This document shows positions 1-61,592 of a DNA stretch of 61,592 nt, piece by piece. The number at the start of each line of letters is the position of its first letter. The first letter of the stretch is position 1. The stretch covers positions 1 through 61,592 of the forward strand of contig NZ_JAPPVQ010000001.1 in NCBI RefSeq assembly GCF_026768455.1, read 5' to 3'. A program made the translations under genes and the position numbers. The DNA is from Candidatus Nitrosotenuis cloacae. Lineage in GTDB: Archaea; Thermoproteota; Nitrososphaeria; Nitrososphaerales; Nitrosopumilaceae. The notes under the pieces are model-generated. The model made no database searches and had not been told where the DNA came from. It saw only the letters and a program-made list of their open reading frames with translations.

Positions 1-2
1 AC

Positions 3-980
3 GTCGTGTCACTTGGAACCGCGGATGCATCTGATTCCGTACTAATTGCAACAGTGACCAGCGACGCACCGGACAAGTTCCCTCTAGGCGAGACCGTCAT
101 AACCTGGACTGCGACCGATTCTTCTGGAAACAATTCCACTGCTACTCAAAAGATTACTCTAGTTGACACCACCGCACCAGTTATTGTCGCACCACAAGAC
201 CTCACATTTGAGGCAACATCCGCATCCGATAACATGGTAAGCATCACGGTGCCAGACGCAACTGACTCTGTCAGCGCAGTCAACATCTCAAGCGACGCCC
301 CATCAACATTTGCGCTAGGCCAGACAACGGTCACCTGGACTGCAACAGATGAGGCAGGAAATGTATCCACTGCTACCCAAAAGATCACAGTAGTGGATAC
401 CACCGCTCCAAACCTCTCAATTCCAGAAAACATCGTAATTGACGCAGTATCGCTTATGACGCCTGTCACAGTTGGTACCCCGACTGCAACGGATCTCACT
501 GATGATTTACCAAAGATAACCAGCGACGCACCAAATTCATTCCCGCTTGGACAAACCTTGGTGACATGGTTTGCTGAAGATAAATTTGGCAACTCTGTAA
601 CTCATACACAGACAGTTACTGTAGAAGCGTGTGGAAAGCCAGAATCAGCATACAACAAGATTGTCGGAGAAGAGGACGACGACATCCTAATTGGAACAAA
701 TCTTGCCGACCTGATAATCACGCTTGGTGGTGACGACATCATATCTGGAGAAAAGGGAAATGACTGCATACTTGCAGGAGACGGTGACGACATCATATAT
801 GGAAATGAGGGCAACGACATGATCAACGGTGGAGACGGAGCGGACATACTCAAGGGACAGTCTGGCAACGACGTCCTTATCAGCTCGACCGGTGTGGATA
901 TAATTGACGGCGGAGACGACAACGACTCTTGCATCGTATCTGAGCAAGATGGCGACATTACCATCAAGTGCGAGTCATAA
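3..980 (+). CDS. HYR-domain and RTX-repeat surface protein (5' partial)
   Basis: The reading frame is open to the left edge, so this is the C-terminal part of a larger protein; the GTG at 6 need not be a start. About 2.5 HYR (hyalin, Ig-like) repeats are visible, each ending in a block like LGQTTVTWTATDEAGN followed by VDTTAP. After these come glycine/aspartate nonapeptides of the RTX type (GGDDIISGEKGND, GDGDDIIYGNEGND), which in this family bind calcium in a beta-roll. The tail has two cysteines and no membrane anchor. HYR plus RTX suggests a secreted or cell-surface adhesive protein. The substrate is unknown. Repeat families are certain, the cellular role is inferred. Confidence 0.85.
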   Translation, partial: VVSLGTADASDSVLIATVTSDAPDKFPLGETVITWTATDSSGNNSTATQKITLVDTTAPVIVAPQDLTFEATSASDNMVSITVPDATDSVSAVNISSDAPSTFALGQTTVTWTATDEAGNVSTATQKITVVDTTAPNLSIPENIVIDAVSLMTPVTVGTPTATDLTDDLPKITSDAPNSFPLGQTLVTWFAEDKFGNSVTHTQTVTVEACGKPESAYNKIVGEEDDDILIGTNLADLIITLGGDDIISGEKGNDCILAGDGDDIIYGNEGNDMINGGDGADILKGQSGNDVLISSTGVDIIDGGDDNDSCIVSEQDGDITIKCES

Positions 981-1046
981 CATGCCTGTGGAATCTGAAC
1001 AAAAACAGATCCACGATTAATAAAGAACAAAAAATCACACCAATCA

Positions 1047-2324
1047 TTGCCAAAGTCAAAATCTCTCTTTGAGACCGCAAAAAGAGTAATCCCGTCCGGA
1101 GTAACAAGCCCCGTGCGGTATTATGAGCCGTATCCATTCTTTGCAAAAAAAGCAAGCGGAAGCTCGATTTGGGATGTGGATGGAAACAAGTACATCGACT
1201 TTTGCTACGGTTACGGTGCAATGTTGCTAGGACACAGAAGAGAGGAGGTCGTATCTGCGGTGAGACGCCAGCTGGATGTGGGCACATTGTATGGCACACC
1301 AACCGACCTTGAGGTGGATCTTGCGGATCTGCTGCGCAGAGCGTACCCATCAATGAGCAAGGTCCGACTGGTAAACACCGGCTCTGAGGCAACAATGACT
1401 GCAATCCGACTTGCAAGAGGGATTACAAAAAAGAAAAAGATAATCAAGTTTGAGGGGTGCTATCACGGAGCTCACGAATCAATGCTGGTAAAGGCCGGCT
1501 CAGGTTCAGCACACAATGGAATCTCTGTATCTGACGGCGTGCCGCAGGATTTTACAAAAAACACAATCGTAGTACAATACAACAACATCGAACAGCTAGA
1601 TGAGGTGATCTCAAAGAACAAGGATGTGGCCGGAGTCATAGTGGAGCCTGTACTTGGCAATATGGGTCTAATACTGCCTCAGAAAAACTATCTCTCTGAA
1701 ATGCGGAAGCTCACAAAACAGCATGACATCCCGTTGATATTTGACGAGATCATCACTGGATTTAGGATGTCGCTTGGAGGGGCACAGCAGTATTTTGGAA
1801 TAAAGCCAGATATTACGACACTTGGCAAGTCTCTGAGTAACGGATTTGTAATATCTGCTGTTGGCGGAAGGCGTGACATAATGGACCAGCTTGCACCTGG
1901 GGGCAAGGTGTACGAGGCAAGTACGTTTGCCGGAAACCCGATCTCAGTAGCAGCTGCAACTGCCTCGGTTAAGACCATGAAAAAACTCCAGAACAAACTA
2001 TATCCAAAACTTGAAAAATACTGTGGCAAGTTATCCAAAGCAATAGGCGAAATCGCGCACGACTTTAAAATTCCCCACCAAGTAAATTCGATATCGTCGA
2101 TGTTTCAGATCTTCTTTACTGACGTGCCGGTGGTGGACTATGCAACATCCAAAAGATCTGACACAAAAAAATTCCACGCCCTGTTCTCACATCTGCTGAA
2201 AAAGGGCATATTCATCGCCCCATCCCAGTATGAGACTGGATTTTTCTCTCTTGCACACACCGAGTCTGATCTGAGCAAGACAACAAGCGCCTACGAATAC
2301 GCGCTAAAAATGGTGAAGTCATGA
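1047..2324 (+). CDS. hemL: Glutamate-1-semialdehyde 2,1-aminomutase
   Basis: PLP enzyme that converts glutamate-1-semialdehyde to 5-aminolevulinate, the second step of the C5 tetrapyrrole pathway. The 425 residues match the family length. Visible are GSEATMTAIRLARG (substrate/PLP phosphate region), DEIITGFR (the Asp that pairs with the PLP pyridine N) and TTLGKSLSNGF, whose K261 is the Schiff-base lysine. The start is TTG at 1047, supported by a TATA-like ATTAATAAAG centred near 1020 (leaderless). It heads a four-gene operon with hemC, cobA and hemD, each overlapping the next by 4 bases. hemA, which makes its substrate, is on the opposite strand at 17361-18617. Confidence 0.96.
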   Translation: MPKSKSLFETAKRVIPSGVTSPVRYYEPYPFFAKKASGSSIWDVDGNKYIDFCYGYGAMLLGHRREEVVSAVRRQLDVGTLYGTPTDLEVDLADLLRRAYPSMSKVRLVNTGSEATMTAIRLARGITKKKKIIKFEGCYHGAHESMLVKAGSGSAHNGISVSDGVPQDFTKNTIVVQYNNIEQLDEVISKNKDVAGVIVEPVLGNMGLILPQKNYLSEMRKLTKQHDIPLIFDEIITGFRMSLGGAQQYFGIKPDITTLGKSLSNGFVISAVGGRRDIMDQLAPGGKVYEASTFAGNPISVAAATASVKTMKKLQNKLYPKLEKYCGKLSKAIGEIAHDFKIPHQVNSISSMFQIFFTDVPVVDYATSKRSDTKKFHALFSHLLKKGIFIAPSQYETGFFSLAHTESDLSKTTSAYEYALKMVKS

Positions 2325-3253
2325 AGTTTATTCTAGGCACAAGGGGCAGTCAGCTATCAATTGCACAGACAAACTGGATAGTCTCGGAATTAAAAAAGAA
2401 AAACCCGGAACACGAATTTGAGATTGTAACAATTAAAACCAAGGGTGACACAGACGCAAGGCCGCTGTTTACCATCGATCAAAAGGGGATATTTGAAAAA
2501 GAAATCGACAAGGCAGTAGCAGACAAACAGATCGACTTTGCAGTTCACAGCCTCAAGGACGTCCCATCGACTCTGATGGAAAACCTCGTGCTTGGATGCG
2601 TTCCTGCACGTGAGGATGTAAACGACGTCCTGATCACAAACAGCGGGCACACGCTGCAAACAATTCCTGCAAACTCTGTGGTTGGTACGAGCAGCCTGCG
2701 GCGTGCAGTACAGATATCTAGAATAAGAAAGGACCTAACGGTAAAGTCAATACGCGGAAACATAGAAACTAGGATAAAAAAAGTACAGGACGGCAACTAT
2801 GACGGAATAGTGCTGGCGCAAGCAGGAATACGACGACTCGGCATAAACGTAAAGCATTCCAAGCTCTCCACATCTGATTTTCCACCATCTCCAGGACAGG
2901 GAGCAATAGGTATAGTTTGTAGGTCCGATGACAGTAACACACAGAAGATGCTGAGAACAATTGAGGATGAGGACACACGCACAGCAGTTGAAGCAGAGCG
3001 TGCACTGTCCACCTTTGTGGACTCTGGATGCCGATTTCCAGTAGGCGCGTACGGCCAGGTAATCGGAACTTCTATGAACCTAACCGTAGTTGCATACTCT
3101 ATTGACGGAGAAAAGGCAATCACTGTGCAAAAGACAGGAAGCAGATCTGACCCACATGCCCTCGGCAAGGCTGCAGCAGAGGAGCTCCAGCAAAAAGGTG
3201 TCCAGGAACTGGCTGCCAACTGGAGAGAAAAACTAGAGGAGTGGAATAGATGA
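2321..3253 (+). CDS. hemC: Hydroxymethylbilane synthase (porphobilinogen deaminase)
   Basis: Condenses four porphobilinogen molecules into hydroxymethylbilane. The N-terminus MKFILGTRGSQLSIAQTN, the block VHSLKDVPS and the arginine-rich GTSSLRRAVQISRIR are family hallmarks. C237 in DSGCRFPVGAYG is the predicted attachment point of the dipyrromethane cofactor. The length of 310 residues is normal. The ATG at 2321 overlaps the hemL stop as ATGA, and the same overlap couples it to cobA downstream, implying translational coupling within the operon. Confidence 0.97.
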   Translation: MKFILGTRGSQLSIAQTNWIVSELKKKNPEHEFEIVTIKTKGDTDARPLFTIDQKGIFEKEIDKAVADKQIDFAVHSLKDVPSTLMENLVLGCVPAREDVNDVLITNSGHTLQTIPANSVVGTSSLRRAVQISRIRKDLTVKSIRGNIETRIKKVQDGNYDGIVLAQAGIRRLGINVKHSKLSTSDFPPSPGQGAIGIVCRSDDSNTQKMLRTIEDEDTRTAVEAERALSTFVDSGCRFPVGAYGQVIGTSMNLTVVAYSIDGEKAITVQKTGSRSDPHALGKAAAEELQQKGVQELAANWREKLEEWNR

Positions 3254-3990
3254 GCGGAACGGTATACCTTGTAGGTGCAGGACCTGGAGATGAAAAACTC
3301 ATCACGGTACGCGCAGTCGAACTAATCAAGAGCGCAGATGCAGTGCTGTATGACCGACTGGTAAGCGACAAGATAGTCGCACTGATACCAAAAAAGGCAC
3401 ACAAAGTCTACGTCGGGCGAGAGGTCGGAGACGACTACAAGCACCAAGACTCTACAAACAAGATGATGGTGGATCTGGCAAAAAAGCACAAGCGCGTAGT
3501 GCGACTGAAGGGTGGAGATCCTTTCATCTTTGGAAGGGGCGGCGAGGAAGCAGAATACCTAAGAAAATACAAAATAAAGTTTGAAATCATTCCGGGAATT
3601 ACATCTGGAATCGGCTCTGCAGTGTACTCTGGGATACCACTGACGCACCGCAAATACTCGTCATCCGTCGTGTTCGTAACGGGACATGAGGATCCTATGA
3701 AGACAAAGTCTCCTGTAAGGTGGAGGACACTGGCAAAATCAGTTGAGACAATCGTGATAATGATGGGGCTCTCAAGGATTGGAATAATATCAAAAGAACT
3801 CATTGCGGGCGGGCTGGCAAAAAGCACCCCTGTGGCAGTAATTCAGAACGGAACCACAACAAAACATCGACTTGTAGTGGGTACTCTTTCCAATATTGAA
3901 AAGAAAATCCAACAAAACCAGATAACTCCGCCGTCAATAATTATAATAGGTAACGTAGTAAAACTCCACAAAACCGTGGGATGGAAATGA
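3250..3990 (+). CDS. cobA: Uroporphyrinogen-III C-methyltransferase (SUMT)
   Basis: SAM-dependent methylation of uroporphyrinogen III at C2 and C7 to give precorrin-2, the branch point to siroheme, cobalamin and, with siroheme decarboxylase, heme. Family motifs are GAGPGDEKLITVRAVELI at the N-terminus and VRLKGGDPFIFGRGGEE in the middle; the GxGPGD and GGDPxxFGRGxEE blocks form the SAM/tetrapyrrole site. The 246 residues correspond to a stand-alone SUMT without a CysG dehydrogenase fusion; that partner is the separate gene at 18614. It overlaps hemC by 4 bases and is followed by hemD, so substrate maker and user are co-transcribed. Confidence 0.96.
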   Translation: MSGTVYLVGAGPGDEKLITVRAVELIKSADAVLYDRLVSDKIVALIPKKAHKVYVGREVGDDYKHQDSTNKMMVDLAKKHKRVVRLKGGDPFIFGRGGEEAEYLRKYKIKFEIIPGITSGIGSAVYSGIPLTHRKYSSSVVFVTGHEDPMKTKSPVRWRTLAKSVETIVIMMGLSRIGIISKELIAGGLAKSTPVAVIQNGTTTKHRLVVGTLSNIEKKIQQNQITPPSIIIIGNVVKLHKTVGWK

Positions 3991-4787
3991 TTTCAGGAAA
4001 AACAATCGCAATAACTCGCTCAAAGGAAGACTCGGCAGAATTCATCGAGCTGGCAACAAAGGAGAATGCAATCCCGATATTGCTTCCAACAATCGAGCTT
4101 GTCAGCAAGGGAGACAAAATCGTCGACGAGTTCCTATCAGACGTTGCCGAATTCAATCCTGATTACTCTGTGTTTATGAGCTCAAAAGCAGTCAAATTGC
4201 TGTTTGACGTGGCAAAAAACCACTCAAAATACCGCGATCTGCAGCTTGCAATAGCAAACACGACTGTCATGGCAGTGGGGCCAAAGACAAAGGATGCGCT
4301 GGAAAAGGAGGGCATACGCGTTGCACACATGCCCACTAGGTACTCGTCCGTGGGCGTGGGGGAGATGTTTACCAGGCTCAACGCCGTAGGAAAAAAGGTA
4401 ATTGTGCCACGAAGCGGCGCGTCAACTGAGTTTCTGGCAAATCTTCTAAAAAAGATCGGATTGATAGTAAAAGAAAACTATCTGTATGACGTACAAGCCT
4501 CCTCCAATACTGATCAGTGGGCAGGATTCAAGCAGAGTTTTTCACAAAATAAAATTGATGGAATTGTATTCACCAGTGCGTCATCTGTCCGCGGATTTTT
4601 TGAAATCATGCTAAAAGAATTCACGCAATCTGATCTTGTAAAACAAATGCAGAAGGTGCAGGTGGTAGCCATCGGGCCGTTCACCGCCGAGGAACTAAAA
4701 AAATTCAATGCGGAAACTAGAATTGCGGATGTGCACACCGTGCCCGGTGCATTTGAAGCTATGAAAAATATTTTTTCGTTAGCTTAA
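3987..4787 (+). CDS. hemD: Uroporphyrinogen-III synthase
   Basis: Cyclises hydroxymethylbilane with inversion of ring D. This family is poorly conserved, but ITRSKEDSAEFIELA at the start, FMSSKAVKLLFD, a VIVPRSGAS block and GIVFTSASSVRGFFE followed by VVAIGPFTAEELKK form the usual two-lobe pattern. Two in-frame ATGs exist at 3981 and 3987; I prefer 3987 because it gives the same ATGA overlap seen at the other junctions of the operon. Last gene of hemL-hemC-cobA-hemD; the 73-base gap after it holds the sufB promoter. Confidence 0.9.
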   Translation: MISGKTIAITRSKEDSAEFIELATKENAIPILLPTIELVSKGDKIVDEFLSDVAEFNPDYSVFMSSKAVKLLFDVAKNHSKYRDLQLAIANTTVMAVGPKTKDALEKEGIRVAHMPTRYSSVGVGEMFTRLNAVGKKVIVPRSGASTEFLANLLKKIGLIVKENYLYDVQASSNTDQWAGFKQSFSQNKIDGIVFTSASSVRGFFEIMLKEFTQSDLVKQMQKVQVVAIGPFTAEELKKFNAETRIADVHTVPGAFEAMKNIFSLA

Positions 4788-4841
4788 GCTACATTAGCTC
4801 TACCTACTCCGTAAAACAGCTAGTAAACAGTGTATAATCTA

Positions 4842-4849
4842 TTTATAAG
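4842..4849 (+). promoter_or_regulatory. TATA box of the suf operon
   Basis: TTTATAAG lies in an AT-rich stretch and is centred about 25 bases before the ATG at 4870. It fits a leaderless transcript starting at that ATG rather than at the upstream in-frame TTG at 4861. Confidence 0.65.
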
Positions 4850-4869
4850 ATAACGAACTCTTGCAAGTT

Positions 4870-6270
4870 ATGACGTCAGAAAATCTCGAGATGGATTATT
4901 CAAAATATGATTTTAAAGATTCAACTGAGATGTATGTTCATCTCAGCAAAAAAGGACTCTCAAGAGAGGTTGTAACTGAGATCAGCAGAATGAAGGGCGA
5001 GCCGCAATGGATGCTCGACTTTAGACTCCGAGCATATGATGTCTTCATGAAAAAGCCGATGCCAAAATGGGGCCCTGACCTTGGAGCAATTGATTTTCAA
5101 AATATCTACTATTATGCAAAAGCATCAGAAAAGACGGAGAAAAACTGGGACGACGTTCCAGCAGACGTAAAAAAGACGTTTGATAAACTAGGAATTCCTG
5201 AGGCAGAAAAAAAATTCCTTGCAGGAGTGGGCGCACAGTACGAATCCGAAGTTGTATACCACAACCTGAGAGAGGACCTTGCAAAGAAAGGCGTCATCTT
5301 CAAGGATACCGATACCGCACTAAAAGAACACCCTGAGATTTTCAAGAAATTCTTTGGCAAAGTAATCCCGCCGGAGGACAACAAGTTTGCAGCACTAAAC
5401 AGCGCCGTGTGGAGCGGAGGTTCATTCATCTACATCCCGCCTGGAGTCAAAGTAGACATGCCACTGCAGGCATACTTTAGAATCAACGCAGAGAACATCG
5501 GGCAGTTCGAGAGAACGCTGATCATCGCAGATGAGGGATCCGAGGTACACTACATCGAGGGATGCACGGCACCGGTATATTCATCAGAATCACTGCACTC
5601 TGCAGTAGTGGAATTAATCGCACACAAGGATGCAAAACTGAGATACACAACAATCCAGAACTGGAGCAGCGATGTATACAACTTGGTCACAAAGAGGGCC
5701 TATGCATATCAGGGAGCAACAGTGGAATGGATTGACGGAAACATAGGCAGCAAGATAACCATGAAATATCCTGGAATTTATCTACTCGAGCCGCAAGCAC
5801 ACGGCGAGACACTATCAATTGCATTTGCAGGAAAGAACCAGCACCAAGACACAGGAGCAAAGATGGTTCACCTCGCACCCCACACCACATCTAGGACGAC
5901 ATCAAAATCTGTCAGCCGCCTCAACGGCAGGACAACGTACAGGGGACTACTTCACGTGGGCAAGGGCGCAACAGACGTCAAGGCATCCGTAAGATGCGAC
6001 GCATTGCTGCTTGACGACACATCCAAGACGGACACATACCCGTACATGGAGATTAACCAAGAGGATGCAACGGTAACACATGAGGCTACGGTCGGAAAGA
6101 TAGGGGACGAGCAGATCTTCTATCTGATGACTAGGGGATTCTCAGAAGAAGAAGCACTCACATTGATTGTAAACGGATTCATGGAACCATTCACAAAAGA
6201 ACTTCCAATGGAATATGCTGTTGAACTCAACAGACTCATAAAACTAGAGATGGACGATTCAGTAGGATAA
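4870..6270 (+). CDS. sufB: SufB, Fe-S cluster assembly scaffold
   Basis: Scaffold subunit of the SufBCD complex, where Fe-S clusters are built in the cytosol. The protein of about 466 residues has the SufB signature from [16 protein letters not shown] through [39 protein letters not shown] and the C-terminal [19 protein letters not shown]-like block with EEA. The ORF opens at a TTG (4861), but the TATA box at 4842-4849 points to the ATG at 4870. First gene of sufB-sufD-Rieske-sufS-sufU; sufC, the ATPase, is not here but at 24267. A T-rich run (CTCTTTTTGTTGTT) just after its stop might cause partial termination before sufD. Confidence 0.96.
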
Positions 6271-6297
6271 CCTCCTCAATCTCTTTTTGTTGTTAAA

Positions 6298-7698
6298 ATG
6301 CAAACACTCGCGCTATCCACAATCAATCCGGGTCACGTAGACGATATCTCATCATCGAAGAATGAGCCGGAATGGCTAAAGCAGTTCCGCAAAAACTCAT
6401 TCTCGATTTATCAGGAACTTCCACCGGAGGTGTCGCCGCTGTACAACAAGTACACCGACGCAAAGAGGATGGACTCATCCCAGATATCGCTTGCAATCTC
6501 ACCAAAGGGAACCGTGTTTGACGCACTCAAGCCGCGACTTGACGAGCTGAAAAACGAGATGCACATCATTCAGGCCGGCTCTGATATCTTTAGAATAAAC
6601 ATCCCAGACGAGCTAAAGTCAAAGGGACTTGTCATCTCGTCAATCTATGACGCCATTAAAACAGACGGGGATCTTGTGAGGAGAATACTGGAATCCAGCG
6701 ACCCAAAAGAGGACAAGTACACGGCGCTAAACCACGCAGTGTTTGATTCCGGCATATTCATAAAAATCCCAAAAAACATGGTGCTTGAAAAACCAATACA
6801 CATCGTCTCATCTATTTCACCTGATGGAAACTCTACAGTATCTAGGAATATAGTGATGGCCGAGCAAAACAGCAAGGCAAGCATAGTGCAGGAGCTGTAC
6901 GCCCCAAAGGCAGCAAAGCAACAGGCATACATGGAACTGCTCACCGTTGATGCTCACCCAAACAGCAACCTGAACATGACCACATTTGAGGCACTCGACC
7001 AATCCGCAGTGAACTTTTCCACCAGATACTGCAACATACAACAGGACGCAAAGATAAACTGGTATCTCGGACTGTTCGGCTCATTATTGTCAAGATACAG
7101 AACCAACTTTTACCTCAACGGCACAGGTGCGTCTGCAGACGACGCAGAAATCGTATTTGGCGACAACGAGCAATCATTTGATCTTGCGGCAAACCTTATT
7201 CACCAAAAACCGTCCACGGAAGGCAAGGTCGTACAAAGAGCCGTACTCAAAAACAAATCTCGCTCTCTATTCAAGGGGATGATCAGAATCGTAGAGGGAG
7301 CATCACAATCAAAGTCGTTCTTGTCTGGACGATCCATACTGCTTGACAAGGACGCAAAATCAGACGCAATACCGGGACTTGAAATCCTGACAAACGATGT
7401 CAAGGCTACCCACTCTGCATCCGTTGCACAAGTGGACGAGGAGCAGATATTCTACCTTGCATGCAGGTGCCTCGGACGAGCAGAGGCAGAGCGAATCATA
7501 GTCGAGGGATTCTTGGAGCCCGTATCGCGTTCCATGTCATACCAAGTGAGGGCATGGATTGCATACCTAATAGAGTCCAAGTGGAACGGCACCGACCTTA
7601 TCCTAAAATCAGACGAAAACCTGCGCTCAATAGTTGAAGTAGAAGAGGTCCGCTACAAGGAAGCCGACCAGCTAGAGACTCACTACAAGTATCGGTGA
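6298..7698 (+). CDS. sufD: SufD-type Fe-S cluster assembly protein
   Basis: Paralogue of SufB and second beta-helix subunit of the SufBCD scaffold. The N-terminus contains EPEWLKQFRKNSF, the middle ALNHAVFDSGIFIKIPKN and the C-terminus the family block KATHSASVAQVDEEQIFYLACRCLG. It has 466 residues, unusually long and close to SufB in length compared with typical bacterial SufD, but it lacks the SufB GCTAPxY segment, so SufD is the better call. Starts at ATG 6298, 27 bases after sufB, and its stop overlaps the next start by 4 bases. Confidence 0.9.
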   Translation: MQTLALSTINPGHVDDISSSKNEPEWLKQFRKNSFSIYQELPPEVSPLYNKYTDAKRMDSSQISLAISPKGTVFDALKPRLDELKNEMHIIQAGSDIFRINIPDELKSKGLVISSIYDAIKTDGDLVRRILESSDPKEDKYTALNHAVFDSGIFIKIPKNMVLEKPIHIVSSISPDGNSTVSRNIVMAEQNSKASIVQELYAPKAAKQQAYMELLTVDAHPNSNLNMTTFEALDQSAVNFSTRYCNIQQDAKINWYLGLFGSLLSRYRTNFYLNGTGASADDAEIVFGDNEQSFDLAANLIHQKPSTEGKVVQRAVLKNKSRSLFKGMIRIVEGASQSKSFLSGRSILLDKDAKSDAIPGLEILTNDVKATHSASVAQVDEEQIFYLACRCLGRAEAERIIVEGFLEPVSRSMSYQVRAWIAYLIESKWNGTDLILKSDENLRSIVEVEEVRYKEADQLETHYKYR

Positions 7699-8012
7699 GC
7701 AAGTTGGGGCACTGGATAAAGGCATGTTCGTTGAACCAAGTCGGAAAAAACGAAATGTATGCCTTTGATTTTGAGGAAAAGCGGCTGATGATAACCAACC
7801 TGAACGGAACAATTTACGCCACTGACAGAATCTGCACACATGCAGAAGCTGATCTGTCGACCGGATTCCTCAGTGACGAAGGCGTCAGGTGCCCGTTACA
7901 TCTTTCTGTTTTCAATTTGGAAAACGGTAAACCACAAAACCCGCCAGCTGAAGAACCGTTGAAGATATACAATGTTAAAATAGATCAGGGCGAGATTTAC
8001 GTTGAGGTTTAA
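7695..8012 (+). CDS. Rieske-type [2Fe-2S] ferredoxin in suf operon
   Basis: Small soluble Rieske protein of 105 residues. The two cluster-binding boxes are RICTHAEADL (C47, H49) and RCPLHLSVF (C66, H69), separated by 16 residues as in NirD- and dioxygenase-type Rieske ferredoxins. No membrane segment or signal is seen. It starts at GTG 7695 inside the sufD stop (4-base overlap) and is followed two bases later by sufS, so it is translated with the cluster machinery. It may carry electrons for cluster assembly, but the partner cannot be told from the sequence. Confidence 0.9.
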   Translation: MSKLGHWIKACSLNQVGKNEMYAFDFEEKRLMITNLNGTIYATDRICTHAEADLSTGFLSDEGVRCPLHLSVFNLENGKPQNPPAEEPLKIYNVKIDQGEIYVEV

Positions 8013-8014
8013 TC

Positions 8015-9259
8015 ATGCAAGCTGCAATTTCTACTGAAAAAATTCGTGAAGACTTTCCAATTCTGAAGAGAAAGGTACGGAACAACAAGACCTTAGTGTA
8101 CCTGGACAATGCGGCCACCACGCAAAAGCCAGTCCAAGTGATCAACGCAATATCTGACTACTATCTGAACCACAACTCCAACATCCACCGTGCAGTGCAT
8201 GCACTAGCGGAGGAGGCAACCGAGGCATATGAGACCACCAGAAACAAGGTGGCGCAGTTTCTAAATATCAAAGACACGCAAGAGATAATATTTGTCCGAG
8301 GTACCACCGAGGCAATCAACCTTGTAGCGTATGCGTGGGGCCGACAAAATGTAAAACAGGGCGACATAGTAGTAACCACCGAATATGAACATCACAGCAA
8401 CATCGTCCCCTGGCAGCTCCTGACCCAGGAAATGGGCGCAAAGCTGGAATACATCGGAATGGATGACGACGGCAAGCTCATCTTGGATCAGCTTGACACA
8501 TACCTTGCAACAGGCAAGGTAAAGTTAGTCGCAGTAAGCCACATGTCAAACGTACTTGGCACCATAACGGACATTGATGACGTTGTAAGTCGATGCAAAA
8601 AGGCAGGGGTAAAAGTACTAGTCGACGGCGCGCAATCCGTACCACACATGAAGGTGGACGTGAGCGCGATGGGTTGCGACTTTTTCGCATTTTCAGCACA
8701 CAAGATGCTCGGACCTACGGGCGTGGGCATACTGTGGGCAAAAAAAGAGATTCTCGAGAACATGGTGCCCTTCCACGGGGGAGGTGATATGATTCGCGAG
8801 GTCCACAAGTACGAGACCACCTGGAATGATCTGCCGTACAAATTCGAGGCAGGTACTCCAAACATCGCAGACGTGATCGGATTTGCGGCAGCACTTGACT
8901 ATCTGAACAACCTTGGAATGGATTTTGTAAGGCAGCATGAGATCGAACTGACCAAATATGCGCTTGAGAAACTGTCCAAGATAAAGGGAATGAAGCTCTA
9001 TGGAACGTCCGACATGTCAAGGCGAGGAGGAGTAATATCGTTTAACTTTGCCGACATACACCCACACGACCTTGCAACCATAATTGACGAGGATGGAATC
9101 GCCATACGATCCGGCCACCACTGCGCGCAGGTCCTCATGGAGAGACTCGATGTTGCAGCAACATCTCGCGCAAGCTTTTACATTTACAACACAAAGGAAG
9201 AAGTCGACATTCTTGTTAATTCACTGCATCGCGCAGCGAGGTTGTTTAAGCTTGAGTAG
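8015..9259 (+). CDS. sufS: SufS-type cysteine desulfurase
   Basis: PLP enzyme that takes sulfur from cysteine and passes it as persulfide to the assembly scaffold. The 414-residue protein shows YLDNAATTQKP at the N-terminus, TTEYEHHSNIVPW, DGAQSVPHMKVD, the PLP lysine K230 in SAHKMLGPTGVGIL and the persulfide cysteine C370 in RSGHHCAQ. The RxGHHCA loop marks group II (SufS) enzymes, which usually need SufE or SufU; sufU follows directly and overlaps by 8 bases. Confidence 0.97.
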   Translation: MQAAISTEKIREDFPILKRKVRNNKTLVYLDNAATTQKPVQVINAISDYYLNHNSNIHRAVHALAEEATEAYETTRNKVAQFLNIKDTQEIIFVRGTTEAINLVAYAWGRQNVKQGDIVVTTEYEHHSNIVPWQLLTQEMGAKLEYIGMDDDGKLILDQLDTYLATGKVKLVAVSHMSNVLGTITDIDDVVSRCKKAGVKVLVDGAQSVPHMKVDVSAMGCDFFAFSAHKMLGPTGVGILWAKKEILENMVPFHGGGDMIREVHKYETTWNDLPYKFEAGTPNIADVIGFAAALDYLNNLGMDFVRQHEIELTKYALEKLSKIKGMKLYGTSDMSRRGGVISFNFADIHPHDLATIIDEDGIAIRSGHHCAQVLMERLDVAATSRASFYIYNTKEEVDILVNSLHRAARLFKLE

Positions 9260-9692
9260 CAACGCAGACATCTACCATGAGATGATAGTAGAATATTCGA
9301 GGCATCCTGCCAATTTTGGCAAAATTGAGAACGCGGACGTGACATACCACGACAGCAACCCGCTATGCGGAGACAGCATTGACATCTTCATGAATGTCTC
9401 TGACAACAAGATATCTGATATCAAGTTCAACGGACGTGGCTGCGCAATCTGCATGGCGTGCTCGTCCGTACTCACCGAAATAGTGAAGGGAAAGACGATA
9501 GATGAGGCTCAAAAAATACAAAAAAACGATGTGCTTGGCGAGCTAGGCCTGGAAAACCTACAGGCAGTCCGAATAAAATGCGCACTGCTCTCATTAAAGG
9601 TCTTCAAGTATGGGCTTTACACATATCTTGCCAGCAAGCTCAAGTCGGCAGACGCGGATACCTTAAAACAAGAAGCCTCATCGCTGTATTAG
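9252..9692 (+). CDS. sufU: SufU-type sulfur-transfer / IscU-like protein
   Basis: Zinc-dependent sulfur acceptor that works with SufS. The open frame extends to 9084 inside sufS, but homology begins at SSNADIYHEMIVEYSRHP, and TTG 9252 gives a 146-residue protein with an 8-base overlap. Zinc ligands of SufU are all present: C39 and D41 in NPLCGDSID, C64 in GRGCAICMACSSVL (C67 and C70 follow) and C110 in RIKCALLSLKVF. The long insertion between the second and third ligand regions is the SufU, not IscU, arrangement. Confidence 0.9.
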   Translation: MSSNADIYHEMIVEYSRHPANFGKIENADVTYHDSNPLCGDSIDIFMNVSDNKISDIKFNGRGCAICMACSSVLTEIVKGKTIDEAQKIQKNDVLGELGLENLQAVRIKCALLSLKVFKYGLYTYLASKLKSADADTLKQEASSLY

Positions 9693-9701
9693 GTGCACAA
9701 A

Positions 9702-10025
9702 ATGTCCGACATATCACTGCAAATCAGAAAAACAATCTTCGAAAATTTCAACGACCCTGACACCCGATTCACAAACGACGACGTTTTTGCGGTTCTCCAG
9801 AAAAACGGAGTCGTGGACAACACCATGATGATAGATGACATGGAGCCGCATTTTGCAGCTCTGTGCGACGCCGGAGCGATGAGGAACATCGCTCAAAACT
9901 TTACCACGCAATGGTTCAAGCTGTTTGATTCCATGGAGCAGGTAAGGTGCAATTCGTGCAACACAGAAAACTATCTCACAAAATCCGAGGAACGCATATG
10001 TCCCTCGTGCAAAAAGCCTATCTAG
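9702..10025 (+). CDS. Small protein with C-terminal zinc ribbon, suf operon
   Basis: I do not recognise a named family. About 107 residues: an N-terminal helical region (QIRKTIFENFNDPDTRF, then NDDVFAVLQKNGVV) resembling a small winged helix, and a C-terminal zinc ribbon with two CxxC pairs (VRCNSC and ICPSCKKP). The ORF can start at GTG 9693, but ATG 9702 is preceded by AGGTG six bases upstream, a good Shine-Dalgarno match that overlaps the sufU stop. Position as last gene of the suf operon suggests a regulator or accessory factor for Fe-S assembly, which is inference. Its end overlaps pgk on the other strand by 8 bases. Confidence 0.7.
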   Translation: MSDISLQIRKTIFENFNDPDTRFTNDDVFAVLQKNGVVDNTMMIDDMEPHFAALCDAGAMRNIAQNFTTQWFKLFDSMEQVRCNSCNTENYLTKSEERICPSCKKPI

Positions 10026-11226
10026 ACTTGTATCTTTGAGCAGCAGACTCGAGCGACTGTATCATGGGGAGCTTTTCTCCTGTGAGGTACAGAACCAGCG
10101 CACCGCCTGCCGTGCTGATATGCGTGATTCTTTCTGCCAGACCATACTTTTTGAGAGCAGATGTGAGGTGCCCGCCGCTTACTATGGTGGTTGCCATGGA
10201 ATTTGCAACCGATTCTAGGAGGCTCTTTGTACCAATGCTAAAGTTTTCCATCTCGAAAAATCCTGGCGGGCCGCTGATGAATACAGTGCCGGCACTTGCA
10301 ATTATCTTTGAATAGTGCTCTATCGTCTTTTGCCCTAGGTCGTAAATCTGGTCTCCTTTGTTGAGCAGCCTGACATCAAGCTCCGATCTCTCGCCGTCCT
10401 TGGTTATTGCTACGTCTACTGGCGTGTTAAAGACATCTGGGTACTCGCCAAGTAGGGCGTGTGCCTTTGAGACTGCCTCTTCCTCCCCCTTGATTCCCAG
10501 GGGGTACTTTATTCTGGCTTGGGCACGCATGAACACGTTGGCTATTAGGCCTGTGAGCAGGATCTGGTCTGCCCGTCCACGCTTGATTAGCATCTTGATT
10601 GCCTCCAGTCTGTCTGTGACCTTGGAGCCTCCAAGTACTACTACATGCGGCGCCTTTGCAACCGTGAGAATCTCCTCCAGGTTCCTGACCTCACGCTCGA
10701 CTACCTTTCCAGCACATGCCGGTATGATGTGGGAAAATCCCACAAGTGACGGATGTGATCTGTGTGCACTTGGAAAGCAGTCCAGTACGCACAGGTCAAA
10801 AAGTCCCGCGAGTCGCTTTACCATGATTGTGTTTGACGCATCCTCCGGAGTAAATTCATAATTTTCTTCCGCACACAATCTTAAATTATCTAAAAGCAAA
10901 ATATCACCATCTTTCATGTTCCTAATTTCCGTCTGGGCAAGCGAGCCAATCACGTCTTGTATGTACTTGATTTTTCGCCCAACAAGTTTTTCCAAAATTT
11001 TTGCATGCTGCTCCATCCCGATGTAGTCTTTATTCCCAACCCTTCCCTGATGCGATGCAACTACAACCTTGGAGCTCTTCAGCGCATCAATTGTCTCGAC
11101 TACCTCCTCAATTCTCTTTGCGCCAGAAATCTCGCCGGTCTTTGGGTCGATGGGGCAGTTCATGTCGACTCTCAGCAAGACTGTCTTTCCCTTGAGGTCA
11201 AAATCAGCCAGTGTGAGAATCTTCAC
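10018..11226 (-). CDS. pgk: Phosphoglycerate kinase
   Basis: Interconverts 3-phosphoglycerate and 1,3-bisphosphoglycerate; in autotrophic archaea mainly for gluconeogenesis. The 402 residues include LLRVDMNCPID (substrate loop), VVASHQGRVG, FPSAHRSHPSLVG, VVLGGSKVTDRLEAI and the C-terminal nucleotide region ISGPPGFFEMENF with GGGHLT-like VSGGHLTSAL. The start is GTG 11226; TTTTAAGA on the minus strand lies about 27 bases upstream, fitting a leaderless mRNA. Convergent with the suf operon. Confidence 0.96.
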   Translation of the reverse strand: MKILTLADFDLKGKTVLLRVDMNCPIDPKTGEISGAKRIEEVVETIDALKSSKVVVASHQGRVGNKDYIGMEQHAKILEKLVGRKIKYIQDVIGSLAQTEIRNMKDGDILLLDNLRLCAEENYEFTPEDASNTIMVKRLAGLFDLCVLDCFPSAHRSHPSLVGFSHIIPACAGKVVEREVRNLEEILTVAKAPHVVVLGGSKVTDRLEAIKMLIKRGRADQILLTGLIANVFMRAQARIKYPLGIKGEEEAVSKAHALLGEYPDVFNTPVDVAITKDGERSELDVRLLNKGDQIYDLGQKTIEHYSKIIASAGTVFISGPPGFFEMENFSIGTKSLLESVANSMATTIVSGGHLTSALKKYGLAERITHISTAGGALVLYLTGEKLPMIQSLESAAQRYKSR

Positions 11227-11342
11227 ATCTTGAGTCTTTTTTTGCCATCTTAAAATCTTTGAGCCGATCAGATACTTGCGATGAAAAACGATTCATCATT
11301 GTTACAGAAAAATTAAAAAGAAGAATCCTAAGCTGAATGTGA

Positions 11343-12005
11343 TTGCAAAATTGGTTGTTCGGTGTCAGATCTAGGCCGTTTTTCATCCTAGTAGCAGCCT
11401 TCATCATAATGTCTGTATTGGTAAATCAAAAAGTAACCTCGGGGTTTGACACATCTGCAGTACTGTATTTCCAGTCGGCTGCCGGAAACCACAACCTTGA
11501 CGTATTCATGTGGCTGTTGACCGAGATTGGGGATATTCGGTGGCTTGTCCTGTTCAGCATAGTGTTGTTCATCGTGCGAAGAACCCGGCGCTCAGGCATG
11601 ATATTGCTCTTGGCACTCGTAGCCGGAACAATCGGGGCCGGATACATCAAGGGGTATTTGGTCGACAACCCGCGCCCTGATCTGGAGTTTTTAGGCTCCA
11701 CCCTGCCTGGAGGCATAGGCAAGGACACATTCGTGCTTGGCACAGACGGCTCGTTTCCATCCGGACACGCAACGCGCGCAGCAATACTTGCGGTGGTCCT
11801 AGGCTACACTCTTTCGCAGAGGTTCCCACGTGGATGTTACCTGCTGCTCATCTTCCCGGTACTGGAGTCGATAAGCCGGGTCTACGTCCTGCAACACTAT
11901 CCTATGGACGTGTTTGGAGGAACTGTATTTGGTGTCCTTCTTGCCGGAATAATCGGCAAAAAGCTAAAACTTCATGAGATTTTCAAATCAGAAACCAAGA
12001 TCTGA
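11343..12005 (+). CDS. PAP2-superfamily membrane phosphatase
   Basis: Integral membrane phosphatase of the type 2 phosphatidic acid phosphatase family, 220 residues with about five or six hydrophobic segments. The three catalytic signatures are present in order: KGYLVDNPRP (KxxxxxxRP), GSFPSGHATRA (PSGH, catalytic His) and SRVYVLQHYPMD (SRxxxxxHxxxD). Such enzymes dephosphorylate lipid phosphates or undecaprenyl/dolichyl-type pyrophosphates; the substrate is not determinable here. TTG 11343 is used as start since ATTAAAAAG lies at the right distance and the nearby ATG (11337) runs straight into a stop. Confidence 0.9.
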   Translation: MQNWLFGVRSRPFFILVAAFIIMSVLVNQKVTSGFDTSAVLYFQSAAGNHNLDVFMWLLTEIGDIRWLVLFSIVLFIVRRTRRSGMILLLALVAGTIGAGYIKGYLVDNPRPDLEFLGSTLPGGIGKDTFVLGTDGSFPSGHATRAAILAVVLGYTLSQRFPRGCYLLLIFPVLESISRVYVLQHYPMDVFGGTVFGVLLAGIIGKKLKLHEIFKSETKI

Positions 12006-12299
12006 GAAGACGTTTGCACTGATCAAAACAATGGCATAGTTCTCAGAGTCGTGATGGTACGTCCAGTATCTAAGATTGCGCTCCTGTTTTAATTTCTTCA
12101 GCCTAAAATTGATCTCAGTAGTTACGGTAAAGCCGATTCTCTTGGCAACTTTTTCCTGTTTTGGCATCAGCACCTTGAATCCACCGCGCTGCTTTTCAAA
12201 TCCCATCTCTGCCATCGCAATTGCCGATTCCATAGCTTCTTTTTCGTCTTTTACCACAAACGTTTTCACAATTGGGATCTGCGATGGATGAAAATCCAT
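11988..12299 (-). CDS. Conserved hypothetical protein
   Basis: I do not recognise this family. The ORF extends upstream, but ATG 12299 fits a TATA element (TTTAATTAATT at 12324-12334) about 30 bases away, giving 103 residues beginning MDFHPSQIPIVKTFVV. The sequence is soluble and mixed alpha/beta, with a basic middle section (RIGFTVTTEINFRLKKLKQERN) and an aromatic stretch RYWTYHHD. There are no cysteines or membrane segments. It is convergent with the PAP2 gene, overlapping it by 18 bases. Confidence 0.65.
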   Translation of the reverse strand: MDFHPSQIPIVKTFVVKDEKEAMESAIAMAEMGFEKQRGGFKVLMPKQEKVAKRIGFTVTTEINFRLKKLKQERNLRYWTYHHDSENYAIVLISANVFSDLGF

Positions 12300-12433
12300 G
12301 TTGTGTGTTGTTGATATGTTCGATTTAATTAATTCCGTTCCTGATCGATTCTTCAAAATGTCTGGAATTGTGTTAAATTTCTTAACTTACAAGTCAAATA
12401 CTGGTTATAGTTAACACTTATCGATAATCAGAT

Positions 12434-12446
12434 TGACTTCAAGTCA
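12434..12446. promoter_or_regulatory. Palindrome immediately before H1-like gene
   Basis: TGACTT-C-AAGTCA is a perfect 13-base palindrome ending one base before the TTG start at 12447. A further AAGTCA half site is at 12391-12396, and GTGTTAA (12370-12376) is matched by TTAACAC (12411-12417). The symmetry suggests protein binding sites in this promoter; no binding protein can be named. Confidence 0.4.
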
Positions 12447-13277
12447 TTGGCCTCATTAGACAAACTAGCTCAGAAGCTAAAACAACAGAAATTAGAGGCG
12501 TCAAAGCTTAGGAGACGCAGTGAAAATCAGCTAAAGCAAGTCGTTTCCGTGGCTCGCAAATCATCTTCTGGCTTACATTCTCTGGAGAAAAGGCTTGAGG
12601 GCTCCAAGGAGAAGCTGGGTGAGATTAATGCCGAGTTCAACCAGATCCTGGCAAGAAAGGAAAGCTTGGAGAGGCTGGTCAAGACAGCACACGAGCGCCT
12701 GGCTAGGGAGATTGAGGCAAAGGACCAGGCAGAAATTGATCTGGCAAACGCCGAGTCCGACGAGGCAAAACAGTCCGCATCGGACAGAGTTGCACAAATT
12801 ACCGAGAAAATAACCGAATTAGAGTCTGAAATTAAACAAAGAGAATCGGCAGCACAAAAGCTGGTTGACGTCATTGAAGATTACAAGAAAACAAAAACAC
12901 ACACCTCGCACCAAATCCAAAAGCAGGTAAAAACAAAGCCCACACTCGTCACACTGCTCAAAAAAAGTCAGATTGACTCTGAAAAACTAAAGCGACAGGT
13001 GGAGACTGCTGCCAAGAAGGAATCGGCGGTAAGCAAGACTCTCGCGACTGTGACAGAAAAACTGGAAAAAATCCTGGCAAGAAAGAGGAAGGAGGCGGCA
13101 CGAAAGGCCGCACTCAAGAGGGCTGCAAAGAAAAAGGCCCAAGCGCTTGCCAGAAAAAAGGCGGCCGCAAAAAGAAAGGCAGCAGCAAAGTCAAAGGCAT
13201 CCAAGAAAAAGGTAACAAAACCAAAGAAAAAATCATCGGCAAAAAAATCCGCGCCAAAGAAAAAGTCCAGGCGTTAG
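12447..13277 (+). CDS. Coiled-coil protein with histone-H1-like basic tail
   Basis: Unnamed protein of 276 residues with two parts. Residues 1 to about 210 form a long charged coiled coil (heptad-rich runs such as LEKRLEGSKEKLGEIN and VAQITEKITELESEI). Residues about 211-276 are almost only Lys, Ala, Arg and Ser, with repeats like AAKKKAQALARKKAAAKR and a final SAKKSAPKKKSRR. The tail resembles eukaryotic histone H1 and bacterial HctB/AlgP-type proteins and would bind nucleic acid strongly. A chromatin-organising or DNA-bridging role is inference. Start is TTG 12447, the first possible codon after a palindromic region. Confidence 0.75.
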   Translation: MASLDKLAQKLKQQKLEASKLRRRSENQLKQVVSVARKSSSGLHSLEKRLEGSKEKLGEINAEFNQILARKESLERLVKTAHERLAREIEAKDQAEIDLANAESDEAKQSASDRVAQITEKITELESEIKQRESAAQKLVDVIEDYKKTKTHTSHQIQKQVKTKPTLVTLLKKSQIDSEKLKRQVETAAKKESAVSKTLATVTEKLEKILARKRKEAARKAALKRAAKKKAQALARKKAAAKRKAAAKSKASKKKVTKPKKKSSAKKSAPKKKSRR

Positions 13278-13331
13278 TCAAGTCCTGACGCTTCGGTCTA
13301 AATATGGGGCGGAAATTTTGATATTCAATAC

Positions 13332-13931
13332 ATGAAAAAGCGCGGAATAATTGTCTGCATTACGGGCGTATCGATGGTGGTTGCGTCATTTGCCATCGCA
13401 GTGTCGATCCTGCAGCAAAACGGCCTTGAGGGTGACTTTTCACTTCCTGATCTTCTTGACGGAATGTTTGACCAGACATCTGAAAACACCATGATTGCGT
13501 CCGGCGATTCAGCATCATTTTCGTTTGATGCCACCGATGGTACCACGCATCTTCTCTGGGGGCTGCAGATACTCGACTACCAAAGCAACGATGCAGTAGC
13601 GGTGTCTATTTCCAACATATACGGCGATAACTTTGGGTCGTTTGCATCAAACCAGCCGGCATTCTTTGAAACTCTGGACATAGAAAAAAGCGACATACTG
13701 AACTTTAATGTGGAGAACAAGGGACCTCGAACCATAACCGTCGTGATGATGTTCACCAAAAATCCGGAGGACTCTGACAAGCTGGCAGATCCGAACTCTC
13801 CCCTGAATCAAATGCTAGTACCACTAGCTGCTGTGGCATTCCTTCTGATAATTGGAATAATTGTGATTATAGCCGGTACCGTAATTGCAATAATTGATTA
13901 TAAAAAAAGACACAATTCTGAATATGTCTAG
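13332..13931 (+). CDS. Bitopic membrane protein, unknown function
   Basis: A 199-residue protein with an N-terminal hydrophobic helix (residues about 5-27, GIIVCITGVSMVVASFAIAV) and a C-terminal one (about 158-185) ending in the basic tail DYKKRHNSEYV. The roughly 130 residues between them are acidic and beta-rich and would lie outside the cell. It contains a GDSASFSFDATDGTTHLLWG stretch similar to many thaumarchaeal exported proteins of unknown function. ATG 13332 is about 27 bases after TAAATAT. Convergent, 6 bases apart, with the OB-fold gene. Confidence 0.75.
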   Translation: MKKRGIIVCITGVSMVVASFAIAVSILQQNGLEGDFSLPDLLDGMFDQTSENTMIASGDSASFSFDATDGTTHLLWGLQILDYQSNDAVAVSISNIYGDNFGSFASNQPAFFETLDIEKSDILNFNVENKGPRTITVVMMFTKNPEDSDKLADPNSPLNQMLVPLAAVAFLLIIGIIVIIAGTVIAIIDYKKRHNSEYV

Positions 13932-13937
13932 TATTTT

Positions 13938-14234
13938 CTAGTACTCTTTGACGATTAACTCGCCGTATTTCCCTCTTGCCAGAGACACTTCGTTTTTGAA
14001 TGTGTTTGTGTATCCGTTCTTGAATGCTATCTTGGAGCCGTTCTTTACCTTTTTGATGTCCTCGCCCCATAATGCTATCTTGATTTCACCTGCAGCGTCT
14101 ACCAGAAATGCATTGCACACCTCGGTAGTTCCACCGGTTTTGAGATTTACGGTTCGTGGCTCTTCCATTCTTTCTACGGTTCCTTCGATGTCAATTCCAT
14201 TTCGCATGTTTTTTGCTTGTTCTGTGGTTACCAC
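13938..14234 (-). CDS. OB-fold nucleic-acid-binding protein (SSB/RPA-like)
   Basis: Single OB-fold of about 98 residues. The order RNGIDIEGTVERMEEPRTV, then TGGTTEVCNAFLVDAAGEIK, IALWGEDIKKVKNGSKI and NGYTNTFKNEVSLARGKYG matches the archaeal single-domain RPA/SSB OB-fold. Start choice is uncertain: TTG 14252, GTG 14246 and GTG 14234 are all in frame. CTTATTATT at 14256-14264 (minus strand) favours a leaderless GTG at 14234. It may bind single-stranded DNA or RNA; not all such small OB proteins are the main SSB. Confidence 0.8.
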   Translation of the reverse strand: MVTTEQAKNMRNGIDIEGTVERMEEPRTVNLKTGGTTEVCNAFLVDAAGEIKIALWGEDIKKVKNGSKIAFKNGYTNTFKNEVSLARGKYGELIVKEY

Positions 14235-14378
14235 GAAAATGCTCACTCGCAAACTAATAATAAGTTTTTTAGTTTCCGGGAAATCTCCTAAGAATTCTCA
14301 TCTTTTTTGGATCAACGCAAAAAATCTGCACGCCGATTTCCTATAGGAGTTATATACTCTGATTTGAAACCTGCTCTT

Positions 14379-14477
14379 GCAGGGGTATCGAAGCCCGGTC
14401 AACCGAGAGGGACTCAAGATCCATAATAGGAAATCCCTTCCTTTAGGGGTTCGTGGGTTCAAATCCCACCCCCTGCA
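14379..14477 (+). tRNA. tRNA-Leu(CAA) with 14-nt intron
   Basis: Acceptor GCAGGGG (14379-14385) pairs with CCCCTGC (14470-14476), discriminator A 14477, CCA not encoded. D stem TCG/CGA, T arm GTGGG-TTCAAAT-CCCAC. Anticodon stem AGGGA (14408-14412) pairs perfectly with TCCCT (14434-14438) only if bases 14419-14432 are removed, leaving loop CTCAAGA with anticodon CAA. The intron then sits at 37/38, the usual archaeal place, and carries a TCC/GGA helix as expected for a bulge-helix-bulge. Mature length 85 with a class II variable arm. TATATA near 14351-14356 is the likely promoter. Confidence 0.9.
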
Positions 14478-14787
14478 CACATTACAATCTGTGGAAAACC
14501 CTATACTTCGATTGTATTAGATGACGAAACGTTGTGATTAGAAATTGTTCTGTGCAAATCCGCCACGGATTCCTCGCGGAAGGTTAGATTGCATCTGTAA
14601 CACTTCCACACCCTGGCGCTCACGGCATAATAGTACATTCTTTAAATTTAAGGATATTGGACCTTTCATCCACTTTTTTGCAAATCGGGATCAAAATGAC
14701 CAAAAATTACATCATTTTGGCGTAATTGTGCAAATCCGCACGCCGATATTACGAAACCATTTAGTTGGAGACGCCAGCACGTGCGTT
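14478..14787. other. Gene-poor interval with TGCAAATC repeats and nested hairpin
   Basis: No convincing coding sequence; the open frame across it has atypical composition. It holds three copies of TGCAAATC (at about 14553, 14681 and 14730), the first and third extended to the 13-mer TGTGCAAATCCGC. At 14721-14753 there is a nested inverted repeat: CGTAAT...ATTACG outside, GTGC-AAATCC-GCAC inside. A TATA-like TTTAAATTTA lies at 14641-14650. These could be regulatory sites or an unannotated structured RNA. Confidence 0.45.
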
Positions 14788-15408
14788 GTGGCAGAGATAA
14801 TCTCGGTTTTCGGGCAGATGTCGTACCTTGGAATCTTTCTTTTCCTGATTCTAGTGAACCTCTCTCCGATTCTAATGCCGCCCACATGGCTCATACTGGC
14901 ATCATTTTACGTACTTGACGAGTCACTCAGTCCAGCAGGACTGGCTCTTGTCGGGGCTACTGGTGCCACCCTTGGTAGATTCATGCTACTCAACACAAGC
15001 GGACTTTTTAGAAGGTTCATGAACGAGGAGCGAAGATCGAGTCTTGACAAGATCGGCAACTATCTCAAGTCAAAGAGATTCGGATTCTTTATCGCATCCT
15101 TTCTTTTTGGGGCAACGCCGCTGCCAAGCAACATGCTGTTTATTTCGTACGGCCTGATGAAGGCAAAAAACATCCAGCTTTATGCGGGATTCTGGTCGGG
15201 TCGAGCCATCTCCTACTATGTCATGATCTCAATTAGCAAATTGGTGCTTACGCCTTTTACCAAGCTGTTCGAGGAGAGGATGTGGGGAATAATCCTAGTA
15301 GATGGGATATCTGTCGCAATGATTGTGTTTTTTGCATGTATAAACTGGAACGAACTGCTGACGCAAAAGAAGCTACGATTCGTAAAGCCGAAAATATGGA
15401 GGGTATGA
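14788..15408 (+). CDS. VTT-domain (SNARE-associated/DedA-like) membrane protein
   Basis: Polytopic membrane protein of about 206 residues with the VTT/DedA fold seen in YqaA-like proteins: NLSPILMPPTWLILASFY near the N-terminus, the glycine-rich GATGATLGRFMLL, the re-entrant-type FLFGATPLPSNMLFISYG and a final hydrophobic helix before a basic tail. Relatives move lipids or act as membrane-potential-linked transporters; the substrate is unknown. The open frame begins at 14545, but its first part looks non-coding. GTG 14788 and ATG 14818 are the plausible starts; I chose 14788 without strong support. One base separates it from the HD gene. Confidence 0.75.
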   Translation: MAEIISVFGQMSYLGIFLFLILVNLSPILMPPTWLILASFYVLDESLSPAGLALVGATGATLGRFMLLNTSGLFRRFMNEERRSSLDKIGNYLKSKRFGFFIASFLFGATPLPSNMLFISYGLMKAKNIQLYAGFWSGRAISYYVMISISKLVLTPFTKLFEERMWGIILVDGISVAMIVFFACINWNELLTQKKLRFVKPKIWRV

Positions 15409-15409
15409 C

Positions 15410-16036
15410 GTGAAGAAACTGGAGCCGCTGCACGACTATGTTCGGAAACGGATCAAAAATGACCCCGCCCACGACTTTGAGCACGTGATGCGGGTATACA
15501 GCAATGCGAAAAAAATTGCAGAAAGTGAGGGTGCGGATCTAAGACTGGTGCTTACAGCCGTACTACTGCATGATATTGTCTCATTTCCAAAATCCGACAG
15601 GCGCTCCAAGACCGCATCGCTCAAAAGCGCGGCAGCGGCAAAAAAGATTCTCCCAAAATACGACTACACCGTAAGGGAGATCAAGATCATATGTGATGCA
15701 ATACGTGACCACAGCTTTTCCAGAAACAAAACACCAGAAACGCTGGAAGGCAAGGTGTTGCAGGATGCAGACAGACTTGATGCCATTGGGGCAATCGGCA
15801 TTGCAAGAACTTTCGCGGTGGGAGGGGGCGAAGGCCGTCCATTATACAACAAAATAGACCCGTTCTGCCTGAGAAGAAAACCCGATGACAAGGCGTGGAC
15901 CGTGGACCATTTTTACCGAAAACTGCTGCTTTTGGAAAAAAAGATGAACACCGCCTCGGCAAAAAAGGAGGCAAAAAGAAGGATCAGCATCATGGAGCGG
16001 TTTCTAGCCGATCTTGGCAGGGAGATTCATCCGTAG
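15410..16036 (+). CDS. HD-domain phosphohydrolase (YedJ-like)
   Basis: Metal-dependent HD-superfamily hydrolase of 208 residues. HDFEHVMRV supplies the first His, LLHDIVSFPKSDR the HD dyad, IRDHSF a further His and LQDADRLDAIGAIGIART the last Asp, the order found in the YedJ group. The substrate is probably a phosphate ester or nucleotide, not known. GTG 15410 lies directly after the VTT gene stop, so the two are co-transcribed. Its end overlaps the gene at 16027 on the other strand. Confidence 0.88.
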   Translation: MKKLEPLHDYVRKRIKNDPAHDFEHVMRVYSNAKKIAESEGADLRLVLTAVLLHDIVSFPKSDRRSKTASLKSAAAAKKILPKYDYTVREIKIICDAIRDHSFSRNKTPETLEGKVLQDADRLDAIGAIGIARTFAVGGGEGRPLYNKIDPFCLRRKPDDKAWTVDHFYRKLLLLEKKMNTASAKKEAKRRISIMERFLADLGREIHP

Positions 16037-16338
16037 TCTATGTACCGCTCGTAGCGTTTTTCAATCTCTGGATTCTTGCCGTCCAGTACCCTCTGGACCT
16101 CTTCGCCGTGCCTGTTTTTCATGTATGATATCATCTGGGAGAACTGGCTTTCTTCAGGGTAGATGCGCGTCAGCTCCTCAAGTCTGTTGAGGTACTCTAC
16201 TACCTTTTTGCGAAATTCCTCTCTTGTCGGCTTTTTTATCCCGTTTAGCCTAAAGTAGACTGTAGCCCAGCTTGCCCCGACAACATGGGGGAGCAGGTCG
16301 TACGCCCTTTCTATCTCAAAGCGCTGGTCTTCTCTCAT
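16027..16338 (-). CDS. Conserved hypothetical protein coupled to hemB
   Basis: I do not recognise a named family. The longer open frame is antisense to hemB; the real start is ATG 16338, overlapping the hemB stop as ATGA, and gives 103 residues. The protein is helical and charged, with RAYDLLPHVVGASWATVYFR, a basic KKPTREEFRKKVVEYLNRL and a C-terminal RYERYIDYG. No cysteines or membrane segments. Translational coupling to hemB suggests a tetrapyrrole-related or simply co-transcribed role. Confidence 0.7.
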   Translation of the reverse strand: MREDQRFEIERAYDLLPHVVGASWATVYFRLNGIKKPTREEFRKKVVEYLNRLEELTRIYPEESQFSQMISYMKNRHGEEVQRVLDGKNPEIEKRYERYIDYG

Positions 16339-17318
16339 TTGCTGAGGTGCTCTGCCATCTTTTTTGCAAAGTAAGTGACTATCATGTCTGCACCCGCCCG
16401 CTTGATTGAGTATAGTATCTCCGACATGATGTCCGTCTCGTTTATCCATCCTTGTTTTGCTGCACCCTTGACAAGTGCGTACTCTCCAGAAACGCTATAC
16501 GCTGCCACCGGAATGTTAAATCGCCGCTTTGTCTCCGCAATCAAATCCAGATATGCAAGTGCCGGCTTTACCATCACAATATCCACTCCCTCGTTTATGT
16601 CAAGCTCAATCTCCCTCATTGCCTCCCTGGGGTTTGTGTATGGGACCTGGTACGTCTTCCTGTCACCAAACTGCGGTGCACAGTCTGCTGCGTCCCTGAA
16701 CGGGTTGTAAAACGATGACCTGTGCTTTGCGGAATGCGACATTATGCCGACATCTGTAAATCCGTTTTCATCAAGTGCCTCCCTGATTACCTTTACTTGG
16801 CCGTCCATCATTGCCGAAGGTGACACGATGTCGACTCCGGCCCTTGCCTGACTGAGTGCTATATCTGAGAGCGTCTTGAGGCTTGTATCGTTGTCGATGG
16901 TGTTGCCTCTGAGTATGCCACAATGTCCTGATGACGTATACTGGCACAGGCAGACATCTGCCATTATCACAATACTGTCGCCAAAACTCTCCCTTACCTG
17001 CCTGATCGCCTTTTGAACAATACCATCATCGACGAATGCGCCGCTACCGTGGTCATCTTTTTTGGCAGGTATCCCAAACAGCATGATTGCCGGAATGTTT
17101 AGCTTTTTTATCTCATCCACCTCTTTTGTCACGTCCGATATCGGCAGTCTCTGTATGTCCGGCATCGATTCTACCACCGTCTTTGACTTGAGGTCTTCTT
17201 GAACGAACACCGGACAGATAAGATCATTTGTTGAGAATAATACCTCCTGCACCAGATTGCGCATCTTTTCATTCTTGCGCAGTCTTCTTAGTCGTTTTGT
17301 CGGAAAGGAGGCTGACAT
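16335..17318 (-). CDS. hemB: Porphobilinogen synthase (ALA dehydratase)
   Basis: Condenses two 5-aminolevulinates to porphobilinogen. Length 327 is typical. The Schiff-base lysines are K251 in DIVMVKPALAYLD and K198 in HSAKHRSSFYNPFRDA. The metal segment ADVCLCQYTSSGHCG has three cysteines (C123, C125, C133), so this is the zinc-dependent type. ATG 17318 is preceded by its own TATA element (GATTATATTGC on the minus strand near 17345), so hemB can be transcribed independently of hemA, 42 bases upstream. Confidence 0.97.
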   Translation of the reverse strand: MSASFPTKRLRRLRKNEKMRNLVQEVLFSTNDLICPVFVQEDLKSKTVVESMPDIQRLPISDVTKEVDEIKKLNIPAIMLFGIPAKKDDHGSGAFVDDGIVQKAIRQVRESFGDSIVIMADVCLCQYTSSGHCGILRGNTIDNDTSLKTLSDIALSQARAGVDIVSPSAMMDGQVKVIREALDENGFTDVGIMSHSAKHRSSFYNPFRDAADCAPQFGDRKTYQVPYTNPREAMREIELDINEGVDIVMVKPALAYLDLIAETKRRFNIPVAAYSVSGEYALVKGAAKQGWINETDIMSEILYSIKRAGADMIVTYFAKKMAEHLSK

Positions 17319-17360
17319 GCCGAAAATCTGTCTTATTGCAATATAATCCTAGTCTGGGAA

Positions 17361-18617
17361 TTATTCTTCTTTTTTCTTGTAATCGAAAAGCTTTGTTGCC
17401 GCATCCAGCAGGTTGTCATCTGCCTGCTCTGATGCTTTTCGGAGATTGTTCATCGGAGTGGATATGATTCCCTCCACTACTGCCTTTGTCAGGTCGTCTA
17501 TTATCTTGATTTTTGACTGGTCAGTCTCGCCCAGCATACGCAGCGCCTTTTCGAGCTCCTTTGCCCTTCGTACATCTACGTCCTTGAAAATCTCCTTTAC
17601 GACCGGCTCTACTTCCAATCTCCTCATGTGTGCCTCTAGTACTGATAGCTCTTCACTAATTATTTTTTCCGCGGTAGTGCGCTGGTTTGAGCGGTATCTG
17701 ATGTTCTTGTCCACCATCTCAGCTATCTGATCAAGGTTCATCATCTTGATTCCGCTGATAGTTGCTACCTTTTCATCCACAGTCCTTGGGTTTGACAGGT
17801 CAAGTATCATCATACCGCCGTTCTTTTTTGAAATTGCGTCGCGTATCCTGTCGAATGTGACCAGAAAGTACGGGGCAATAGTTGCCACAAACAACACGTC
17901 GTAATTTGAAAACCCTGATAAAATATCCTCAAAGCCGATTGGGGTTCCGCCCACGGTCTCTGCGAATGCCTTCGACCTTTCCATCGTCCTGCTTGTGACA
18001 AAAAACTCGTACCCTCTCTTGTTGAGCGATTTTGCGACCAGCGTTGCCGCCTCGCCGGTCCCAATCAAGAGTATCTTTTTTGACTTTAGCTCGTCAATGT
18101 TTTCCTCTGCCAGCTTGACTGCCATGGAGCCTACAGATATGGTTCCCTTGTTGATTCCAGTTGCGTTTCTGACCCGTGTGCCGATCTTGATTGCCTTATC
18201 AAAAAGCGTGTTGAGGTATTCGCCTGATGTCCTCATCTCCTTTGCAGTAGTTATTGCGTCCTTTACCTGCCCAAGAATCTGCTCCTCGCCTACCACCATG
18301 GAATCAAGGCCGGCTGTGAGCTTTAACAAGTGCTCGTACACCTCGCTGTCCTCTGCCACCTCGAAATTCTCCTTAAACGCCACCTCCTCAAGTCCTGAGA
18401 GCGACGCCCATGTCTTTTTGATCTTCTCTATGCTCATGTCTTCGGCAGAGCCGAAGATCTCCACCCTGTTGCATGTCTGCAGTATGACCAGTTCATTGAG
18501 ATTTGAATGAGTCCTAAACGACTCGTATGCAGAATCGAGATCCTTGAATGTGAATTTTTCTAGTATGTGAATTGGGGAGTTCCTAAATGTGACACGGGCG
18601 TTTATGATGTTGCTCAT
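17361..18617 (-). CDS. hemA: Glutamyl-tRNA reductase
   Basis: NADPH-dependent reduction of glutamyl-tRNA to glutamate-1-semialdehyde, first step of the C5 pathway. Catalytic C49 lies in VILQTCNRVEIF. The substrate region GLDSMVVGEEQILGQVKDA and the Rossmann segment KKILLIGTGEAATLVAKSL follow, then a C-terminal dimerisation helix with SEELSVLEAHMRRL. A GTG at 18623 is possible, but ATG 18617 overlaps the upstream stop as ATGA and is preferred (418 residues). Second gene of the precorrin-2 dehydrogenase-hemA-hemB unit. Confidence 0.97.
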   Translation of the reverse strand: MSNIINARVTFRNSPIHILEKFTFKDLDSAYESFRTHSNLNELVILQTCNRVEIFGSAEDMSIEKIKKTWASLSGLEEVAFKENFEVAEDSEVYEHLLKLTAGLDSMVVGEEQILGQVKDAITTAKEMRTSGEYLNTLFDKAIKIGTRVRNATGINKGTISVGSMAVKLAEENIDELKSKKILLIGTGEAATLVAKSLNKRGYEFFVTSRTMERSKAFAETVGGTPIGFEDILSGFSNYDVLFVATIAPYFLVTFDRIRDAISKKNGGMMILDLSNPRTVDEKVATISGIKMMNLDQIAEMVDKNIRYRSNQRTTAEKIISEELSVLEAHMRRLEVEPVVKEIFKDVDVRRAKELEKALRMLGETDQSKIKIIDDLTKAVVEGIISTPMNNLRKASEQADDNLLDAATKLFDYKKKEE

Positions 18618-19267
18618 TTCCACTTACCTAAGATCTTCATTACCTCGCTTTGTGCACTTGGCAAGTCATCGTCTTTTAATAACTGTTTTATCTTGTTGTT
18701 ATTTAAGACGGAATACAGAAACTTTTTTCGCTCAAGCACGGTTGGGATCTTTTGCTTTGCCGCCTCACGAGCCATCTTTTGCAGCTTGATCTGGTAGATG
18801 TCCTCCTTGTCGATTATCTCAGAAAACAGCTTTTCAGCCTTTAACTTTATCCTGCGTGCCATTGCAGGGCTGCGCCCACCAGTGGAAATTGCAATCTGGA
18901 CGGTGTCCTGTATGTTTATGACCGATGGGTGCGCAAAATCTGAGACATCTGGGTCGTCTGCAGCGTATGCGTAACAGCGCATCTTTTTTGCCTCGTCGAC
19001 TATCTTCCTGTTCAGCGCCCTATCATCGGTTGCAGCCATAACCAGAATCGGGTCATACTCTGAGACAAAGTCGGCGTTGTCAAGCTTCATCTTTTTGAAC
19101 TCGATCTTTCCCTCCTTTGCAAATCGCTGAATCTGCGTGTTTGCACTGTCCGATATTACCAAAATCTTGCAGTCTTGCGTGAGTAGCGAGTTTACCTTCT
19201 TGAGGCCTTCTTCGCCCGCTCCCACCACTATGACCAGTTTTCCCTTCAGGTTTAGGTCAACAATCAC
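18614..19267 (-). CDS. Precorrin-2 dehydrogenase / sirohydrochlorin ferrochelatase-type (siroheme synthase N domain)
   Basis: Stand-alone CysG N-domain/Met8-like protein that oxidises precorrin-2 to sirohydrochlorin with NAD and may insert iron. It has the NAD fold (LVIVVGAGEEGLKKVNSLL), the loop VMAATDDRALNRKI and the dimerisation/active-site block ISTGGRSPAMARRIK. The ORF reaches ATG 19279, but a strong TATA box (TATAAATA, minus strand 19289-19296) is 26-27 bases before GTG 19267, so I chose that leaderless start (217 residues). It is divergent from the siroheme decarboxylase gene and supplies its precursor. Confidence 0.92.
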   Translation of the reverse strand: MIVDLNLKGKLVIVVGAGEEGLKKVNSLLTQDCKILVISDSANTQIQRFAKEGKIEFKKMKLDNADFVSEYDPILVMAATDDRALNRKIVDEAKKMRCYAYAADDPDVSDFAHPSVINIQDTVQIAISTGGRSPAMARRIKLKAEKLFSEIIDKEDIYQIKLQKMAREAAKQKIPTVLERKKFLYSVLNNNKIKQLLKDDDLPSAQSEVMKILGKWK

Positions 19268-19288
19268 GATCAGGCACATCCGAAATTG

Positions 19289-19328
19289 TATTTATACGAT
19301 TCCGAGATTTTCGCCATACATTTTTAAT
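19289..19328. promoter_or_regulatory. Divergent promoters, precorrin-2 dehydrogenase / ahbAB
   Basis: Within an 85-base interval, TATAAATA on the minus strand (19289-19296) serves the dehydrogenase-hemA unit, and TTTTTAAT on the plus strand (about 19320-19327) serves ATG 19353. Both give leaderless starts at about 27 bases. Shared spacing allows joint control of siroheme formation and use. Confidence 0.6.
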
Positions 19329-19352
19329 CAAAATCACGACTCAACAAAATGT

Positions 19353-20375
19353 ATGGTCACACTGGATGCACTTGACAGAGAAATCCTAAATGAAATCCAG
19401 TGGTCGTTCCCGCTTGTGAAAGAGCCGTACAACGAACTAGCAAGCAGATTCAAAATATCTCCAGATGAAATGAAAAAAAGAATATCCGCGCTAAAATCAA
19501 GCGGAGTACTGCGACAGCTTTCCGCAATATTTGACACAAGAAGGCTCGGCTACAAGAGCTCCCTTGTCGCAATGGCAGTAACGCCAGACAGGCTTGAGGC
19601 TGTGGCAAATCTGATTAACAGACACCCCGGTGTCAGTCACAATTATGAACGAAACCACGAATACAACCTGTGGTTCACACTTGCAACACCTCCGGGCTCT
19701 GACCTAAAGACCGAGGTGGACAAGTTCTCAAAACTTCCTGGAATTCTCAAGGTGAGGCTGCTTCCTACAATCAAGCTCTTCAAAATCGGAGTCAAGCTTG
19801 AGATGATCGAGGACAAAAAACAAGAGATTGCCCCAACCGAGGAGAAGAAAAAGATCAAGGATGTCAAGTTTGAGCCTACCGAGGACGACAAGGAGTTCAT
19901 CAGGCAGCTGCAAAAAGACCTAGATGTGGTCGACAGGCCGTTCCTTGCGGCGGCGCAAAGCCTTGGCATGAGCGAGGAGCAGGTGTTTGAAAAACTAAGA
20001 TACTACGAAGAGATTGGCGTCATGAGAAGATATGCTGCCATCCTCAGGCACAGGGATGCCGGATTTACTGCAAACGGGATGATAGTCTGGCGCGTTCCAG
20101 AGGAAAAGATAGAGGAGGTGGGTGCGATGCTGGGCTCATTCCCTCAGATAAGCCACTGCTACCAAAGACCAGTCTATGCGGACTGGCCATACAACGTGTT
20201 CTCGATGGTGCACTGCAAGTCCATTCAGGATGCAGAAGACATGTCAAAGGAAATCCAAAAGCACATCAAAGTGGACGACTACAAGATTTTGTTCAGCTCG
20301 CGCGAGTTCAAAAAGACGCGAGTCGAATACTTTACAGAGCACGAATTCACACTAGAAGAGTCAATCACTGCCTAG
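19353..20375 (+). CDS. ahbAB: Fused siroheme decarboxylase AhbA-AhbB
   Basis: 340 residues made of two Lrp/AsnC-like halves. Each half has a helix-turn-helix-like part and an alpha/beta domain. The N-half has LDREILNEIQWSFPLVKEPY, AIFDTRRLGYKSSLVA and HNYERNHEYNLWFTL; the C-half has VVDRPFLAAAQSLGM, YAAILRHRDAGFTANGM and ISHCYQRPVYADWPYNVFS. These strings define the AhbA/AhbB (NirDL) siroheme decarboxylases rather than DNA-binding regulators. The pair removes two acetate side-chain carboxyls from siroheme to give didecarboxysiroheme in the alternative heme route. The two partners, usually separate, are one chain here with an acidic-basic linker (about residues 150-175). Its position opposite the siroheme genes fits. 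Confidence 0.88.
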   Translation: MVTLDALDREILNEIQWSFPLVKEPYNELASRFKISPDEMKKRISALKSSGVLRQLSAIFDTRRLGYKSSLVAMAVTPDRLEAVANLINRHPGVSHNYERNHEYNLWFTLATPPGSDLKTEVDKFSKLPGILKVRLLPTIKLFKIGVKLEMIEDKKQEIAPTEEKKKIKDVKFEPTEDDKEFIRQLQKDLDVVDRPFLAAAQSLGMSEEQVFEKLRYYEEIGVMRRYAAILRHRDAGFTANGMIVWRVPEEKIEEVGAMLGSFPQISHCYQRPVYADWPYNVFSMVHCKSIQDAEDMSKEIQKHIKVDDYKILFSSREFKKTRVEYFTEHEFTLEESITA

Positions 20376-20648
20376 CTTTCTGAGGCACTCTACATAGTAT
20401 CTCTGAGAGGAAAACTCGCCAAGCTCCGCCTTGATCTCATGCAGGATTGTCTCGTATGACCTGCCAAACAAGTCGCTTAGCACGTGTTTTAGATCCTCTA
20501 GCCTGGTGTGGTAATCTGCGATGTGGCATCCGTATTCCGTTTCCAGCCTTGAGATGACTGTATCGTATTCAGGCTTGCCTATCTTCAAGAGCACCTTTTC
20601 TATCACAAACGTCATGATTGCCCCGTCTGCGTCGTGCTGCTGATTCAC
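20361..20648 (-). CDS. Small NitrOD5-like domain protein
   Basis: A 95-residue protein whose core, VLLKIGKPEYDTVISRLETE followed by LKHVLSDLFGRSYETILHEI, resembles the NitrOD5 domain common in thaumarchaeal sensor proteins, here standing alone. GTG 20648 lies about 27 bases after ACTAAATAG on the minus strand (leaderless). Convergent with ahbAB, overlapping 15 bases. NitrOD domains are thought to be signalling output modules, function unproven. Family assignment is from memory of the pattern. Confidence 0.6.
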   Translation of the reverse strand: MNQQHDADGAIMTFVIEKVLLKIGKPEYDTVISRLETEYGCHIADYHTRLEDLKHVLSDLFGRSYETILHEIKAELGEFSSQRYYVECLRKLGSD

Positions 20649-20689
20649 TATGTGACATGCGGCGCTTTTCTATTTAGTATGATGGAATT

Positions 20690-20710
20690 TTGCTGCAGTT
20701 TTTGCAGCAA
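20690..20710. terminator. Stem-loop between NitrOD5-like gene and aldo/keto reductase
   Basis: TTGCTGCA-GTTTT-TGCAGCAA forms a perfect 8-base-pair hairpin. It lies 57 bases downstream of the aldo/keto reductase stop on the minus strand and could protect or end that transcript; no long T-run follows, so termination is only a suggestion. Confidence 0.4.
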
Positions 20711-20766
20711 TTTGTAACAAAATGGCAGAAAATTAATTCCAAAACGGAAACGCTTGGATCAGGATC

Positions 20767-21762
20767 CTATGCCGTCGCGGTAGCCTTGATCTCATAAGGT
20801 GGCCAACTGTTGTACATGCTTGCAATCTCTGACATGTCGCCGGCCGAAAGGTACCTGCCGTCGGACATTGCCGCAAACTGATCTATCTCCTCGATGCTAA
20901 CAACCGTGGGCAGCACGGACGATACCGGCCCCTTTGAGAGGATGAATTTGATTGCAAGCTCCGTGATATCCAGGCCGTTTCTTTCCGCAATTGGCCTTAG
21001 CTGCTCAACTTTGGCAAGCGACGCCTTGACCCACTCGCCTCTCCTGACTGAGCGGTGGTCCTTTTCGTCTATCTTGGTGTCTGCCTTTACCTTGCCCGTG
21101 AGTACCCCGGATGCATCTGGGACCCTGACTAGGATGCCCACATCCCTTCTTTCCGCAAGGTCAATCAGCTCGTTGCCAGGCGTCTGCTCTAGTATGTTGT
21201 ACACTGTCTGAACTGCTGATACGTTTGGCCTACTCATCGCCTCAATTCCCTCCTGAGTCCATCCTATTGCGGGCCCAAGTGCGACCTGGCACGTGCCTAT
21301 CGTGCCATCGTTAATCTTGTTATCCAGAGTGTGAAATATCGTATCGTCCCTAATGTGGTACATCTTTGGGTTGTGCAGCCCGTATACGTCTATGTGATCC
21401 GTCTGCAGTCTTGCAAGGCTGTTCCGCAATGCATGCTCTGTGAATAACGGATCAAATCTCTGAGGAAGCTCACTGTGCCCTATCTGCTGCGCACCCTCAA
21501 ACTCATATCCGTATTTTGTCGAAATTACGATCTCATCTCGCATTCCCTTGAAGACCTCGCCAATCAGTTTCTCGCTTTTTCCTTTTCCATACATGTCCCC
21601 CGTCTCAAAAAAGTTGATTCCAACATCGTACGCGTGCTTTAGCATCCTCTTTGCCTCATCATCTTCAATCTTCTTGCCCCACCAGTCGAGTGCTATTGTC
21701 CATGCCCCAAATCCTATCTCTGATACTTTTATCCCGCTTTTTCCCAAAGTTCGATATTTCAA
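20767..21762 (-). CDS. Aldo/keto reductase
   Basis: NADPH-dependent oxidoreductase with a TIM barrel, 331 residues. The catalytic tetrad is visible: D56, Y58 (ETGDMYGKG), K83 (ISTKYGYE) and H130 (VYGLHNP). The C-terminal cofactor segment contains KFILSKGPVSSVLPTV. Closest to the bacterial general aldo/keto reductase subgroup (YdhF/PdxI-like); the substrate cannot be inferred. It overlaps the DUF1802 gene by 4 bases and forms the end of the unit Cld-like, DUF1802, reductase. Confidence 0.92.
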   Translation of the reverse strand: MKYRTLGKSGIKVSEIGFGAWTIALDWWGKKIEDDEAKRMLKHAYDVGINFFETGDMYGKGKSEKLIGEVFKGMRDEIVISTKYGYEFEGAQQIGHSELPQRFDPLFTEHALRNSLARLQTDHIDVYGLHNPKMYHIRDDTIFHTLDNKINDGTIGTCQVALGPAIGWTQEGIEAMSRPNVSAVQTVYNILEQTPGNELIDLAERRDVGILVRVPDASGVLTGKVKADTKIDEKDHRSVRRGEWVKASLAKVEQLRPIAERNGLDITELAIKFILSKGPVSSVLPTVVSIEEIDQFAAMSDGRYLSAGDMSEIASMYNSWPPYEIKATATA

Positions 21763-22304
21763 TTTACAATCTCCTGAAATTTCTTGAGTCGTGACATAAT
21801 CTCTGATTCACTCAATACCGGCTTTCCAGATTCGATGTTTGCATTTATGTCTATCCAAGATTTGCATCCCTGGTATTCTGGCTTTAGCGGCGTACCGAAT
21901 TTCTCCAGCTTGTACGTCTTGAGAAATACCGCCTTCATTGCTTTTTGCGGCATCCAGTTTCTGCGCGTCTTGATGTAAGAGTCGCTCCAAATGTGAAATT
22001 CCGACAGCTTGTTGATCTTGTCCTCCGATGTAATGTCTGCCTCTGCCATCACCTCTGCGTACGACGTGATGTCATTCTGTCCCTCGGTCGGCTTGTGCCC
22101 TCTAACAAAGTCCAGATATTTGTGGTACTGCGGTTTGATGTTCTCAGGGGACTGGTGCTCAAAGGTGGGAAACAGGAGAAATCTCTTTGATTCTACGACA
22201 AATCCTGATGCTGCCTCCAGTATGCCGCCCTTTCGCAGCAGTACCGTCTGCTCGCCTGCCTCCAGTGCTTGGACGACTGTTGCCCATTCCTTAAGTGAGT
22301 GCAT
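21759..22304 (-). CDS. DUF1802 family protein
   Basis: 181-residue protein with the DUF1802 pattern: LKEWATVVQALEAGEQTVLLRKGG at the N-terminus, then FLLFPTFEHQSPENIKPQY and a middle tryptophan region. The family has no proven function; members occur in bacteria and archaea, and the N-terminal part recalls PD-(D/E)xK- or helicase-associated folds without clear catalytic residues. It begins one base after the Cld-like gene stop on the minus strand and overlaps the aldo/keto reductase, so the three genes form one transcript. Confidence 0.8.
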   Translation of the reverse strand: MHSLKEWATVVQALEAGEQTVLLRKGGILEAASGFVVESKRFLLFPTFEHQSPENIKPQYHKYLDFVRGHKPTEGQNDITSYAEVMAEADITSEDKINKLSEFHIWSDSYIKTRRNWMPQKAMKAVFLKTYKLEKFGTPLKPEYQGCKSWIDINANIESGKPVLSESEIMSRLKKFQEIVN

Positions 22305-22976
22305 TCACCCAAGACTTGCTATAAGCGGAATAATATCCTTCTTGACTGAGACGATCATTGGCGTGTCGCGCTCAATGTAGCGGGAAACCTGAGTCTCTCG
22401 CAGCTCCATTATCAAGTCCTGAAACGCGTGAAGGTCGTCCGTCTCAAATGCAAGCATAAAGTCCTCGTCGTGTATGCCAAATGAATACGTGGTGTTCAGT
22501 ACTATCTGCGGATACTTTTGCCCTACCACAATGTGCTCGTCCATCATCTTTTTTCGCTCGTCCAGCGGAAGCAGGTACCATTCACGCGTCTTGACAAACG
22601 GGTACACGATGGTGTACTTTTTTGCCTCGTTGCCCTCAACAAACGACGACGTTCTTCCTACCTTTGCGTATATTGACGGCCTGGTGGCCGACAAGTACAC
22701 GTGGGACGCAATGATGTACTTTCCAAATACTGTAGTGTATATCCTGGAGATGACGCTCTGGATCTCCTCTACGGACTCTGCTGCAAACCACAGCAGAAAC
22801 TCTGAATCGTCACGCAGTCCTAGCGTCGAATAAGACCTGCACTTTACCTTGGAGTTCCTGATAACCTGCTCCACCTCCTTTGCTGACTCCTCCTTTGCTA
22901 GGTCAGCCATCCAGCGCCACTTTGGGTCTATTTTGAAAAATGAGAAATTGAAAAATATCCTCTTGCTTTCGTCCAT
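22305..22976 (-). CDS. Chlorite-dismutase-family heme protein, possible coproheme decarboxylase
   Basis: 223 residues of the Cld/HemQ (ChdC) superfamily. The segment VYPFVKTREWYLLP (Y125 in the position of the catalytic Tyr of firmicute ChdC) is followed by MMDEHIVVGQKYP, where H148 corresponds to the proximal heme ligand, and TTYSFGIHDEDFMLAFETDD. No arginine typical of chlorite-degrading Cld can be assigned with confidence. ChdC turns iron-coproporphyrin III into heme b, the final step also of the siroheme route. ATG 22976 has a TATA element (GTTAAATAT, minus strand) about 27 bases upstream. First gene of a three-gene unit. Confidence 0.82.
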   Translation of the reverse strand: MDESKRIFFNFSFFKIDPKWRWMADLAKEESAKEVEQVIRNSKVKCRSYSTLGLRDDSEFLLWFAAESVEEIQSVISRIYTTVFGKYIIASHVYLSATRPSIYAKVGRTSSFVEGNEAKKYTIVYPFVKTREWYLLPLDERKKMMDEHIVVGQKYPQIVLNTTYSFGIHDEDFMLAFETDDLHAFQDLIMELRETQVSRYIERDTPMIVSVKKDIIPLIASLG

Positions 22977-23066
22977 GGCAATAATCTGTCCGAACCATAT
23001 TTAACGATAGTCAAGCTTTTCGGTGCCGGAATTGGATAAACCCTTAACTGCTTTTTTGCCGTCAGT

Positions 23067-23285
23067 ATGTCCATGAGGGAACGCCTTCTCTTTTTGTGCA
23101 CATGCACCGGGCTGGAGCTTATGACTGCTACAGGCATTACTGCGTACCTTGTGTACCTAAACCAGCCAACCCTGGCACTGATATCTGCAGTCGTATTTGC
23201 AAAGCTGTTGGTATTTCATTTTGTAGTCGACACATACGACCGAATCCGCTCACGTAAGGTGGCGTGGCACCACTTGAAATCTTAA
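23067..23285 (+). CDS. Small membrane protein
   Basis: A 72-residue protein of unknown function with two hydrophobic helices: about residues 7-28 (LLFLCTCTGLELMTATGITA) and 35-55 (TLALISAVVFAKLLVFHFV), then a basic tail DRIRSRKVAWHHLKS. ATG 23067 is preferred because GATAAAC is about 27 bases upstream. Divergent from the Cld-like gene and 25 bases before the TPR gene, which has its own TATA element. Confidence 0.65.
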   Translation: MSMRERLLFLCTCTGLELMTATGITAYLVYLNQPTLALISAVVFAKLLVFHFVVDTYDRIRSRKVAWHHLKS

Positions 23286-23310
23286 TTTTGGTGGCGCTAT
23301 ACTACAAGTC

Positions 23311-24060
23311 ATGAGCCACGCAGGTCATCCAATCGACGTCATAAAGGGACTGTTCTCAGAGCAGAAATGGGATGAGATGGTGGCATTCTGCAAAAAAATG
23401 CTCGACGACGACCCACACGACCTGGTCGCACTCCAGAACACAGCTGCTGCGTACCTCCGGCTGAAGCGATTTGACGACGTGGTGTCAATATGCGACAAGG
23501 TACTTGCATCCAACAAAACCGACGAGTATGCACTAAAGAATAAGATCTATGCACTGGAAAGCCTGCGGAGATTTGACGAGGTGATTGCATGCTGTGACCT
23601 GCTCCTATCTGCCAACCCATCGGACAACTGGGCGCTAGACAGCAAGGGCCTCTCACTAAACGAGCTTGGAAGGCACGATGACGCATTGCTCTGCTACGAC
23701 CTATCTCTAAAGTATGACCCAAACAACACCACTGCCCTGATGAACAAAGCAATGACGCTTGCATTTACGAAAAAATACCCTGAGGCAATTGCATGCTACG
23801 ACCGGGCGCAAAAGCTTGACAAGTCCCTTGCCGGAGTCGCCATGGCAAAATCAGACGCATACCAAAAGCTCGGGATGGATGATGAGGCATTTTTGGCAGC
23901 TCAGGGCGTGCTTGACGACGACATTCCGAAATTCAAGGAGGAAGCAAAGAAAAGGCACATGCGCATCTTTGACTGGTACTGCCTAAACGAGTTCAACGAG
24001 TTGGAGGCCCGCGACCGCCTGTACCGAGAAAAGATGAATTCTAAGACTTCAAATCTGTAA
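23311..24060 (+). CDS. Tetratricopeptide-repeat protein
   Basis: Soluble protein of 249 residues with about six 34-residue TPR units; repeated patterns such as LKRFDDVVSICDKVLASN, LRRFDEVIACCDLLLSANPS and LGRHDDALLCYDLSLKYDPN show the A/G/A/P spacing of the fold. TPR arrays hold protein partners; the partner is unknown. No signal or membrane segment. TTAATTTT at 23282-23289 lies 27 bases before ATG 23311. The 3' end overlaps the DUF167 gene on the other strand by 20 bases. Confidence 0.88.
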   Translation: MSHAGHPIDVIKGLFSEQKWDEMVAFCKKMLDDDPHDLVALQNTAAAYLRLKRFDDVVSICDKVLASNKTDEYALKNKIYALESLRRFDEVIACCDLLLSANPSDNWALDSKGLSLNELGRHDDALLCYDLSLKYDPNNTTALMNKAMTLAFTKKYPEAIACYDRAQKLDKSLAGVAMAKSDAYQKLGMDDEAFLAAQGVLDDDIPKFKEEAKKRHMRIFDWYCLNEFNELEARDRLYREKMNSKTSNL

Positions 24061-24280
24061 TTTGTATTATTTTGTCCCTGCTTCTGTGGCCCGACCTAAT
24101 TGCCACCTTGGATGATGGGACGCCAAAATGCCTTGCAATCTTTTTTACTACCTCCTTGTTTGCCTCGCCGTCTACCGGCTTTGATCTCACGCCGACTGTT
24201 ATTTTGTCCTCATCTACTGTGACGTGGTCCTTGTTGAATTCTACGTGTACGTAAAACAGCGAAGCCTTAGGCGTTGACAA
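24041..24280 (-). CDS. DUF167 (YggU-like) family protein
   Basis: Small protein of about 79 residues with the DUF167 core: DKITVGVRSKPVDGEANKEV, then KIARHFGVPSSKVAIRSGHR ending in KIIQI. Structures of this family show a small alpha/beta fold; the function is not established. In-frame TTGs at 24304 and 24280 are the possible starts; 24280 overlaps sufC by 14 bases and is closer to the domain. It follows sufC on the same strand and is probably co-transcribed. Confidence 0.85.
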   Translation of the reverse strand: MSTPKASLFYVHVEFNKDHVTVDEDKITVGVRSKPVDGEANKEVVKKIARHFGVPSSKVAIRSGHRSRDKIIQITDLKS

Positions 24281-25031
24281 TCCAGTCGTAGCCCTTTTGC
24301 TCAAGCTCGTCTGCTAGACTTGCATCGCCTGACTTTAGGACCTTGCCCTGTGCAAAGACGTGGACGTAGTCGAGTTTTTTGAGGAATTTGAGAATCCTTG
24401 CATAATGGGTGATTACTATTATGGTCGCATCCGGAGTTGAAACGTCGCTTATTGCCTTTGCAACTGCCTGTACTGCGTCGATGTCGAGTCCCGAGTCCGG
24501 CTCGTCCAGAATTGAGACCTTTGGCTTGAGCACTGCCATCTGGAGCACCTCGGATCTCTTTTTTTCTCCGCCGGAAAATCCCTCATTGAGGTATCTTCCC
24601 AAAAAGTCTTCGCGCAGACCTACTGTCTGGAGGTTCTTCTTCAGATAGTTCTGAAACTCTCTTACTGTGATGAATACCTCCCTGTTGCTGCTCTGCAATG
24701 ACTTGCTTAGCGCGTTGTATGATGTTCTAAGAAAATGCGAATAACCGACACCTGATACCTCTGTTGGATACTGGAATCCAAGAAACAACCCTTTCTTTGC
24801 ACGCTCATCAGCTGATGCGTGAGTCAGGTCCTCGCCGTCAAGTAGTATCTTTCCCTGGGTGACCTCGTATTTTGGATGACCTAGCAGCGTGTATGCAAGA
24901 GTGCTCTTGCCAGAACCGTTTGGTCCCATGATTGCGTGAATCTCGCCTGGGCCTGTCTTTAGGTTCACTCCCTTGAGAATCGGCTTTCCCTCCCTTTGTA
25001 CGTGAAGGTCTATGATTTCGAGGACTGCCAT
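24267..25031 (-). CDS. sufC: SufC, ATPase of the SufBCD complex
   Basis: ABC-type ATPase that drives the SufBCD scaffold. 254 residues with Walker A GPNGSGKST (about 36-44), Q-loop FLGFQYPTEVSGV, signature FSGGEKKRSEVLQ and Walker B VSILDEPDSGLD, followed by the switch His in VITHYARIL. The EKKR motif after the signature and the PDSGLD string are SufC-specific. ATG 25031 is 26 bases after TTATATAG on the minus strand (leaderless). It lies about 15 kb from sufB and sufD, followed by a DUF167 gene. Confidence 0.97.
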   Translation of the reverse strand: MAVLEIIDLHVQREGKPILKGVNLKTGPGEIHAIMGPNGSGKSTLAYTLLGHPKYEVTQGKILLDGEDLTHASADERAKKGLFLGFQYPTEVSGVGYSHFLRTSYNALSKSLQSSNREVFITVREFQNYLKKNLQTVGLREDFLGRYLNEGFSGGEKKRSEVLQMAVLKPKVSILDEPDSGLDIDAVQAVAKAISDVSTPDATIIVITHYARILKFLKKLDYVHVFAQGKVLKSGDASLADELEQKGYDWIVNA

Positions 25032-25052
25032 GATCCGTAATCTTTCATTTCT

Positions 25053-25061
25053 CTATATAAC
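25053..25061 (-). promoter_or_regulatory. TATA box of sufC
   Basis: TTATATAG on the minus strand, centred about 26 bases upstream of ATG 25031, defines a leaderless sufC transcript separate from the rest of suf. Confidence 0.6.
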
Positions 25062-25089
25062 CCCGACGGATTTTAGCTAGTCCTAATCT

Positions 25090-25107
25090 GAAAAAACAAA
25101 AAGAAAG
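25090..25107 (-). terminator. Oligo-T terminator of gar1-tfb unit
   Basis: On the minus strand, directly after the TFB stop, the sequence is rich in T runs (TTTCTTTTTGTTTTTT). This is the usual archaeal intrinsic termination signal and separates TFB from sufC. Confidence 0.5.
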
Positions 25108-25110
25108 GAG

Positions 25111-26070
25111 TTAGTTTTTGGCAAAACTTGGTCGTAATGTTAGGTTTAGTTTGTAGTTTGACAGAATCTCTTTGCATCTGTTTCGAATTGTTACCTCTGT
25201 CACACCTGATACACTTGATACATCCCTCTGCAGGACGTTTTGGCCAAGCAGTATCGAGCCTATGTACAAGTATGCGGCGGCAATGCCGTTTGGGGCTTTG
25301 CCGTCAGCTACGTTTGAGTCCTTTGTCTTTTCTGCAATCTCCAAGGCAAGTCTTTCCACTCTGACGTCTGTGTTTGTCAGATTTGATATCTTGGAGATGT
25401 ACTTGTCCATGGTTATGACCGGTGCGGTAACTGATCCAAGCTCCATGACCAGCGTGCGGTAGTATTTTGCCGCCAGCTTTGTCTTCATCTTGAGATCCTT
25501 TGATGTGCCTGTTCCGGCACAGATCTCCTCAAGCGACCTTACAACATCACACTGCTTGCACGCCATGTAAATCACCGCCGCTGCGATGCATGCAACCGAC
25601 TTTCCCTTTACCTCCATGTGTGAGTCGAGGCTGCGGTAAATCTTTGCAGCCGTCTCCAAAACGTTGTCAGATAGTGACTGGTTTTGACATGTGGCACCTA
25701 TTACCGACAGCACGTTTGCGAGTCGTCTCTCGCGCGGTGACGACACCCTGACTCTTTGTTGCCACTTTCTCAGATTGTGCATCTGATTTGCAACCTGATA
25801 GTTGATCGTCTTTCCGCTGTAGTCCTTTGTGCTGATGGAAATCTCCGTTGCTATGCCTAGGTCGTGTTGTGAAAATGTTGTCTGTCCACTCGCTCGCGTG
25901 AGCTTGAATCTTTCTTCGAGGCTTGAGCTCTTTGATTCTGGACCATAATCTGCCAGTTGTTCCATGACGACAACTCCGCACATGGAACAAACTCTTTCGC
26001 CGCTCGATGTGTCATCTACTAGAGATGACTTGCATTCTGGGCAGCATGTTTCTAGTTCTGTTATGTTCAT
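25111..26070 (-). CDS. tfb: Transcription initiation factor B (TFB/TFIIB)
   Basis: Recruits RNA polymerase to TBP-bound TATA promoters. 319 residues: N-terminal zinc ribbon with C10, C13 (CPEC) and C28, C31 (CSMC), a B-reader/linker segment ending in LRKWQQRVRVSSPRERRL, and two cyclin repeats (with KSVACIAAAVIYMACKQ and APNGIAAAYLYIGS). The C-terminal helix-turn-helix of repeat 2 (VSGVTEVTIRNRCKEIL) reads the BRE. ATG 26070 overlaps the gar1 stop by 4 bases. Thaumarchaea usually have several TFBs; which paralogue this is cannot be decided. Confidence 0.97.
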   Translation of the reverse strand: MNITELETCCPECKSSLVDDTSSGERVCSMCGVVVMEQLADYGPESKSSSLEERFKLTRASGQTTFSQHDLGIATEISISTKDYSGKTINYQVANQMHNLRKWQQRVRVSSPRERRLANVLSVIGATCQNQSLSDNVLETAAKIYRSLDSHMEVKGKSVACIAAAVIYMACKQCDVVRSLEEICAGTGTSKDLKMKTKLAAKYYRTLVMELGSVTAPVITMDKYISKISNLTNTDVRVERLALEIAEKTKDSNVADGKAPNGIAAAYLYIGSILLGQNVLQRDVSSVSGVTEVTIRNRCKEILSNYKLNLTLRPSFAKN

Positions 26071-26333
26071 CTTCTTCGTCTCCTCGTTCTATCGTGTCTA
26101 ATTGCCGGTTCGTCAAGGAAGTACACCGTGGTGCCGACGTATTTTTTGATGTTGTTTGTCAGGGATATCGCAGACGCATACGGTCCAGACACTGGTCCGA
26201 TGAGCTCTGTTACTTTGCCGATTCTTCTTCCGGACTCGTCACAAACATAGTCGCCTTCGTCTAGCTGTCTACTGAGTCGAATAATGACCCTGCCACTACT
26301 GGCTAAGTGTATAATTTCCCCTACCTCCTGCAA
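26067..26333 (-). CDS. gar1: H/ACA ribonucleoprotein protein GAR1
   Basis: Small beta-barrel subunit of the H/ACA pseudouridylation RNP, 88 residues. The pattern VGEIIHLASSGRVIIRL, then GRRIGKVTELIGPVSGPYAS and KYVGTTVYFLDEP is typical of archaeal GAR1, ending in an Arg-rich tail (TRRRRR). TTG 26333 is taken as start, with the domain beginning immediately after it. The gar1-tfb pair is translationally coupled by a 4-base overlap, a common arrangement in archaea. Confidence 0.93.
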   Translation of the reverse strand: MQEVGEIIHLASSGRVIIRLSRQLDEGDYVCDESGRRIGKVTELIGPVSGPYASAISLTNNIKKYVGTTVYFLDEPAIRHDRTRRRRR

Positions 26334-26407
26334 TTGTTTGTCAAAGTGATTAAGAGCTAATCATAGACTTCTGTCAACTTTACTTTAGCTCCGAGCTGAA
26401 ACCGATC

Positions 26408-26707
26408 TTATTTTGTCTGCTTTGCTCTTCTTGCGACAAGCTTGTCTGAAATCTTGTAGAGCATCTTTGTCTTGGGGGACATCTTTGGTAGTATGACGTA
26501 ACCGGACCTGACAAACGCCCGCCTTGGGAATCTCACCTTTTCGTTAGAGTCTGTCACCTCAAAACCTGCCTCCTTTGTCGCATCGACCAACTCCTTGAGT
26601 GACGGATCGAAAATGCATTTCTCCTTTGGCAGGCGGCGACCCATCTTTTTTGTAAGTGTTTTGTTGAAATAATCCAGCCAGATTACGAAATGCTCGTAAT
26701 CCTTCAT
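26408..26707 (-). CDS. srp19: Signal recognition particle 19 kDa protein
   Basis: Binds SRP RNA helices 6 and 8 and prepares them for SRP54. The 99-residue protein has VIWLDYFNKTLTKKMGRRLPK, the signature that includes the RR(L/I)PK box, and FPRRAFVRSGYVILPK in the second half. It begins 4 bases after the S8e stop and forms an operon with it. Its partner SRP54 (ffh) is at 37549-38874. Confidence 0.93.
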   Translation of the reverse strand: MKDYEHFVIWLDYFNKTLTKKMGRRLPKEKCIFDPSLKELVDATKEAGFEVTDSNEKVRFPRRAFVRSGYVILPKMSPKTKMLYKISDKLVARRAKQTK

Positions 26708-26711
26708 CTAA

Positions 26712-27092
26712 TCACTTTAGCAAAACTGCGTTAACTACTCCGTGCTGTCCTGGTCTTGATACAACACGGCATTTGCCATCCTCGGTTTCCAAGACTGCGC
26801 CCTTTGAGATCACGCCGCGTCTTTGGTAATCGCTGTTAGTTGTGTTTTCTAGTACCTTGAGAATTTTCGACTTTTTGACCTTGCCGTCCTTTAGCGACAA
26901 ATTGACATGATCAATTGTTTTAAGAGCCGTCTTGACCAGACTCGCCCTTACCTGTCTTGTAACTGTAACCTGCTGGCCCATTACTGCCTCATTTGGGAAT
27001 CTGTCCATGTCGTACTTTCTTCTGGTTTTCAGTGGACGCCTTCTTCCGCCAGTTATCTTGCTTGTTGCAAGATTCTCAGTTGAACGTTTCAC
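26712..27092 (-). CDS. rps8e: Ribosomal protein S8e
   Basis: Archaeal/eukaryotic small-subunit protein, 126 residues. Family blocks visible are SKITGGRRRPLKTRRKYD and the C-terminal VISKGAVLETEDGKCRVVSRP ending in GVVNAVLL. GTG 27092 lies 25 bases after the strong TATA element GTATAAAT on the minus strand (27112-27120), indicating a leaderless mRNA shared with srp19. Confidence 0.97.
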   Translation of the reverse strand: MKRSTENLATSKITGGRRRPLKTRRKYDMDRFPNEAVMGQQVTVTRQVRASLVKTALKTIDHVNLSLKDGKVKKSKILKVLENTTNSDYQRRGVISKGAVLETEDGKCRVVSRPGQHGVVNAVLLK

Positions 27093-27145
27093 AAAATTGG
27101 TTTATGGCACTGTAATTTATACACAACGCAGTATCTGCGCGTGTT

Positions 27146-27706
27146 CTATACTTGGGTGATTGGCTGCGGAGCCGGACCTGGTGACTTTCTCATCTTTTTG
27201 AAGAGCTTTTCTTTGAGCACGTCCGTGTCGCCGCTTATGCCAAAGTATTTTTGAAATTTTGCAGTCGTGGTGTATATTTTGAGCCTGCCCACATTCTGGT
27301 GCAAAATAAAATCAAGCTGTGCAAGTTCCTTGAGGTGGGAGTAAACCCCCGTGCCCCTAGTCTCTACGAGCTGTTTTGATGATATGGGCTGCATGTATGC
27401 AATGTACGATAATGTCTTGAGTGTGGCGTTTGCCAAGATGGGCTTTGAGGCGTATCTTCTGACCACGTTGTTGAATTCTGGCTTTAGCTGAAACACATAT
27501 GAGCCGTCTGGCAACGTGGCAATCTCCAGCGCCTTGAATGTGGACTTTACCTTTTTTTCAAGCGTGGCAAGGAGTGCAAGCGTCTTTGTCCTTGATTCCG
27601 TGCCTGACGCCTTGATCAATTCCTCAACGGAAAGCGGCCTTCCTGCCGAATACAGCGCAGCCTCTAGGCGCGATGTGGCCTCATTCTCGTCTTCTATCTT
27701 GACCAT
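27146..27706 (-). CDS. scpB: Segregation and condensation protein B
   Basis: Winged-helix kleisin partner of the SMC-ScpAB condensin. 186 residues with tandem winged helices: the first includes LEAALYSAGRPLSVEELIKA, the second RYASKPILANATLKTLSYIA and GTGVYSHLKELAQLDFI. A proline-rich tail (KSPGPAPQPI) ends it. It starts 3 bases after scpA on the minus strand. No SMC gene is in the window. Confidence 0.93.
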   Translation of the reverse strand: MVKIEDENEATSRLEAALYSAGRPLSVEELIKASGTESRTKTLALLATLEKKVKSTFKALEIATLPDGSYVFQLKPEFNNVVRRYASKPILANATLKTLSYIAYMQPISSKQLVETRGTGVYSHLKELAQLDFILHQNVGRLKIYTTTAKFQKYFGISGDTDVLKEKLFKKMRKSPGPAPQPITQV

Positions 27707-27709
27707 TTC

Positions 27710-28396
27710 CTACACCCCGACATCCTGCCTGATCAGCATTATCTTGATGTCATCTCCCACCTGCTCCAAGTCCACCTTCTGGTCCCTTGCCAAAAATAAA
27801 ATCGCAAAGAAGCACCTAATCGAGTCGGTGGTGTCAAGGTCCGCAGTTATCTCGTGCAGAAAGCCGATCCCAGTTGCCTCTATCTTCCTGAGGATCATGT
27901 CCTCGTATTTTCCGATGATGTTCTCAAGCGATACGAAATAATCCTTAAAGTCAGGAACCTCGACCGGCTCGAACCTGAGCTGCCCGCCCCTTCTTGATCT
28001 AGGGTTTGCAATAGTTCCGATGAGGTTCTCCAAGAGATCAAGCAGCTCGTCAAGCGATACTGGGTATGTCGCCTCGTGACGGTACGGGATGTTTAGCATC
28101 TGCACGTCCACATCCACCCTCTCCCTGAGCGGCTTTTTCTCCATAGCTGCCTTTTGCAGCGCAAAGATCCGCTCCACCTTCATCCTGTGAATCAAAGACG
28201 AGGACAGAGCGGCCATTCCTGCAACACGCAGGTCCTTCTTGTCCGCTTTTTTTAGTATGTGGATAAGTATCTCAAGTATCTGTACTATGTTGATCTCCCA
28301 GACGTCTTTTTTTGCAATCGTGTTTGGGTTAAATAGAATGTTTACCGGGGCCTGGGAGATATTTTCTCCCTGATTCTCACTCAATGAATAAAACAC
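27710..28396 (-). CDS. scpA: Segregation and condensation protein A (kleisin)
   Basis: Kleisin subunit that bridges the SMC heads. 228 residues: N-terminal helix bundle (KKDVWEINIVQILEILIHIL, then LRVAGMAALSSSLIHRMKVE) and a C-terminal winged helix (DSIRCFFAILFLARDQKVDL). It lacks the long acidic central part of many bacterial ScpA proteins, as usual in archaea. GTG 28396 opens the frame, but GTATTATT on the minus strand near 28412 would fit a leaderless TTG at 28384 equally well. Confidence 0.92.
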   Translation of the reverse strand: MFYSLSENQGENISQAPVNILFNPNTIAKKDVWEINIVQILEILIHILKKADKKDLRVAGMAALSSSLIHRMKVERIFALQKAAMEKKPLRERVDVDVQMLNIPYRHEATYPVSLDELLDLLENLIGTIANPRSRRGGQLRFEPVEVPDFKDYFVSLENIIGKYEDMILRKIEATGIGFLHEITADLDTTDSIRCFFAILFLARDQKVDLEQVGDDIKIMLIRQDVGV

Positions 28397-28482
28397 GCAG
28401 TCTGCTCAATAATACTGTGAGGCTCTATTTTTTTGCCTCTACCTGTCAACTCTTATATTGTAATTGTACCTGACCGATCCTG

Positions 28483-29532
28483 ATGAAGGCTGCACGAATT
28501 GTCGAGCCAGAAAAACCACTTGTAATATCCGAAGTAGAGACTCCCAAACCAAAGGACGTCGAAGTCCTCGTCAAGGTAAAGGCAGTCGGCGTATGCCACA
28601 GCGACTTGCACCTGTGGGAAGGCGGATACGATACAGGCGAAGGCTTCATGAAGGTAACTGATCGAGGCGTCAAGTTCCCAGTCATACCTGGCCACGAGAT
28701 AGTGGGAACAATTGCCGAGGTGGGAAATGCCGTCCAAGGATTCTCCGTAGGGGACAGCGTTCTGGTGTACCCGTGGATAGGATGCGGCATCTGTTCTGCG
28801 TGCCGTGTTGGAAACGACAATCTGTGCGACGCGCCTCGTTCTCTTGGCGTGTTTCAAAACGGTGGATATGCCGAATACGCGCTTGTTCCACATTTCAAAT
28901 TTCTAGCCAAGGTGTCAGGAATAGATCTTGACGCCGCGGCATCACTTGCATGTTCTGGTCTTACTGCTTACACTGCAATCAAAAAGTCAAACGCCAACTC
29001 GCAAAGCAACCTGGTGATATTTGGTGCAGGCGGTCTTGGATTGATGGGAGTCCAGATAGCAAGGGCGATCACAAACGCGAACATCATCTGCGTTGACATA
29101 GATGATGCCAAACTCCAGACCGCAAAGGAGATGGGTGCGGACAGCGTTGTCAACTCAAAGGATGCCGATGCAGTACAAAAGATAATTTCGCTATGTGGCG
29201 GCAAGGGTGCAGATTGCATCATCGACTTTGTCAACGCTCCGCCAACCGTAAAAATGGGCCTTGCAGTAATACGCAAGCGCGGAAACATGATTCTAGTCGG
29301 CCTGTTCGGAGGATCAATTGAATTGTCGCTAGTCACCATACCTCTGAAGGCAATCACCATCCAGGGTGCATACACTGGCAACTATAACGACATGGTGGAG
29401 CTTTTGGGCCTGGCAAAAAGAGGAGTAATCAATCCACTCATATCTAAAAGGTACTCATTATCTGATGCAAACATCGCGCTTGAGGATCTCAAGGCGCGCA
29501 AGATACTTGGAAGGGCAGTCATAAACCCGTAA
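28483..29532 (+). CDS. Zinc-dependent alcohol dehydrogenase
   Basis: Medium-chain NAD(P)-dependent dehydrogenase, 349 residues. Catalytic zinc ligands are the Cys in VGVCHSDLHLWEGGY and the GHE of VIPGHEIVGTIAEVG; the structural zinc lobe is GCGICSACRVGNDNLC with four cysteines. The Rossmann loop is IFGAGGLGLMGVQIA. CHSDLH and the substrate loop resemble propanol- or secondary-alcohol-preferring enzymes. In this lineage a role in hydroxyacid or semialdehyde metabolism is possible but not shown. ATG 28483 is 27 bases after CTTATATTG. Confidence 0.92.
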   Translation: MKAARIVEPEKPLVISEVETPKPKDVEVLVKVKAVGVCHSDLHLWEGGYDTGEGFMKVTDRGVKFPVIPGHEIVGTIAEVGNAVQGFSVGDSVLVYPWIGCGICSACRVGNDNLCDAPRSLGVFQNGGYAEYALVPHFKFLAKVSGIDLDAAASLACSGLTAYTAIKKSNANSQSNLVIFGAGGLGLMGVQIARAITNANIICVDIDDAKLQTAKEMGADSVVNSKDADAVQKIISLCGGKGADCIIDFVNAPPTVKMGLAVIRKRGNMILVGLFGGSIELSLVTIPLKAITIQGAYTGNYNDMVELLGLAKRGVINPLISKRYSLSDANIALEDLKARKILGRAVINP

Positions 29533-29546
29533 CTCCGAGGCAGGAC

Positions 29547-30095
29547 ATGAAGAAAATCGAGGCAATAATCCGCTCACAAAACTTCTCACCAATCAAGGCC
29601 AAAATATCTAGGATCGGCTCGTACCTGATAGCAAAGCACGACATCTCAAACAATGACATTTTTGAAAAACAGTCAGGTTCAAGGCTGGGTAGTACTGGGC
29701 TCAAGAGCATACCGCTGCTAAAGATTGAACTGGTGGTCCCCGACATGGACGCAAAAAATGTGATCAAGATCATCTCTGACCATTCTGGAATAAAGTCGTC
29801 TGACGGTGGCAAGATCTTCATCTCCGAGATGACTGAGGTTGTCGACATGGGAACGATGGAAGGGGAAAAGGATCTGGAAAGCACTACTACCAAGCGAAGC
29901 AGACTGGTCCCGCTGCAGAAATACACCCTAGTCAAGGTGGAGGAGTTTTACGAGCAGAACAAGGAATTACTTCAGGCAAACTATAAAATAAAATCCTTCA
30001 GCGACTTTGTTAACTTCTGCATCTTGGAATACCTGCCGCTGTTTGAAGAAAAGGCAAAGTCGCACAAGACAGTCTACGATCTAAAAACCGTCTAG
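29547..30095 (+). CDS. Divergent PII-like protein with C-terminal extension
   Basis: Residues 1 to about 105 follow the PII fold: MKKIEAIIRSQNFSPIKAKI (beta 1 and helix 1), KIELVVPDMDAKNVIKIISD and SSDGGKIFISEMTEVVDM, the SDGGKIF string replacing the GDGKIF ATP-binding loop. The T-loop region is shortened and lacks the Tyr of bacterial GlnB. The last 75 residues form a helical extension (VKVEEFYEQNKELLQANYKI) not found in GlnB/GlnK. It follows the dehydrogenase by 14 bases and converges on a normal PII gene with a 4-base overlap. Confidence 0.78.
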   Translation: MKKIEAIIRSQNFSPIKAKISRIGSYLIAKHDISNNDIFEKQSGSRLGSTGLKSIPLLKIELVVPDMDAKNVIKIISDHSGIKSSDGGKIFISEMTEVVDMGTMEGEKDLESTTTKRSRLVPLQKYTLVKVEEFYEQNKELLQANYKIKSFSDFVNFCILEYLPLFEEKAKSHKTVYDLKTV

Positions 30096-30436
30096 AGCGA
30101 GCCGCTTCCTTTACGTCTTGTCTGTATATCTACAGTCTCGTCTATTGTGGAGATGAATATCTTGCCGTCTCCATTTGATCCAGTGTTTGCCGCATCCAGA
30201 ACTGCGTCCACCACCTCATCTACCTGCGACTCGTCAACTATTGTTATGATTGTGACCAAGTTGTTGTATTCTGCCTGCCTGCTGCTCGTACCGCGTGAAC
30301 TGCGCAGGGACGGGCGGACTCCCTTACCGCGCCCCTTTGAGTCAATTATGGTGATCCCGCCCACTCCGACGTCCTCGATTGCGGAGATCACAAGATTTAG
30401 CCTGTTTTTTGGTATGATTGTCTCAAGACGTTTCAT
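30092..30436 (-). CDS. PII nitrogen/carbon signalling protein
   Basis: 114 residues with the PII fold: MKRLETIIPKNRLNLVISAI, VGVGGITIIDSKGRGKG (T-loop base), a Ser/Arg-rich T-loop (PSLRSSRGTSSRQAEYNN) and GSNGDGKIFISTIDETVDIQT, the ATP and 2-oxoglutarate site. The open frame runs on upstream, but ATG 30436 is right for the fold, and GATTTTTTATC on the minus strand is about 26 bases before it (leaderless). No ammonium transporter gene is next to it. It faces the divergent PII-like gene tail to tail. Confidence 0.9.
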   Translation of the reverse strand: MKRLETIIPKNRLNLVISAIEDVGVGGITIIDSKGRGKGVRPSLRSSRGTSSRQAEYNNLVTIITIVDESQVDEVVDAVLDAANTGSNGDGKIFISTIDETVDIQTRRKGSGSL

Positions 30437-30489
30437 ACTTGGGTGTTTTTTGAAAGATAAAAAATCATTTTGGTCTGCTCCAAAAACAG

Positions 30490-30545
30490 GATCGCCTTCT
30501 ATATAGTGAAATATAGTGTATGTAGAACATGCTTTAATTACATAC
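30490..30545 (+). promoter_or_regulatory. Phosphate-uptake promoter with tandem repeat and inverted repeat
   Basis: ATATAGTG occurs twice, 10 bases apart (30491-30518), and contains the TATA-like elements. An inverted repeat GTATGTA (30518-30524) / TACATAC (30539-30545) with a 14-base spacer covers the expected transcript start. A GGAG at 30551-30554 then precedes ATG 30562. The layout suggests operator control of the DUF47-pit operon. Confidence 0.45.
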
Positions 30546-30561
30546 CAATTGGAGCACCAGT

Positions 30562-31194
30562 ATGGGCCAATGGTTGTCTTGGGTAAAGTCAAATGATAAG
30601 GAAATTCTCACAATTCTGGATAATCTCGCATTAAAGGCAAAGGAGACCTCTGATCAGCTTGTCGGACTGCTCTCACACATGGACAAGGCGCCCGAATACC
30701 AAGTCAACATAAAGAAACTGGAGCGGGAGGCGGACGAGCTGACAAGGTCAATCTTTGCGGAACTGAACAAGACATTCATCACCGCAATAGACAGGGAGGA
30801 CATTCAGCGAATCGCATCAAAAACGGACGACGTGATAGACTACATGGAGGGAATCGCCGGACGAATCGCAAGCTACCACGTCACTTCTGCACCGCCATAC
30901 ATGCTGGACATAGCAGTTGAACTGGTCCGAGCAATAAAGGAAGTCGAGCTGCTGATTTCCAGGCTCAAGGACGTAAAAGCTGATAAATCATTAATCGTGC
31001 ACTGCCGAAAAATAAGTGACATAGAGCACAACATCGACGACCTGTATCGCACCGCGGTGGGAAAGCTGTTTGAGACAAACGACGCTGTTAACATTATCAA
31101 ACTAAAGGATATTTACGAATCAATCGAGGCTGCGTCGGATCGATGTCTTGACGTTGCAGATGTGATAGAAGACATTGTCCTAAAGTACACTTAG
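30562..31194 (+). CDS. DUF47 PhoU-like phosphate transport accessory protein
   Basis: Helical PhoU-related protein of 210 residues. DKAPEYQVNIKKLEREADEL, ITAIDREDIQRIASKTDDVI and the second-half ISDIEHNIDDLYRTAVGKLF with the E/D-x3-D metal-binding pattern are those of the DUF47 family, usually encoded beside PiT transporters and thought to regulate them. ATG 30562 is preceded by GGAG, giving one of the few leadered starts in the window. The Pit gene starts 9 bases after its stop. Confidence 0.92.
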   Translation: MGQWLSWVKSNDKEILTILDNLALKAKETSDQLVGLLSHMDKAPEYQVNIKKLEREADELTRSIFAELNKTFITAIDREDIQRIASKTDDVIDYMEGIAGRIASYHVTSAPPYMLDIAVELVRAIKEVELLISRLKDVKADKSLIVHCRKISDIEHNIDDLYRTAVGKLFETNDAVNIIKLKDIYESIEAASDRCLDVADVIEDIVLKYT

Positions 31195-31202
31195 GTATAA
31201 TT

Positions 31203-32189
31203 ATGTACGAGCTAGCAATCGGAGCAATACTCGTAGCGCTGTTTTTTGACTTTATCAATGGGTTCCACGACGCGGCAAACTCGATTGCAACCGTTGTCGG
31301 AACAAGAATACTCAAGCCGCTCCAAGCCGTAAGCCTTGCTGCAAGCGCCAATTTTGTTGGACCCTTCCTTTTTGGAACCGCTGTTGCGGCAACCGTCGGC
31401 AAGGGAATCATTGATCCGAGCTTTGTCACAATCGAGATGGTGATTGCCGCGCTAATTGGGGCTATTGCATGGAATCTGATCACGTGGCTGTGGGGATTTC
31501 CATCATCTAGCAGTCACGCCCTGATTGGAGGAATAATTGGTGCTGGAATTGCAAGCGTCGGAACGCACGCAATATTGTTTGGCGGACTAGAGAAGGTTCT
31601 GATTGGAATAGTGGTATCCCCAGTAGTTGGCTTTATCGTGGCGTTTTTCCTGGCCACGCTCATCATAACAATATTTGCAAAAAGAAAGCCGGCAAAAGTC
31701 AACTCTGTATTTGGTAGACTGCAACTTGTCTCATCCACGTATTTTTCACTTACACACGGCGCAAACGACGGACAAAAGACGATGGGAATCATCGCCTTGA
31801 TCCTGCTCACGGAGGGAATAACTACTGAATTTGAGGTGCCGCTCTTTGTAATAGTGATATCTGCTGCGGCAATCGGACTTGGAACGTTCTTTGGCGGGTG
31901 GAGAATTGTAAAGACGATGGCAGTAAAGATAACTCAGCTAAAACCATATCAGGGATTTGCTGCCGAGACTGGCGGGGCCACAATCCTGGCGGTTCTGGCA
32001 CATGCAGGAATCCCAGCATCGACAACCCACGGCATATCTGGAGCCATTATGGGTGCAGGCGCAGTAAGGAGGCTTTCCGCGGTCCGATGGGGTGTCGGCA
32101 AGAGAATAGTCTGGGCCTGGATAATCACAATTCCTGCAAGTGCGGCAGTGGCGTACGCCACCATGGCAGTTATCAAGTTTTTCATCTGA
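31203..32189 (+). CDS. pit: PiT-family inorganic phosphate transporter
   Basis: Membrane symporter of 328 residues with about ten hydrophobic segments. Both PiT signature repeats are present: FINGFHDAANSIATVVGTR near the N-terminus and FSLTHGANDGQKTMGI in the middle. Transport of phosphate (or metal-phosphate) with H+ or Na+ follows from the family. AGGT lies before ATG 31203. It forms an operon with the DUF47 gene; PiT is the low-affinity, constitutive type in many organisms. Confidence 0.95.
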   Translation: MYELAIGAILVALFFDFINGFHDAANSIATVVGTRILKPLQAVSLAASANFVGPFLFGTAVAATVGKGIIDPSFVTIEMVIAALIGAIAWNLITWLWGFPSSSSHALIGGIIGAGIASVGTHAILFGGLEKVLIGIVVSPVVGFIVAFFLATLIITIFAKRKPAKVNSVFGRLQLVSSTYFSLTHGANDGQKTMGIIALILLTEGITTEFEVPLFVIVISAAAIGLGTFFGGWRIVKTMAVKITQLKPYQGFAAETGGATILAVLAHAGIPASTTHGISGAIMGAGAVRRLSAVRWGVGKRIVWAWIITIPASAAVAYATMAVIKFFI

Positions 32190-32244
32190 ATGTGTTCATT
32201 GGTTTAACCACTAGCATAAAATAAAACGCAGCATACTGTTTTTT

Positions 32245-32997
32245 GTGGCGACAAAAAAGCCTGACTTTGATCTAGCACTGACACATTTGAGAAACAATCA
32301 GAACATGTCCGCATACAACCTCCTGATGAGCATTGCAGAGTCGATAAAGAAGAGCGACCCAGTCAAGGCGGCAATCTCATACGTCCTGGCATCAGAGTGC
32401 AAAACCAGACAGAACAAGGACTCGGCAATCGAGTCGACTGAGGCAGGAAATCTGTTTTCCGGATATGCAAAGAAGGAAAAAGACTACGCAGCAAAAGCCG
32501 CGTATCTTTGCGCCGCAAAGTGCTTCCTTAGAGCAGGAAGATACGATGAGGCAAAGAACGCATTTGAAAAGTCAAAAAACTACGAAATAACCGACGTCGT
32601 CCTAGAGGAGCGACCAATCATTGTAGTGGATGATAGCAAGGCAATCATACTAAAGCTTGAAAACCACCTTGAGAACCTGGGCTACAAGAACATCCACGTC
32701 TTTTCAAAAGGAAACGACGCACTAAAAGAGGCAAAGAAGCTTCTCAAGTCAAACCCGATAATACTTTTGGACATGGGCCTGCCAGACATCAACGGCGACG
32801 TAATCGCAAGTAAAATCCTGGAGGAAAAGCCGGACACCCAGATAATTCTCATCACCGCCGACGAAAAGACCACCAAGAGAGTAAAGGATACCATAAGCTC
32901 CGGTGCCCTCGCATTCATCCAAAAACCGTTTACAATCAACGAGCTAAAAGAGGCACTACAAACTGCAGAGTCAGAGTACTCTTTCTCAAAGAAGTAA
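32245..32997 (+). CDS. Response regulator with N-terminal TPR-like helical domain
   Basis: 250 residues. The first 115 are helical and TPR-like (SYVLASECKTRQNKDSAIES, then AAKCFLRAGRYDEAKNAFEK). A receiver domain follows at about 123-245: acidic pair D129-D130, phosphorylation site D176 in IILLDMGLPD, T204 in LITADE and K227 in FIQKPF. There is no DNA-binding output, so signalling is probably by protein contact. GTG 32245 is 25-27 bases after ATAAAATAAA (leaderless). Convergent by 12 bases with an Lrp-type regulator and near an orphan histidine kinase. Confidence 0.88.
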   Translation: MATKKPDFDLALTHLRNNQNMSAYNLLMSIAESIKKSDPVKAAISYVLASECKTRQNKDSAIESTEAGNLFSGYAKKEKDYAAKAAYLCAAKCFLRAGRYDEAKNAFEKSKNYEITDVVLEERPIIVVDDSKAIILKLENHLENLGYKNIHVFSKGNDALKEAKKLLKSNPIILLDMGLPDINGDVIASKILEEKPDTQIILITADEKTTKRVKDTISSGALAFIQKPFTINELKEALQTAESEYSFSKK

Positions 32998-33486
32998 CAA
33001 CGACATGTTCACAATGTTGATATTCTTAAAATCAAACTTGGTGACCCTGTAATCAATAACGTCCTCTGAAAACTTTTCAATTATCCTGGAACCTGGATTC
33101 TTTATTCCTCGCTCCGTGCGAAGTACGATGAGCATGTTCCACTCGCCGTCTATGTTTGCAACAAACAGATAGTATGGCAAAGATACGACATGCTCCCGTA
33201 CGGCCTCTTTTAGTGCGTCAAGTGATTTTGTAACCTTAAACTTCAGAAGCAACGCTTCGTAGTCGTTTGACTCTGCCACATCCGTAAGCACTGCCTTGTA
33301 GCCCTTGATGATGCCGCTTTTCTCCAATCTCTCGATTCTCTTTCGGATGGTCCTGTCTGATACGTCGTGGCCCATCTTTCGCAGCTCCACCGCAATGTCC
33401 TTTGACGGGGTTCGAGCATTGGTGTTGAGTATCTCGATGATCTTCTGGTCTACCTTGTCTAGGTTGGACCATGTCTCGCCGCTCAT
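32986..33486 (-). CDS. Lrp/AsnC-family transcriptional regulator
   Basis: 166 residues: an N-terminal winged helix-turn-helix (LDKVDQKIIEILNTNARTPS, VSDRTIRKRIERLEKSGII) and a C-terminal ligand-binding RAM-like domain (NDYEALLLKFKVTKSLDALK, YYLFVANIDGEWNMLIVLRT). ATG 33486 was chosen over the longer frame because homology begins there and AAAATATTC lies upstream. Unlike the AhbAB protein it has none of the decarboxylase strings, so it is a true regulator. Effector and targets unknown. Confidence 0.87.
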   Translation of the reverse strand: MSGETWSNLDKVDQKIIEILNTNARTPSKDIAVELRKMGHDVSDRTIRKRIERLEKSGIIKGYKAVLTDVAESNDYEALLLKFKVTKSLDALKEAVREHVVSLPYYLFVANIDGEWNMLIVLRTERGIKNPGSRIIEKFSEDVIDYRVTKFDFKNINIVNMSLLLL

Positions 33487-33581
33487 ACAATGAGAGGAAA
33501 ACAAGTATCTTTTGAATATTTTGCGGCTCAAAGCGGAGTATTTGGTCAAAAGGTTCAAACCCTTGGAAAATCAAGCCCTGC

Positions 33582-33606
33582 AAAACCACCTCCACTGTGT
33601 GGTTTT
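33582..33606. terminator. Stem-loop downstream of histidine kinase
   Basis: AAAACCAC (33582-33589) and GTGGTTTT (33599-33606) form an 8-base-pair stem with a 9-base loop, 5 bases after the kinase stop on the minus strand. It may end or stabilise that transcript. Confidence 0.45.
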
Positions 33607-33610
33607 CACA

Positions 33611-35194
33611 TCATCTATTTTGCGGAAAACCTGCTGGCTGTTTCAGCGGAATCTCTATGTGTATCTCCGTACCCATACCCTCGCCTTCCGATTCTGCCCA
33701 AATCCTGCCATTGTGATTCTCAATTATGCCCTTGCAAACAGAAAGCCCAAGTCCGGTGCCACCATACTTGCGCTGTTTGTTGGGTTGTATCTGGTAAAAC
33801 TTGACAAAAACACTATCAATCTTGTCCTTTGCTATCCCGACACCGTTGTCCTTAACCAATATGGTGGCAATCCTTGCGTCCTTCTTCAGGGAGACCTCTA
33901 TCTTGCCGGTGTTCTCGTTAACAAAATCAATAGCATTGAGTAAAATGTTGTTTATGACCTGCCCTATTCGCGATCTGTCGCACTCGCAAGATACGTCCTC
34001 TGACACTTCAAACGTTGTGGTGATGCCTTTTTTCTGAAATTCCAAATCAAGGCCGCTGATCTCATTTTTGATGATCTCTCCCAAACTGTGGACCTGAATG
34101 TCTAATCGTAACTTGCCTAACCCAAGCTTATTTGCGTCTAAAAGATCCCGAATCATCTTCTGTAGTACGAGCGCATTGTTTCTTATCGATTGTAATCTCT
34201 GAATCTGTTTTTCATTCAAGCTACCAAGGCTTTGCATCAGCAGTATCTCCGCATATGCCTGAATCGGTACTAGGGGATTCTTCAAGTCGTGTACAATCAT
34301 CGTGACAAACTCGTCTTTGGATTTTTCAACATTTACCAACTCCTGATTGAGCTTTTGCAGAATCTCGGACTTTTCGCGCAATTGATTTCGTAACAGGTTT
34401 GATCGAATTAGTAGTATGGGTATTATGATGGACAGACTAGTGCCAACTCCGACAATCACTGCCTGCTCGGCGGCTTGCCTCCCAAATGATGAATCCCAGA
34501 TGATGTATTTGAGATCGTAATTTTGTTTAATCTTGTGACCAAATAACGAAGTTTGATGCTCTATTGTAATGGAATCGCGTAACTCCTCTTCACTGAATAT
34601 GGTGTCGTACTTTATCCCATCACTGGATTTTTCTATGCTGTATAACTTGACATTGTCGTCTATGGGGCTTAGCAAAACAATCTTGTAGTTGTTGCTGGTA
34701 ACTACTCCCTCCTGAACAAAATAGTCAAACGGTACAGCTATGATGAGCAACAATTCATCATTGATGTCGAATTCAACCGTCATAGCATTCTTTCCTGCAA
34801 TCTGGGTTGGGTATGTGGGAAACGTGACGTCAAAGTCTTTTCCCACATACTCTTTAATTGGAAATGACTGCGTTATGGTGTTGTTACTTAGCGTGAACAC
34901 ATTGTAAATCTCCTGATTGCTGCCAAGTATCATTTCTACAAAATTATCAAATTCTGCCTTTTCTACTTCGTTGGAATTGGCATACAGTGCAACTATGCTG
35001 GATGCTATTGTCTCTATTCTTCCCTCTCTGCGTGATATCGTGTTTTCAATTATGCCTGTGAATTTTTCCTTGTTTGATTCCCTTATCTCGTTTTGATACT
35101 GTAGAAATTGATAAAAAATAACAAAAGTTCCGCACAAAATTAGAATTCCGACAAACCCTGGAATAACATATGTTGAGGATATTTTCCCTATCAA
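33611..35194 (-). CDS. Membrane sensor histidine kinase
   Basis: 527 residues: transmembrane helix at about 9-31, an extracytoplasmic sensor of about 210 residues with a Cache/CHASE-like pattern (NTISRREGRIETIASSIVAL, NAMTVEFDINDELLLIIAVP), a second helix at 244-265, a HisKA domain with H302 in IVHDLKNPLVPIQAYA and a HATPase with NNILLNAIDF (N box), VKDNGVGIAKD (G1) and YGGTGLGLSV (G2). No receiver is attached. TTG 35194 has ATATGATA on the minus strand about 27 bases upstream. The ligand is unknown; the response regulator at 32245 may be its partner. Confidence 0.93.
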   Translation of the reverse strand: MIGKISSTYVIPGFVGILILCGTFVIFYQFLQYQNEIRESNKEKFTGIIENTISRREGRIETIASSIVALYANSNEVEKAEFDNFVEMILGSNQEIYNVFTLSNNTITQSFPIKEYVGKDFDVTFPTYPTQIAGKNAMTVEFDINDELLLIIAVPFDYFVQEGVVTSNNYKIVLLSPIDDNVKLYSIEKSSDGIKYDTIFSEEELRDSITIEHQTSLFGHKIKQNYDLKYIIWDSSFGRQAAEQAVIVGVGTSLSIIIPILLIRSNLLRNQLREKSEILQKLNQELVNVEKSKDEFVTMIVHDLKNPLVPIQAYAEILLMQSLGSLNEKQIQRLQSIRNNALVLQKMIRDLLDANKLGLGKLRLDIQVHSLGEIIKNEISGLDLEFQKKGITTTFEVSEDVSCECDRSRIGQVINNILLNAIDFVNENTGKIEVSLKKDARIATILVKDNGVGIAKDKIDSVFVKFYQIQPNKQRKYGGTGLGLSVCKGIIENHNGRIWAESEGEGMGTEIHIEIPLKQPAGFPQNR

Positions 35195-35288
35195 CGTCTA
35201 TTAGGAAAAATAACTCTATCATATCTCTTGTGACGATGGTGTGACTGCTCGCTTGAGCCAAGCGGACTCTGGAGGATTTAAGGTGTGG

Positions 35289-35411
35289 TCCCGAGCGAAG
35301 GAATTGAACCTTCGACACTCCGGTATCCGTGTTGCCTAGGTAGGCTGATTTCGGTTAGCCAATGGCCAAACCACTACAGCCGGAAGCTCTACCAGGCTGA
35401 GCTAGCTCGGG
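35289..35411 (-). tRNA. tRNA-Tyr(GTA) with 49-nt intron
   Basis: On the minus strand the acceptor CCCGAGC (35411-35405) pairs with GCTCGGG (35296-35290); discriminator A is at 35289, followed by CCA at 35288-35286. T8-A9, D arm GCTC/GAGC, anticodon stem TCCGG/CCGGA and T arm GAAGG/CCTTC are perfect. Removing 35325-35373 leaves the loop CTGTAGA with anticodon GTA, placing the intron at 37/38. The C1-G72 pair is the archaeal tyrosine identity. A TATTTAATA TATA box lies about 27 bases upstream. Confidence 0.93.
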
Positions 35412-35621
35412 ACAAAAATCCTCGGCACACCATTGTATTAAATAGATATTGGAACAAAATACCCGACTAGTGTTTGTGTGATTTGATACATCACTGCAGA
35501 ACCTGTAGCACGTAGTGACCTGTCCCAGCATGTATGTCCAAAAGCACTATTTGCAGCTCGTGCTGTTCATTTGCGTGCTGTATTACATTCCTTTTATCAT
35601 CGTCGCCTGCCGATCAAAAAA

Positions 35622-35660
35622 ATATTAAATATCGTGAAACTGGGAAAATCCCAGTGTCAC
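35622..35660 (+). promoter_or_regulatory. TATA box and 27-base palindrome over a leaderless start
   Basis: ATATTAAATAT (35622-35632) is centred 27 bases before GTG 35654. Directly downstream, GTGAAACTGGGA (35634-35645), AAA, and TCCCAGTGTCAC (35649-35660) form an inverted repeat with one mismatch in 12 pairs. It covers the expected transcription start and the start codon, as an operator would. Confidence 0.6.
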
Positions 35661-36259
35661 AAACCTTTGATGACGGTTATGCATGCGTTCCATATACACA
35701 CGACCACAAATCCATAGAGATCAAGGAATCGTGGCAGGAGTCAAAAGACGTTGAAAACATGTATTTTGTCACCGCCACGTTCTCCCAGGACAGCAAACCG
35801 TATTTTCCGTCACACGCAAACCACTACCTTCTGGCAAAGTTCGCACACGACGCCAAAATAACTGCGGACATTGAAAAACACTCGCAGGAAAAGACCGCGT
35901 TCGTATTCAACATGAATAGCGAGATTTTTGAACGCGATGTGGAGGGAACGATGAACTTTGTCTCAGTATACTATCTGGAATACTCTAAATCCGAAGAAGA
36001 TCTTTCCGACTTGGCAATGGTGGTGTCCAAAAATGATCGGGTCAGAAAGGCGTCCACTGGAAGCATGATGACGTACTCGTCAGAACCACCTAGATTCACA
36101 TTCCCGTACCAAAACAACATAGTCGTCCTGGAGGTGTCAAGCCAGAAAAGCCACCAGAGCGTAAACAAGTACTGCGAGATGACCCGACGCAACATCTGCA
36201 GAAAGGGAATAACTATGACCAACCTAGTCGGTCTGTCCATTCTTGAGAAGCTGAAATAA
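35654..36259 (+). CDS. Hypothetical protein with palindrome-controlled promoter
   Basis: I do not recognise the family. The frame is open from 35534, but that extension (cysteine/serine-rich) lacks a promoter; GTG 35654 fits the TATA box exactly and yields 201 residues starting VSQTFDDGYACVPYTHDH. The protein is soluble and mixed, with FVTATFSQDSKPYFPSHANH, FVFNMNSEIFERDVEGTMNF and a C-terminal CEMTRRNICRK. Two cysteines near the end and no membrane segment are seen. It stands alone between tRNA-Tyr and aIF5A. Confidence 0.6.
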   Translation: MSQTFDDGYACVPYTHDHKSIEIKESWQESKDVENMYFVTATFSQDSKPYFPSHANHYLLAKFAHDAKITADIEKHSQEKTAFVFNMNSEIFERDVEGTMNFVSVYYLEYSKSEEDLSDLAMVVSKNDRVRKASTGSMMTYSSEPPRFTFPYQNNIVVLEVSSQKSHQSVNKYCEMTRRNICRKGITMTNLVGLSILEKLK

Positions 36260-36309
36260 GATCGTCCATCTTCACAAATGTTAAATATTGAGCAAAAATT
36301 AATCGCAAT

Positions 36310-36720
36310 ATGAGCAAGCCCGCAGAACTTGGTTCGCTAAAAATCGGTTCATACATTCTTCTGCCGGTAGGGGATCAGCCAACCGGAGAGCCATGCAGGA
36401 TATCCGAATACGACACAAGTAAGCCGGGAAAGCACGGGGCCGCAAAGGCTCGAATCGTCGGAGTCGGAGTTTTTGATAACCAGAAACGTCCGCACGTAGG
36501 TCCTGTCAGCATGCAGGTACATGTGCCGCTAATCGACAAAAGAAACGGTCAGATAATATCGATGACTGGTGAACTGATCCAGGTGATGGACAGCGAGACG
36601 TTTGAGACAATAGACGTCCAGATGGTCGACGACGAGGTCCAAGGAAAACTCGAGCAGGGCCAGATGGTCGAATACTGGAAGGTAATGGACCGAACAAAGA
36701 TCATGAGAATAAAGAGCTAA
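36310..36720 (+). CDS. eif5A: Translation factor aIF5A
   Basis: 136-residue homologue of eIF5A/EF-P that helps ribosomes form difficult peptide bonds. The N-terminal SH3-like domain carries K41 in SKPGKHGAAKARIVG, the lysine converted to deoxyhypusine or hypusine. The C-terminal OB domain has SMTGELIQVMDSETFETIDV. ATG 36310 is 26 bases after TTAAATATT. Single-gene unit. Confidence 0.96.
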   Translation: MSKPAELGSLKIGSYILLPVGDQPTGEPCRISEYDTSKPGKHGAAKARIVGVGVFDNQKRPHVGPVSMQVHVPLIDKRNGQIISMTGELIQVMDSETFETIDVQMVDDEVQGKLEQGQMVEYWKVMDRTKIMRIKS

Positions 36721-36741
36721 TTCTATCGAAAATCTCAGTAC

Positions 36742-36749
36742 TAAAATAA
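36742..36749 (+). promoter_or_regulatory. TATA box of the C/D-box sRNA
   Basis: TAAAATAA is centred about 25 bases before 36770, the 5' end of the predicted sRNA, supporting an independent transcript. Confidence 0.5.
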
Positions 36750-36769
36750 CACGCAGAAGACTCTATCTT

Positions 36770-36834
36770 GGATGCTGATGATGAGTGGAAAAGCCATCTG
36801 AGCGTTGATGAGGATTATGAGTATTGAGGCATCC
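36770..36834 (+). ncRNA. C/D-box sRNA, predicted guide for elongator tRNA-Met C34
   Basis: 65-nt element with all parts of an archaeal C/D RNA: terminal stem GGATGCT (36770-36776) with GGCATCC (36828-36834), C box ATGATGA (36778-36784), D' box CTGA (36798-36801), C' box TTGATGA (36805-36811) and a variant D box TTGA (36824-36827). Guides are 13 nt (36785-36797) and 12 nt (36812-36823). The D guide, GGATTATGAGTA, is complementary to the anticodon loop of elongator tRNA-Met (ACUCAUAAUCC); the fifth base from the D box pairs with C34. The D' guide would pair with AUGGCUUUUCCAC, target not recognised. Confidence 0.8.
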
Positions 36835-36864
36835 TTTATTTGACATCCGGCCCCTAAGTACAAA

Positions 36865-37548
36865 GTGGATCTTGCGGCGTTATTTTCCGGAGGCAAGGAC
36901 AGCACCTTTGCAATATGGAAGGCACAGAAAATGGGGCACAAAGTAAGGTGCCTCGTAACCATCATGCCGCATTCTGAGGAAAGCCACCTTCTACACCACC
37001 CAAACATACTTCACACTGCGCTTCAGGCAGAATCGATGAACATCCCGCAAATCATAAAGCGTGCAAAATCCGACGATGCGCAAGAACAACTGGACCTTAT
37101 GACATCTGCACTGCTTGAGGCAAAGAACCTGTACTCGGTAAACGGGATTGTTCACGGCGGCATCCTAAGCGAGTTTCAGAAGAACCACTTTGAAACCGTG
37201 GCATCAAGTCTGGGACTATACGTGGTGACCCCAATCTGGAAAACAAACCAGCAACAATACATGAAGGAACTACTCGAATCAAAATTCGAATTTGTGATAT
37301 CTGCGGTGTCCTGCGACGGATTGGATGACTCGTGGCTTGGCAGAAAAATCACATCTGATGATCTTTTAAAACTAGAAGCGCTGTCTGAGAAACACAAATT
37401 CAATCTCAGCTTCGAAGGCGGGGAGGCGGAGACGTTTGTTGTCAACTGTCCTCTCTTTGACAACGCAATCAAAATCACCGATTACAAAAAACACTGGGAC
37501 GGTTACCGAGGAAGCTTTGAAATACTTCAAGCCAAAATAGGTGTTTGA
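36865..37548 (+). CDS. dph6: Diphthine--ammonia ligase family protein
   Basis: ATP-dependent amidation of diphthine on elongation factor 2, last step of diphthamide synthesis. 227 residues of the ATP-pyrophosphatase (adenine nucleotide alpha hydrolase) fold: PP-loop ALFSGGKDSTFAIWKA at the N-terminus, then VNGIVHGGILSEFQKNHFE and FNLSFEGGEAETFVVNCPLF, the Dph6 signature. GTG 36865 is 25-27 bases after TTTATTT. ffh begins at the base after its stop, so the two form an operon. Confidence 0.92.
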   Translation: MDLAALFSGGKDSTFAIWKAQKMGHKVRCLVTIMPHSEESHLLHHPNILHTALQAESMNIPQIIKRAKSDDAQEQLDLMTSALLEAKNLYSVNGIVHGGILSEFQKNHFETVASSLGLYVVTPIWKTNQQQYMKELLESKFEFVISAVSCDGLDDSWLGRKITSDDLLKLEALSEKHKFNLSFEGGEAETFVVNCPLFDNAIKITDYKKHWDGYRGSFEILQAKIGV

Positions 37549-38874
37549 ATGCTAGACGGTCTTAAAAACAGCCTCCAAGCCGCAATCAAGAGAATCGTAA
37601 ACTCGTCGGGAGTAGACGAGGCACTAATCAAGGAGCTTGCCAGAGACGTCCAAAGGGCGCTTTTGCAGGCAGACGTCAACGTAAAACTCGTACTTGAAAT
37701 CACAAAAAATCTAGAATACCGCTCACTAAATGAGACGCCCCCACCAGGACTCTCCAGAAAAGATCACATTGTCAAAATTCTATACAGCGAACTTGCAAAC
37801 CTACTCGGAAAGGAAAATGAGTTTTCATTCAAGCCAGGAAAGCAGAACCGGGTATTGTTGCTTGGAATCCAAGGTAGCGGCAAGACTACTGTGATGGGAA
37901 AGCTCGCCAAGTTCCTCACAAAGCAGGGCTACAAGGTGGGCGTAATAGGCGCAGATACCTACAGGCCAGGCGCACTAGTACAGCTAAAGACAAACTGTGA
38001 AAAGGCAAACGTCGAGGTATATGGCGAGGAAGGAAACAAGGATGCACCCGCAATAGTGAAGAATGGCCTCAAACACTTTGAGGGCTCCAGCCTTGACATC
38101 ATCCTAATAGACACCGCCGGACGCCACAAGGAGGAGCAGGATCTGCTTGACGAGATGAAGGAGATCGGAAAAGTTGCAGAGCCTGACCTCGCATTATTGG
38201 TAATTGACGGAACCATCGGCCAGCAGTGCTACAGCCAGGCAGAATCGTTCCACAAGACGGTCCCAGTAGGTGGCATCATAATCACAAAGCTTGACAGCTC
38301 CGCAAAGGGGGGAGGCGCACTTGCGGCATCTGCTGCAACAGGCGCCAAGATAATGTATATCGGAACCGGCGAGCGAATAGACGACCTTGAGATATTTTCC
38401 CCGACCCGATTCGTAGGCCGCCTGCTCGGGATGGGCGACATTCAGGCGGTGCTGGACCTTGCAAAGAGACTTGAATCAGAGGCAGACGATGTCCGAATGA
38501 AGAGAATATCTTCTGGAAAGATGAACATGGACGACTTTTACTACCAACTAGAAGAGGTCACCAAGGTGGGCTCGCTTCGCGGATTCCTAGACAGCATGCC
38601 CGGACTTTCCGGAATGGTAAAAGATGATCAGCTGGATCAGATGGAGGACCGGGTGAAAAGATGGAGGTTCATCATCCAATCGATGTCAAAGCAGGAAAAG
38701 GCAGATCCTGACCTGCTTAACGCATCTCGAATCAAGCGAATCGCAAGAGGATCTGGCTGGCCTGAGCACGAGGTAAAGGAACTACTCAAAAATTACAAAA
38801 ACTCCAAGGGCATGATGAAGGCAGCAAAAGGACGACAGATGCAGGGCATGCTGCGCAAGATGGGGCTAGGTTAA
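37549..38874 (+). CDS. ffh: Signal recognition particle protein SRP54
   Basis: GTPase that binds signal sequences and SRP RNA. 441 residues: N domain, G domain with G1 GIQGSGKTTVMGKL, ADTYRPGALVQL, DTAGRHKEEQDLLDEM and TKLDSSAKGGGALAA, then the methionine-rich M domain with the RNA-binding RIKRIARGSGWPEHEV and a final GRQMQGMLRKMGL. ATG 37549 follows dph6 without a gap. SRP19 is at 26408. Confidence 0.97.
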   Translation: MLDGLKNSLQAAIKRIVNSSGVDEALIKELARDVQRALLQADVNVKLVLEITKNLEYRSLNETPPPGLSRKDHIVKILYSELANLLGKENEFSFKPGKQNRVLLLGIQGSGKTTVMGKLAKFLTKQGYKVGVIGADTYRPGALVQLKTNCEKANVEVYGEEGNKDAPAIVKNGLKHFEGSSLDIILIDTAGRHKEEQDLLDEMKEIGKVAEPDLALLVIDGTIGQQCYSQAESFHKTVPVGGIIITKLDSSAKGGGALAASAATGAKIMYIGTGERIDDLEIFSPTRFVGRLLGMGDIQAVLDLAKRLESEADDVRMKRISSGKMNMDDFYYQLEEVTKVGSLRGFLDSMPGLSGMVKDDQLDQMEDRVKRWRFIIQSMSKQEKADPDLLNASRIKRIARGSGWPEHEVKELLKNYKNSKGMMKAAKGRQMQGMLRKMGLG

Positions 38875-38903
38875 TAGAAATAACGCCGATTGAAATTTTT
38901 ACC

Positions 38904-40082
38904 GTGAACAAAAAACTTGCCGCCGTCACATCCGCTTCCCAAAAAATACTCAAAGAGTACGACCTGTGCGACTACTGCCTCGGCAGGCTTTATGCAAAAA
39001 AGCTGAAACTCAAATCCAACCAGAGGCTGGGAAAAAAACTCCGCAAATCCCTCAAGACAAAGGGCACAAAATGCTACATCTGCAAGAACGTGTTTGAGAG
39101 CCTGCCATATTACGTGGAAAAGATGGCCGATGTCTCAGGCGACTATGAATTCAAGACGTTTCTAGTTGGTGCAAAACTAAAGCCGTCCATACTCGACAGG
39201 GACGATCACATACGATCCCAGTACCGACTAAAAGGAATCGACGCAGTCAAGACCAACGTGACGCGCGAGCTGTCCAGACTGTTCTCACAAAAGACCAAAA
39301 AGAAGATCCAGCCAAGTGACCCGGACGTGGTCTTTATGGCCGATTTTAAGCAAGAGTCCTGCAGCGTTCACTCAAAACCGATCTCATTTTTTGGCAGATA
39401 TACAAAGGAGGTGCGCGACATTCCCCAAAAGCAAAAGCCGTGCAGCAACTGTCAGGGAAAAGGGTGCGTTACGTGCGGCCACCACGGAATGACCGAATTT
39501 GACAGCGTTGAGGGGATGATCTCAAAGTTCCTGTTTGAAAAATTCGGTGCAGTCCAGGCAAAGATCACGTGGATAGGCGGGGAGGATGTCACCAGCACCG
39601 TCTCCGGCTCCGGAAGGCCATTCTTTGTAAAACTGTTCAACCCAAAAAAGCGCACACCCCACCTTCAGAAAAAAATCAAACTCGAAAAGATAACTCTTCA
39701 CGGCCTAAAGAAAATCGACAGAATCCCAATCGGACCAATCCCGTTTGTGTCAAAGACTGCTCTTTTGGTGGTGTGCGAGCGCCCAATATCTGGAGAACTT
39801 CTCCTGCGCCTGGACGAATTACAAAAAAGCAACATCGCAGTGTATGAAACGTCCGGAAAACGCGCAGAAAAAAAGGTACAAGACGTGAAATACGAAATGA
39901 TCTCTGGCAACTCGTTTGTATTGCACATGACTGCTGAGGGAGGACTGCCGCTCAAACGCCTTGTGAGTGGGGAGAACGTATTTCCAAACATCTCTGATCT
40001 TCTGGAAACAAAGTGCAGATGCGAAAAGTTTGATTTCAAAGACGTTCAGATAGCAAACCAACACTTTTTACACCTAGTCTGA
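38904..40082 (+). CDS. pus10: tRNA pseudouridine synthase Pus10
   Basis: Archaeal enzyme that makes pseudouridine 54 and 55 in tRNA. 392 residues: N-terminal zinc/THUMP part with CDYCLGRLYAKK and CYICKNVFES, a second cysteine cluster CSNCQGKGCVTCGHHG and the C-terminal catalytic domain ending in NISDLLETKCRCEKFD. The family motif usually reads GREDxDxRMLGxGRPF; here it is GGEDVTSTVSGSGRPF, which keeps the acidic residue but not the arginines. GTG 38904 starts 29 bases after ffh. Confidence 0.9.
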   Translation: MNKKLAAVTSASQKILKEYDLCDYCLGRLYAKKLKLKSNQRLGKKLRKSLKTKGTKCYICKNVFESLPYYVEKMADVSGDYEFKTFLVGAKLKPSILDRDDHIRSQYRLKGIDAVKTNVTRELSRLFSQKTKKKIQPSDPDVVFMADFKQESCSVHSKPISFFGRYTKEVRDIPQKQKPCSNCQGKGCVTCGHHGMTEFDSVEGMISKFLFEKFGAVQAKITWIGGEDVTSTVSGSGRPFFVKLFNPKKRTPHLQKKIKLEKITLHGLKKIDRIPIGPIPFVSKTALLVVCERPISGELLLRLDELQKSNIAVYETSGKRAEKKVQDVKYEMISGNSFVLHMTAEGGLPLKRLVSGENVFPNISDLLETKCRCEKFDFKDVQIANQHFLHLV

Positions 40083-40094
40083 AGATGTTTTCCA

Positions 40095-40802
40095 TTGGAC
40101 CATCTGGTAAAGGTAAAAGAGTCCTATGAAAAGGGGCTGCTGCCTCAAGACATCTATGATTTGATAACTGAAAGATTCTCGCTGGTCTCATCCGGAATTG
40201 ATAGAATAGAAAAAGCATCCGGCACAAAATATCCTGTCTCGTATGTTGAGCCATCCGCAATTCTGACCAGCTCAGCGGACGTCACATTCGGATACGGCAT
40301 ACTCTTTGCAAGAACGCTTCCTGTGTTCTTTGAGGAAAAATTCCAAATAATGATACAAATCTCCGCACCCCTGGTCGCATTCGGCCTAAAGGGAACGATT
40401 CATGCAATCCTTGCACACGAGTTCCTCCACTATTTGGAGCTGGTAAGGAAGGCATCTCGAATGGAGATCCTCTCCGACGAGGTATCTGCCAACCTGTTTG
40501 AAAACGTGTATGCTGACAGCACCAGGCTCTTTGAGGCAAGGGCGGTATTTGACGACCAGACACTGCTTACCCACATCACAAAAAAATTCCCGACCGGATT
40601 CAAGGACTACAAGCTTGAGGACAAGACCGAGAAGCTCTGGATTTCAAAGAATCTCCCTGTGACAAACATAGCCCTTGACGCAAACACCGTCAAGCTGTCT
40701 GCAGAATCTCTGGCAAAGGTGAACTGGGATCCGGCGTTGCTATCGAAAATCAAAGAATACGAAGAACGTGAATCAAAACTGCGGAAACGAAAAATCTACT
40801 GA
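40095..40802 (+). CDS. Putative metalloprotease-like protein (HExxH)
   Basis: 235 residues, family not recognised. A zinc-protease type motif HEFLH (H108, E109, H112) sits in a predicted helix after a hydrophobic stretch (ISAPLVAFGLKGTIHAILA). A third ligand could be in EVSANLFENVYAD downstream. The C-terminus is charged (YEERESKLRKRKIY). TTG 40095 is the only possible start close to pus10 (12 bases away), so it probably shares that transcript. Its last 7 bases overlap the S27ae gene on the other strand. Confidence 0.65.
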   Translation: MDHLVKVKESYEKGLLPQDIYDLITERFSLVSSGIDRIEKASGTKYPVSYVEPSAILTSSADVTFGYGILFARTLPVFFEEKFQIMIQISAPLVAFGLKGTIHAILAHEFLHYLELVRKASRMEILSDEVSANLFENVYADSTRLFEARAVFDDQTLLTHITKKFPTGFKDYKLEDKTEKLWISKNLPVTNIALDANTVKLSAESLAKVNWDPALLSKIKEYEERESKLRKRKIY

Positions 40803-40975
40803 TTGAACTCTGTGAATCCACACTTGCCGCAGGTGCGCCTGTTCTTGTGCTCTGACATAAAGACTCCCTTTCCACAACGCGAGCAGTTCTTGTGAAGCCT
40901 AGTCACCTTGTCGCCTGCAATCTTGTAGTATGCAGCAATGCCAGTTGACTTTGCAGCCGCTTTCTTTCCTGCCAT
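40796..40975 (-). CDS. rps27ae: Ribosomal protein S27ae
   Basis: Short zinc-finger ribosomal protein of 59 residues, read directly from the minus strand. It starts MAGKKAAAKSTGIAAYYKI, has NCSRCGKGVFMSEHKNRRTC with a second pair CGKCGFTEF, four cysteines in all as in S27ae of other archaea. ATG 40975 overlaps the S24e stop by one base (TAATG), so the two are translated together. Confidence 0.93.
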   Translation of the reverse strand: MAGKKAAAKSTGIAAYYKIAGDKVTRLHKNCSRCGKGVFMSEHKNRRTCGKCGFTEFNQ

Positions 40976-41307
40976 TATGCTGCAGCCTCTTCCTTCTTTT
41001 CCTCAGCTGGCGGTGCCGCCTTTGCCTTGGCTTTTTCCAGTCTTGTAAATATCACCGGGTTGACCTGCTTTTTTGCCAGCTCCTCGCTGTCGTATACGTA
41101 GAATGTGGCAGTTATCTCCGGCTTGCCGCTGTGATTCTTCATTGAGATTGGGATCACTATCTTGCCGTCCAGTTTGAACTGTTTTGATACCATGTCTGCC
41201 GCATCAAGCTTTTTGAGCTTGCCTGCAACTCCCTTTAAGCTGCACACTATCTCTCGCCTTGCAAGAAAGGTGTTGTTTACATCGCTTACAGTCTCAATCA
41301 TTGACAT
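40975..41307 (-). CDS. rps24e: Ribosomal protein S24e
   Basis: About 110 residues. Family features are NNTFLARREIVCSLKG near the N-terminus and NHSGKPEITATFYVYDSEE, followed by an Ala/Glu-rich tail (PPAEEKKEEAAA). The frame opens at TTG 41316; ATG 41307 is preferred since GTTTATAT on the minus strand lies about 28 bases upstream. Operon with S27ae. Confidence 0.93.
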   Translation of the reverse strand: MSMIETVSDVNNTFLARREIVCSLKGVAGKLKKLDAADMVSKQFKLDGKIVIPISMKNHSGKPEITATFYVYDSEELAKKQVNPVIFTRLEKAKAKAAPPAEEKKEEAAA

Positions 41308-41391
41308 GTATTCCAACTCGATTTTCTATTTCATATAAACCTTGATTGCAAATCCCGAAGGAATTTAAGAAAAACCATACTCTACCAAACG

Positions 41392-41952
41392 ATGGACCGA
41401 TTCATGATGCACCTAAAGAACACTGGATTTGGTCCAAACGACACGGGCAGCCTACTGCAAAAAGCAAGGCATCTCTCAGGCGGGTTTACCGCCATAATAC
41501 GTGACTGCCGGGTGGCCACAAAGTATGTGGAGTTTGACGTCTCAATTGACAAATCCTACCTTGACGCGCTGGTGGAAAAATTCCGCGACATCGCGCCGCT
41601 TGATCACGCAAAACACGTAATTGAAGAACACATCGAAAAAGAGGAGGCAATCAAGCTTGGAGTCTTTTACTTTAACGAGGAGAGGTTCTGGGAGGCGCAC
41701 GAAGTGCTTGAGGGAGTGTGGAAGAAATGCTACGAGGGGGAGCGGGACCTAGTCCAGGGAATAATCCTAGTCGCAGCAGCTCTTGTGCACTATCAAAAGG
41801 CAGAAGACTCTATCTGCCTTTCAGTTCTGGGACGCGCACTGGACAAGCTTGCGCATTCAAATGGAATATACCATAACATCAACGTGGACTCGCTACGCCA
41901 GAGGGTGCAGTCGATTATAAATTCTGGAAAGATCTCGCTTTTTACCATTTGA
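41392..41952 (+). CDS. DUF309 family protein
   Basis: 186 residues. The second half carries the DUF309 signature FYFNEERFWEAHEVLEGVWK, then GERDLVQGIILVAAALVHYQ, in a helical bundle. The conserved His and Glu of WEAHEVLE could bind a ligand, but the family has no assigned function. The first 80 residues are a lineage-specific alpha/beta part. ATTTAAG at 41363-41369 gives a leaderless ATG 41392. Its end overlaps apgM by 11 bases. Confidence 0.88.
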   Translation: MDRFMMHLKNTGFGPNDTGSLLQKARHLSGGFTAIIRDCRVATKYVEFDVSIDKSYLDALVEKFRDIAPLDHAKHVIEEHIEKEEAIKLGVFYFNEERFWEAHEVLEGVWKKCYEGERDLVQGIILVAAALVHYQKAEDSICLSVLGRALDKLAHSNGIYHNINVDSLRQRVQSIINSGKISLFTI

Positions 41953-43207
41953 TTAGCTGCAGCGCAGTCTTTAGCACCTGCGCCCCTTCCAAAAGTCCAA
42001 TGCTTCCGACCTTTGCGTTCCTTTCTGTGAATCTGACACTGTTGTCCTTTTTGACAGAGTCCTGCGAGACAAGCACCGGCACCGGATCATCACTGTGTCC
42101 TTTGTTGATGCACGGTGTGGAATGATCTGCTGATACCACTATTGCAACCTTGCTTGTGTCGATATTGTCAAGCAGCGTTCCAAAGAATCGTCTGTCTATC
42201 TCCTCGATATTCCTCATCTTGCCGGTGGCATCTCCGTCATGCCCGAACTCGTCTGGGCCCTTGAGGTGCACGTAGATTGCATTCTCTGTCTCCATTGCCT
42301 TTGCCGCAACTCGTGCCTTCTCCTCATAGTCGGTGAGCCCGCCGGCATTGAACGTCTTCATCTTTAGTATCTCTGCAATGCCTATCTCTACTGGCATGTC
42401 CACTATGCAGGAAAATCTCATAGAATACAAATCATTTATTGGAACAACCTTCGGGTAGTGGTTTCCTGCATCGCGAAGCAGGATGCTGTTGAGGAGTTTC
42501 TTTCCACTCTGCCCTCGCATCTGGTTTGTCTTGCTCTCCCTCATCACCTTTAGCGACTGCTCTGTGAACTCATTTACCAGTGTCGCAGTGAGCGTGGCAT
42601 TTGGGATATCTCTGAGCGGAAGGCACCTCTCTATTTTCATATAGTCGCCTACTGCCTTTGCAATCCCCATGCCGTCAATCCTTGCATATGCCGGGTCTGT
42701 GTTTGTAATCTCTGCAGAAAGCGGCTTTCCATTGCATCGTATCCTGACTATAACTCTGTGACCTATTGTCGGCGCTACCACAACCGATGAGTTCGGCTCC
42801 GAAAATCTCACCTTACTTTCAATCTCCTTTGATATTGCAACTGCATCCTCGCGCTCAATCTTTCTTCCTGCACGCCTGTCCACTATGATGCCCTCGTCAT
42901 TTACCGTGGCAAAGTTTCCTCGTAATGCCAAGTCGCCATCCTTAAAATCAATCCCGGTTCCTACTGCCTCAATCACTCCACGTCCTGCATACTCTGCATG
43001 CTGGAACTTGTAGCCTAGCATGTTAAAGACGGCAATATCTGATTCCGGGGCAATCCCTTTTCCAACCGAGATGACCTCACCCATCGCCCCATTCTTTGTC
43101 ATCCTGTCAAGATTCGGCGTCTGTGCATAATCCAGCGGCGTAGTTCCCTTCAAGTCAGGGTGCGGAAGATCCCCCACACCGTCAAGCAATACGTACACCA
43201 TTTTCAC
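41942..43207 (-). CDS. apgM: Cofactor-independent phosphoglycerate mutase (archaeal ApgM)
   Basis: Interconverts 2- and 3-phosphoglycerate. 421 residues of the alkaline-phosphatase superfamily: VYVLLDGVGDLPHPDLKGTT (first metal Asp), DIAVFNMLGYK with the serine-region neighbour, GPDEFGHDGDATGK and VVSADHSTPCINKGHSDDPV, the second metal site. ATG 43201 and GTG 43207 are both possible; the nearest good TATA element (near 43278) leaves a short leader. It fits with pgk for gluconeogenesis. Confidence 0.94.
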   Translation of the reverse strand: MKMVYVLLDGVGDLPHPDLKGTTPLDYAQTPNLDRMTKNGAMGEVISVGKGIAPESDIAVFNMLGYKFQHAEYAGRGVIEAVGTGIDFKDGDLALRGNFATVNDEGIIVDRRAGRKIEREDAVAISKEIESKVRFSEPNSSVVVAPTIGHRVIVRIRCNGKPLSAEITNTDPAYARIDGMGIAKAVGDYMKIERCLPLRDIPNATLTATLVNEFTEQSLKVMRESKTNQMRGQSGKKLLNSILLRDAGNHYPKVVPINDLYSMRFSCIVDMPVEIGIAEILKMKTFNAGGLTDYEEKARVAAKAMETENAIYVHLKGPDEFGHDGDATGKMRNIEEIDRRFFGTLLDNIDTSKVAIVVSADHSTPCINKGHSDDPVPVLVSQDSVKKDNSVRFTERNAKVGSIGLLEGAQVLKTALQLIKW

Positions 43208-43348
43208 ATTGCTGTTTGTCGCTATCTCGATCCCCTGTGATTTTTTGCAGATCCAAGATCACTTTAAACTTTGCATAAATTTTCTAAATTTTCAAAACCG
43301 CCCGATCGTTGAAAAGGTTTTATCATACAGAAAATCATAGTATCGATT

Positions 43349-44365
43349 ATGGGAAGTATGAGAAAGGACTACATCTCTGAGAGATTTGTCATTGTCTCCC
43401 CAAACGACGAGCAGTCCGAGGAATCAAAAAAGTGCTCATTCTGTCCTGGAAACGAATCCATGACCAACCCCTCTCTGCTATCGCTTGTAGCAAAGGACGG
43501 CATGCTACAAAGACTGCAGGACAGCGAGGACAACTATGTAGAGGGCTGGACGGTCCGCGTCTTTGAGTCAAAGATCCCAGCAGTCTCAATCTCCGCGGAA
43601 AACTCCTACAGCGACAGGCCGCTTTACAGCGAGCCTGCATACGGCTATCATTACATCGTCGTTGCATCAGAAAAGCACAAGGATGCACTCTCGACACTTC
43701 CAGTGGAACAATGGTCCAACATACTTGTGGTAATCCAAGACCGACTCAGATGGCTTTACACCCAGAGGGGAGTTACATATGTCTCAATTTACGTAAACCA
43801 CGGAAAGGATGCAGGCAGCATCACGGCACATCCGCACATCAACATGGTCACATTTTCGACAATTCCGCCGCTAATCGAGGCAGAAGCGGAAGCCTCCCAC
43901 CGAATTCTCAATGAAAAAGGTGCATGCCCACTATGCCAGACGGTAAACACGGAAACCGGCGGCCCAAGACAGATTCTGCAGACCGAGGGATTCTTGGCGT
44001 TCACCCCGTGGGCGCCGTCTCACCCGTACGAATTCTGGATATGTCCGAAAAAACACACCACCAGCTTTTCAAAGATAACTCAAAAAGAGATAAACGACCT
44101 CTCACTCATTCTGCGCGCAACACTTGGCGGGCTGTCAAACTCGCTCAAGAGCGTATCGTACAACCTCGTCTTCCACCTGTCACCTGAAAAGAAAAACAGC
44201 AGACAGATTCACTGGCACATCGAGGTGTACCCGCTTACGACTGCATGGTCAGGACTTGAGCGCGGTTACGGAGTGTTCCTGAATTCGGTGCAGCCAGAAA
44301 AGGCAGCAGAGCAGCTTGGTGCAGCATGCAGACGAGAGCTTGCCAGCCTTGTCGGAATAACATAG
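43349..44365 (+). CDS. galT: GalT-like hexose-1-phosphate nucleotidylyltransferase
   Basis: 338 residues of the HIT superfamily, galactose-1-phosphate uridylyltransferase group. KCSFCPGNES and ACPLCQTV are two zinc-type CxxC pairs, GKDAGSITAHPHINM is the first His block and HWHIEVYP holds the catalytic histidine and neighbour. Archaeal members may use other sugar phosphates or nucleotides, so the exact substrate is open. GTTTTATC at 43317-43323 lies before ATG 43349. Confidence 0.85.
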   Translation: MGSMRKDYISERFVIVSPNDEQSEESKKCSFCPGNESMTNPSLLSLVAKDGMLQRLQDSEDNYVEGWTVRVFESKIPAVSISAENSYSDRPLYSEPAYGYHYIVVASEKHKDALSTLPVEQWSNILVVIQDRLRWLYTQRGVTYVSIYVNHGKDAGSITAHPHINMVTFSTIPPLIEAEAEASHRILNEKGACPLCQTVNTETGGPRQILQTEGFLAFTPWAPSHPYEFWICPKKHTTSFSKITQKEINDLSLILRATLGGLSNSLKSVSYNLVFHLSPEKKNSRQIHWHIEVYPLTTAWSGLERGYGVFLNSVQPEKAAEQLGAACRRELASLVGIT

Positions 44366-44412
44366 CAAAAATTTTCACACCGTTTATTTATCTACTGGGT
44401 GCTCTCCGATGC

Positions 44413-44832
44413 ATGGCAGTAGAGAAGTACATTGCAGTGGCAAGCCTCGGACTGTTCATCATGTTCGGTGGCGAGATCAACACGTTCTACCGATACCTGA
44501 CAAATCCGCAATACGAAGTCGAACCTGAGCCACAGATCCTAATGTACATCTCAATTGGTGCCGCACCCGCAATGAGTGTCGCGGGAACTGCGTTCCTTCT
44601 ATCAAAGCGATACGGCTCGCGATTCGTTGGAGCCACCATAATCGCGGGAGGCGTCGTGATGCTTGTCAGCATGTATGTAGCATACTTGCAGATCCCGCAA
44701 ATCGACAAAAACTACGTGGTGTACGCAGTGCAAACCGTGCCGCTGCTGTTCATGGCTGTGTCGATTCCAATCATTGGAATTGGCGCATGGCTTCTCCGAA
44801 CCAGACCTAGGCCGAAAAAAGAGTTCTTCTAG
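44413..44832 (+). CDS. Four-helix membrane protein, unknown function
   Basis: 139 residues with about four hydrophobic helices (YIAVASLGLFIMFGGEI, ISIGAAPAMSVAGTAFLL, GATIIAGGVVMLVSMYVA, LLFMAVSIPIIGIGAWLL) and a basic end RTRPRPKKEFF. Between helices 1 and 2 lies an acidic loop with YEVEPEP. ATG 44413 is 27 bases after TTTATTTATC. I do not recognise the family. Confidence 0.75.
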   Translation: MAVEKYIAVASLGLFIMFGGEINTFYRYLTNPQYEVEPEPQILMYISIGAAPAMSVAGTAFLLSKRYGSRFVGATIIAGGVVMLVSMYVAYLQIPQIDKNYVVYAVQTVPLLFMAVSIPIIGIGAWLLRTRPRPKKEFF

Positions 44833-45263
44833 TGGTCGTACCGCATCCCGTTTGAATGCGCCTTGAAGCCGATCTTTGTGTAAAACGGCTTTACCTTGTC
44901 GTCACAGTCCAGGATTGTCTTGTAACATCCTCTACTTTTGGCATACCTTAGTGCAAATCTGACCATCTTTTGCCCAATTCCTGCCCCCTGGACGCCTCTT
45001 GACACCACCACATCCTCTATGTGGCCCACCTTTCCGCCACCGTGGATGAACTTTTGCTCAATGAGCAGGGTGGTGGAGCCGACAATCACCCCGTCCTGCT
45101 CTGCGACAAAAATTACGTGGTTCTTGCTTGACGCGATATTCCTAAGGATGGCCTTTGCTCTTCTCCTGTTCAAGTTGCTTGCCCTGCGCAGGCTGTCAAG
45201 CGATTCCAAGAATCCTTTTTGCAGGTCCGACTCTCTGATCTTCCTGATGTTCAGTCTGGACAT
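44829..45263 (-). CDS. GNA1-type glucosamine-6-phosphate N-acetyltransferase
   Basis: 144-residue GNAT acetyltransferase. VGSTTLLIEQKFIHGGGKV, GHIEDVVVSRGVQGAGIG (acetyl-CoA loop) and YKTILDCDDKVKPFYTKIGF match the eukaryotic GNA1 family closely, including the FIH and GHIEDVVV strings. GNA1 acetylates glucosamine-6-phosphate on the way to UDP-GlcNAc. ATG 45263 overlaps the upstream nucleotidyltransferase stop by one base (TAATG), supporting an amino-sugar pathway. The longer open frame upstream is antisense-like shadow inside the neighbour. Confidence 0.82.
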   Translation of the reverse strand: MSRLNIRKIRESDLQKGFLESLDSLRRASNLNRRRAKAILRNIASSKNHVIFVAEQDGVIVGSTTLLIEQKFIHGGGKVGHIEDVVVSRGVQGAGIGQKMVRFALRYAKSRGCYKTILDCDDKVKPFYTKIGFKAHSNGMRYDH

Positions 45264-45964
45264 TATATCTTGCCGAGCTTTTCGCGGAACTGCTCGTAGG
45301 CCTTTTTGTATGATGCCTTGTCGCCTATGTCGATAAACCCGTTCTTTGCCTGGAAGCTGTTGACGTCCTTTTTCCTTGCTAGCGCCTTTTTGATCACGTC
45401 GTCCATCCCAAACGGCTTGTCTGACGGAATCAGGGCAAACACGCCCGGCTCCATGACGTAGCACCCGATGTTGATGTTTGCAGTAATCTCCGGCTTTTCG
45501 TTCCACGCAGTAACCCTACCGCTCTTTGTAGTCTCTATCACACCGTACTTGATCGTAGTCTTGTAGCTGTGAAGGCTCATCGTGATGAACGATTTTTTTG
45601 CCTTGTGCTGGTTTATCATCTGCCTCAAATTGAAATTGAAAATGGAATCACCATAAATGCACGCAAACGTGTCGTCCACTAACTGCTCTGCCGTCTTTAG
45701 CTGCCCTGCAGTGGCAAGAGGCCTGTTTGCAACGGCGTACTCTATTTTGACTCCAAACCTGCTTCCGTCCTCAAAATAATCCTCGATCGTCTTTCTAAGA
45801 TAGCTCACACACAGGACGATGTCTGTGATCTTGTTTGCCTTCACCCACTCTATTAGGTGCTCAAGCAGCGGCTTTTCCCCCAGCGGAAGCATCGGCTTTG
45901 GCAAAAACGTAGTATATGGCTGCAGCCTCGTTCCCAGCCCTCCTGCGAGAATTACCGCCTTCAC
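45263..45964 (-). CDS. Sugar-phosphate nucleotidyltransferase
   Basis: 233 residues with the NTP-transferase fold: AVILAGGLGTRLQPYT (nucleotide loop), KPMLPLGEKPLLEHLIEW and the metal Asp in FACIYGDSIFNF. Relatives activate glucose-, mannose- or N-acetylglucosamine-1-phosphate; no left-handed beta-helix acetyltransferase is attached. The coupled GNA1-type gene suggests use of GlcNAc-1-phosphate, which is inference. A TATA element (TAACATAAATAC, minus strand) lies about 27 bases before ATG 45964. Confidence 0.88.
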   Translation of the reverse strand: MKAVILAGGLGTRLQPYTTFLPKPMLPLGEKPLLEHLIEWVKANKITDIVLCVSYLRKTIEDYFEDGSRFGVKIEYAVANRPLATAGQLKTAEQLVDDTFACIYGDSIFNFNLRQMINQHKAKKSFITMSLHSYKTTIKYGVIETTKSGRVTAWNEKPEITANINIGCYVMEPGVFALIPSDKPFGMDDVIKKALARKKDVNSFQAKNGFIDIGDKASYKKAYEQFREKLGKI

Positions 45965-46011
45965 AGGTCTACATGAAGATGTAGAGTATTTATGTTAATT
46001 TGCAAAATTGT

Positions 46012-47310
46012 CTAGATCACACTTTTGATCTTTTCAAGTACGTCGCTTGGGCCTGTCCCAAACACTATGATCATCGGCTCCTTTCCGACATCGCCCCTGT
46101 GATACACCGCGTCCGGGGCCGACTGCGCGTTTCTTATCGCATTCTGTATGCCCCACATTACAGTCGAGTTCTCCCTTGCCTTTTTCTGCATCGGCTCCTT
46201 GCTCCTGTCGTAGTTTAGAACCGTGCAGTTTCTTTTCCGCATTTTTTTGATCGTGTTCTCATCAAACCTGATGTTTGCAGCGGATCTGATCTGGCGGAAC
46301 TTTCTTTGGGCTGCCAGGACCGCAGTTGCGACATGCCGTGAGCCGCCGTATTCCAGATTTCCTGCAACTATGACCGAGTCGCCAGCCCTTACTATTCTGC
46401 CCCTGACGCCTACCACGTCTGTGATCTTTTTTGCACCATTCCTTGCATAGACAAAGTTTGTCTGCACCTCCGGTATGAGGCTCGCTGCTCCGTCCATTGA
46501 CTGAAACCGCATTATTGCCGACTGCAGCTCTAATCTCAGCGCGTCCATTTTCGGACGTGTGATCTTTGTGCCGCGCCCGATTTTCCGTGACGCCCTTATC
46601 GCATCAAATGCAAACTTTTTTGCAAACCTGACCGAATCAACCACACCATGTCCTCCTGCAACTTGGTGTGCAAGCGCGATTGAAAAGTTGCACCCGCTTC
46701 CATGGTTCCTGCCTGCAACCGCCACTCCCGAAATAGACTGCGCCATCCCGCCGGAATACACAAAATCACCAATCCTGCCCCTCTCAAATCTGTGTCCTGT
46801 GATCACGACATTTTCCGCCCCAATCTCAGCAATCCTTTCTGCTGCCCTTCTCAGCCCGTCATAATCTCTAATTCTCACACCTGAGAGAATCTCCGCCTCG
46901 CGCACATTTGGCGTGATCACGTGTGCAAGTGGTACCATTTTGCTCACATAATCTGCAAGCGCATCCCTCCTTAGCAGCGTGCCGCCCGTCGTGGACGTAA
47001 TGACTGGGTCTATTACTACTGGACTTTGTACCTTTTTCAGACTGGAGCAAATTGCCTTGATTGAATTAGAATCATGCACCATCCCGATGTTTACTACATC
47101 CACTGCAAAATCCAATAAAATGGCATCAATCTGCTTTCGGATCATCCCTGCCGACACCGGCTCTGACGCAAAAAACCTCGACGAGTTCTGACTTGTTACC
47201 GCAGTGATTACCCCAAAGCAGTGTGCGCCAAGGGCTGACGCCGCCCTGATATCCGACTGTATGCCTGCGCCGGAAGACGGGTCTGATCCGCCGATTGCCA
47301 GAATGTTCAT
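46012..47310 (-). CDS. thiDN: ThiDN: HMP(-P) kinase fused to thiamine-phosphate synthase
   Basis: 432 residues. The N-terminal 250 form ThiD, the hydroxymethylpyrimidine phosphate kinase: ILAIGGSDPSSGAGIQSDIR, VIDPVITSTTGG and the C-terminal GRNHGSGCNFSIALA anion hole. The rest is ThiN (SLIPEVQTNFVYAR, VAGNLEYGGSRHVATAVLAA, FGTGPSDVLEKIK), which condenses the HMP and thiazole phosphates in archaea. ATG 47310 was chosen over two upstream starts because its TATA (TACTATTAC, minus) is 27 bases away. It is divergent from thiC. Confidence 0.94.
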   Translation of the reverse strand: MNILAIGGSDPSSGAGIQSDIRAASALGAHCFGVITAVTSQNSSRFFASEPVSAGMIRKQIDAILLDFAVDVVNIGMVHDSNSIKAICSSLKKVQSPVVIDPVITSTTGGTLLRRDALADYVSKMVPLAHVITPNVREAEILSGVRIRDYDGLRRAAERIAEIGAENVVITGHRFERGRIGDFVYSGGMAQSISGVAVAGRNHGSGCNFSIALAHQVAGGHGVVDSVRFAKKFAFDAIRASRKIGRGTKITRPKMDALRLELQSAIMRFQSMDGAASLIPEVQTNFVYARNGAKKITDVVGVRGRIVRAGDSVIVAGNLEYGGSRHVATAVLAAQRKFRQIRSAANIRFDENTIKKMRKRNCTVLNYDRSKEPMQKKARENSTVMWGIQNAIRNAQSAPDAVYHRGDVGKEPMIIVFGTGPSDVLEKIKSVI

Positions 47311-47320
47311 TGTGTTTCTT

Positions 47321-47373
47321 TGCATGATGCATGTAATAGTATTTTGTGAGCGATTTTTCACTATTGTTTAAAT
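47321..47373. promoter_or_regulatory. Divergent thiDN/thiC promoter with palindromes
   Basis: Two TATA elements face away from each other (TACTATTAC at 47334-47343, minus; GTTTAAAT at 47366-47373, plus). Between and beside them are the palindrome TGCAT-G-ATGCA (47321-47331) and an imperfect inverted repeat AATAGT/ACTATT (47335-47340, 47360-47365) enclosing GTGA/TCAC. These are candidate thiamine-regulator sites. Confidence 0.45.
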
Positions 47374-47395
47374 CTGGTCGCGTCCTAGTAGTTCC

Positions 47396-48736
47396 ATGGG
47401 AACTCAGATGAGCGCCGCCAGACGCGGAATCATTACCGACGAGATGAAGCAGGTGGCGCGAGATGAGGATGTCACTCCGGAGTGGCTGCGCGCAAGAATC
47501 GCAACCGGCTCCATCATAATTCCTGCAAACAACGCGCGAAAACAACACGTTCACCGCGTCGGAATAGGGAAGGGGCTAAAGACAAAGGTCAACGTCAACA
47601 TCGGAACATCCACACTCAAAGTTGATCTTGCCGAGGAGATAGACAAGGCAAAGATTGCAGTAAAGCACCACGCCGACACTATAATGGACCTCTCCGACGG
47701 CGGCGATGTGCGAAAGATAAGGCAGGAACTGCTGGAGGCAGCACCGATCACATTTGGAACCGTCCCAATTTACGAGGCATACAACTATGGAATTGAAAAG
47801 CGCAAAAACCCCCTCGACCTCACAGAGGACGACTTTCTTAACGCATTTGAAAACAACGCAAAAGACGGCGTAGACTATACCACCATCCACTCTGGAATAT
47901 CCAAAGAGATTGCCAAGCGAATCCTCAAGGTGCAAAGATACGGAGGCGTGGTGAGCAAGGGCGGCACGATAACTGCTGCATGGATGCTAAAATATGACAA
48001 GGAAAACCCGTACATTACACATTACGATTACCTGGCAGAGATTGCCAAAAAATACGATGTCACATTCAGCCTCGGCGACGCACTGCGGCCCGGCTCCATC
48101 CTGGACTCGCATGACGAACTGCAGGTGCAGGAGATGATAAACATCTCAAGGCTGGTAAAACAGGCCCATGAGCAGGACGTCCAGGTGATGGTCGAAGGCC
48201 CAGGACACGTTCCACTAAACGAGGTCGCAGCAAACGTCCGTCTGGCAAAGTCGCTGATTGGCGACGTTCCATATTACGTGCTAGGCCCGCTTGTCACCGA
48301 CATTGCGTCAGGATACGACCACATATCGAGCGCAATCGGCGCCGCAATTGCCGCAAGCGAGGGCGTAGACCTACTGTGCTACCTCACACCTGCAGAACAC
48401 CTCGCACTGCCAAACGCAGAGGAGGTCCGAGCAGGACTCATCGCATATCGAATAGCAGCTCATGCAGGCGACCTGGTAAAGCTGCGAGAAAAGGCAATAG
48501 TGTGGGATCTCAAGATGACGGAGGCGCGCCGCACCCTTGACTGGGAAAAACAGATTGCACTGTCAATAGACCCTGAGGAGGCTGCGCGAATTCACAACAG
48601 AACCGGCCAGCACACCGGCAACAACGTCCCGTGTACTATGTGCGGCGGAGCATGCGTCTACGTGATGCTGCCGCAGCAGCGAAAATACACAAAGGAAAGC
48701 GACAACCTACAGCAGGTTGAACAAGACGTCAGCTAG
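47396..48736 (+). CDS. thiC: Phosphomethylpyrimidine synthase
   Basis: Radical-SAM enzyme that rearranges aminoimidazole ribotide to HMP phosphate. 446 residues. Visible are SIIIPANNARKQHVHRVGIG, GVDYTTIHSGI, SLGDALRPGSILDSHDELQ and EGPGHVPLNEVAANVRLAK, all ThiC-specific. The C-terminal cluster motif is CTMCGGACVYVM (CX2CX3C) rather than the bacterial CX2CX4C. ATG 47396 is 27 bases after GTTTAAAT. Its end overlaps the Nudix gene by 30 bases. Confidence 0.96.
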   Translation: MGTQMSAARRGIITDEMKQVARDEDVTPEWLRARIATGSIIIPANNARKQHVHRVGIGKGLKTKVNVNIGTSTLKVDLAEEIDKAKIAVKHHADTIMDLSDGGDVRKIRQELLEAAPITFGTVPIYEAYNYGIEKRKNPLDLTEDDFLNAFENNAKDGVDYTTIHSGISKEIAKRILKVQRYGGVVSKGGTITAAWMLKYDKENPYITHYDYLAEIAKKYDVTFSLGDALRPGSILDSHDELQVQEMINISRLVKQAHEQDVQVMVEGPGHVPLNEVAANVRLAKSLIGDVPYYVLGPLVTDIASGYDHISSAIGAAIAASEGVDLLCYLTPAEHLALPNAEEVRAGLIAYRIAAHAGDLVKLREKAIVWDLKMTEARRTLDWEKQIALSIDPEEAARIHNRTGQHTGNNVPCTMCGGACVYVMLPQQRKYTKESDNLQQVEQDVS

Positions 48737-49111
48737 ATTGGGCACCGTCTTGTACTCGTGAATCTCTTTTGCATCAATCCACCTGTACGAGCTGTTCTCC
48801 CAGTTCAGCATGATCTCGGTTCTGTGCGTCTCAAACAGGAACGGGAATATGATCCACTGGTGGTCCGGGTATTGTGGAGACGACACTGCCATCTCCCTTC
48901 CCGACTTTAGCAGCCTCAGCGACTCTATGCTTGCCCCGGTCTCCTCGTAAATCTCGATCTTTGCGCGCTCCAGTGGCTCCTCACCCTCCTCTATTATGCC
49001 GCTGACTCCGCCCCACAACCCCTTCATGCTCTTGACCTTGTGGCTTCGCTTTAGGATGAGCACCTTGTCGTTGTTTGTAACAAAAGCAGTTATGATCTTG
49101 GTGGAACGCAT
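48707..49111 (-). CDS. Nudix hydrolase
   Basis: 134 residues with the Nudix fold. The box, usually GX5EX7REUXEEXGU, reads GIIEEGEEPLERAKIEIYEETG: all acidic metal ligands are kept, but the Arg of the RE pair is Ile. An N-terminal strand VLILKRSHKVKSMKGLWGG is typical of NTP- or nucleotide-sugar-hydrolysing members. ATG 49111 is 6 bases after the tyrA stop on the minus strand, so it is the last gene of the aromatic operon. Convergent with thiC. Confidence 0.88.
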   Translation of the reverse strand: MRSTKIITAFVTNNDKVLILKRSHKVKSMKGLWGGVSGIIEEGEEPLERAKIEIYEETGASIESLRLLKSGREMAVSSPQYPDHQWIIFPFLFETHRTEIMLNWENSSYRWIDAKEIHEYKTVPNLADVLFNLL

Positions 49112-49117
49112 GACAAG

Positions 49118-49972
49118 CTATTTTTCAATCGCATTTATCATTGCGTTGAGCTTCTTGTATGACTCCTCCAAGTTGGAGTTCTTTGCAAGTCCTTCCTGCA
49201 CCGACTTGATGTAGTTTGTAATGTCTTCTGACTTTGCCTCCTGCACATCCGTGAGCAGTCTGCCTATGTCCTTCCAGAACTCCTCTGCGGGCCTTCTTAT
49301 TTCAGGATTTGAAATTATCGTCTCTATTAGCTCAGTTGACTCTGTCATTATGCTCTCGCACAATATCTTTTGAATCTTAAACGTGGTTCCTGCCATCCTC
49401 TCAGTAAGCGACGACTTGTCGTCCTTTGCAAGTATGTTTGCAAGTGCCAAGTTCACAAGATGCGTCAGCCCCAAAATGATTGCAATCTTTTTGTCATGCT
49501 CTATTGCGTCTATTGTCACAAAGTTTGCCCCCTCAAAGAGCGACTTGACAAGCGCCAGCTCTTTTTTTGCATCCTTGATTGGTATTGATATGATGTTCTG
49601 TCCCTTGATCTTCTTCGTACCTGGCCCGAACATCGGGTGAATGCATACTGGATTTATCTTGGAGGGGATCTTCAAAAGTGCCGCAGACGTCTTTGCCTTC
49701 TGCGATGTAATCTCAATTAGGTACGCACCGCGCTTCATCTCCTTTGCAATGAGCCTGATTATCTCAGGAGTCCTTCTGGTCGGGGTGCACAGCAACACAA
49801 TATCTGCACTAAGTATTGCGCCCACCAGTGACTCTGCCTTTTTGACTGCCTTGTCTGTGACTGGAGCTTCCGAGTCGTATCCCACAACATCGTACCCACT
49901 TGCGATAAAATACTTGGTAAACCATTGGCCCATTTTGCCTCCGGCGCCGATAATTGTGATACTTTTCTTCAT
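49118..49972 (-). CDS. tyrA: Prephenate dehydrogenase
   Basis: NAD(P)-dependent oxidative decarboxylation of prephenate (or arogenate) on the way to tyrosine. 284 residues: Rossmann loop ITIIGAGGKMGQWF, LLCTPTRRTPEII, catalytic His in PVCIHPMFGPGTKKI and a helical C-terminal dimer domain with LGLTHLVNLALANIL. It overlaps the chorismate mutase-aminotransferase gene by 4 bases. No chorismate mutase is fused to it; that domain is on the neighbour. Confidence 0.93.
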   Translation of the reverse strand: MKKSITIIGAGGKMGQWFTKYFIASGYDVVGYDSEAPVTDKAVKKAESLVGAILSADIVLLCTPTRRTPEIIRLIAKEMKRGAYLIEITSQKAKTSAALLKIPSKINPVCIHPMFGPGTKKIKGQNIISIPIKDAKKELALVKSLFEGANFVTIDAIEHDKKIAIILGLTHLVNLALANILAKDDKSSLTERMAGTTFKIQKILCESIMTESTELIETIISNPEIRRPAEEFWKDIGRLLTDVQEAKSEDITNYIKSVQEGLAKNSNLEESYKKLNAMINAIEK

Positions 49973-51339
49973 CTGGACTCCTCTAGAACCTCATGTAATA
50001 TCTTCATTCCGTCAATTAGACTCTTTTCGTCCTGTGCCACCGAAATGCGAAGAAAGCTCTTATAGTTGCCAAATCCCTCTCCGGGGGCAACTGCCACTCC
50101 CCTTTCCAAAAGTCTCCCTATGAACTCCAGCCCGTCAAATCCCTGCTTTTTGGGCCTTGCAAAAACGTACATTGCACCGTCTGGGATCGCAAAATCCAAG
50201 CCAATCCTTTTTGCCTCACTCACCACTATGTCCAACTTTGCCCTCATCGCCCTTCTGTTCTCAGACAGGTCCGCATCAAGTGCCTTTAGCGCCGCATACT
50301 GGATTGGCTCTGCAACGCACGTAACACACAGCGCCTGCAGCTTGCTCATCTTTTCAACTATCTTCTGGTCTGCAACAGTATACCCGATTCTGAATCCCGT
50401 CATTGCGTGCGACTTTGAAAACGACTGCACTATGATGGACTTGGCATACTTGTTGGCAAGCACACTCTTCCACTCGCTGTACGCATACAGCGAGTATATC
50501 TCGTCGCTTAGAACGTACAGATCATTTTTCTGCGCAAGCCCAACTATTTGGTCCTGCAGGCCGGGCGGCAGTACCTTACCTGTCGGGTTGTTCGGATAAT
50601 TCAGTATGATCATCTTCGTGTTGGAGTTAATCGTCTGTTCAATCTGCTGTATGGACGGCTCCCATCCACTCTCCAGCGTTGTCGGAATCGTGCGCACCTT
50701 TACTCCCGCGTTTATCGCACACTCTCTGTACGCAGGCCATGCCGGTTCTATCACAATCACCTCGTCGCCCGGATTCAAAAGCGTGTTTACTGCAAGGTAT
50801 ACTGCAAATCTTCCACCCGGGGAGACTAGGATGTTCTCCTGCTTGGCATCTGCCCCAAAGTTCTTCGTCACGTATTCCGCAAGTGCCGCCCTAAGCTGTG
50901 GCATTCCGGCGGCAGGCCCGTACCTTACCAGCCCCCTATCGAACGCCTCCGCAAACCCGTCCTTTGCAATATGTGGCGGCATAAAGTCCGGCTCTCCGAC
51001 CTCCATGTGGATTATCTTCCTACCCTGCTGCTCAAGCGCCTTTGCCTTTAGGAACACAGTCAGGTGCGTCTGCTTTCCCTCCGACTGCACCTTCACCGAC
51101 TCGTTTAACAGAAAATTGAGAAACTTTCTTCCAAGCGAGTCATCAAGGCCTATCTTTGCGCAAAGGCCGCTTACCTCCCTGCGGAGCTGCTCCTCGCGGG
51201 CCTCGTCTGTTACGCCAAGACCGCTGCTCTTTTTTAACTCCCCTATCTGCCTTGCGGCATCTGTCCTTTCCTTGAGCAGCCTGAGCATTTGCAGCGTGAT
51301 GTCATCTATTTTGTTTCGCAGCTGTTCGATGTTTTCCAT
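49969..51339 (-). CDS. Chorismate mutase / class I aminotransferase fusion
   Basis: 456 residues from ATG 51339. Residues 1-85 form an AroQ-type chorismate mutase (IEQLRNKIDDITLQMLRLLK, AARQIGELKKSSGL, KFLNFLLNESVKVQ). From about residue 90 a class I PLP aminotransferase follows: HMEVGEPDFMPP, ILNYPNNPTGKVL, LSDEIYSLYAY and the PLP lysine in QSFSKSHAMTGFRIGY. The fused pair can turn chorismate into prephenate and transaminate prephenate, phenylpyruvate or hydroxyphenylpyruvate. It lies between aroC and tyrA, one base after aroC. Confidence 0.92.
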   Translation of the reverse strand: MENIEQLRNKIDDITLQMLRLLKERTDAARQIGELKKSSGLGVTDEAREEQLRREVSGLCAKIGLDDSLGRKFLNFLLNESVKVQSEGKQTHLTVFLKAKALEQQGRKIIHMEVGEPDFMPPHIAKDGFAEAFDRGLVRYGPAAGMPQLRAALAEYVTKNFGADAKQENILVSPGGRFAVYLAVNTLLNPGDEVIVIEPAWPAYRECAINAGVKVRTIPTTLESGWEPSIQQIEQTINSNTKMIILNYPNNPTGKVLPPGLQDQIVGLAQKNDLYVLSDEIYSLYAYSEWKSVLANKYAKSIIVQSFSKSHAMTGFRIGYTVADQKIVEKMSKLQALCVTCVAEPIQYAALKALDADLSENRRAMRAKLDIVVSEAKRIGLDFAIPDGAMYVFARPKKQGFDGLEFIGRLLERGVAVAPGEGFGNYKSFLRISVAQDEKSLIDGMKILHEVLEESR

Positions 51340-51340
51340 T

Positions 51341-52435
51341 TTACAATACTGGCTTGATGAACCCGCCAATCAGCGCGTGGTCTGCAATTACTAGTGATAC
51401 CAGAGAATCTACAACCGGGGGCGCCCTTGGGACCACGCATGGGTCGTGCCTTCCCTGCACCTGCAGTGTGGCCGGCTTTTTCGTCCTAATGTCCACCGTA
51501 CTCTGCTTTTTTGCAATCGACGATGCCGGCTTGAATGCCACCCTCATCACTATTGGCATCCCGTTGGAAAGGCCGCCCAGTATGCCACCCGCATTGTTTG
51601 TCCTTGTGGATATCTTGCCGCCCTTTGAAATGTACGAGTCGTTGTTCTGTGATCCGAACAGCTCAGAGCCTGCAAACCCTGATCCGAACTCCACGCCCTT
51701 TACCGACGGAATGGAGTAGATTGCCTTGCCTATGTCCGATTCCAGCGAGCCAAATATTGGCTCACCCAAACCCACCGGCACGTTGAGCGTAGTCGACTCT
51801 ATTATTCCACCAAGCGAGTCGCCGCTCTTTCTTGCAGCAAGAATTGCTTGCCGCATCCTCTCTGCAGTCTTTTGGTTTGGGCACCTTACCTCGTTTGTGT
51901 AAATCTGATTCTTCATCTTTAGATTGAACTGGTCATCTGTGGAAATCTTGCCTATCTTGATTGTGTAAGAATGGGTCTCTATCTTGAGCGTCTCCTTGAG
52001 CAGCTTTCTTGCTATTGCTCCCCCCATCACATGCGTGGCAGTGAGCCTTCCTGAGAACCTGCCGCCGCCGCGATAGTCGTTGAACCCCTTGTACTTTACC
52101 ATCGCCGGATAGTCCGAATGGCCCGGCCTCATCTTGGTCTGCAGCTCCTCGTAATCCCTTGAGTGCTGGTCCTTGTTCCAGATTATCATTGCAATCGGTG
52201 CACCAGTAGTGTATCCGCGGAACACCCCTGACAGTATCTCTACCTGATCGCCCTCCTTTCTCTGCGTTGATACCAGCGACTGTCCAGGCTTTCTCTGGTC
52301 CAGCATCCCCTGGATGTCTTTTTCATCAAGCTCAAGTCCTGCAGGACACCCGTCCAAAACAGCCCCAACACACCTGCCATGACTCTCACCAAAACTGGTC
52401 AAGACAAGTCTCTGACCAATGGAATTTCCTGGCAT
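51341..52435 (-). CDS. aroC: Chorismate synthase
   Basis: FMN-dependent last step to chorismate. 364 residues from ATG 52435 (a TTG at 52441 is less likely). Family signatures are LTSFGESHGRCVGAVLDGCP at the start, RPGHSDYPAMVKYKGFNDYRG-like block with GGGRFSGRLTATHVMGGAIA and, near the end, GRHDPCVVPRAPPVVDS. The gap of 33 bases to aroA is the longest within the operon. Confidence 0.96.
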   Translation of the reverse strand: MPGNSIGQRLVLTSFGESHGRCVGAVLDGCPAGLELDEKDIQGMLDQRKPGQSLVSTQRKEGDQVEILSGVFRGYTTGAPIAMIIWNKDQHSRDYEELQTKMRPGHSDYPAMVKYKGFNDYRGGGRFSGRLTATHVMGGAIARKLLKETLKIETHSYTIKIGKISTDDQFNLKMKNQIYTNEVRCPNQKTAERMRQAILAARKSGDSLGGIIESTTLNVPVGLGEPIFGSLESDIGKAIYSIPSVKGVEFGSGFAGSELFGSQNNDSYISKGGKISTRTNNAGGILGGLSNGMPIVMRVAFKPASSIAKKQSTVDIRTKKPATLQVQGRHDPCVVPRAPPVVDSLVSLVIADHALIGGFIKPVL

Positions 52436-52468
52436 TAACAAAAGAGCGGCATCTGAAGGATATAACCC

Positions 52469-53737
52469 TTATACCGTGGAAATTTTTGCGCCGACACCGT
52501 TCATGTCCTCAACAAAAGTTGGATACGACACATCCACCGATTCGGGGTCCGACACGGTGCAGTTTCCGACATACATTGCGGCAATGCAAAACGCCATGAA
52601 CAGCCTGTGATCATCTTCTGAGACAAGCTCTGCGCCCCTCGTCTCCTCCGGCGGATTGAGAACCAGGCCGTCCTCTTTTTCCACCACGCCGATTCCAAGC
52701 TTTTTCAGCTCGCGCGCAAGTATTGCAATCCTGTCCGTCTCCTTGAATCTTGCATGCCTTACGTTGTACAGTTCCAGCGGAAACTCGCACTTTAGCGCAA
52801 GAATTGCAAGCGGCGGAAGAAGATCCGGCGTGTTTGATAGGTCGAACTTGCCGCCCAACAGCTTTTCCGGCGCCTTTACCTTGATTGCATTTTTGTGCAG
52901 CGACACGTCTGCTCCAAGCTTGCCTAGGATGTCAATTATGGCCTCGTCACCCTGCGTCAGGTCCCCAATCGACGCCTTGATTGTCAGGTTCTCACCCACC
53001 AGCACAGCTGCAGACAGCAATAGCGCGATGCTTGAAAAGTCCGACGGAATGGTAACAGTGGAATGCATGTACTCCTGCGGCGATATGCTGTACTTTTTGT
53101 AAGGAACAACGACGTCCACCTCCACTCCGAATTTCTTCATGGTGGAAATTGTCGCATCAAGATACGGCTTTGAGACAAGGTCCGACTCTATGTTTATGGT
53201 GATGCCGCCTTCTGTTTTTGGCGCCGCGATGAACAGAGCCGATACAAACTGGCTCGATATGTTTCCAGGAATTGTGATCTCGCCCCCCCTTATCCTCCCA
53301 GTTATGGTGAGCGGCGGCCTTCCATTATCCGATGCACATTTTGCCCCCAGCGTCTCAAGTGCGTCAAGCAGCGGCTTCATCGGTCTCTTTCTTAGCGACT
53401 CATCCCCTGTGAGCACCGTCTTTCCGTCGCGCAGCGCAGCTATTGCGGCTGCAATCCTGATGCTGGTGCCAGAGTTTGACGCGTCCACCGTGAGATCCGA
53501 GCTCTCAAACTCGTCGATTCCCTTTATCTTCAGGTTGCTGCCTGCCTCCTGTATGTCCGCCCCAAAGTTCTTGCATATCTCAACTGTCGCCATCGTGTCC
53601 CTGGACTTTAGCACGTTTTTGATCAGACTCTTGCCGTTCACAAGCGACGCAAGAAATATCGCCCGGTGCGTATAGCTCTTGTTCGGCGGGCAGCTAATCG
53701 TGCCGCTAAGCTTTGACTGGTCTACCTTACACTTCAT
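52469..53737 (-). CDS. aroA: EPSP synthase (3-phosphoshikimate 1-carboxyvinyltransferase)
   Basis: Joins PEP to shikimate-3-phosphate. 422 residues of the two-domain inverted barrel fold: GTISCPPNKSYTHRAIFLAS, VDASNSGTSIRIAAAIAALR, TGDESLRKRPMKPLLDAL and HARFKETDRIAILARELKKL with the final EDHRLFMAFCIA. It begins inside the shikimate kinase gene (11-base overlap). The PEP-loop LNGTAMR of bacteria is represented by SNSGTSIR. Confidence 0.96.
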   Translation of the reverse strand: MKCKVDQSKLSGTISCPPNKSYTHRAIFLASLVNGKSLIKNVLKSRDTMATVEICKNFGADIQEAGSNLKIKGIDEFESSDLTVDASNSGTSIRIAAAIAALRDGKTVLTGDESLRKRPMKPLLDALETLGAKCASDNGRPPLTITGRIRGGEITIPGNISSQFVSALFIAAPKTEGGITINIESDLVSKPYLDATISTMKKFGVEVDVVVPYKKYSISPQEYMHSTVTIPSDFSSIALLLSAAVLVGENLTIKASIGDLTQGDEAIIDILGKLGADVSLHKNAIKVKAPEKLLGGKFDLSNTPDLLPPLAILALKCEFPLELYNVRHARFKETDRIAILARELKKLGIGVVEKEDGLVLNPPEETRGAELVSEDDHRLFMAFCIAAMYVGNCTVSDPESVDVSYPTFVEDMNGVGAKISTV

Positions 53738-54578
53738 GGACCTCAGCCTTTTTGTTGTTTATCTCAGACGCAAGCAACGTGCCTTCAAGATCCGAAAACA
53801 CCTTCTTTATTTCTGACGATTTGTCTTTTTTTACAATCGCTGCAATTGCCGGCCCATTGCCTGACACCGAGACTCCTGTTGCACCGGCCGCAACTGCCCT
53901 TGCGACTATCCTTGGGTCCGAATTGAGTATCGTTGAGCCTGCCAGCCCGTTTAGTATCATGGCGTTCCAATAGTCCCCATCCCTTGCAAGGTTCCACGCC
54001 CTCTCAAACACGTCGTGCAGCATCCTAAGCTGCTTGATGTCCCCCCTCTTCCTTGACTTTGGAACGAAAATTATCACCGTGAGGTTGGTCGGAGTCTTTT
54101 CCATCCTGACTATCCTTCTTTTGTAATTATCAGTGACGACCGTTCCACCAAAATAACATGCGCACGCATCATCATACGCCCCTGTTATGCTGACCTTGGT
54201 GGCAATTGACGCGTCCACCCCCGCAAGCAGCACCTGCGAGTCCGTGTACTTGGGCCTGAACAACTTGTGGCATGCAAGCGATATTGCAGACGATATGGCA
54301 CTTGAACTCTTCAACCCATATCCTGTCGGAATCTCTGATTTTAGCGATACCTCTATCCTGCTCTTCTCCAGCTCCCTTTTCGGGACTGCAATCTCGACTA
54401 CTTTATTGATGAGCTTTGTGCTCATGTTCTGACTGTCTGCCAGCAGGTGCACCCCCCTCCCGTCGGTCACACTTACTGCCGCCTCCACCTTTGAATTAAT
54501 CCCAAGCGTGGCGCCCTTGCCCGTAGCTATTGCGTTTACAAGCGATATTGCGCCAAACACGGTCGCCCTTGCCTCCAT
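53727..54578 (-). CDS. aroK: Archaeal shikimate kinase (GHMP family)
   Basis: Phosphorylates shikimate; the archaeal enzyme is a GHMP kinase unrelated to bacterial AroK. 283 residues with GATVNAIATGKGATLGINSK-type N-terminus, the ATP loop IPTGYGLKSSSAISSAISLA and C-terminal ATGVSVSGNGPAIAAIV. ATG 54578 lies directly next to the aroE stop. Context between aroE and aroA confirms the assignment over other GHMP kinases. Confidence 0.94.
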   Translation of the reverse strand: MEARATVFGAISLVNAIATGKGATLGINSKVEAAVSVTDGRGVHLLADSQNMSTKLINKVVEIAVPKRELEKSRIEVSLKSEIPTGYGLKSSSAISSAISLACHKLFRPKYTDSQVLLAGVDASIATKVSITGAYDDACACYFGGTVVTDNYKRRIVRMEKTPTNLTVIIFVPKSRKRGDIKQLRMLHDVFERAWNLARDGDYWNAMILNGLAGSTILNSDPRIVARAVAAGATGVSVSGNGPAIAAIVKKDKSSEIKKVFSDLEGTLLASEINNKKAEVHEV

Positions 54579-55394
54579 CTAAAACCCTCCAAGTAGTACC
54601 TTTTTCATTGCGTCGTACGGCGCCTTTACCTTGTGCCATATCTCAAATGCAATCGCGGCCTGCCCAAGCAGCATCTCATATCCATAAATGATTGCAGCCC
54701 CGTTCTTCTTGCTTTGCGCGATCAAGTCCGTATTCATTGGCATGTATATGATGTCATAAACTATGCACTCTGAATCGATCATGTTGGTGGAGATCGGGCT
54801 TGGCTCATTTTTTAGTCCCGCCGGAGTTGCGTTTACCACAAACCTGTAGCGCCTCTTGCCTGCATCCTCCAGCGGCACCGGCTCTGCCTTTATTCCAAGG
54901 CCCTGCGCAAACCTTGCAAGGCCGTCCGCCTTCTCCCAAGTCCTGCTGGATATGCTGATGTGCCCTGCGCCCTCCTTTGCAAAACCTGCGACAATTGCGC
55001 GAGCAGCACCACCTGCACCAAGCAGCAAAACACTCTGTCCTTTTATTGCGATGCCCCTCTGCTTGATTGGCGCCAAGAACCCGTCCATGTCCGTGTTGTA
55101 CCCGACCAGCCTTCCGTTCTCATTTGATACTGTGTTTGCCGCCCCGATTGTCCTGCACTCCTCTGACAGCTCGTCCAGATACTTGAGCACCTCGATCTTG
55201 TGCGGTATTGTCACGTTAAACCCTGAAATGTTTATCTTCCTAAGCGATGCAATCCCCTCCTCAAGCTCGCCCCTTGGTATCCTGTATGCTATGTACGTGC
55301 AGTCCATGTTGAGTGCCTTGAATGCGGCGTTGTGAATGTTGGGCGACAGCGAGTGATCTATGGGATCGCCGATGACTGCAAACGTCTTTACCAT
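54579..55394 (-). CDS. aroE: Shikimate dehydrogenase
   Basis: NADPH-dependent reduction of 3-dehydroshikimate. 271 residues: IGDPIDHSLSPNIHNAAFKA (shikimate-binding Ser pair), GFNVTIPHKIEVLKYLDEL with the catalytic Lys, Rossmann loop LLLGAGGAARAIVAGFA and C-terminal GYEMLLGQAAIAFEIWHKV. Two bases separate it from aroD. Confidence 0.95.
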   Translation of the reverse strand: MVKTFAVIGDPIDHSLSPNIHNAAFKALNMDCTYIAYRIPRGELEEGIASLRKINISGFNVTIPHKIEVLKYLDELSEECRTIGAANTVSNENGRLVGYNTDMDGFLAPIKQRGIAIKGQSVLLLGAGGAARAIVAGFAKEGAGHISISSRTWEKADGLARFAQGLGIKAEPVPLEDAGKRRYRFVVNATPAGLKNEPSPISTNMIDSECIVYDIIYMPMNTDLIAQSKKNGAAIIYGYEMLLGQAAIAFEIWHKVKAPYDAMKKVLLGGF

Positions 55395-55396
55395 CC

Positions 55397-56065
55397 TTAC
55401 TTTTGCGGACTGAACATTGATTTAACTTCTGCTAGGCTGAACTGCCCCGGCGCCACCGGCCTCCCAAGTGAGACGTATGTGTACGGGCTGCCAAACTGCA
55501 TGCAAAGTATCCTCGATATCCTGCCGACCTCGCCCATCGTAAACGCAATCAGGTTTACTCCCTTTATCCTGTACAGCGACATCACTGAGATTGGATCCGC
55601 AATGGATCTTGCAGTGGTAACTATCTTTACGTTCTTTGACAGCCTTGACATCTGCTTTAGCTTGCTTACAAGCTCCTGGTGCCTTGGCGTCTTCTTAAAG
55701 TCGTGCCATGATACGAGTATCTGAGTCTTGGTGCCACCGACGTATCTGAGCAGCCCCTTGTTTTTTGAGAGCGTGGAAAACTCGATGTCTATTAGGTACG
55801 GGTTGTACTCTGCAATCAGCTTTAGTATCGATATGCGGTTCTGCTCGCTTCCCTCAAACCTTCCACCCTCCGATTTTGGCCTGAGCGTGCAGACGCAGCG
55901 CCCAAGGTACTTTTTTGCCATGTGGATGGTATCCGGAACATCCTCCGCCCTGAGAAAATCAAACCTGATCTCTGCATAGTCCGATCTCTTGAGTGCCTTT
56001 TGCAGCGCCGCCAGCACCTTTTTTGGAGTGTCCTCCGCAATGCTTACGCACGTCTTGTATGCCAT
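55397..56065 (-). CDS. aroD: 3-dehydroquinate dehydratase, type I
   Basis: Schiff-base enzyme that dehydrates 3-dehydroquinate. 222 residues: DYAEIRFDFLRAEDV, the catalytic His in LVSWHDFKKTP, the lysine in NVKIVTTARSIADP and a C-terminal LIAFTMGEVGRISRI with GSPYTYVSLGRPVAPGQ. ATG 56065 is adjacent to the DHQ synthase stop. Confidence 0.95.
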   Translation of the reverse strand: MAYKTCVSIAEDTPKKVLAALQKALKRSDYAEIRFDFLRAEDVPDTIHMAKKYLGRCVCTLRPKSEGGRFEGSEQNRISILKLIAEYNPYLIDIEFSTLSKNKGLLRYVGGTKTQILVSWHDFKKTPRHQELVSKLKQMSRLSKNVKIVTTARSIADPISVMSLYRIKGVNLIAFTMGEVGRISRILCMQFGSPYTYVSLGRPVAPGQFSLAEVKSMFSPQK

Positions 56066-57121
56066 CTATTTTTCTAAAATGTACTCGTCGGAGACTTCCA
56101 TGCCAAAGTGCCTTCCGGTAGCAGACTTTGCATGCACCAATACCGTATCACCTTTTTTGAGGTGTGTCACAGATACCAGGTGCCCTCCGGGCCTGACAAA
56201 TCGTATCGTCTCTGCGTCCTGCGCTATTATGCCGCCCACCTCGTCCCCTGCCTGCGCCTTTATCATGAGCATCGGCCTGCGCTCAATCTTTGAGCGGCCC
56301 ACTGTTGCGCGTCGGGCCTTTCCCTTTGAATCTATTATCATCACCTCTACACCCGTTTCCAATTCCGACAGGTACTTGGTTGTGCCGTCAGGCGATATGG
56401 TATAGCAGTGTACCGCGCCGGCATTTACCCGAAACGGCCTTGGCGAAGTAAACGATGATCCGACCGACTCGTTGTGGACCAAAAACAAAAAGTTCGACTT
56501 GCTTCCAATCAACATCCCCTCTCCTTTGTGTAGCATCGACGCAGTATCTACGCATACGCGCTCCCCATCGCCAACTATCCTAATGTCTGTAATCTTTGCC
56601 TCCATCAGCTCAAAGCTAGCATTTCCCAAATACGCCATCGCCTCCTTCACCTCTGAGACGGAGCCTGCCTCGTAGATGACTCCGTCCACTCCGACCTCTA
56701 GTATGGAGAACATCTTTCTGACCTCCTCTGGAGTCCTTGCAATCGCAAACACCTCTGTGTGCATCTTGTGCAGCTTGGCAATGATGTTCTCAAGCGGGAT
56801 TATCTTCCAGTCCCTTACCTCGATTATGACAAAGTCGAGCCCCTTCTTTGACTCTGCAAATATCTTCTCAATATCGGCGTTTGAGAGCACCTTGAAGCGC
56901 TTGCCCACCTTCTTTCCCTTGGGCTTTGGGCCGTCCTTTTCCAGAACCACGAACTTTGCTCCCGGCGACGGATACACCGACACGAGCTTTGACTTTGGGG
57001 AGATCAATTTCGGATCCACGTACACCGACTTGATTCCCTCCTTTTCCAAATAATCTAAAAACTTGGCAAGAGCCGACCTTGAGACCTTTGGAAGTATGAT
57101 TAGTTCCTTATTTTTTTCCAA
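56066..57121 (-). CDS. aroB': 3-dehydroquinate synthase II
   Basis: Archaeal enzyme that converts ADTH to 3-dehydroquinate by oxidative deamination and cyclisation with NAD; unrelated to bacterial AroB. 351 residues with IIEVRDWKIIPLENIIAKLH, VGVDGVIYEAGSVSEVKEAM, GDGERVCVDTASMLHKGEGM and VNAGAVHCYTISPDGTTKYL, the family hallmarks. TTG 57121 overlaps the ADTH synthase gene by 14 bases. Confidence 0.94.
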   Translation of the reverse strand: MEKNKELIILPKVSRSALAKFLDYLEKEGIKSVYVDPKLISPKSKLVSVYPSPGAKFVVLEKDGPKPKGKKVGKRFKVLSNADIEKIFAESKKGLDFVIIEVRDWKIIPLENIIAKLHKMHTEVFAIARTPEEVRKMFSILEVGVDGVIYEAGSVSEVKEAMAYLGNASFELMEAKITDIRIVGDGERVCVDTASMLHKGEGMLIGSKSNFLFLVHNESVGSSFTSPRPFRVNAGAVHCYTISPDGTTKYLSELETGVEVMIIDSKGKARRATVGRSKIERRPMLMIKAQAGDEVGGIIAQDAETIRFVRPGGHLVSVTHLKKGDTVLVHAKSATGRHFGMEVSDEYILEK

Positions 57122-57896
57122 GTCTCTTTGCTGCTTCCTGTGCAGTTTCCTTTCTGAATATGATTGCAGCCAGAGCGTCTACTATCTGCTCTGGGTTTTT
57201 GTGTGCAAAAATGTTACGACCATAAGTCACTCCCTTGGCTCCCGCCTTCATTGCGTCCTCTGTCATCTGCAGTACGTCTGCGTCGGTCTTTGCCTTTGGC
57301 CCGCCCGCAATCACCACCGGCACCGGGATGGATTTTACCACCTTTGCAAACGAGTCGACGTCTCCAGTGTACAGCGTCTTTACAATGTCTGCCCCAAGCT
57401 CGGCCCCAATCCTTGCAACGTGCCCCACAATCTCCGGGTCGTGCGGGTTCTTGATGTTCTCACCTCTTGGGTACATCATTGCCAGCAGCGGCATGTTCCA
57501 CATGTGGCATTCTTCTGATATCTTGCCAAGCTGCTCTAGCATCTCCGGCTCCTCCTTTCCGCCCACGTTGATGTGCAGCGACACGCCATCCGCCCCAAGT
57601 CGCAGCGCCTCTGCGGCACTGCCTGTGAGCATCTTTCTGTTTGGCGACATGGAAAGAGACGTGCTTGCAGAAAAGTGAGCAAGTATTCCCACCCTTGCCG
57701 GCCTTGGAAGCGACTTTATGATTCCCTTGTTAATTATTACGCTGGTCAGCCCGTGCGTCTCGCACCTTGAGATGACCGATGCCGGATTTTCCAGCCCCTC
57801 TACCGGACCGCTTGATATCCCGTGGTCCATCGGAATGCAGAGCATCTTGCCCTTGCGCAAAATTCGGTCCATTCGTATCTCAAGACCTGTGACCAT
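57108..57896 (-). CDS. aroA': 2-amino-3,7-dideoxy-D-threo-hept-6-ulosonate (ADTH) synthase
   Basis: Class I aldolase-like enzyme that starts the archaeal shikimate route. 262 residues of a TIM barrel: ILRKGKMLCIPMDHGISSGP, LGADGVSLHINVGGKEEPEM, MYPRGENIKNPHDPEIVGHV, ADIVKTLYTGDVDSFAKVV with the Schiff-base lysine, and VIAGGPKAKTDADVL. ATG 57896 has an AT-rich TATA element (TTTTTAATT, minus) about 28 bases upstream; it is the first gene of the nine-gene aromatic operon. Confidence 0.93.
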   Translation of the reverse strand: MVTGLEIRMDRILRKGKMLCIPMDHGISSGPVEGLENPASVISRCETHGLTSVIINKGIIKSLPRPARVGILAHFSASTSLSMSPNRKMLTGSAAEALRLGADGVSLHINVGGKEEPEMLEQLGKISEECHMWNMPLLAMMYPRGENIKNPHDPEIVGHVARIGAELGADIVKTLYTGDVDSFAKVVKSIPVPVVIAGGPKAKTDADVLQMTEDAMKAGAKGVTYGRNIFAHKNPEQIVDALAAIIFRKETAQEAAKRLGKK

Positions 57897-58007
57897 GACG
57901 GATCTCGCTTGGGCGCCCTAATTAAAAATAACGTACCGCCCTGCGAGTTGCACTAGTGGAAAACACCAGTCAAGAATTAAATAACATGCAGGAACCACCA
58001 GACACAA

Positions 58008-59126
58008 TTGAGCCAAATCACTGAACAAATACATTCCAGCGATATTGGCGATATTTTGGAAAACTCGTTGCGCGGCATCCGCCCCTCCAACGCCGACACG
58101 CTGCGGCTGCTCAAGTCCGACGACGTCCACCTCATGGGGCTGGTCGCAGGGCACATAACAAAAAAGCGATTCGGCAACAAGGCATCCTTTGTAAATAACA
58201 TCATTCTAAATTACACAAACGTCTGCGTAACCGACTGCAAGTTCTGCGCATTCTACCGCCCGCCAGGACACAATGAGGCGTACACGCTGTCACTTGATCA
58301 GATAGATGCTCGAGTAAGGACCGCATGGGAGATGTTCCAGATAAGACAGGTCCTCATCCAGGGGGGCCACAACCCCAACCTTGGTATCGAGTACTATGAG
58401 GACGCATTTAGGATGATCCGGACAAAATACCCGCAGGTGGGAGTGCACGGCCTGTCGCCTTCCGAAATCGACATGATTGCAAGAATCGAAAAGACGTCCA
58501 CGCGGGAGGTGATCTCGCGACTCAAGGATGCAGGACTGCAGTCGATTCCAGGTGCCGGCGCAGAGATACTAGTTGACACGGTAAAGGACGTAATCAGCCC
58601 AAAAAAGATCTCAAGTGACGACTGGCTGAGAATCATGGAGGAGGCACACACACTCGGACTGCACGCCTCTGCCACCATGATGTACGGACACGTCGAGAGC
58701 ACGGAGGACGTGGCAGCCCACTTTGACAAAATAGCAAGACTGCAGGAAAAGACCGGCGGCTTTATGGCGTTCATTCCGTGGAGCTTTGAGCCAAACAACA
58801 CTCTGATGCAAAAAGAAAACCTCGTGATGTACGGAGTTGGCGGAATGCAGCTGCTCAAGATGATTGCAATATCTCGGCTGGTCTTTGACGGACTAATCCA
58901 CCACATCCAGTCCTCCTGGCTTACAAACGGAGTCGGGATGGCGCAGGTGGCGTTACAGTACGGAGCAGACGACTTTGGCGGCACGCTCATTGGAGAGGAG
59001 GTGGTCTCCTGTACGGGCGCGCGCTCGACTGAGCTGACTGGCCAGAAGATAATAGATGCAATCCACCAAATCGGATACGATGTAGAAGAGCGGGATAACT
59101 TTTACAACCTGGTCCGAACCCACTAG
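58008..59126 (+). CDS. mqnC: Cyclic dehypoxanthinyl futalosine synthase
   Basis: Radical-SAM enzyme of the futalosine menaquinone pathway. 372 residues: NYTNVCVTDCKFCAFYRPPG holds the CX3CX2C [4Fe-4S] motif, VLIQGGHNPNLGIEYYEDAF and MMYGHVESTEDVAAHFDKIA follow, and GGTLIGEEVVSCTGARSTEL is typical of the MqnC/MqnE group. MqnC is preferred over CofH by GHNPNLGIEYYE. TTG 58008 is 27-30 bases after ATTAAATAA. Convergent with the ubiD gene by 4 bases. Confidence 0.9.
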   Translation: MSQITEQIHSSDIGDILENSLRGIRPSNADTLRLLKSDDVHLMGLVAGHITKKRFGNKASFVNNIILNYTNVCVTDCKFCAFYRPPGHNEAYTLSLDQIDARVRTAWEMFQIRQVLIQGGHNPNLGIEYYEDAFRMIRTKYPQVGVHGLSPSEIDMIARIEKTSTREVISRLKDAGLQSIPGAGAEILVDTVKDVISPKKISSDDWLRIMEEAHTLGLHASATMMYGHVESTEDVAAHFDKIARLQEKTGGFMAFIPWSFEPNNTLMQKENLVMYGVGGMQLLKMIAISRLVFDGLIHHIQSSWLTNGVGMAQVALQYGADDFGGTLIGEEVVSCTGARSTELTGQKIIDAIHQIGYDVEERDNFYNLVRTH

Positions 59127-60565
59127 AGCCCGTAGCTTGACCATTTAGAGTCGACAAGCCTTTTTGTGGCGTCGTCGACTTGGACCTTCTCCTGAATCTC
59201 CCTTGCAAAGCCCTCCTCGCGTGTCTTTTGCGTCGCATCTATTCCAAGCTTTGAGCCCAAGTTCACAAGGGGCGACGCCGGGTCCAACGTGTCAGTCGGT
59301 GTGTTGTTGATGATTACCGTGTCTCTTGCCGCGTCCGCCCTGGTGGTGATTGCCCATATCACGTCATTAAAGTCGTGGACGTTTACGTCCTCGTCGACTA
59401 TGATGAACATCTTTGTTAGCGCAAGCTGTCCTGTGCCCCACAGTCCCATCATGACCTTCTTTGCCTGGCCCGGATACCTCTTCTTAATTGATATGATTGC
59501 CATCCCCTGGAACCATCCTGCCGCCGGCATTGCAAAGTCGACGACCTCCGGATGGAACATGCGAATCAGCGGCAGAAACGACCTCTCTATGACCTTTCCA
59601 ATGTATGCATCCTCGAGCACCGGCTTGCCAACTATGGTGGTAAGATAGACCGGCCTCTTCCTTCGCATCACGCCAGTAAGCGTGAACGCAGGATACGGCT
59701 CCACCGGGGTGTAGTACCCCGTGTGATCCCCAAACGGCCCCTCGTCCCTAATATCCGACGGGTTGACATACCCTTCCAAAACAATCTCCGCATCAGCTGG
59801 GACCTCCAGGTTTATGGTCCTGCACTTGACAGTCCTGATTCCCTTTCCCCTTGTGATTCCTGCAAACAAATACTTGTCAAGTCCCTCCGGCACCGGCGCT
59901 ATTGCCGAAAACACCGTCGCAGGATCGCCTCCTATTATTATCGCAGCCTCTATCTTTTCCCCACGTTCCCTTGATATGTCGTGGTGGTGCGCCCCGCGCT
60001 TGTGCTTTTGCCAGTGCATCAGCGCGTGAGTGTCGTCCACTATCTGCATCCTGTACACTCCTAGATTTCTCACACCCGTCTCCGGGTGTCTCGTCGCAAC
60101 AAGTCCCAGCGTGATGAACTTGCCTGCATCCTTGTGCCACGTCTTTAGAATCGGAATCCTGCCAAACGACGGCGACTCTTCTATAACCTCGGTGACAGGC
60201 CCGCTCTTCTCAAGCCTTGGGAACACCTCGCCCATCTTTGATAGTTCTGGAAGCTTTCTTATCTTGTTGAGCAGTCCTGATGGCACCTCCATCTTTGTCA
60301 TGTCTACAATCCTCTGCCCAATCTCCTCGAAGTTTTCCATCCCAAGTCCAATCTGCAGCCTCTTCACCGAACCAAACGCGTTTCCAAGAACCGGCATGTC
60401 GTATCCTTTGACATCCTCAAACAAGATGGCAGGCCCGTTGGAATACATGGCGCGCCGCAAAATCTCTGCAATCTCTAAATTAGAATCGACCTGTACCTTT
60501 ACCCGCCTCAGCTCACCTGCGCTCTCCAGCGCTGCAATGAACTCGGAGGTGTCCTCAATTGGCAC
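59123..60565 (-). CDS. ubiD: UbiD-family decarboxylase
   Basis: Prenylated-FMN-dependent aryl decarboxylase, 480 residues. LRRVKVQVDSNLEIAEILRR and GPAILFEDVKGYDMPVLGNA are N-terminal, RMQIVDDTHALMHWQKHKRG and DEGPFGDHTGYYTPVEPYPA carry the cofactor-binding and acidic catalytic residues. Next to mqnC it may be the MqnL-type decarboxylase of menaquinone synthesis, inferred from context. GTG 60565 is preceded by CTTTATAC (minus strand) about 27 bases upstream. Confidence 0.9.
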   Translation of the reverse strand: MPIEDTSEFIAALESAGELRRVKVQVDSNLEIAEILRRAMYSNGPAILFEDVKGYDMPVLGNAFGSVKRLQIGLGMENFEEIGQRIVDMTKMEVPSGLLNKIRKLPELSKMGEVFPRLEKSGPVTEVIEESPSFGRIPILKTWHKDAGKFITLGLVATRHPETGVRNLGVYRMQIVDDTHALMHWQKHKRGAHHHDISRERGEKIEAAIIIGGDPATVFSAIAPVPEGLDKYLFAGITRGKGIRTVKCRTINLEVPADAEIVLEGYVNPSDIRDEGPFGDHTGYYTPVEPYPAFTLTGVMRRKRPVYLTTIVGKPVLEDAYIGKVIERSFLPLIRMFHPEVVDFAMPAAGWFQGMAIISIKKRYPGQAKKVMMGLWGTGQLALTKMFIIVDEDVNVHDFNDVIWAITTRADAARDTVIINNTPTDTLDPASPLVNLGSKLGIDATQKTREEGFAREIQEKVQVDDATKRLVDSKWSSYGL

Positions 60566-60660
60566 AATGCCGTCTCGGTGCAGATATTGTATAAAGCTTG
60601 AGCGGCAAAGTCATCTGCGTGACAAAGGGATTTTAATTACCAAACCGCAACCAAATTCAG

Positions 60661-60891
60661 TTGAGCACACAAAAGTGTGTTGTCTGCAAGGGCAACGGCA
60701 CAATCGAACTTTTAGGCACCCAGTGCCCGTTTTGCAACGGCACAGGCGAATTTACCAAGACTGCGGAAAGCTACCTCAAAAGCCACATCTGCCAGTGCAT
60801 ATTCCTGGACAGGAAGGTCTGCCCACTCTGCGGAAAAAAATGCCACCATGACACCCCAAACAAACCAAAAATCCTGATCGGCCCAGTCTGA
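60661..60891 (+). CDS. Cysteine-rich zinc-finger protein (DnaJ-type CxxCxGxG)
   Basis: 76 residues with three cysteine pairs: CVVCKGNGT, CPFCNGTGEF and CPLCGKKC, plus an HICQC. The first two have the CxxCxGxG pattern of DnaJ zinc fingers, and the whole is probably a small zinc-binding or chaperone-like protein. TTG 60661 is 27 bases after TTTTAATTA. Function unknown. Tail to tail with the next gene, no gap. Confidence 0.7.
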   Translation: MSTQKCVVCKGNGTIELLGTQCPFCNGTGEFTKTAESYLKSHICQCIFLDRKVCPLCGKKCHHDTPNKPKILIGPV

Positions 60892-61269
60892 CTACTGGAT
60901 TGGCGGAAGCTCGCTCTTCTTCCCATGTCCGCCGGATCCAAACTTGCAGTAAAAACACAAATCCGACTGCATATGCGTCAGCTTTTCAAGCTGAATTGCC
61001 CCAAGCTTTAGCGCAATCTTTGTGAGAAGCTTGTACTTTAGCGGCATTGCCGGTATGACCTCTTCCAGATACACCTTGTAGTGCTCTGGGCAGAACTTGA
61101 GTGTGACCTTTGTAGTCTCCTTGCTGGACTGGTTTACCGTCTTGGTGTAGTTGATCTGCTCTCTGATGTACTCGTGCTTTGGGCACGGGCAGTCCTTTCC
61201 GCCAGGATGCTTGTAAGCTGGCGTGTTCTTCCAGTCAAAATCGGGAAAGTCCTTCTCAAAGTCGTCCAA
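60892..61269 (-). CDS. Cysteine-containing hypothetical protein
   Basis: 125 residues, not recognised. It has CPCPKHEYI near the N-terminus, KFCPEHYKVYLEEVIPAMP in the middle and LCFYCKFGSGGHGKK at the end, so five or six cysteines and several histidines that could bind metal. No membrane segment. TTG 61269 is 27 bases after TTAAATTT on the minus strand. It abuts the CxxCxGxG gene, both cysteine-rich. Confidence 0.65.
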   Translation of the reverse strand: MDDFEKDFPDFDWKNTPAYKHPGGKDCPCPKHEYIREQINYTKTVNQSSKETTKVTLKFCPEHYKVYLEEVIPAMPLKYKLLTKIALKLGAIQLEKLTHMQSDLCFYCKFGSGGHGKKSELPPIQ

Positions 61270-61366
61270 CGGCTATCATAGTCCGCCGCAGCTATTAAAT
61301 TTGATCTACTTTCGTTTCTGACACTCACCCAAATCTAAATAAAGCCGCGACTTTGAGCAAGACTGA

Positions 61367-61592
61367 ATGTCTGCTAAACCTACTAAAAAGGACTTAGAAA
61401 CCAAGATTGCAGAATTAGAAGAAAAGCTAGCCAAGCTAGCATCTCAGATGGAAGCAAAACCGGCAACAACATCACCGCCACCGGCACCAAAACCAACACC
61501 GCCACCGGCAGCGCAAACACCGCCGCCAGCACCAAAACCGGCACCAGCTGCAACATCCCCAAGAGGATCGCTGCCAGCAGGAATGAAGCCAA
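61367..61592 (+). CDS. Coiled-coil, Pro/Ala-rich protein (3' partial)
   Basis: Frame open from ATG 61367 to the right edge, 75 codons visible. A short coiled coil (KDLETKIAELEEKLAKLASQ) is followed by a long Pro/Ala/Thr-rich linker with repeated PPPAPKP and PPPA units. ATG is 27 bases after CTAAATAAAG, giving a leaderless start. The rest lies outside the window, so the function is unknown; such linkers often connect a coiled coil to a membrane or surface domain. Confidence 0.7.
   Translation, partial: MSAKPTKKDLETKIAELEEKLAKLASQMEAKPATTSPPPAPKPTPPPAAQTPPPAPKPAPAATSPRGSLPAGMKP

Follow-up and report, generated by a model that had tools for sequence, protein, structure and literature searches.

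Stand-alone box C/D sRNAs predicted to guide 2'-O-methylation of the wobble cytidine (Cm34) of elongator tRNA-Met are known in Archaea from Pyrococcus (sR49) and Haloferax volcanii (PMC2584109), and archaeal Cm34 guides for this tRNA are also reported in PMC7994747. Among eukaryotic RNAs comparable by target, the human C/D RNAs SNORD97 and SCARNA97 guide the same tRNA mark (PMC6601510), and the separate SNORD49A/B guide 28S Cm4456, the equivalent of the rRNA position discussed below (PMC9941101, PMC11542601). Archaeal C/D guides have been described as evolving rapidly, with no rRNA target common to all seven species studied, and in the tRNA-targeting sRNAs of Pyrobaculum the other guide lacks a target (PMC7994747). 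A literature search for C/D sRNAs of Nitrosopumilus or Nitrososphaera returned nothing relevant. The locus described here, in Candidatus Nitrosotenuis cloacae, an archaeon of the ammonia-oxidising type (Thaumarchaeota, Nitrosopumilaceae), is comparable to sR49 and the Haloferax guide in being a stand-alone C/D sRNA with a predicted elongator tRNA-Met target, and it is highly likely, judged from sequence comparison, that it yields a 65-nt sRNA from its own promoter which would direct methylation of both this tRNA and the 23S rRNA.

The window (the whole 61,592-nt stretch of DNA analysed) contains the 65-nt box C/D sRNA gene at positions 36770-36834 on the + strand, delimited by boxes and a stem located in the sequence. 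The sRNA reads, from 5' to 3', GGAUGC-UGAUGA-UGAGUGGAAAAGCCAU-CUGA-GCGU-UGAUGA-GGAUUAUGAGUA-UUGA-G-GCAUCC, that is, terminal stem, box C, D' guide, box D', box C', D guide, box D and stem. The features of the locus, with guide bases numbered (N) from the adjoining D or D' box, are as follows:

36310..36720, + strand: eIF5A gene, the conserved upstream neighbour (Pfam IF5A-like_N and eIF-5a)
36740..36747, + strand: TATA-like promoter element ACTAAAAT, at a constant distance to box C in three gene contexts
36770..36775, + strand: 5' arm of the terminal stem, GGATGC, pairing with 36829-36834
36775..36781, + strand: box C, CUGAUGA (consensus RUGAUGA, R being C here); CTGATGA or CTAATGA in 109/112 distinct same-type sRNAs
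36787..36795, + strand: D' guide core GGAAAAGCC (N3-N11), N5 = G36793; nine Watson-Crick pairs with 23S rRNA
36798..36801, + strand: box D', CUGA; every sRNA recovered has CTGA, a box that the search patterns themselves prescribe
36806..36811, + strand: box C', UGAUGA; found in 111/112 distinct sRNAs
36813..36821, + strand: D guide core GAUUAUGAG (N3-N11), N5 = G36819; nine Watson-Crick pairs with elongator tRNA-Met 32-40
36824..36827, + strand: box D, UUGA, first base non-consensus (counts among 112 distinct sRNAs are given below)
36829..36834, + strand: 3' arm of the terminal stem, GCATCC; covariation at 4/6 pairs
36865..37548, + strand: Dph6-type diphthamide synthase gene, GTG start, the downstream neighbour (Pfam Diphthami_syn_2, E = 2e-55)

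The first-pass annotation had described an intergenic 65-nt C/D-box sRNA with all boxes and a 7-bp terminal stem. Each element was located where it had been placed and recurs in relatives, all four boxes occur in the expected order, and the element lies between the eIF5A and Dph6-type genes, all three being on the same strand. The stem exists and covaries, but has only six Watson-Crick pairs; for a seventh, the first U of box C would have to be drawn into a U-G wobble. The size of the element fits the 50-70 nt archaeal box C/D class, and single-sequence folding was uninformative (z = -0.46), as expected of a C/D RNA. No Rfam family matched the element at gathering scores, and the sub-threshold matches are all to C/D families. 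The best archaeal match is Pyrococcus sR41 (RF01126; E = 7.6e-7, 33.8 of 54 bits, below gathering), which shares the boxes and the motif UAUGAG at N3-N8 of the D guide, in the same register, the remainder of both guides being different. sR41 has been called an orphan, with 23S G1950 suggested as its target (PMC2584109). As the UAUGAG register is the C34-pairing register of the present element, sR41 may itself be a candidate tRNA-Met guide.

Matches to the sRNA are widespread in the order. A strict longer pattern matched 171 of the 200 Nitrosopumilaceae genomes, and 110/119 when only good assemblies were considered, with 0 matches for a control pattern; an earlier pattern covering the C'/D half had matched 23/61 relatives, likewise with 0 control matches. 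A covariance model built from 17 sequences recovered the element in 261/300 genomes of the order at E <= 1 (best E ~8e-23). It occurs in records named Nitrosopumilus, Nitrosarchaeum, Nitrosotalea, Nitrosotenuis, Nitrosopelagicus, Cenarchaeum and Nitrososphaera, and recurs in the sister family Nitrososphaeraceae; the record names suggest that sRNAs with an AAGAGCC-type D' guide belong to the latter family and those of the window's type (AAAAGCC) to the Nitrosopumilaceae. Among named records, a Nitrosotenuis MAG and a groundwater thaumarchaeote come closest to the window region, at ~73% identity. Both guide cores are kept across N3-N11 among the relatives compared, with N1-N2 variable, and this conservation within the guides and box D' is partly by construction, since most of the patterns used to find the element already specify guide bases along with the D' box. 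The terminal stem occurs in two main versions, GGATGC/GCATCC and GGGTCC/GGACTC, with 4/6 pairs changed on both sides; this covariation score was reached by 0/500 shuffles and was lost in all slid versions of the stem alignment. On this comparative evidence the locus is a real box C/D sRNA gene, unusually well preserved for its class, with both guides apparently retained in most Nitrosopumilaceae and in Nitrososphaeraceae. Very probably its D guide serves Cm34 of elongator tRNA-Met and its D' guide Cm at the equivalent of 23S C2510, which would make it a double guide.

The D guide had been assigned to the anticodon loop of elongator tRNA-Met, with the fifth base from box D pairing with C34 (the N+5 rule), and a complementarity search of the tRNAs and rRNAs had been proposed. 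When run, this search led from the D guide to tRNA-Met and from the D' guide to the 23S rRNA. The elongator tRNA-Met gene (L027; G000:C4:7439-7542) has a CAU anticodon, contains an intron and reads ...ACTCATAATC..., and N3-N11 of the D guide form nine Watson-Crick pairs with tRNA positions 32-40 without mismatch, placing N5 (G36819) opposite C34. This tRNA is the top D-guide match among 39 tRNAs and both large rRNAs. Shuffled 9-mers match anywhere in it in 0.035% of cases and in the C34 register in about 4e-6. C34 is maintained at N+5 in 111/112 distinct same-type sRNAs, ACTCATAATC together with the 30/31 intron matches in 166/200 Nitrosopumilaceae genomes, and in families f2, f4, f7, f12 and f14 the elongator tRNA-Met retains CTCATAATC, the same uninterrupted loop. 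Searches of the Nitrososphaeraceae for an elongator tRNA-Met, by D-arm and by CTCATAATCTGG, found none.

That the D guide serves all CAU tRNAs, including the initiator and tRNA-Ile2, rather than the elongator alone, is the most durable of the alternatives, although an unlikely one. Two of the 39 tRNAs found in the genome have a CAU anticodon, namely the elongator and a tRNA-Ile2-like gene (L018) that also contains CUCAUAA, the complement of N3-N9; no initiator tRNA gene was found among the 39. Cm34 has been reported in the initiator tRNA of M. maripaludis and P. furiosus, but the C34 of archaeal tRNA-Ile2 bears agmatidine (PMC7668247), and N10 meets C39 in tRNA-Ile2, in place of the U39 with which it pairs in the elongator. 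The specific assignment to elongator tRNA-Met is preferred: the D guide would bind the anticodon loop and adjoining stem (32-40) and direct 2'-O-methylation of the wobble C34, a mark that would keep this tRNA restricted to AUG. Variants of the D side occur in some genomes. An extra base between the D-guide GAG and box D is found in about nine genomes of genus g9 (G274, G233, G301, G368, G275, G220, G263, G290 and G272), as well as in G057 and G186, and would shift N+5 to U33 instead of C34. In L106 (G054) and L111 (G278) the D' guide GGAAAAGCC is unchanged and the D guide is different or shortened (AAATATAGGCGAG and GATTGAGAG, respectively), possibly reflecting replacement or decay.

Around its intron the tRNA-Met gene reads GCCAG, intron, ACTCATAATCTGG, which suggests an intron between nucleotides 30 and 31, as the CCAGA/TCTGG anticodon stem is required; the entire N3-N11 target would therefore fall within the 3' exon. 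In this it differs, as judged from their descriptions, from sR49 and the Haloferax guide, for which pairing extends to intron bases (part of the intron in Haloferax) and methylation has to precede splicing (PMC2584109). The core D duplex being independent of the intron, methylation could precede or follow splicing here. N1 of the D guide stands opposite G30 in the mature tRNA and opposite the last intron base in the precursor. Pairing of N1 with this intron base was considered, and holds in G000, G262 and G031 but fails in G034, G020 and G277; the idea was set aside because N1-N2 vary freely, and the kinship of the genomes prevents a clean test. Apparent second introns, located 3' of the anticodon arm or within the T arm, accompany the 30/31 intron in the elongator tRNA-Met genes L147 (G039), L157/L145 (G049) and L281 (G042). 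The window itself carries intron-containing genes for tRNA-Leu(CAA) at 14379-14477 (+ strand) and tRNA-Tyr(GUA) at 35289-35411 (- strand), both found by Rfam; a tRNA finder in its default mode without introns reported 0 tRNAs in the window.

The D' guide, which the first-pass annotation had left without a target, can now be placed at LSU position 3293. N3-N11 form nine Watson-Crick pairs with 23S 5'-GGCUUUUCC-3', N5 facing C3293, and this is the single perfect 23S site for the guide (context GAUGUCGG(C)UUUUCC). C3293 stands 42 nt 5' of the equivalent of the A-loop U2552. Human Cm4456 and Um4498 (E. coli Um2552) are likewise 42 apart, and Arabidopsis Cm2880 corresponds (PMC11542601); the equal spacing identifies LSU C3293 as the counterpart of E. 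coli C2510, close to the peptidyl-transferase centre. The rRNA reads GGCTTTTCC in 20/20 Nitrosopumilaceae genomes searched and GGCTCTTCC in the other families with a match, and the guide version AAAAGCC goes with the former and AAGAGCC, in the Nitrososphaeraceae, with the latter, such that N7 and its partner change together between families. The exception is G054, a genome of a third family (84% complete, 5% contaminated), which has an AAAAGCC guide and GGCTCTTCC rRNA. As the co-change amounts to essentially one clade-level event with one doubtful exception, it supports, rather than proves, the target. A coincidental match, with the D' guide being an orphan as is usual in the tRNA-targeting sRNAs of Pyrobaculum, would be consistent with the short duplex (9 bp here, 8 in some genera) and with the 1.2% of shuffled guides that find a perfect rRNA site. 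The co-variation of guide and target between families, and the known 2'-O-methylation of this position in human and plants, make this explanation very unlikely, and the D' guide is instead predicted to bind the 23S rRNA and direct 2'-O-methylation of C3293. The 23S gene (L054; G000:C14:431790-435469) is 3680 nt long and includes an ORF with a match to Pfam LAGLIDADG_1 (E = 1.8e-24); the insertion at about LSU 2117-2614 is probably an rRNA intron with a homing endonuclease.

The TTGA sequence of box D, noted as unusual in the first-pass annotation, is not an error but a trait of the family. Among the 112 distinct AAAAGCC-type sRNAs the D box is TTGA in 70, ATGA in 40, CTGA in one and GTGA in one, whereas the 15 distinct AAGAGCC-type sRNAs of the sister family have CTGA (13) or CCGA (2). 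With UUGA or AUGA in 110/112 of the sRNAs and D' staying CUGA, the deviation is characteristic of the lineage, and of the two boxes it is D' that follows the consensus. In a k-turn the first base of box D pairs with a G of box C, where U leaves a wobble and A a broken pair, and the UGA forms the sheared G-A pairs. The D side could be envisaged as a chaperone arm which holds pre-tRNA-Met open, for instance for splicing at 30/31, with only the D' side methylating, given the non-consensus first base of box D and the intron common to several families beside the D target. The C34 register at N+5 is nevertheless held in nearly all distinct sRNAs, the UGA of box D is retained, and sRNAs are known to guide the Cm34 mark of tRNA-Met in archaea (PMC2584109). 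Such a role is slightly less probable still than an orphan D' guide, and a methylating D side remains the favoured interpretation.

The first-pass annotation had also attributed a TATA box to the element, and this is borne out across genomes. ACTAAAAT lies 36 to 29 nt upstream of the first U of box C, and its spacing is kept inside the end of eIF5A, in the spacer and where intact eIF5A is lacking upstream. eIF5A is found upstream on the same strand in 154/191 loci, mostly <=150 nt away and often immediately adjacent. Where the eIF5A tail overlaps the TATA position, its Thr-Lys-Ile codons are ACT AAA ATH in 41/43 loci; where the gene ends further upstream, these residues have other synonyms or Val codons with ACTAAAAT in 0/10, and a TATA-like element occurs in the spacer at the same distance, the window being of this spacer version. 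The synonymous codons at the 3' end of eIF5A in Nitrosopumilaceae loci, such as L036 and L032, thus appear to be held fixed by a second role, as TATA box for the RNA gene that follows. Many loci without intact eIF5A upstream still have the sRNA and TATA box, and in some of these (e.g. L174, L042, L085 and L201) an apparent remnant of the eIF5A tail follows the element; the group of 57 loci without a recognised eIF5A tail also includes intact variants (RTIIVR, Nitrosotalea type) and does not equate to 57 losses of eIF5A. The comparison argues strongly for a promoter belonging to the sRNA itself, which in many relatives lies inside protein-coding sequence. That the element is a conserved structure of the eIF5A 3' UTR, as its frequent same-strand position directly after this gene might suggest, is exceedingly improbable given that element and TATA box survive without intact eIF5A upstream, that both guides fit RNA targets and that the C/D boxes and stem are complete. 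Transcription from this promoter would yield the 65-nt sRNA, on the two k-turns of which L7Ae, Nop5 and fibrillarin would be expected to assemble by analogy with the class.

Each of the two predicted marks is known elsewhere, the tRNA mark from archaeal Cm34 guides (PMC2584109, PMC7994747) and the rRNA mark from human and plants (PMC11542601). Novelty lies in this individual member of the class, in its predicted second target and in the combination of a tRNA with an rRNA target, as well as in how deeply the sRNA is conserved, in its relaxed D box and in its embedded promoter. A bolder proposal, doubtful at present, envisages one ancient RNP connecting decoding with catalysis: its single sRNA, maintained in two archaeal families, would modify the tRNA-Met wobble base as well as a base close to the peptidyl-transferase centre, and in the Nitrosopumilaceae the weakened D box would modulate the tRNA reaction or retard it with respect to the rRNA reaction. 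In contrast to the rapid guide evolution described for archaea and to the orphan second guides of Pyrobaculum, a single sRNA here keeps both guides, for a tRNA and for 23S rRNA, across most Nitrosopumilaceae and in Nitrososphaeraceae. The locus thereby provides two exact predicted methylation sites in archaea that are abundant in the sea and in soil, along with a natural series of D-box changes.
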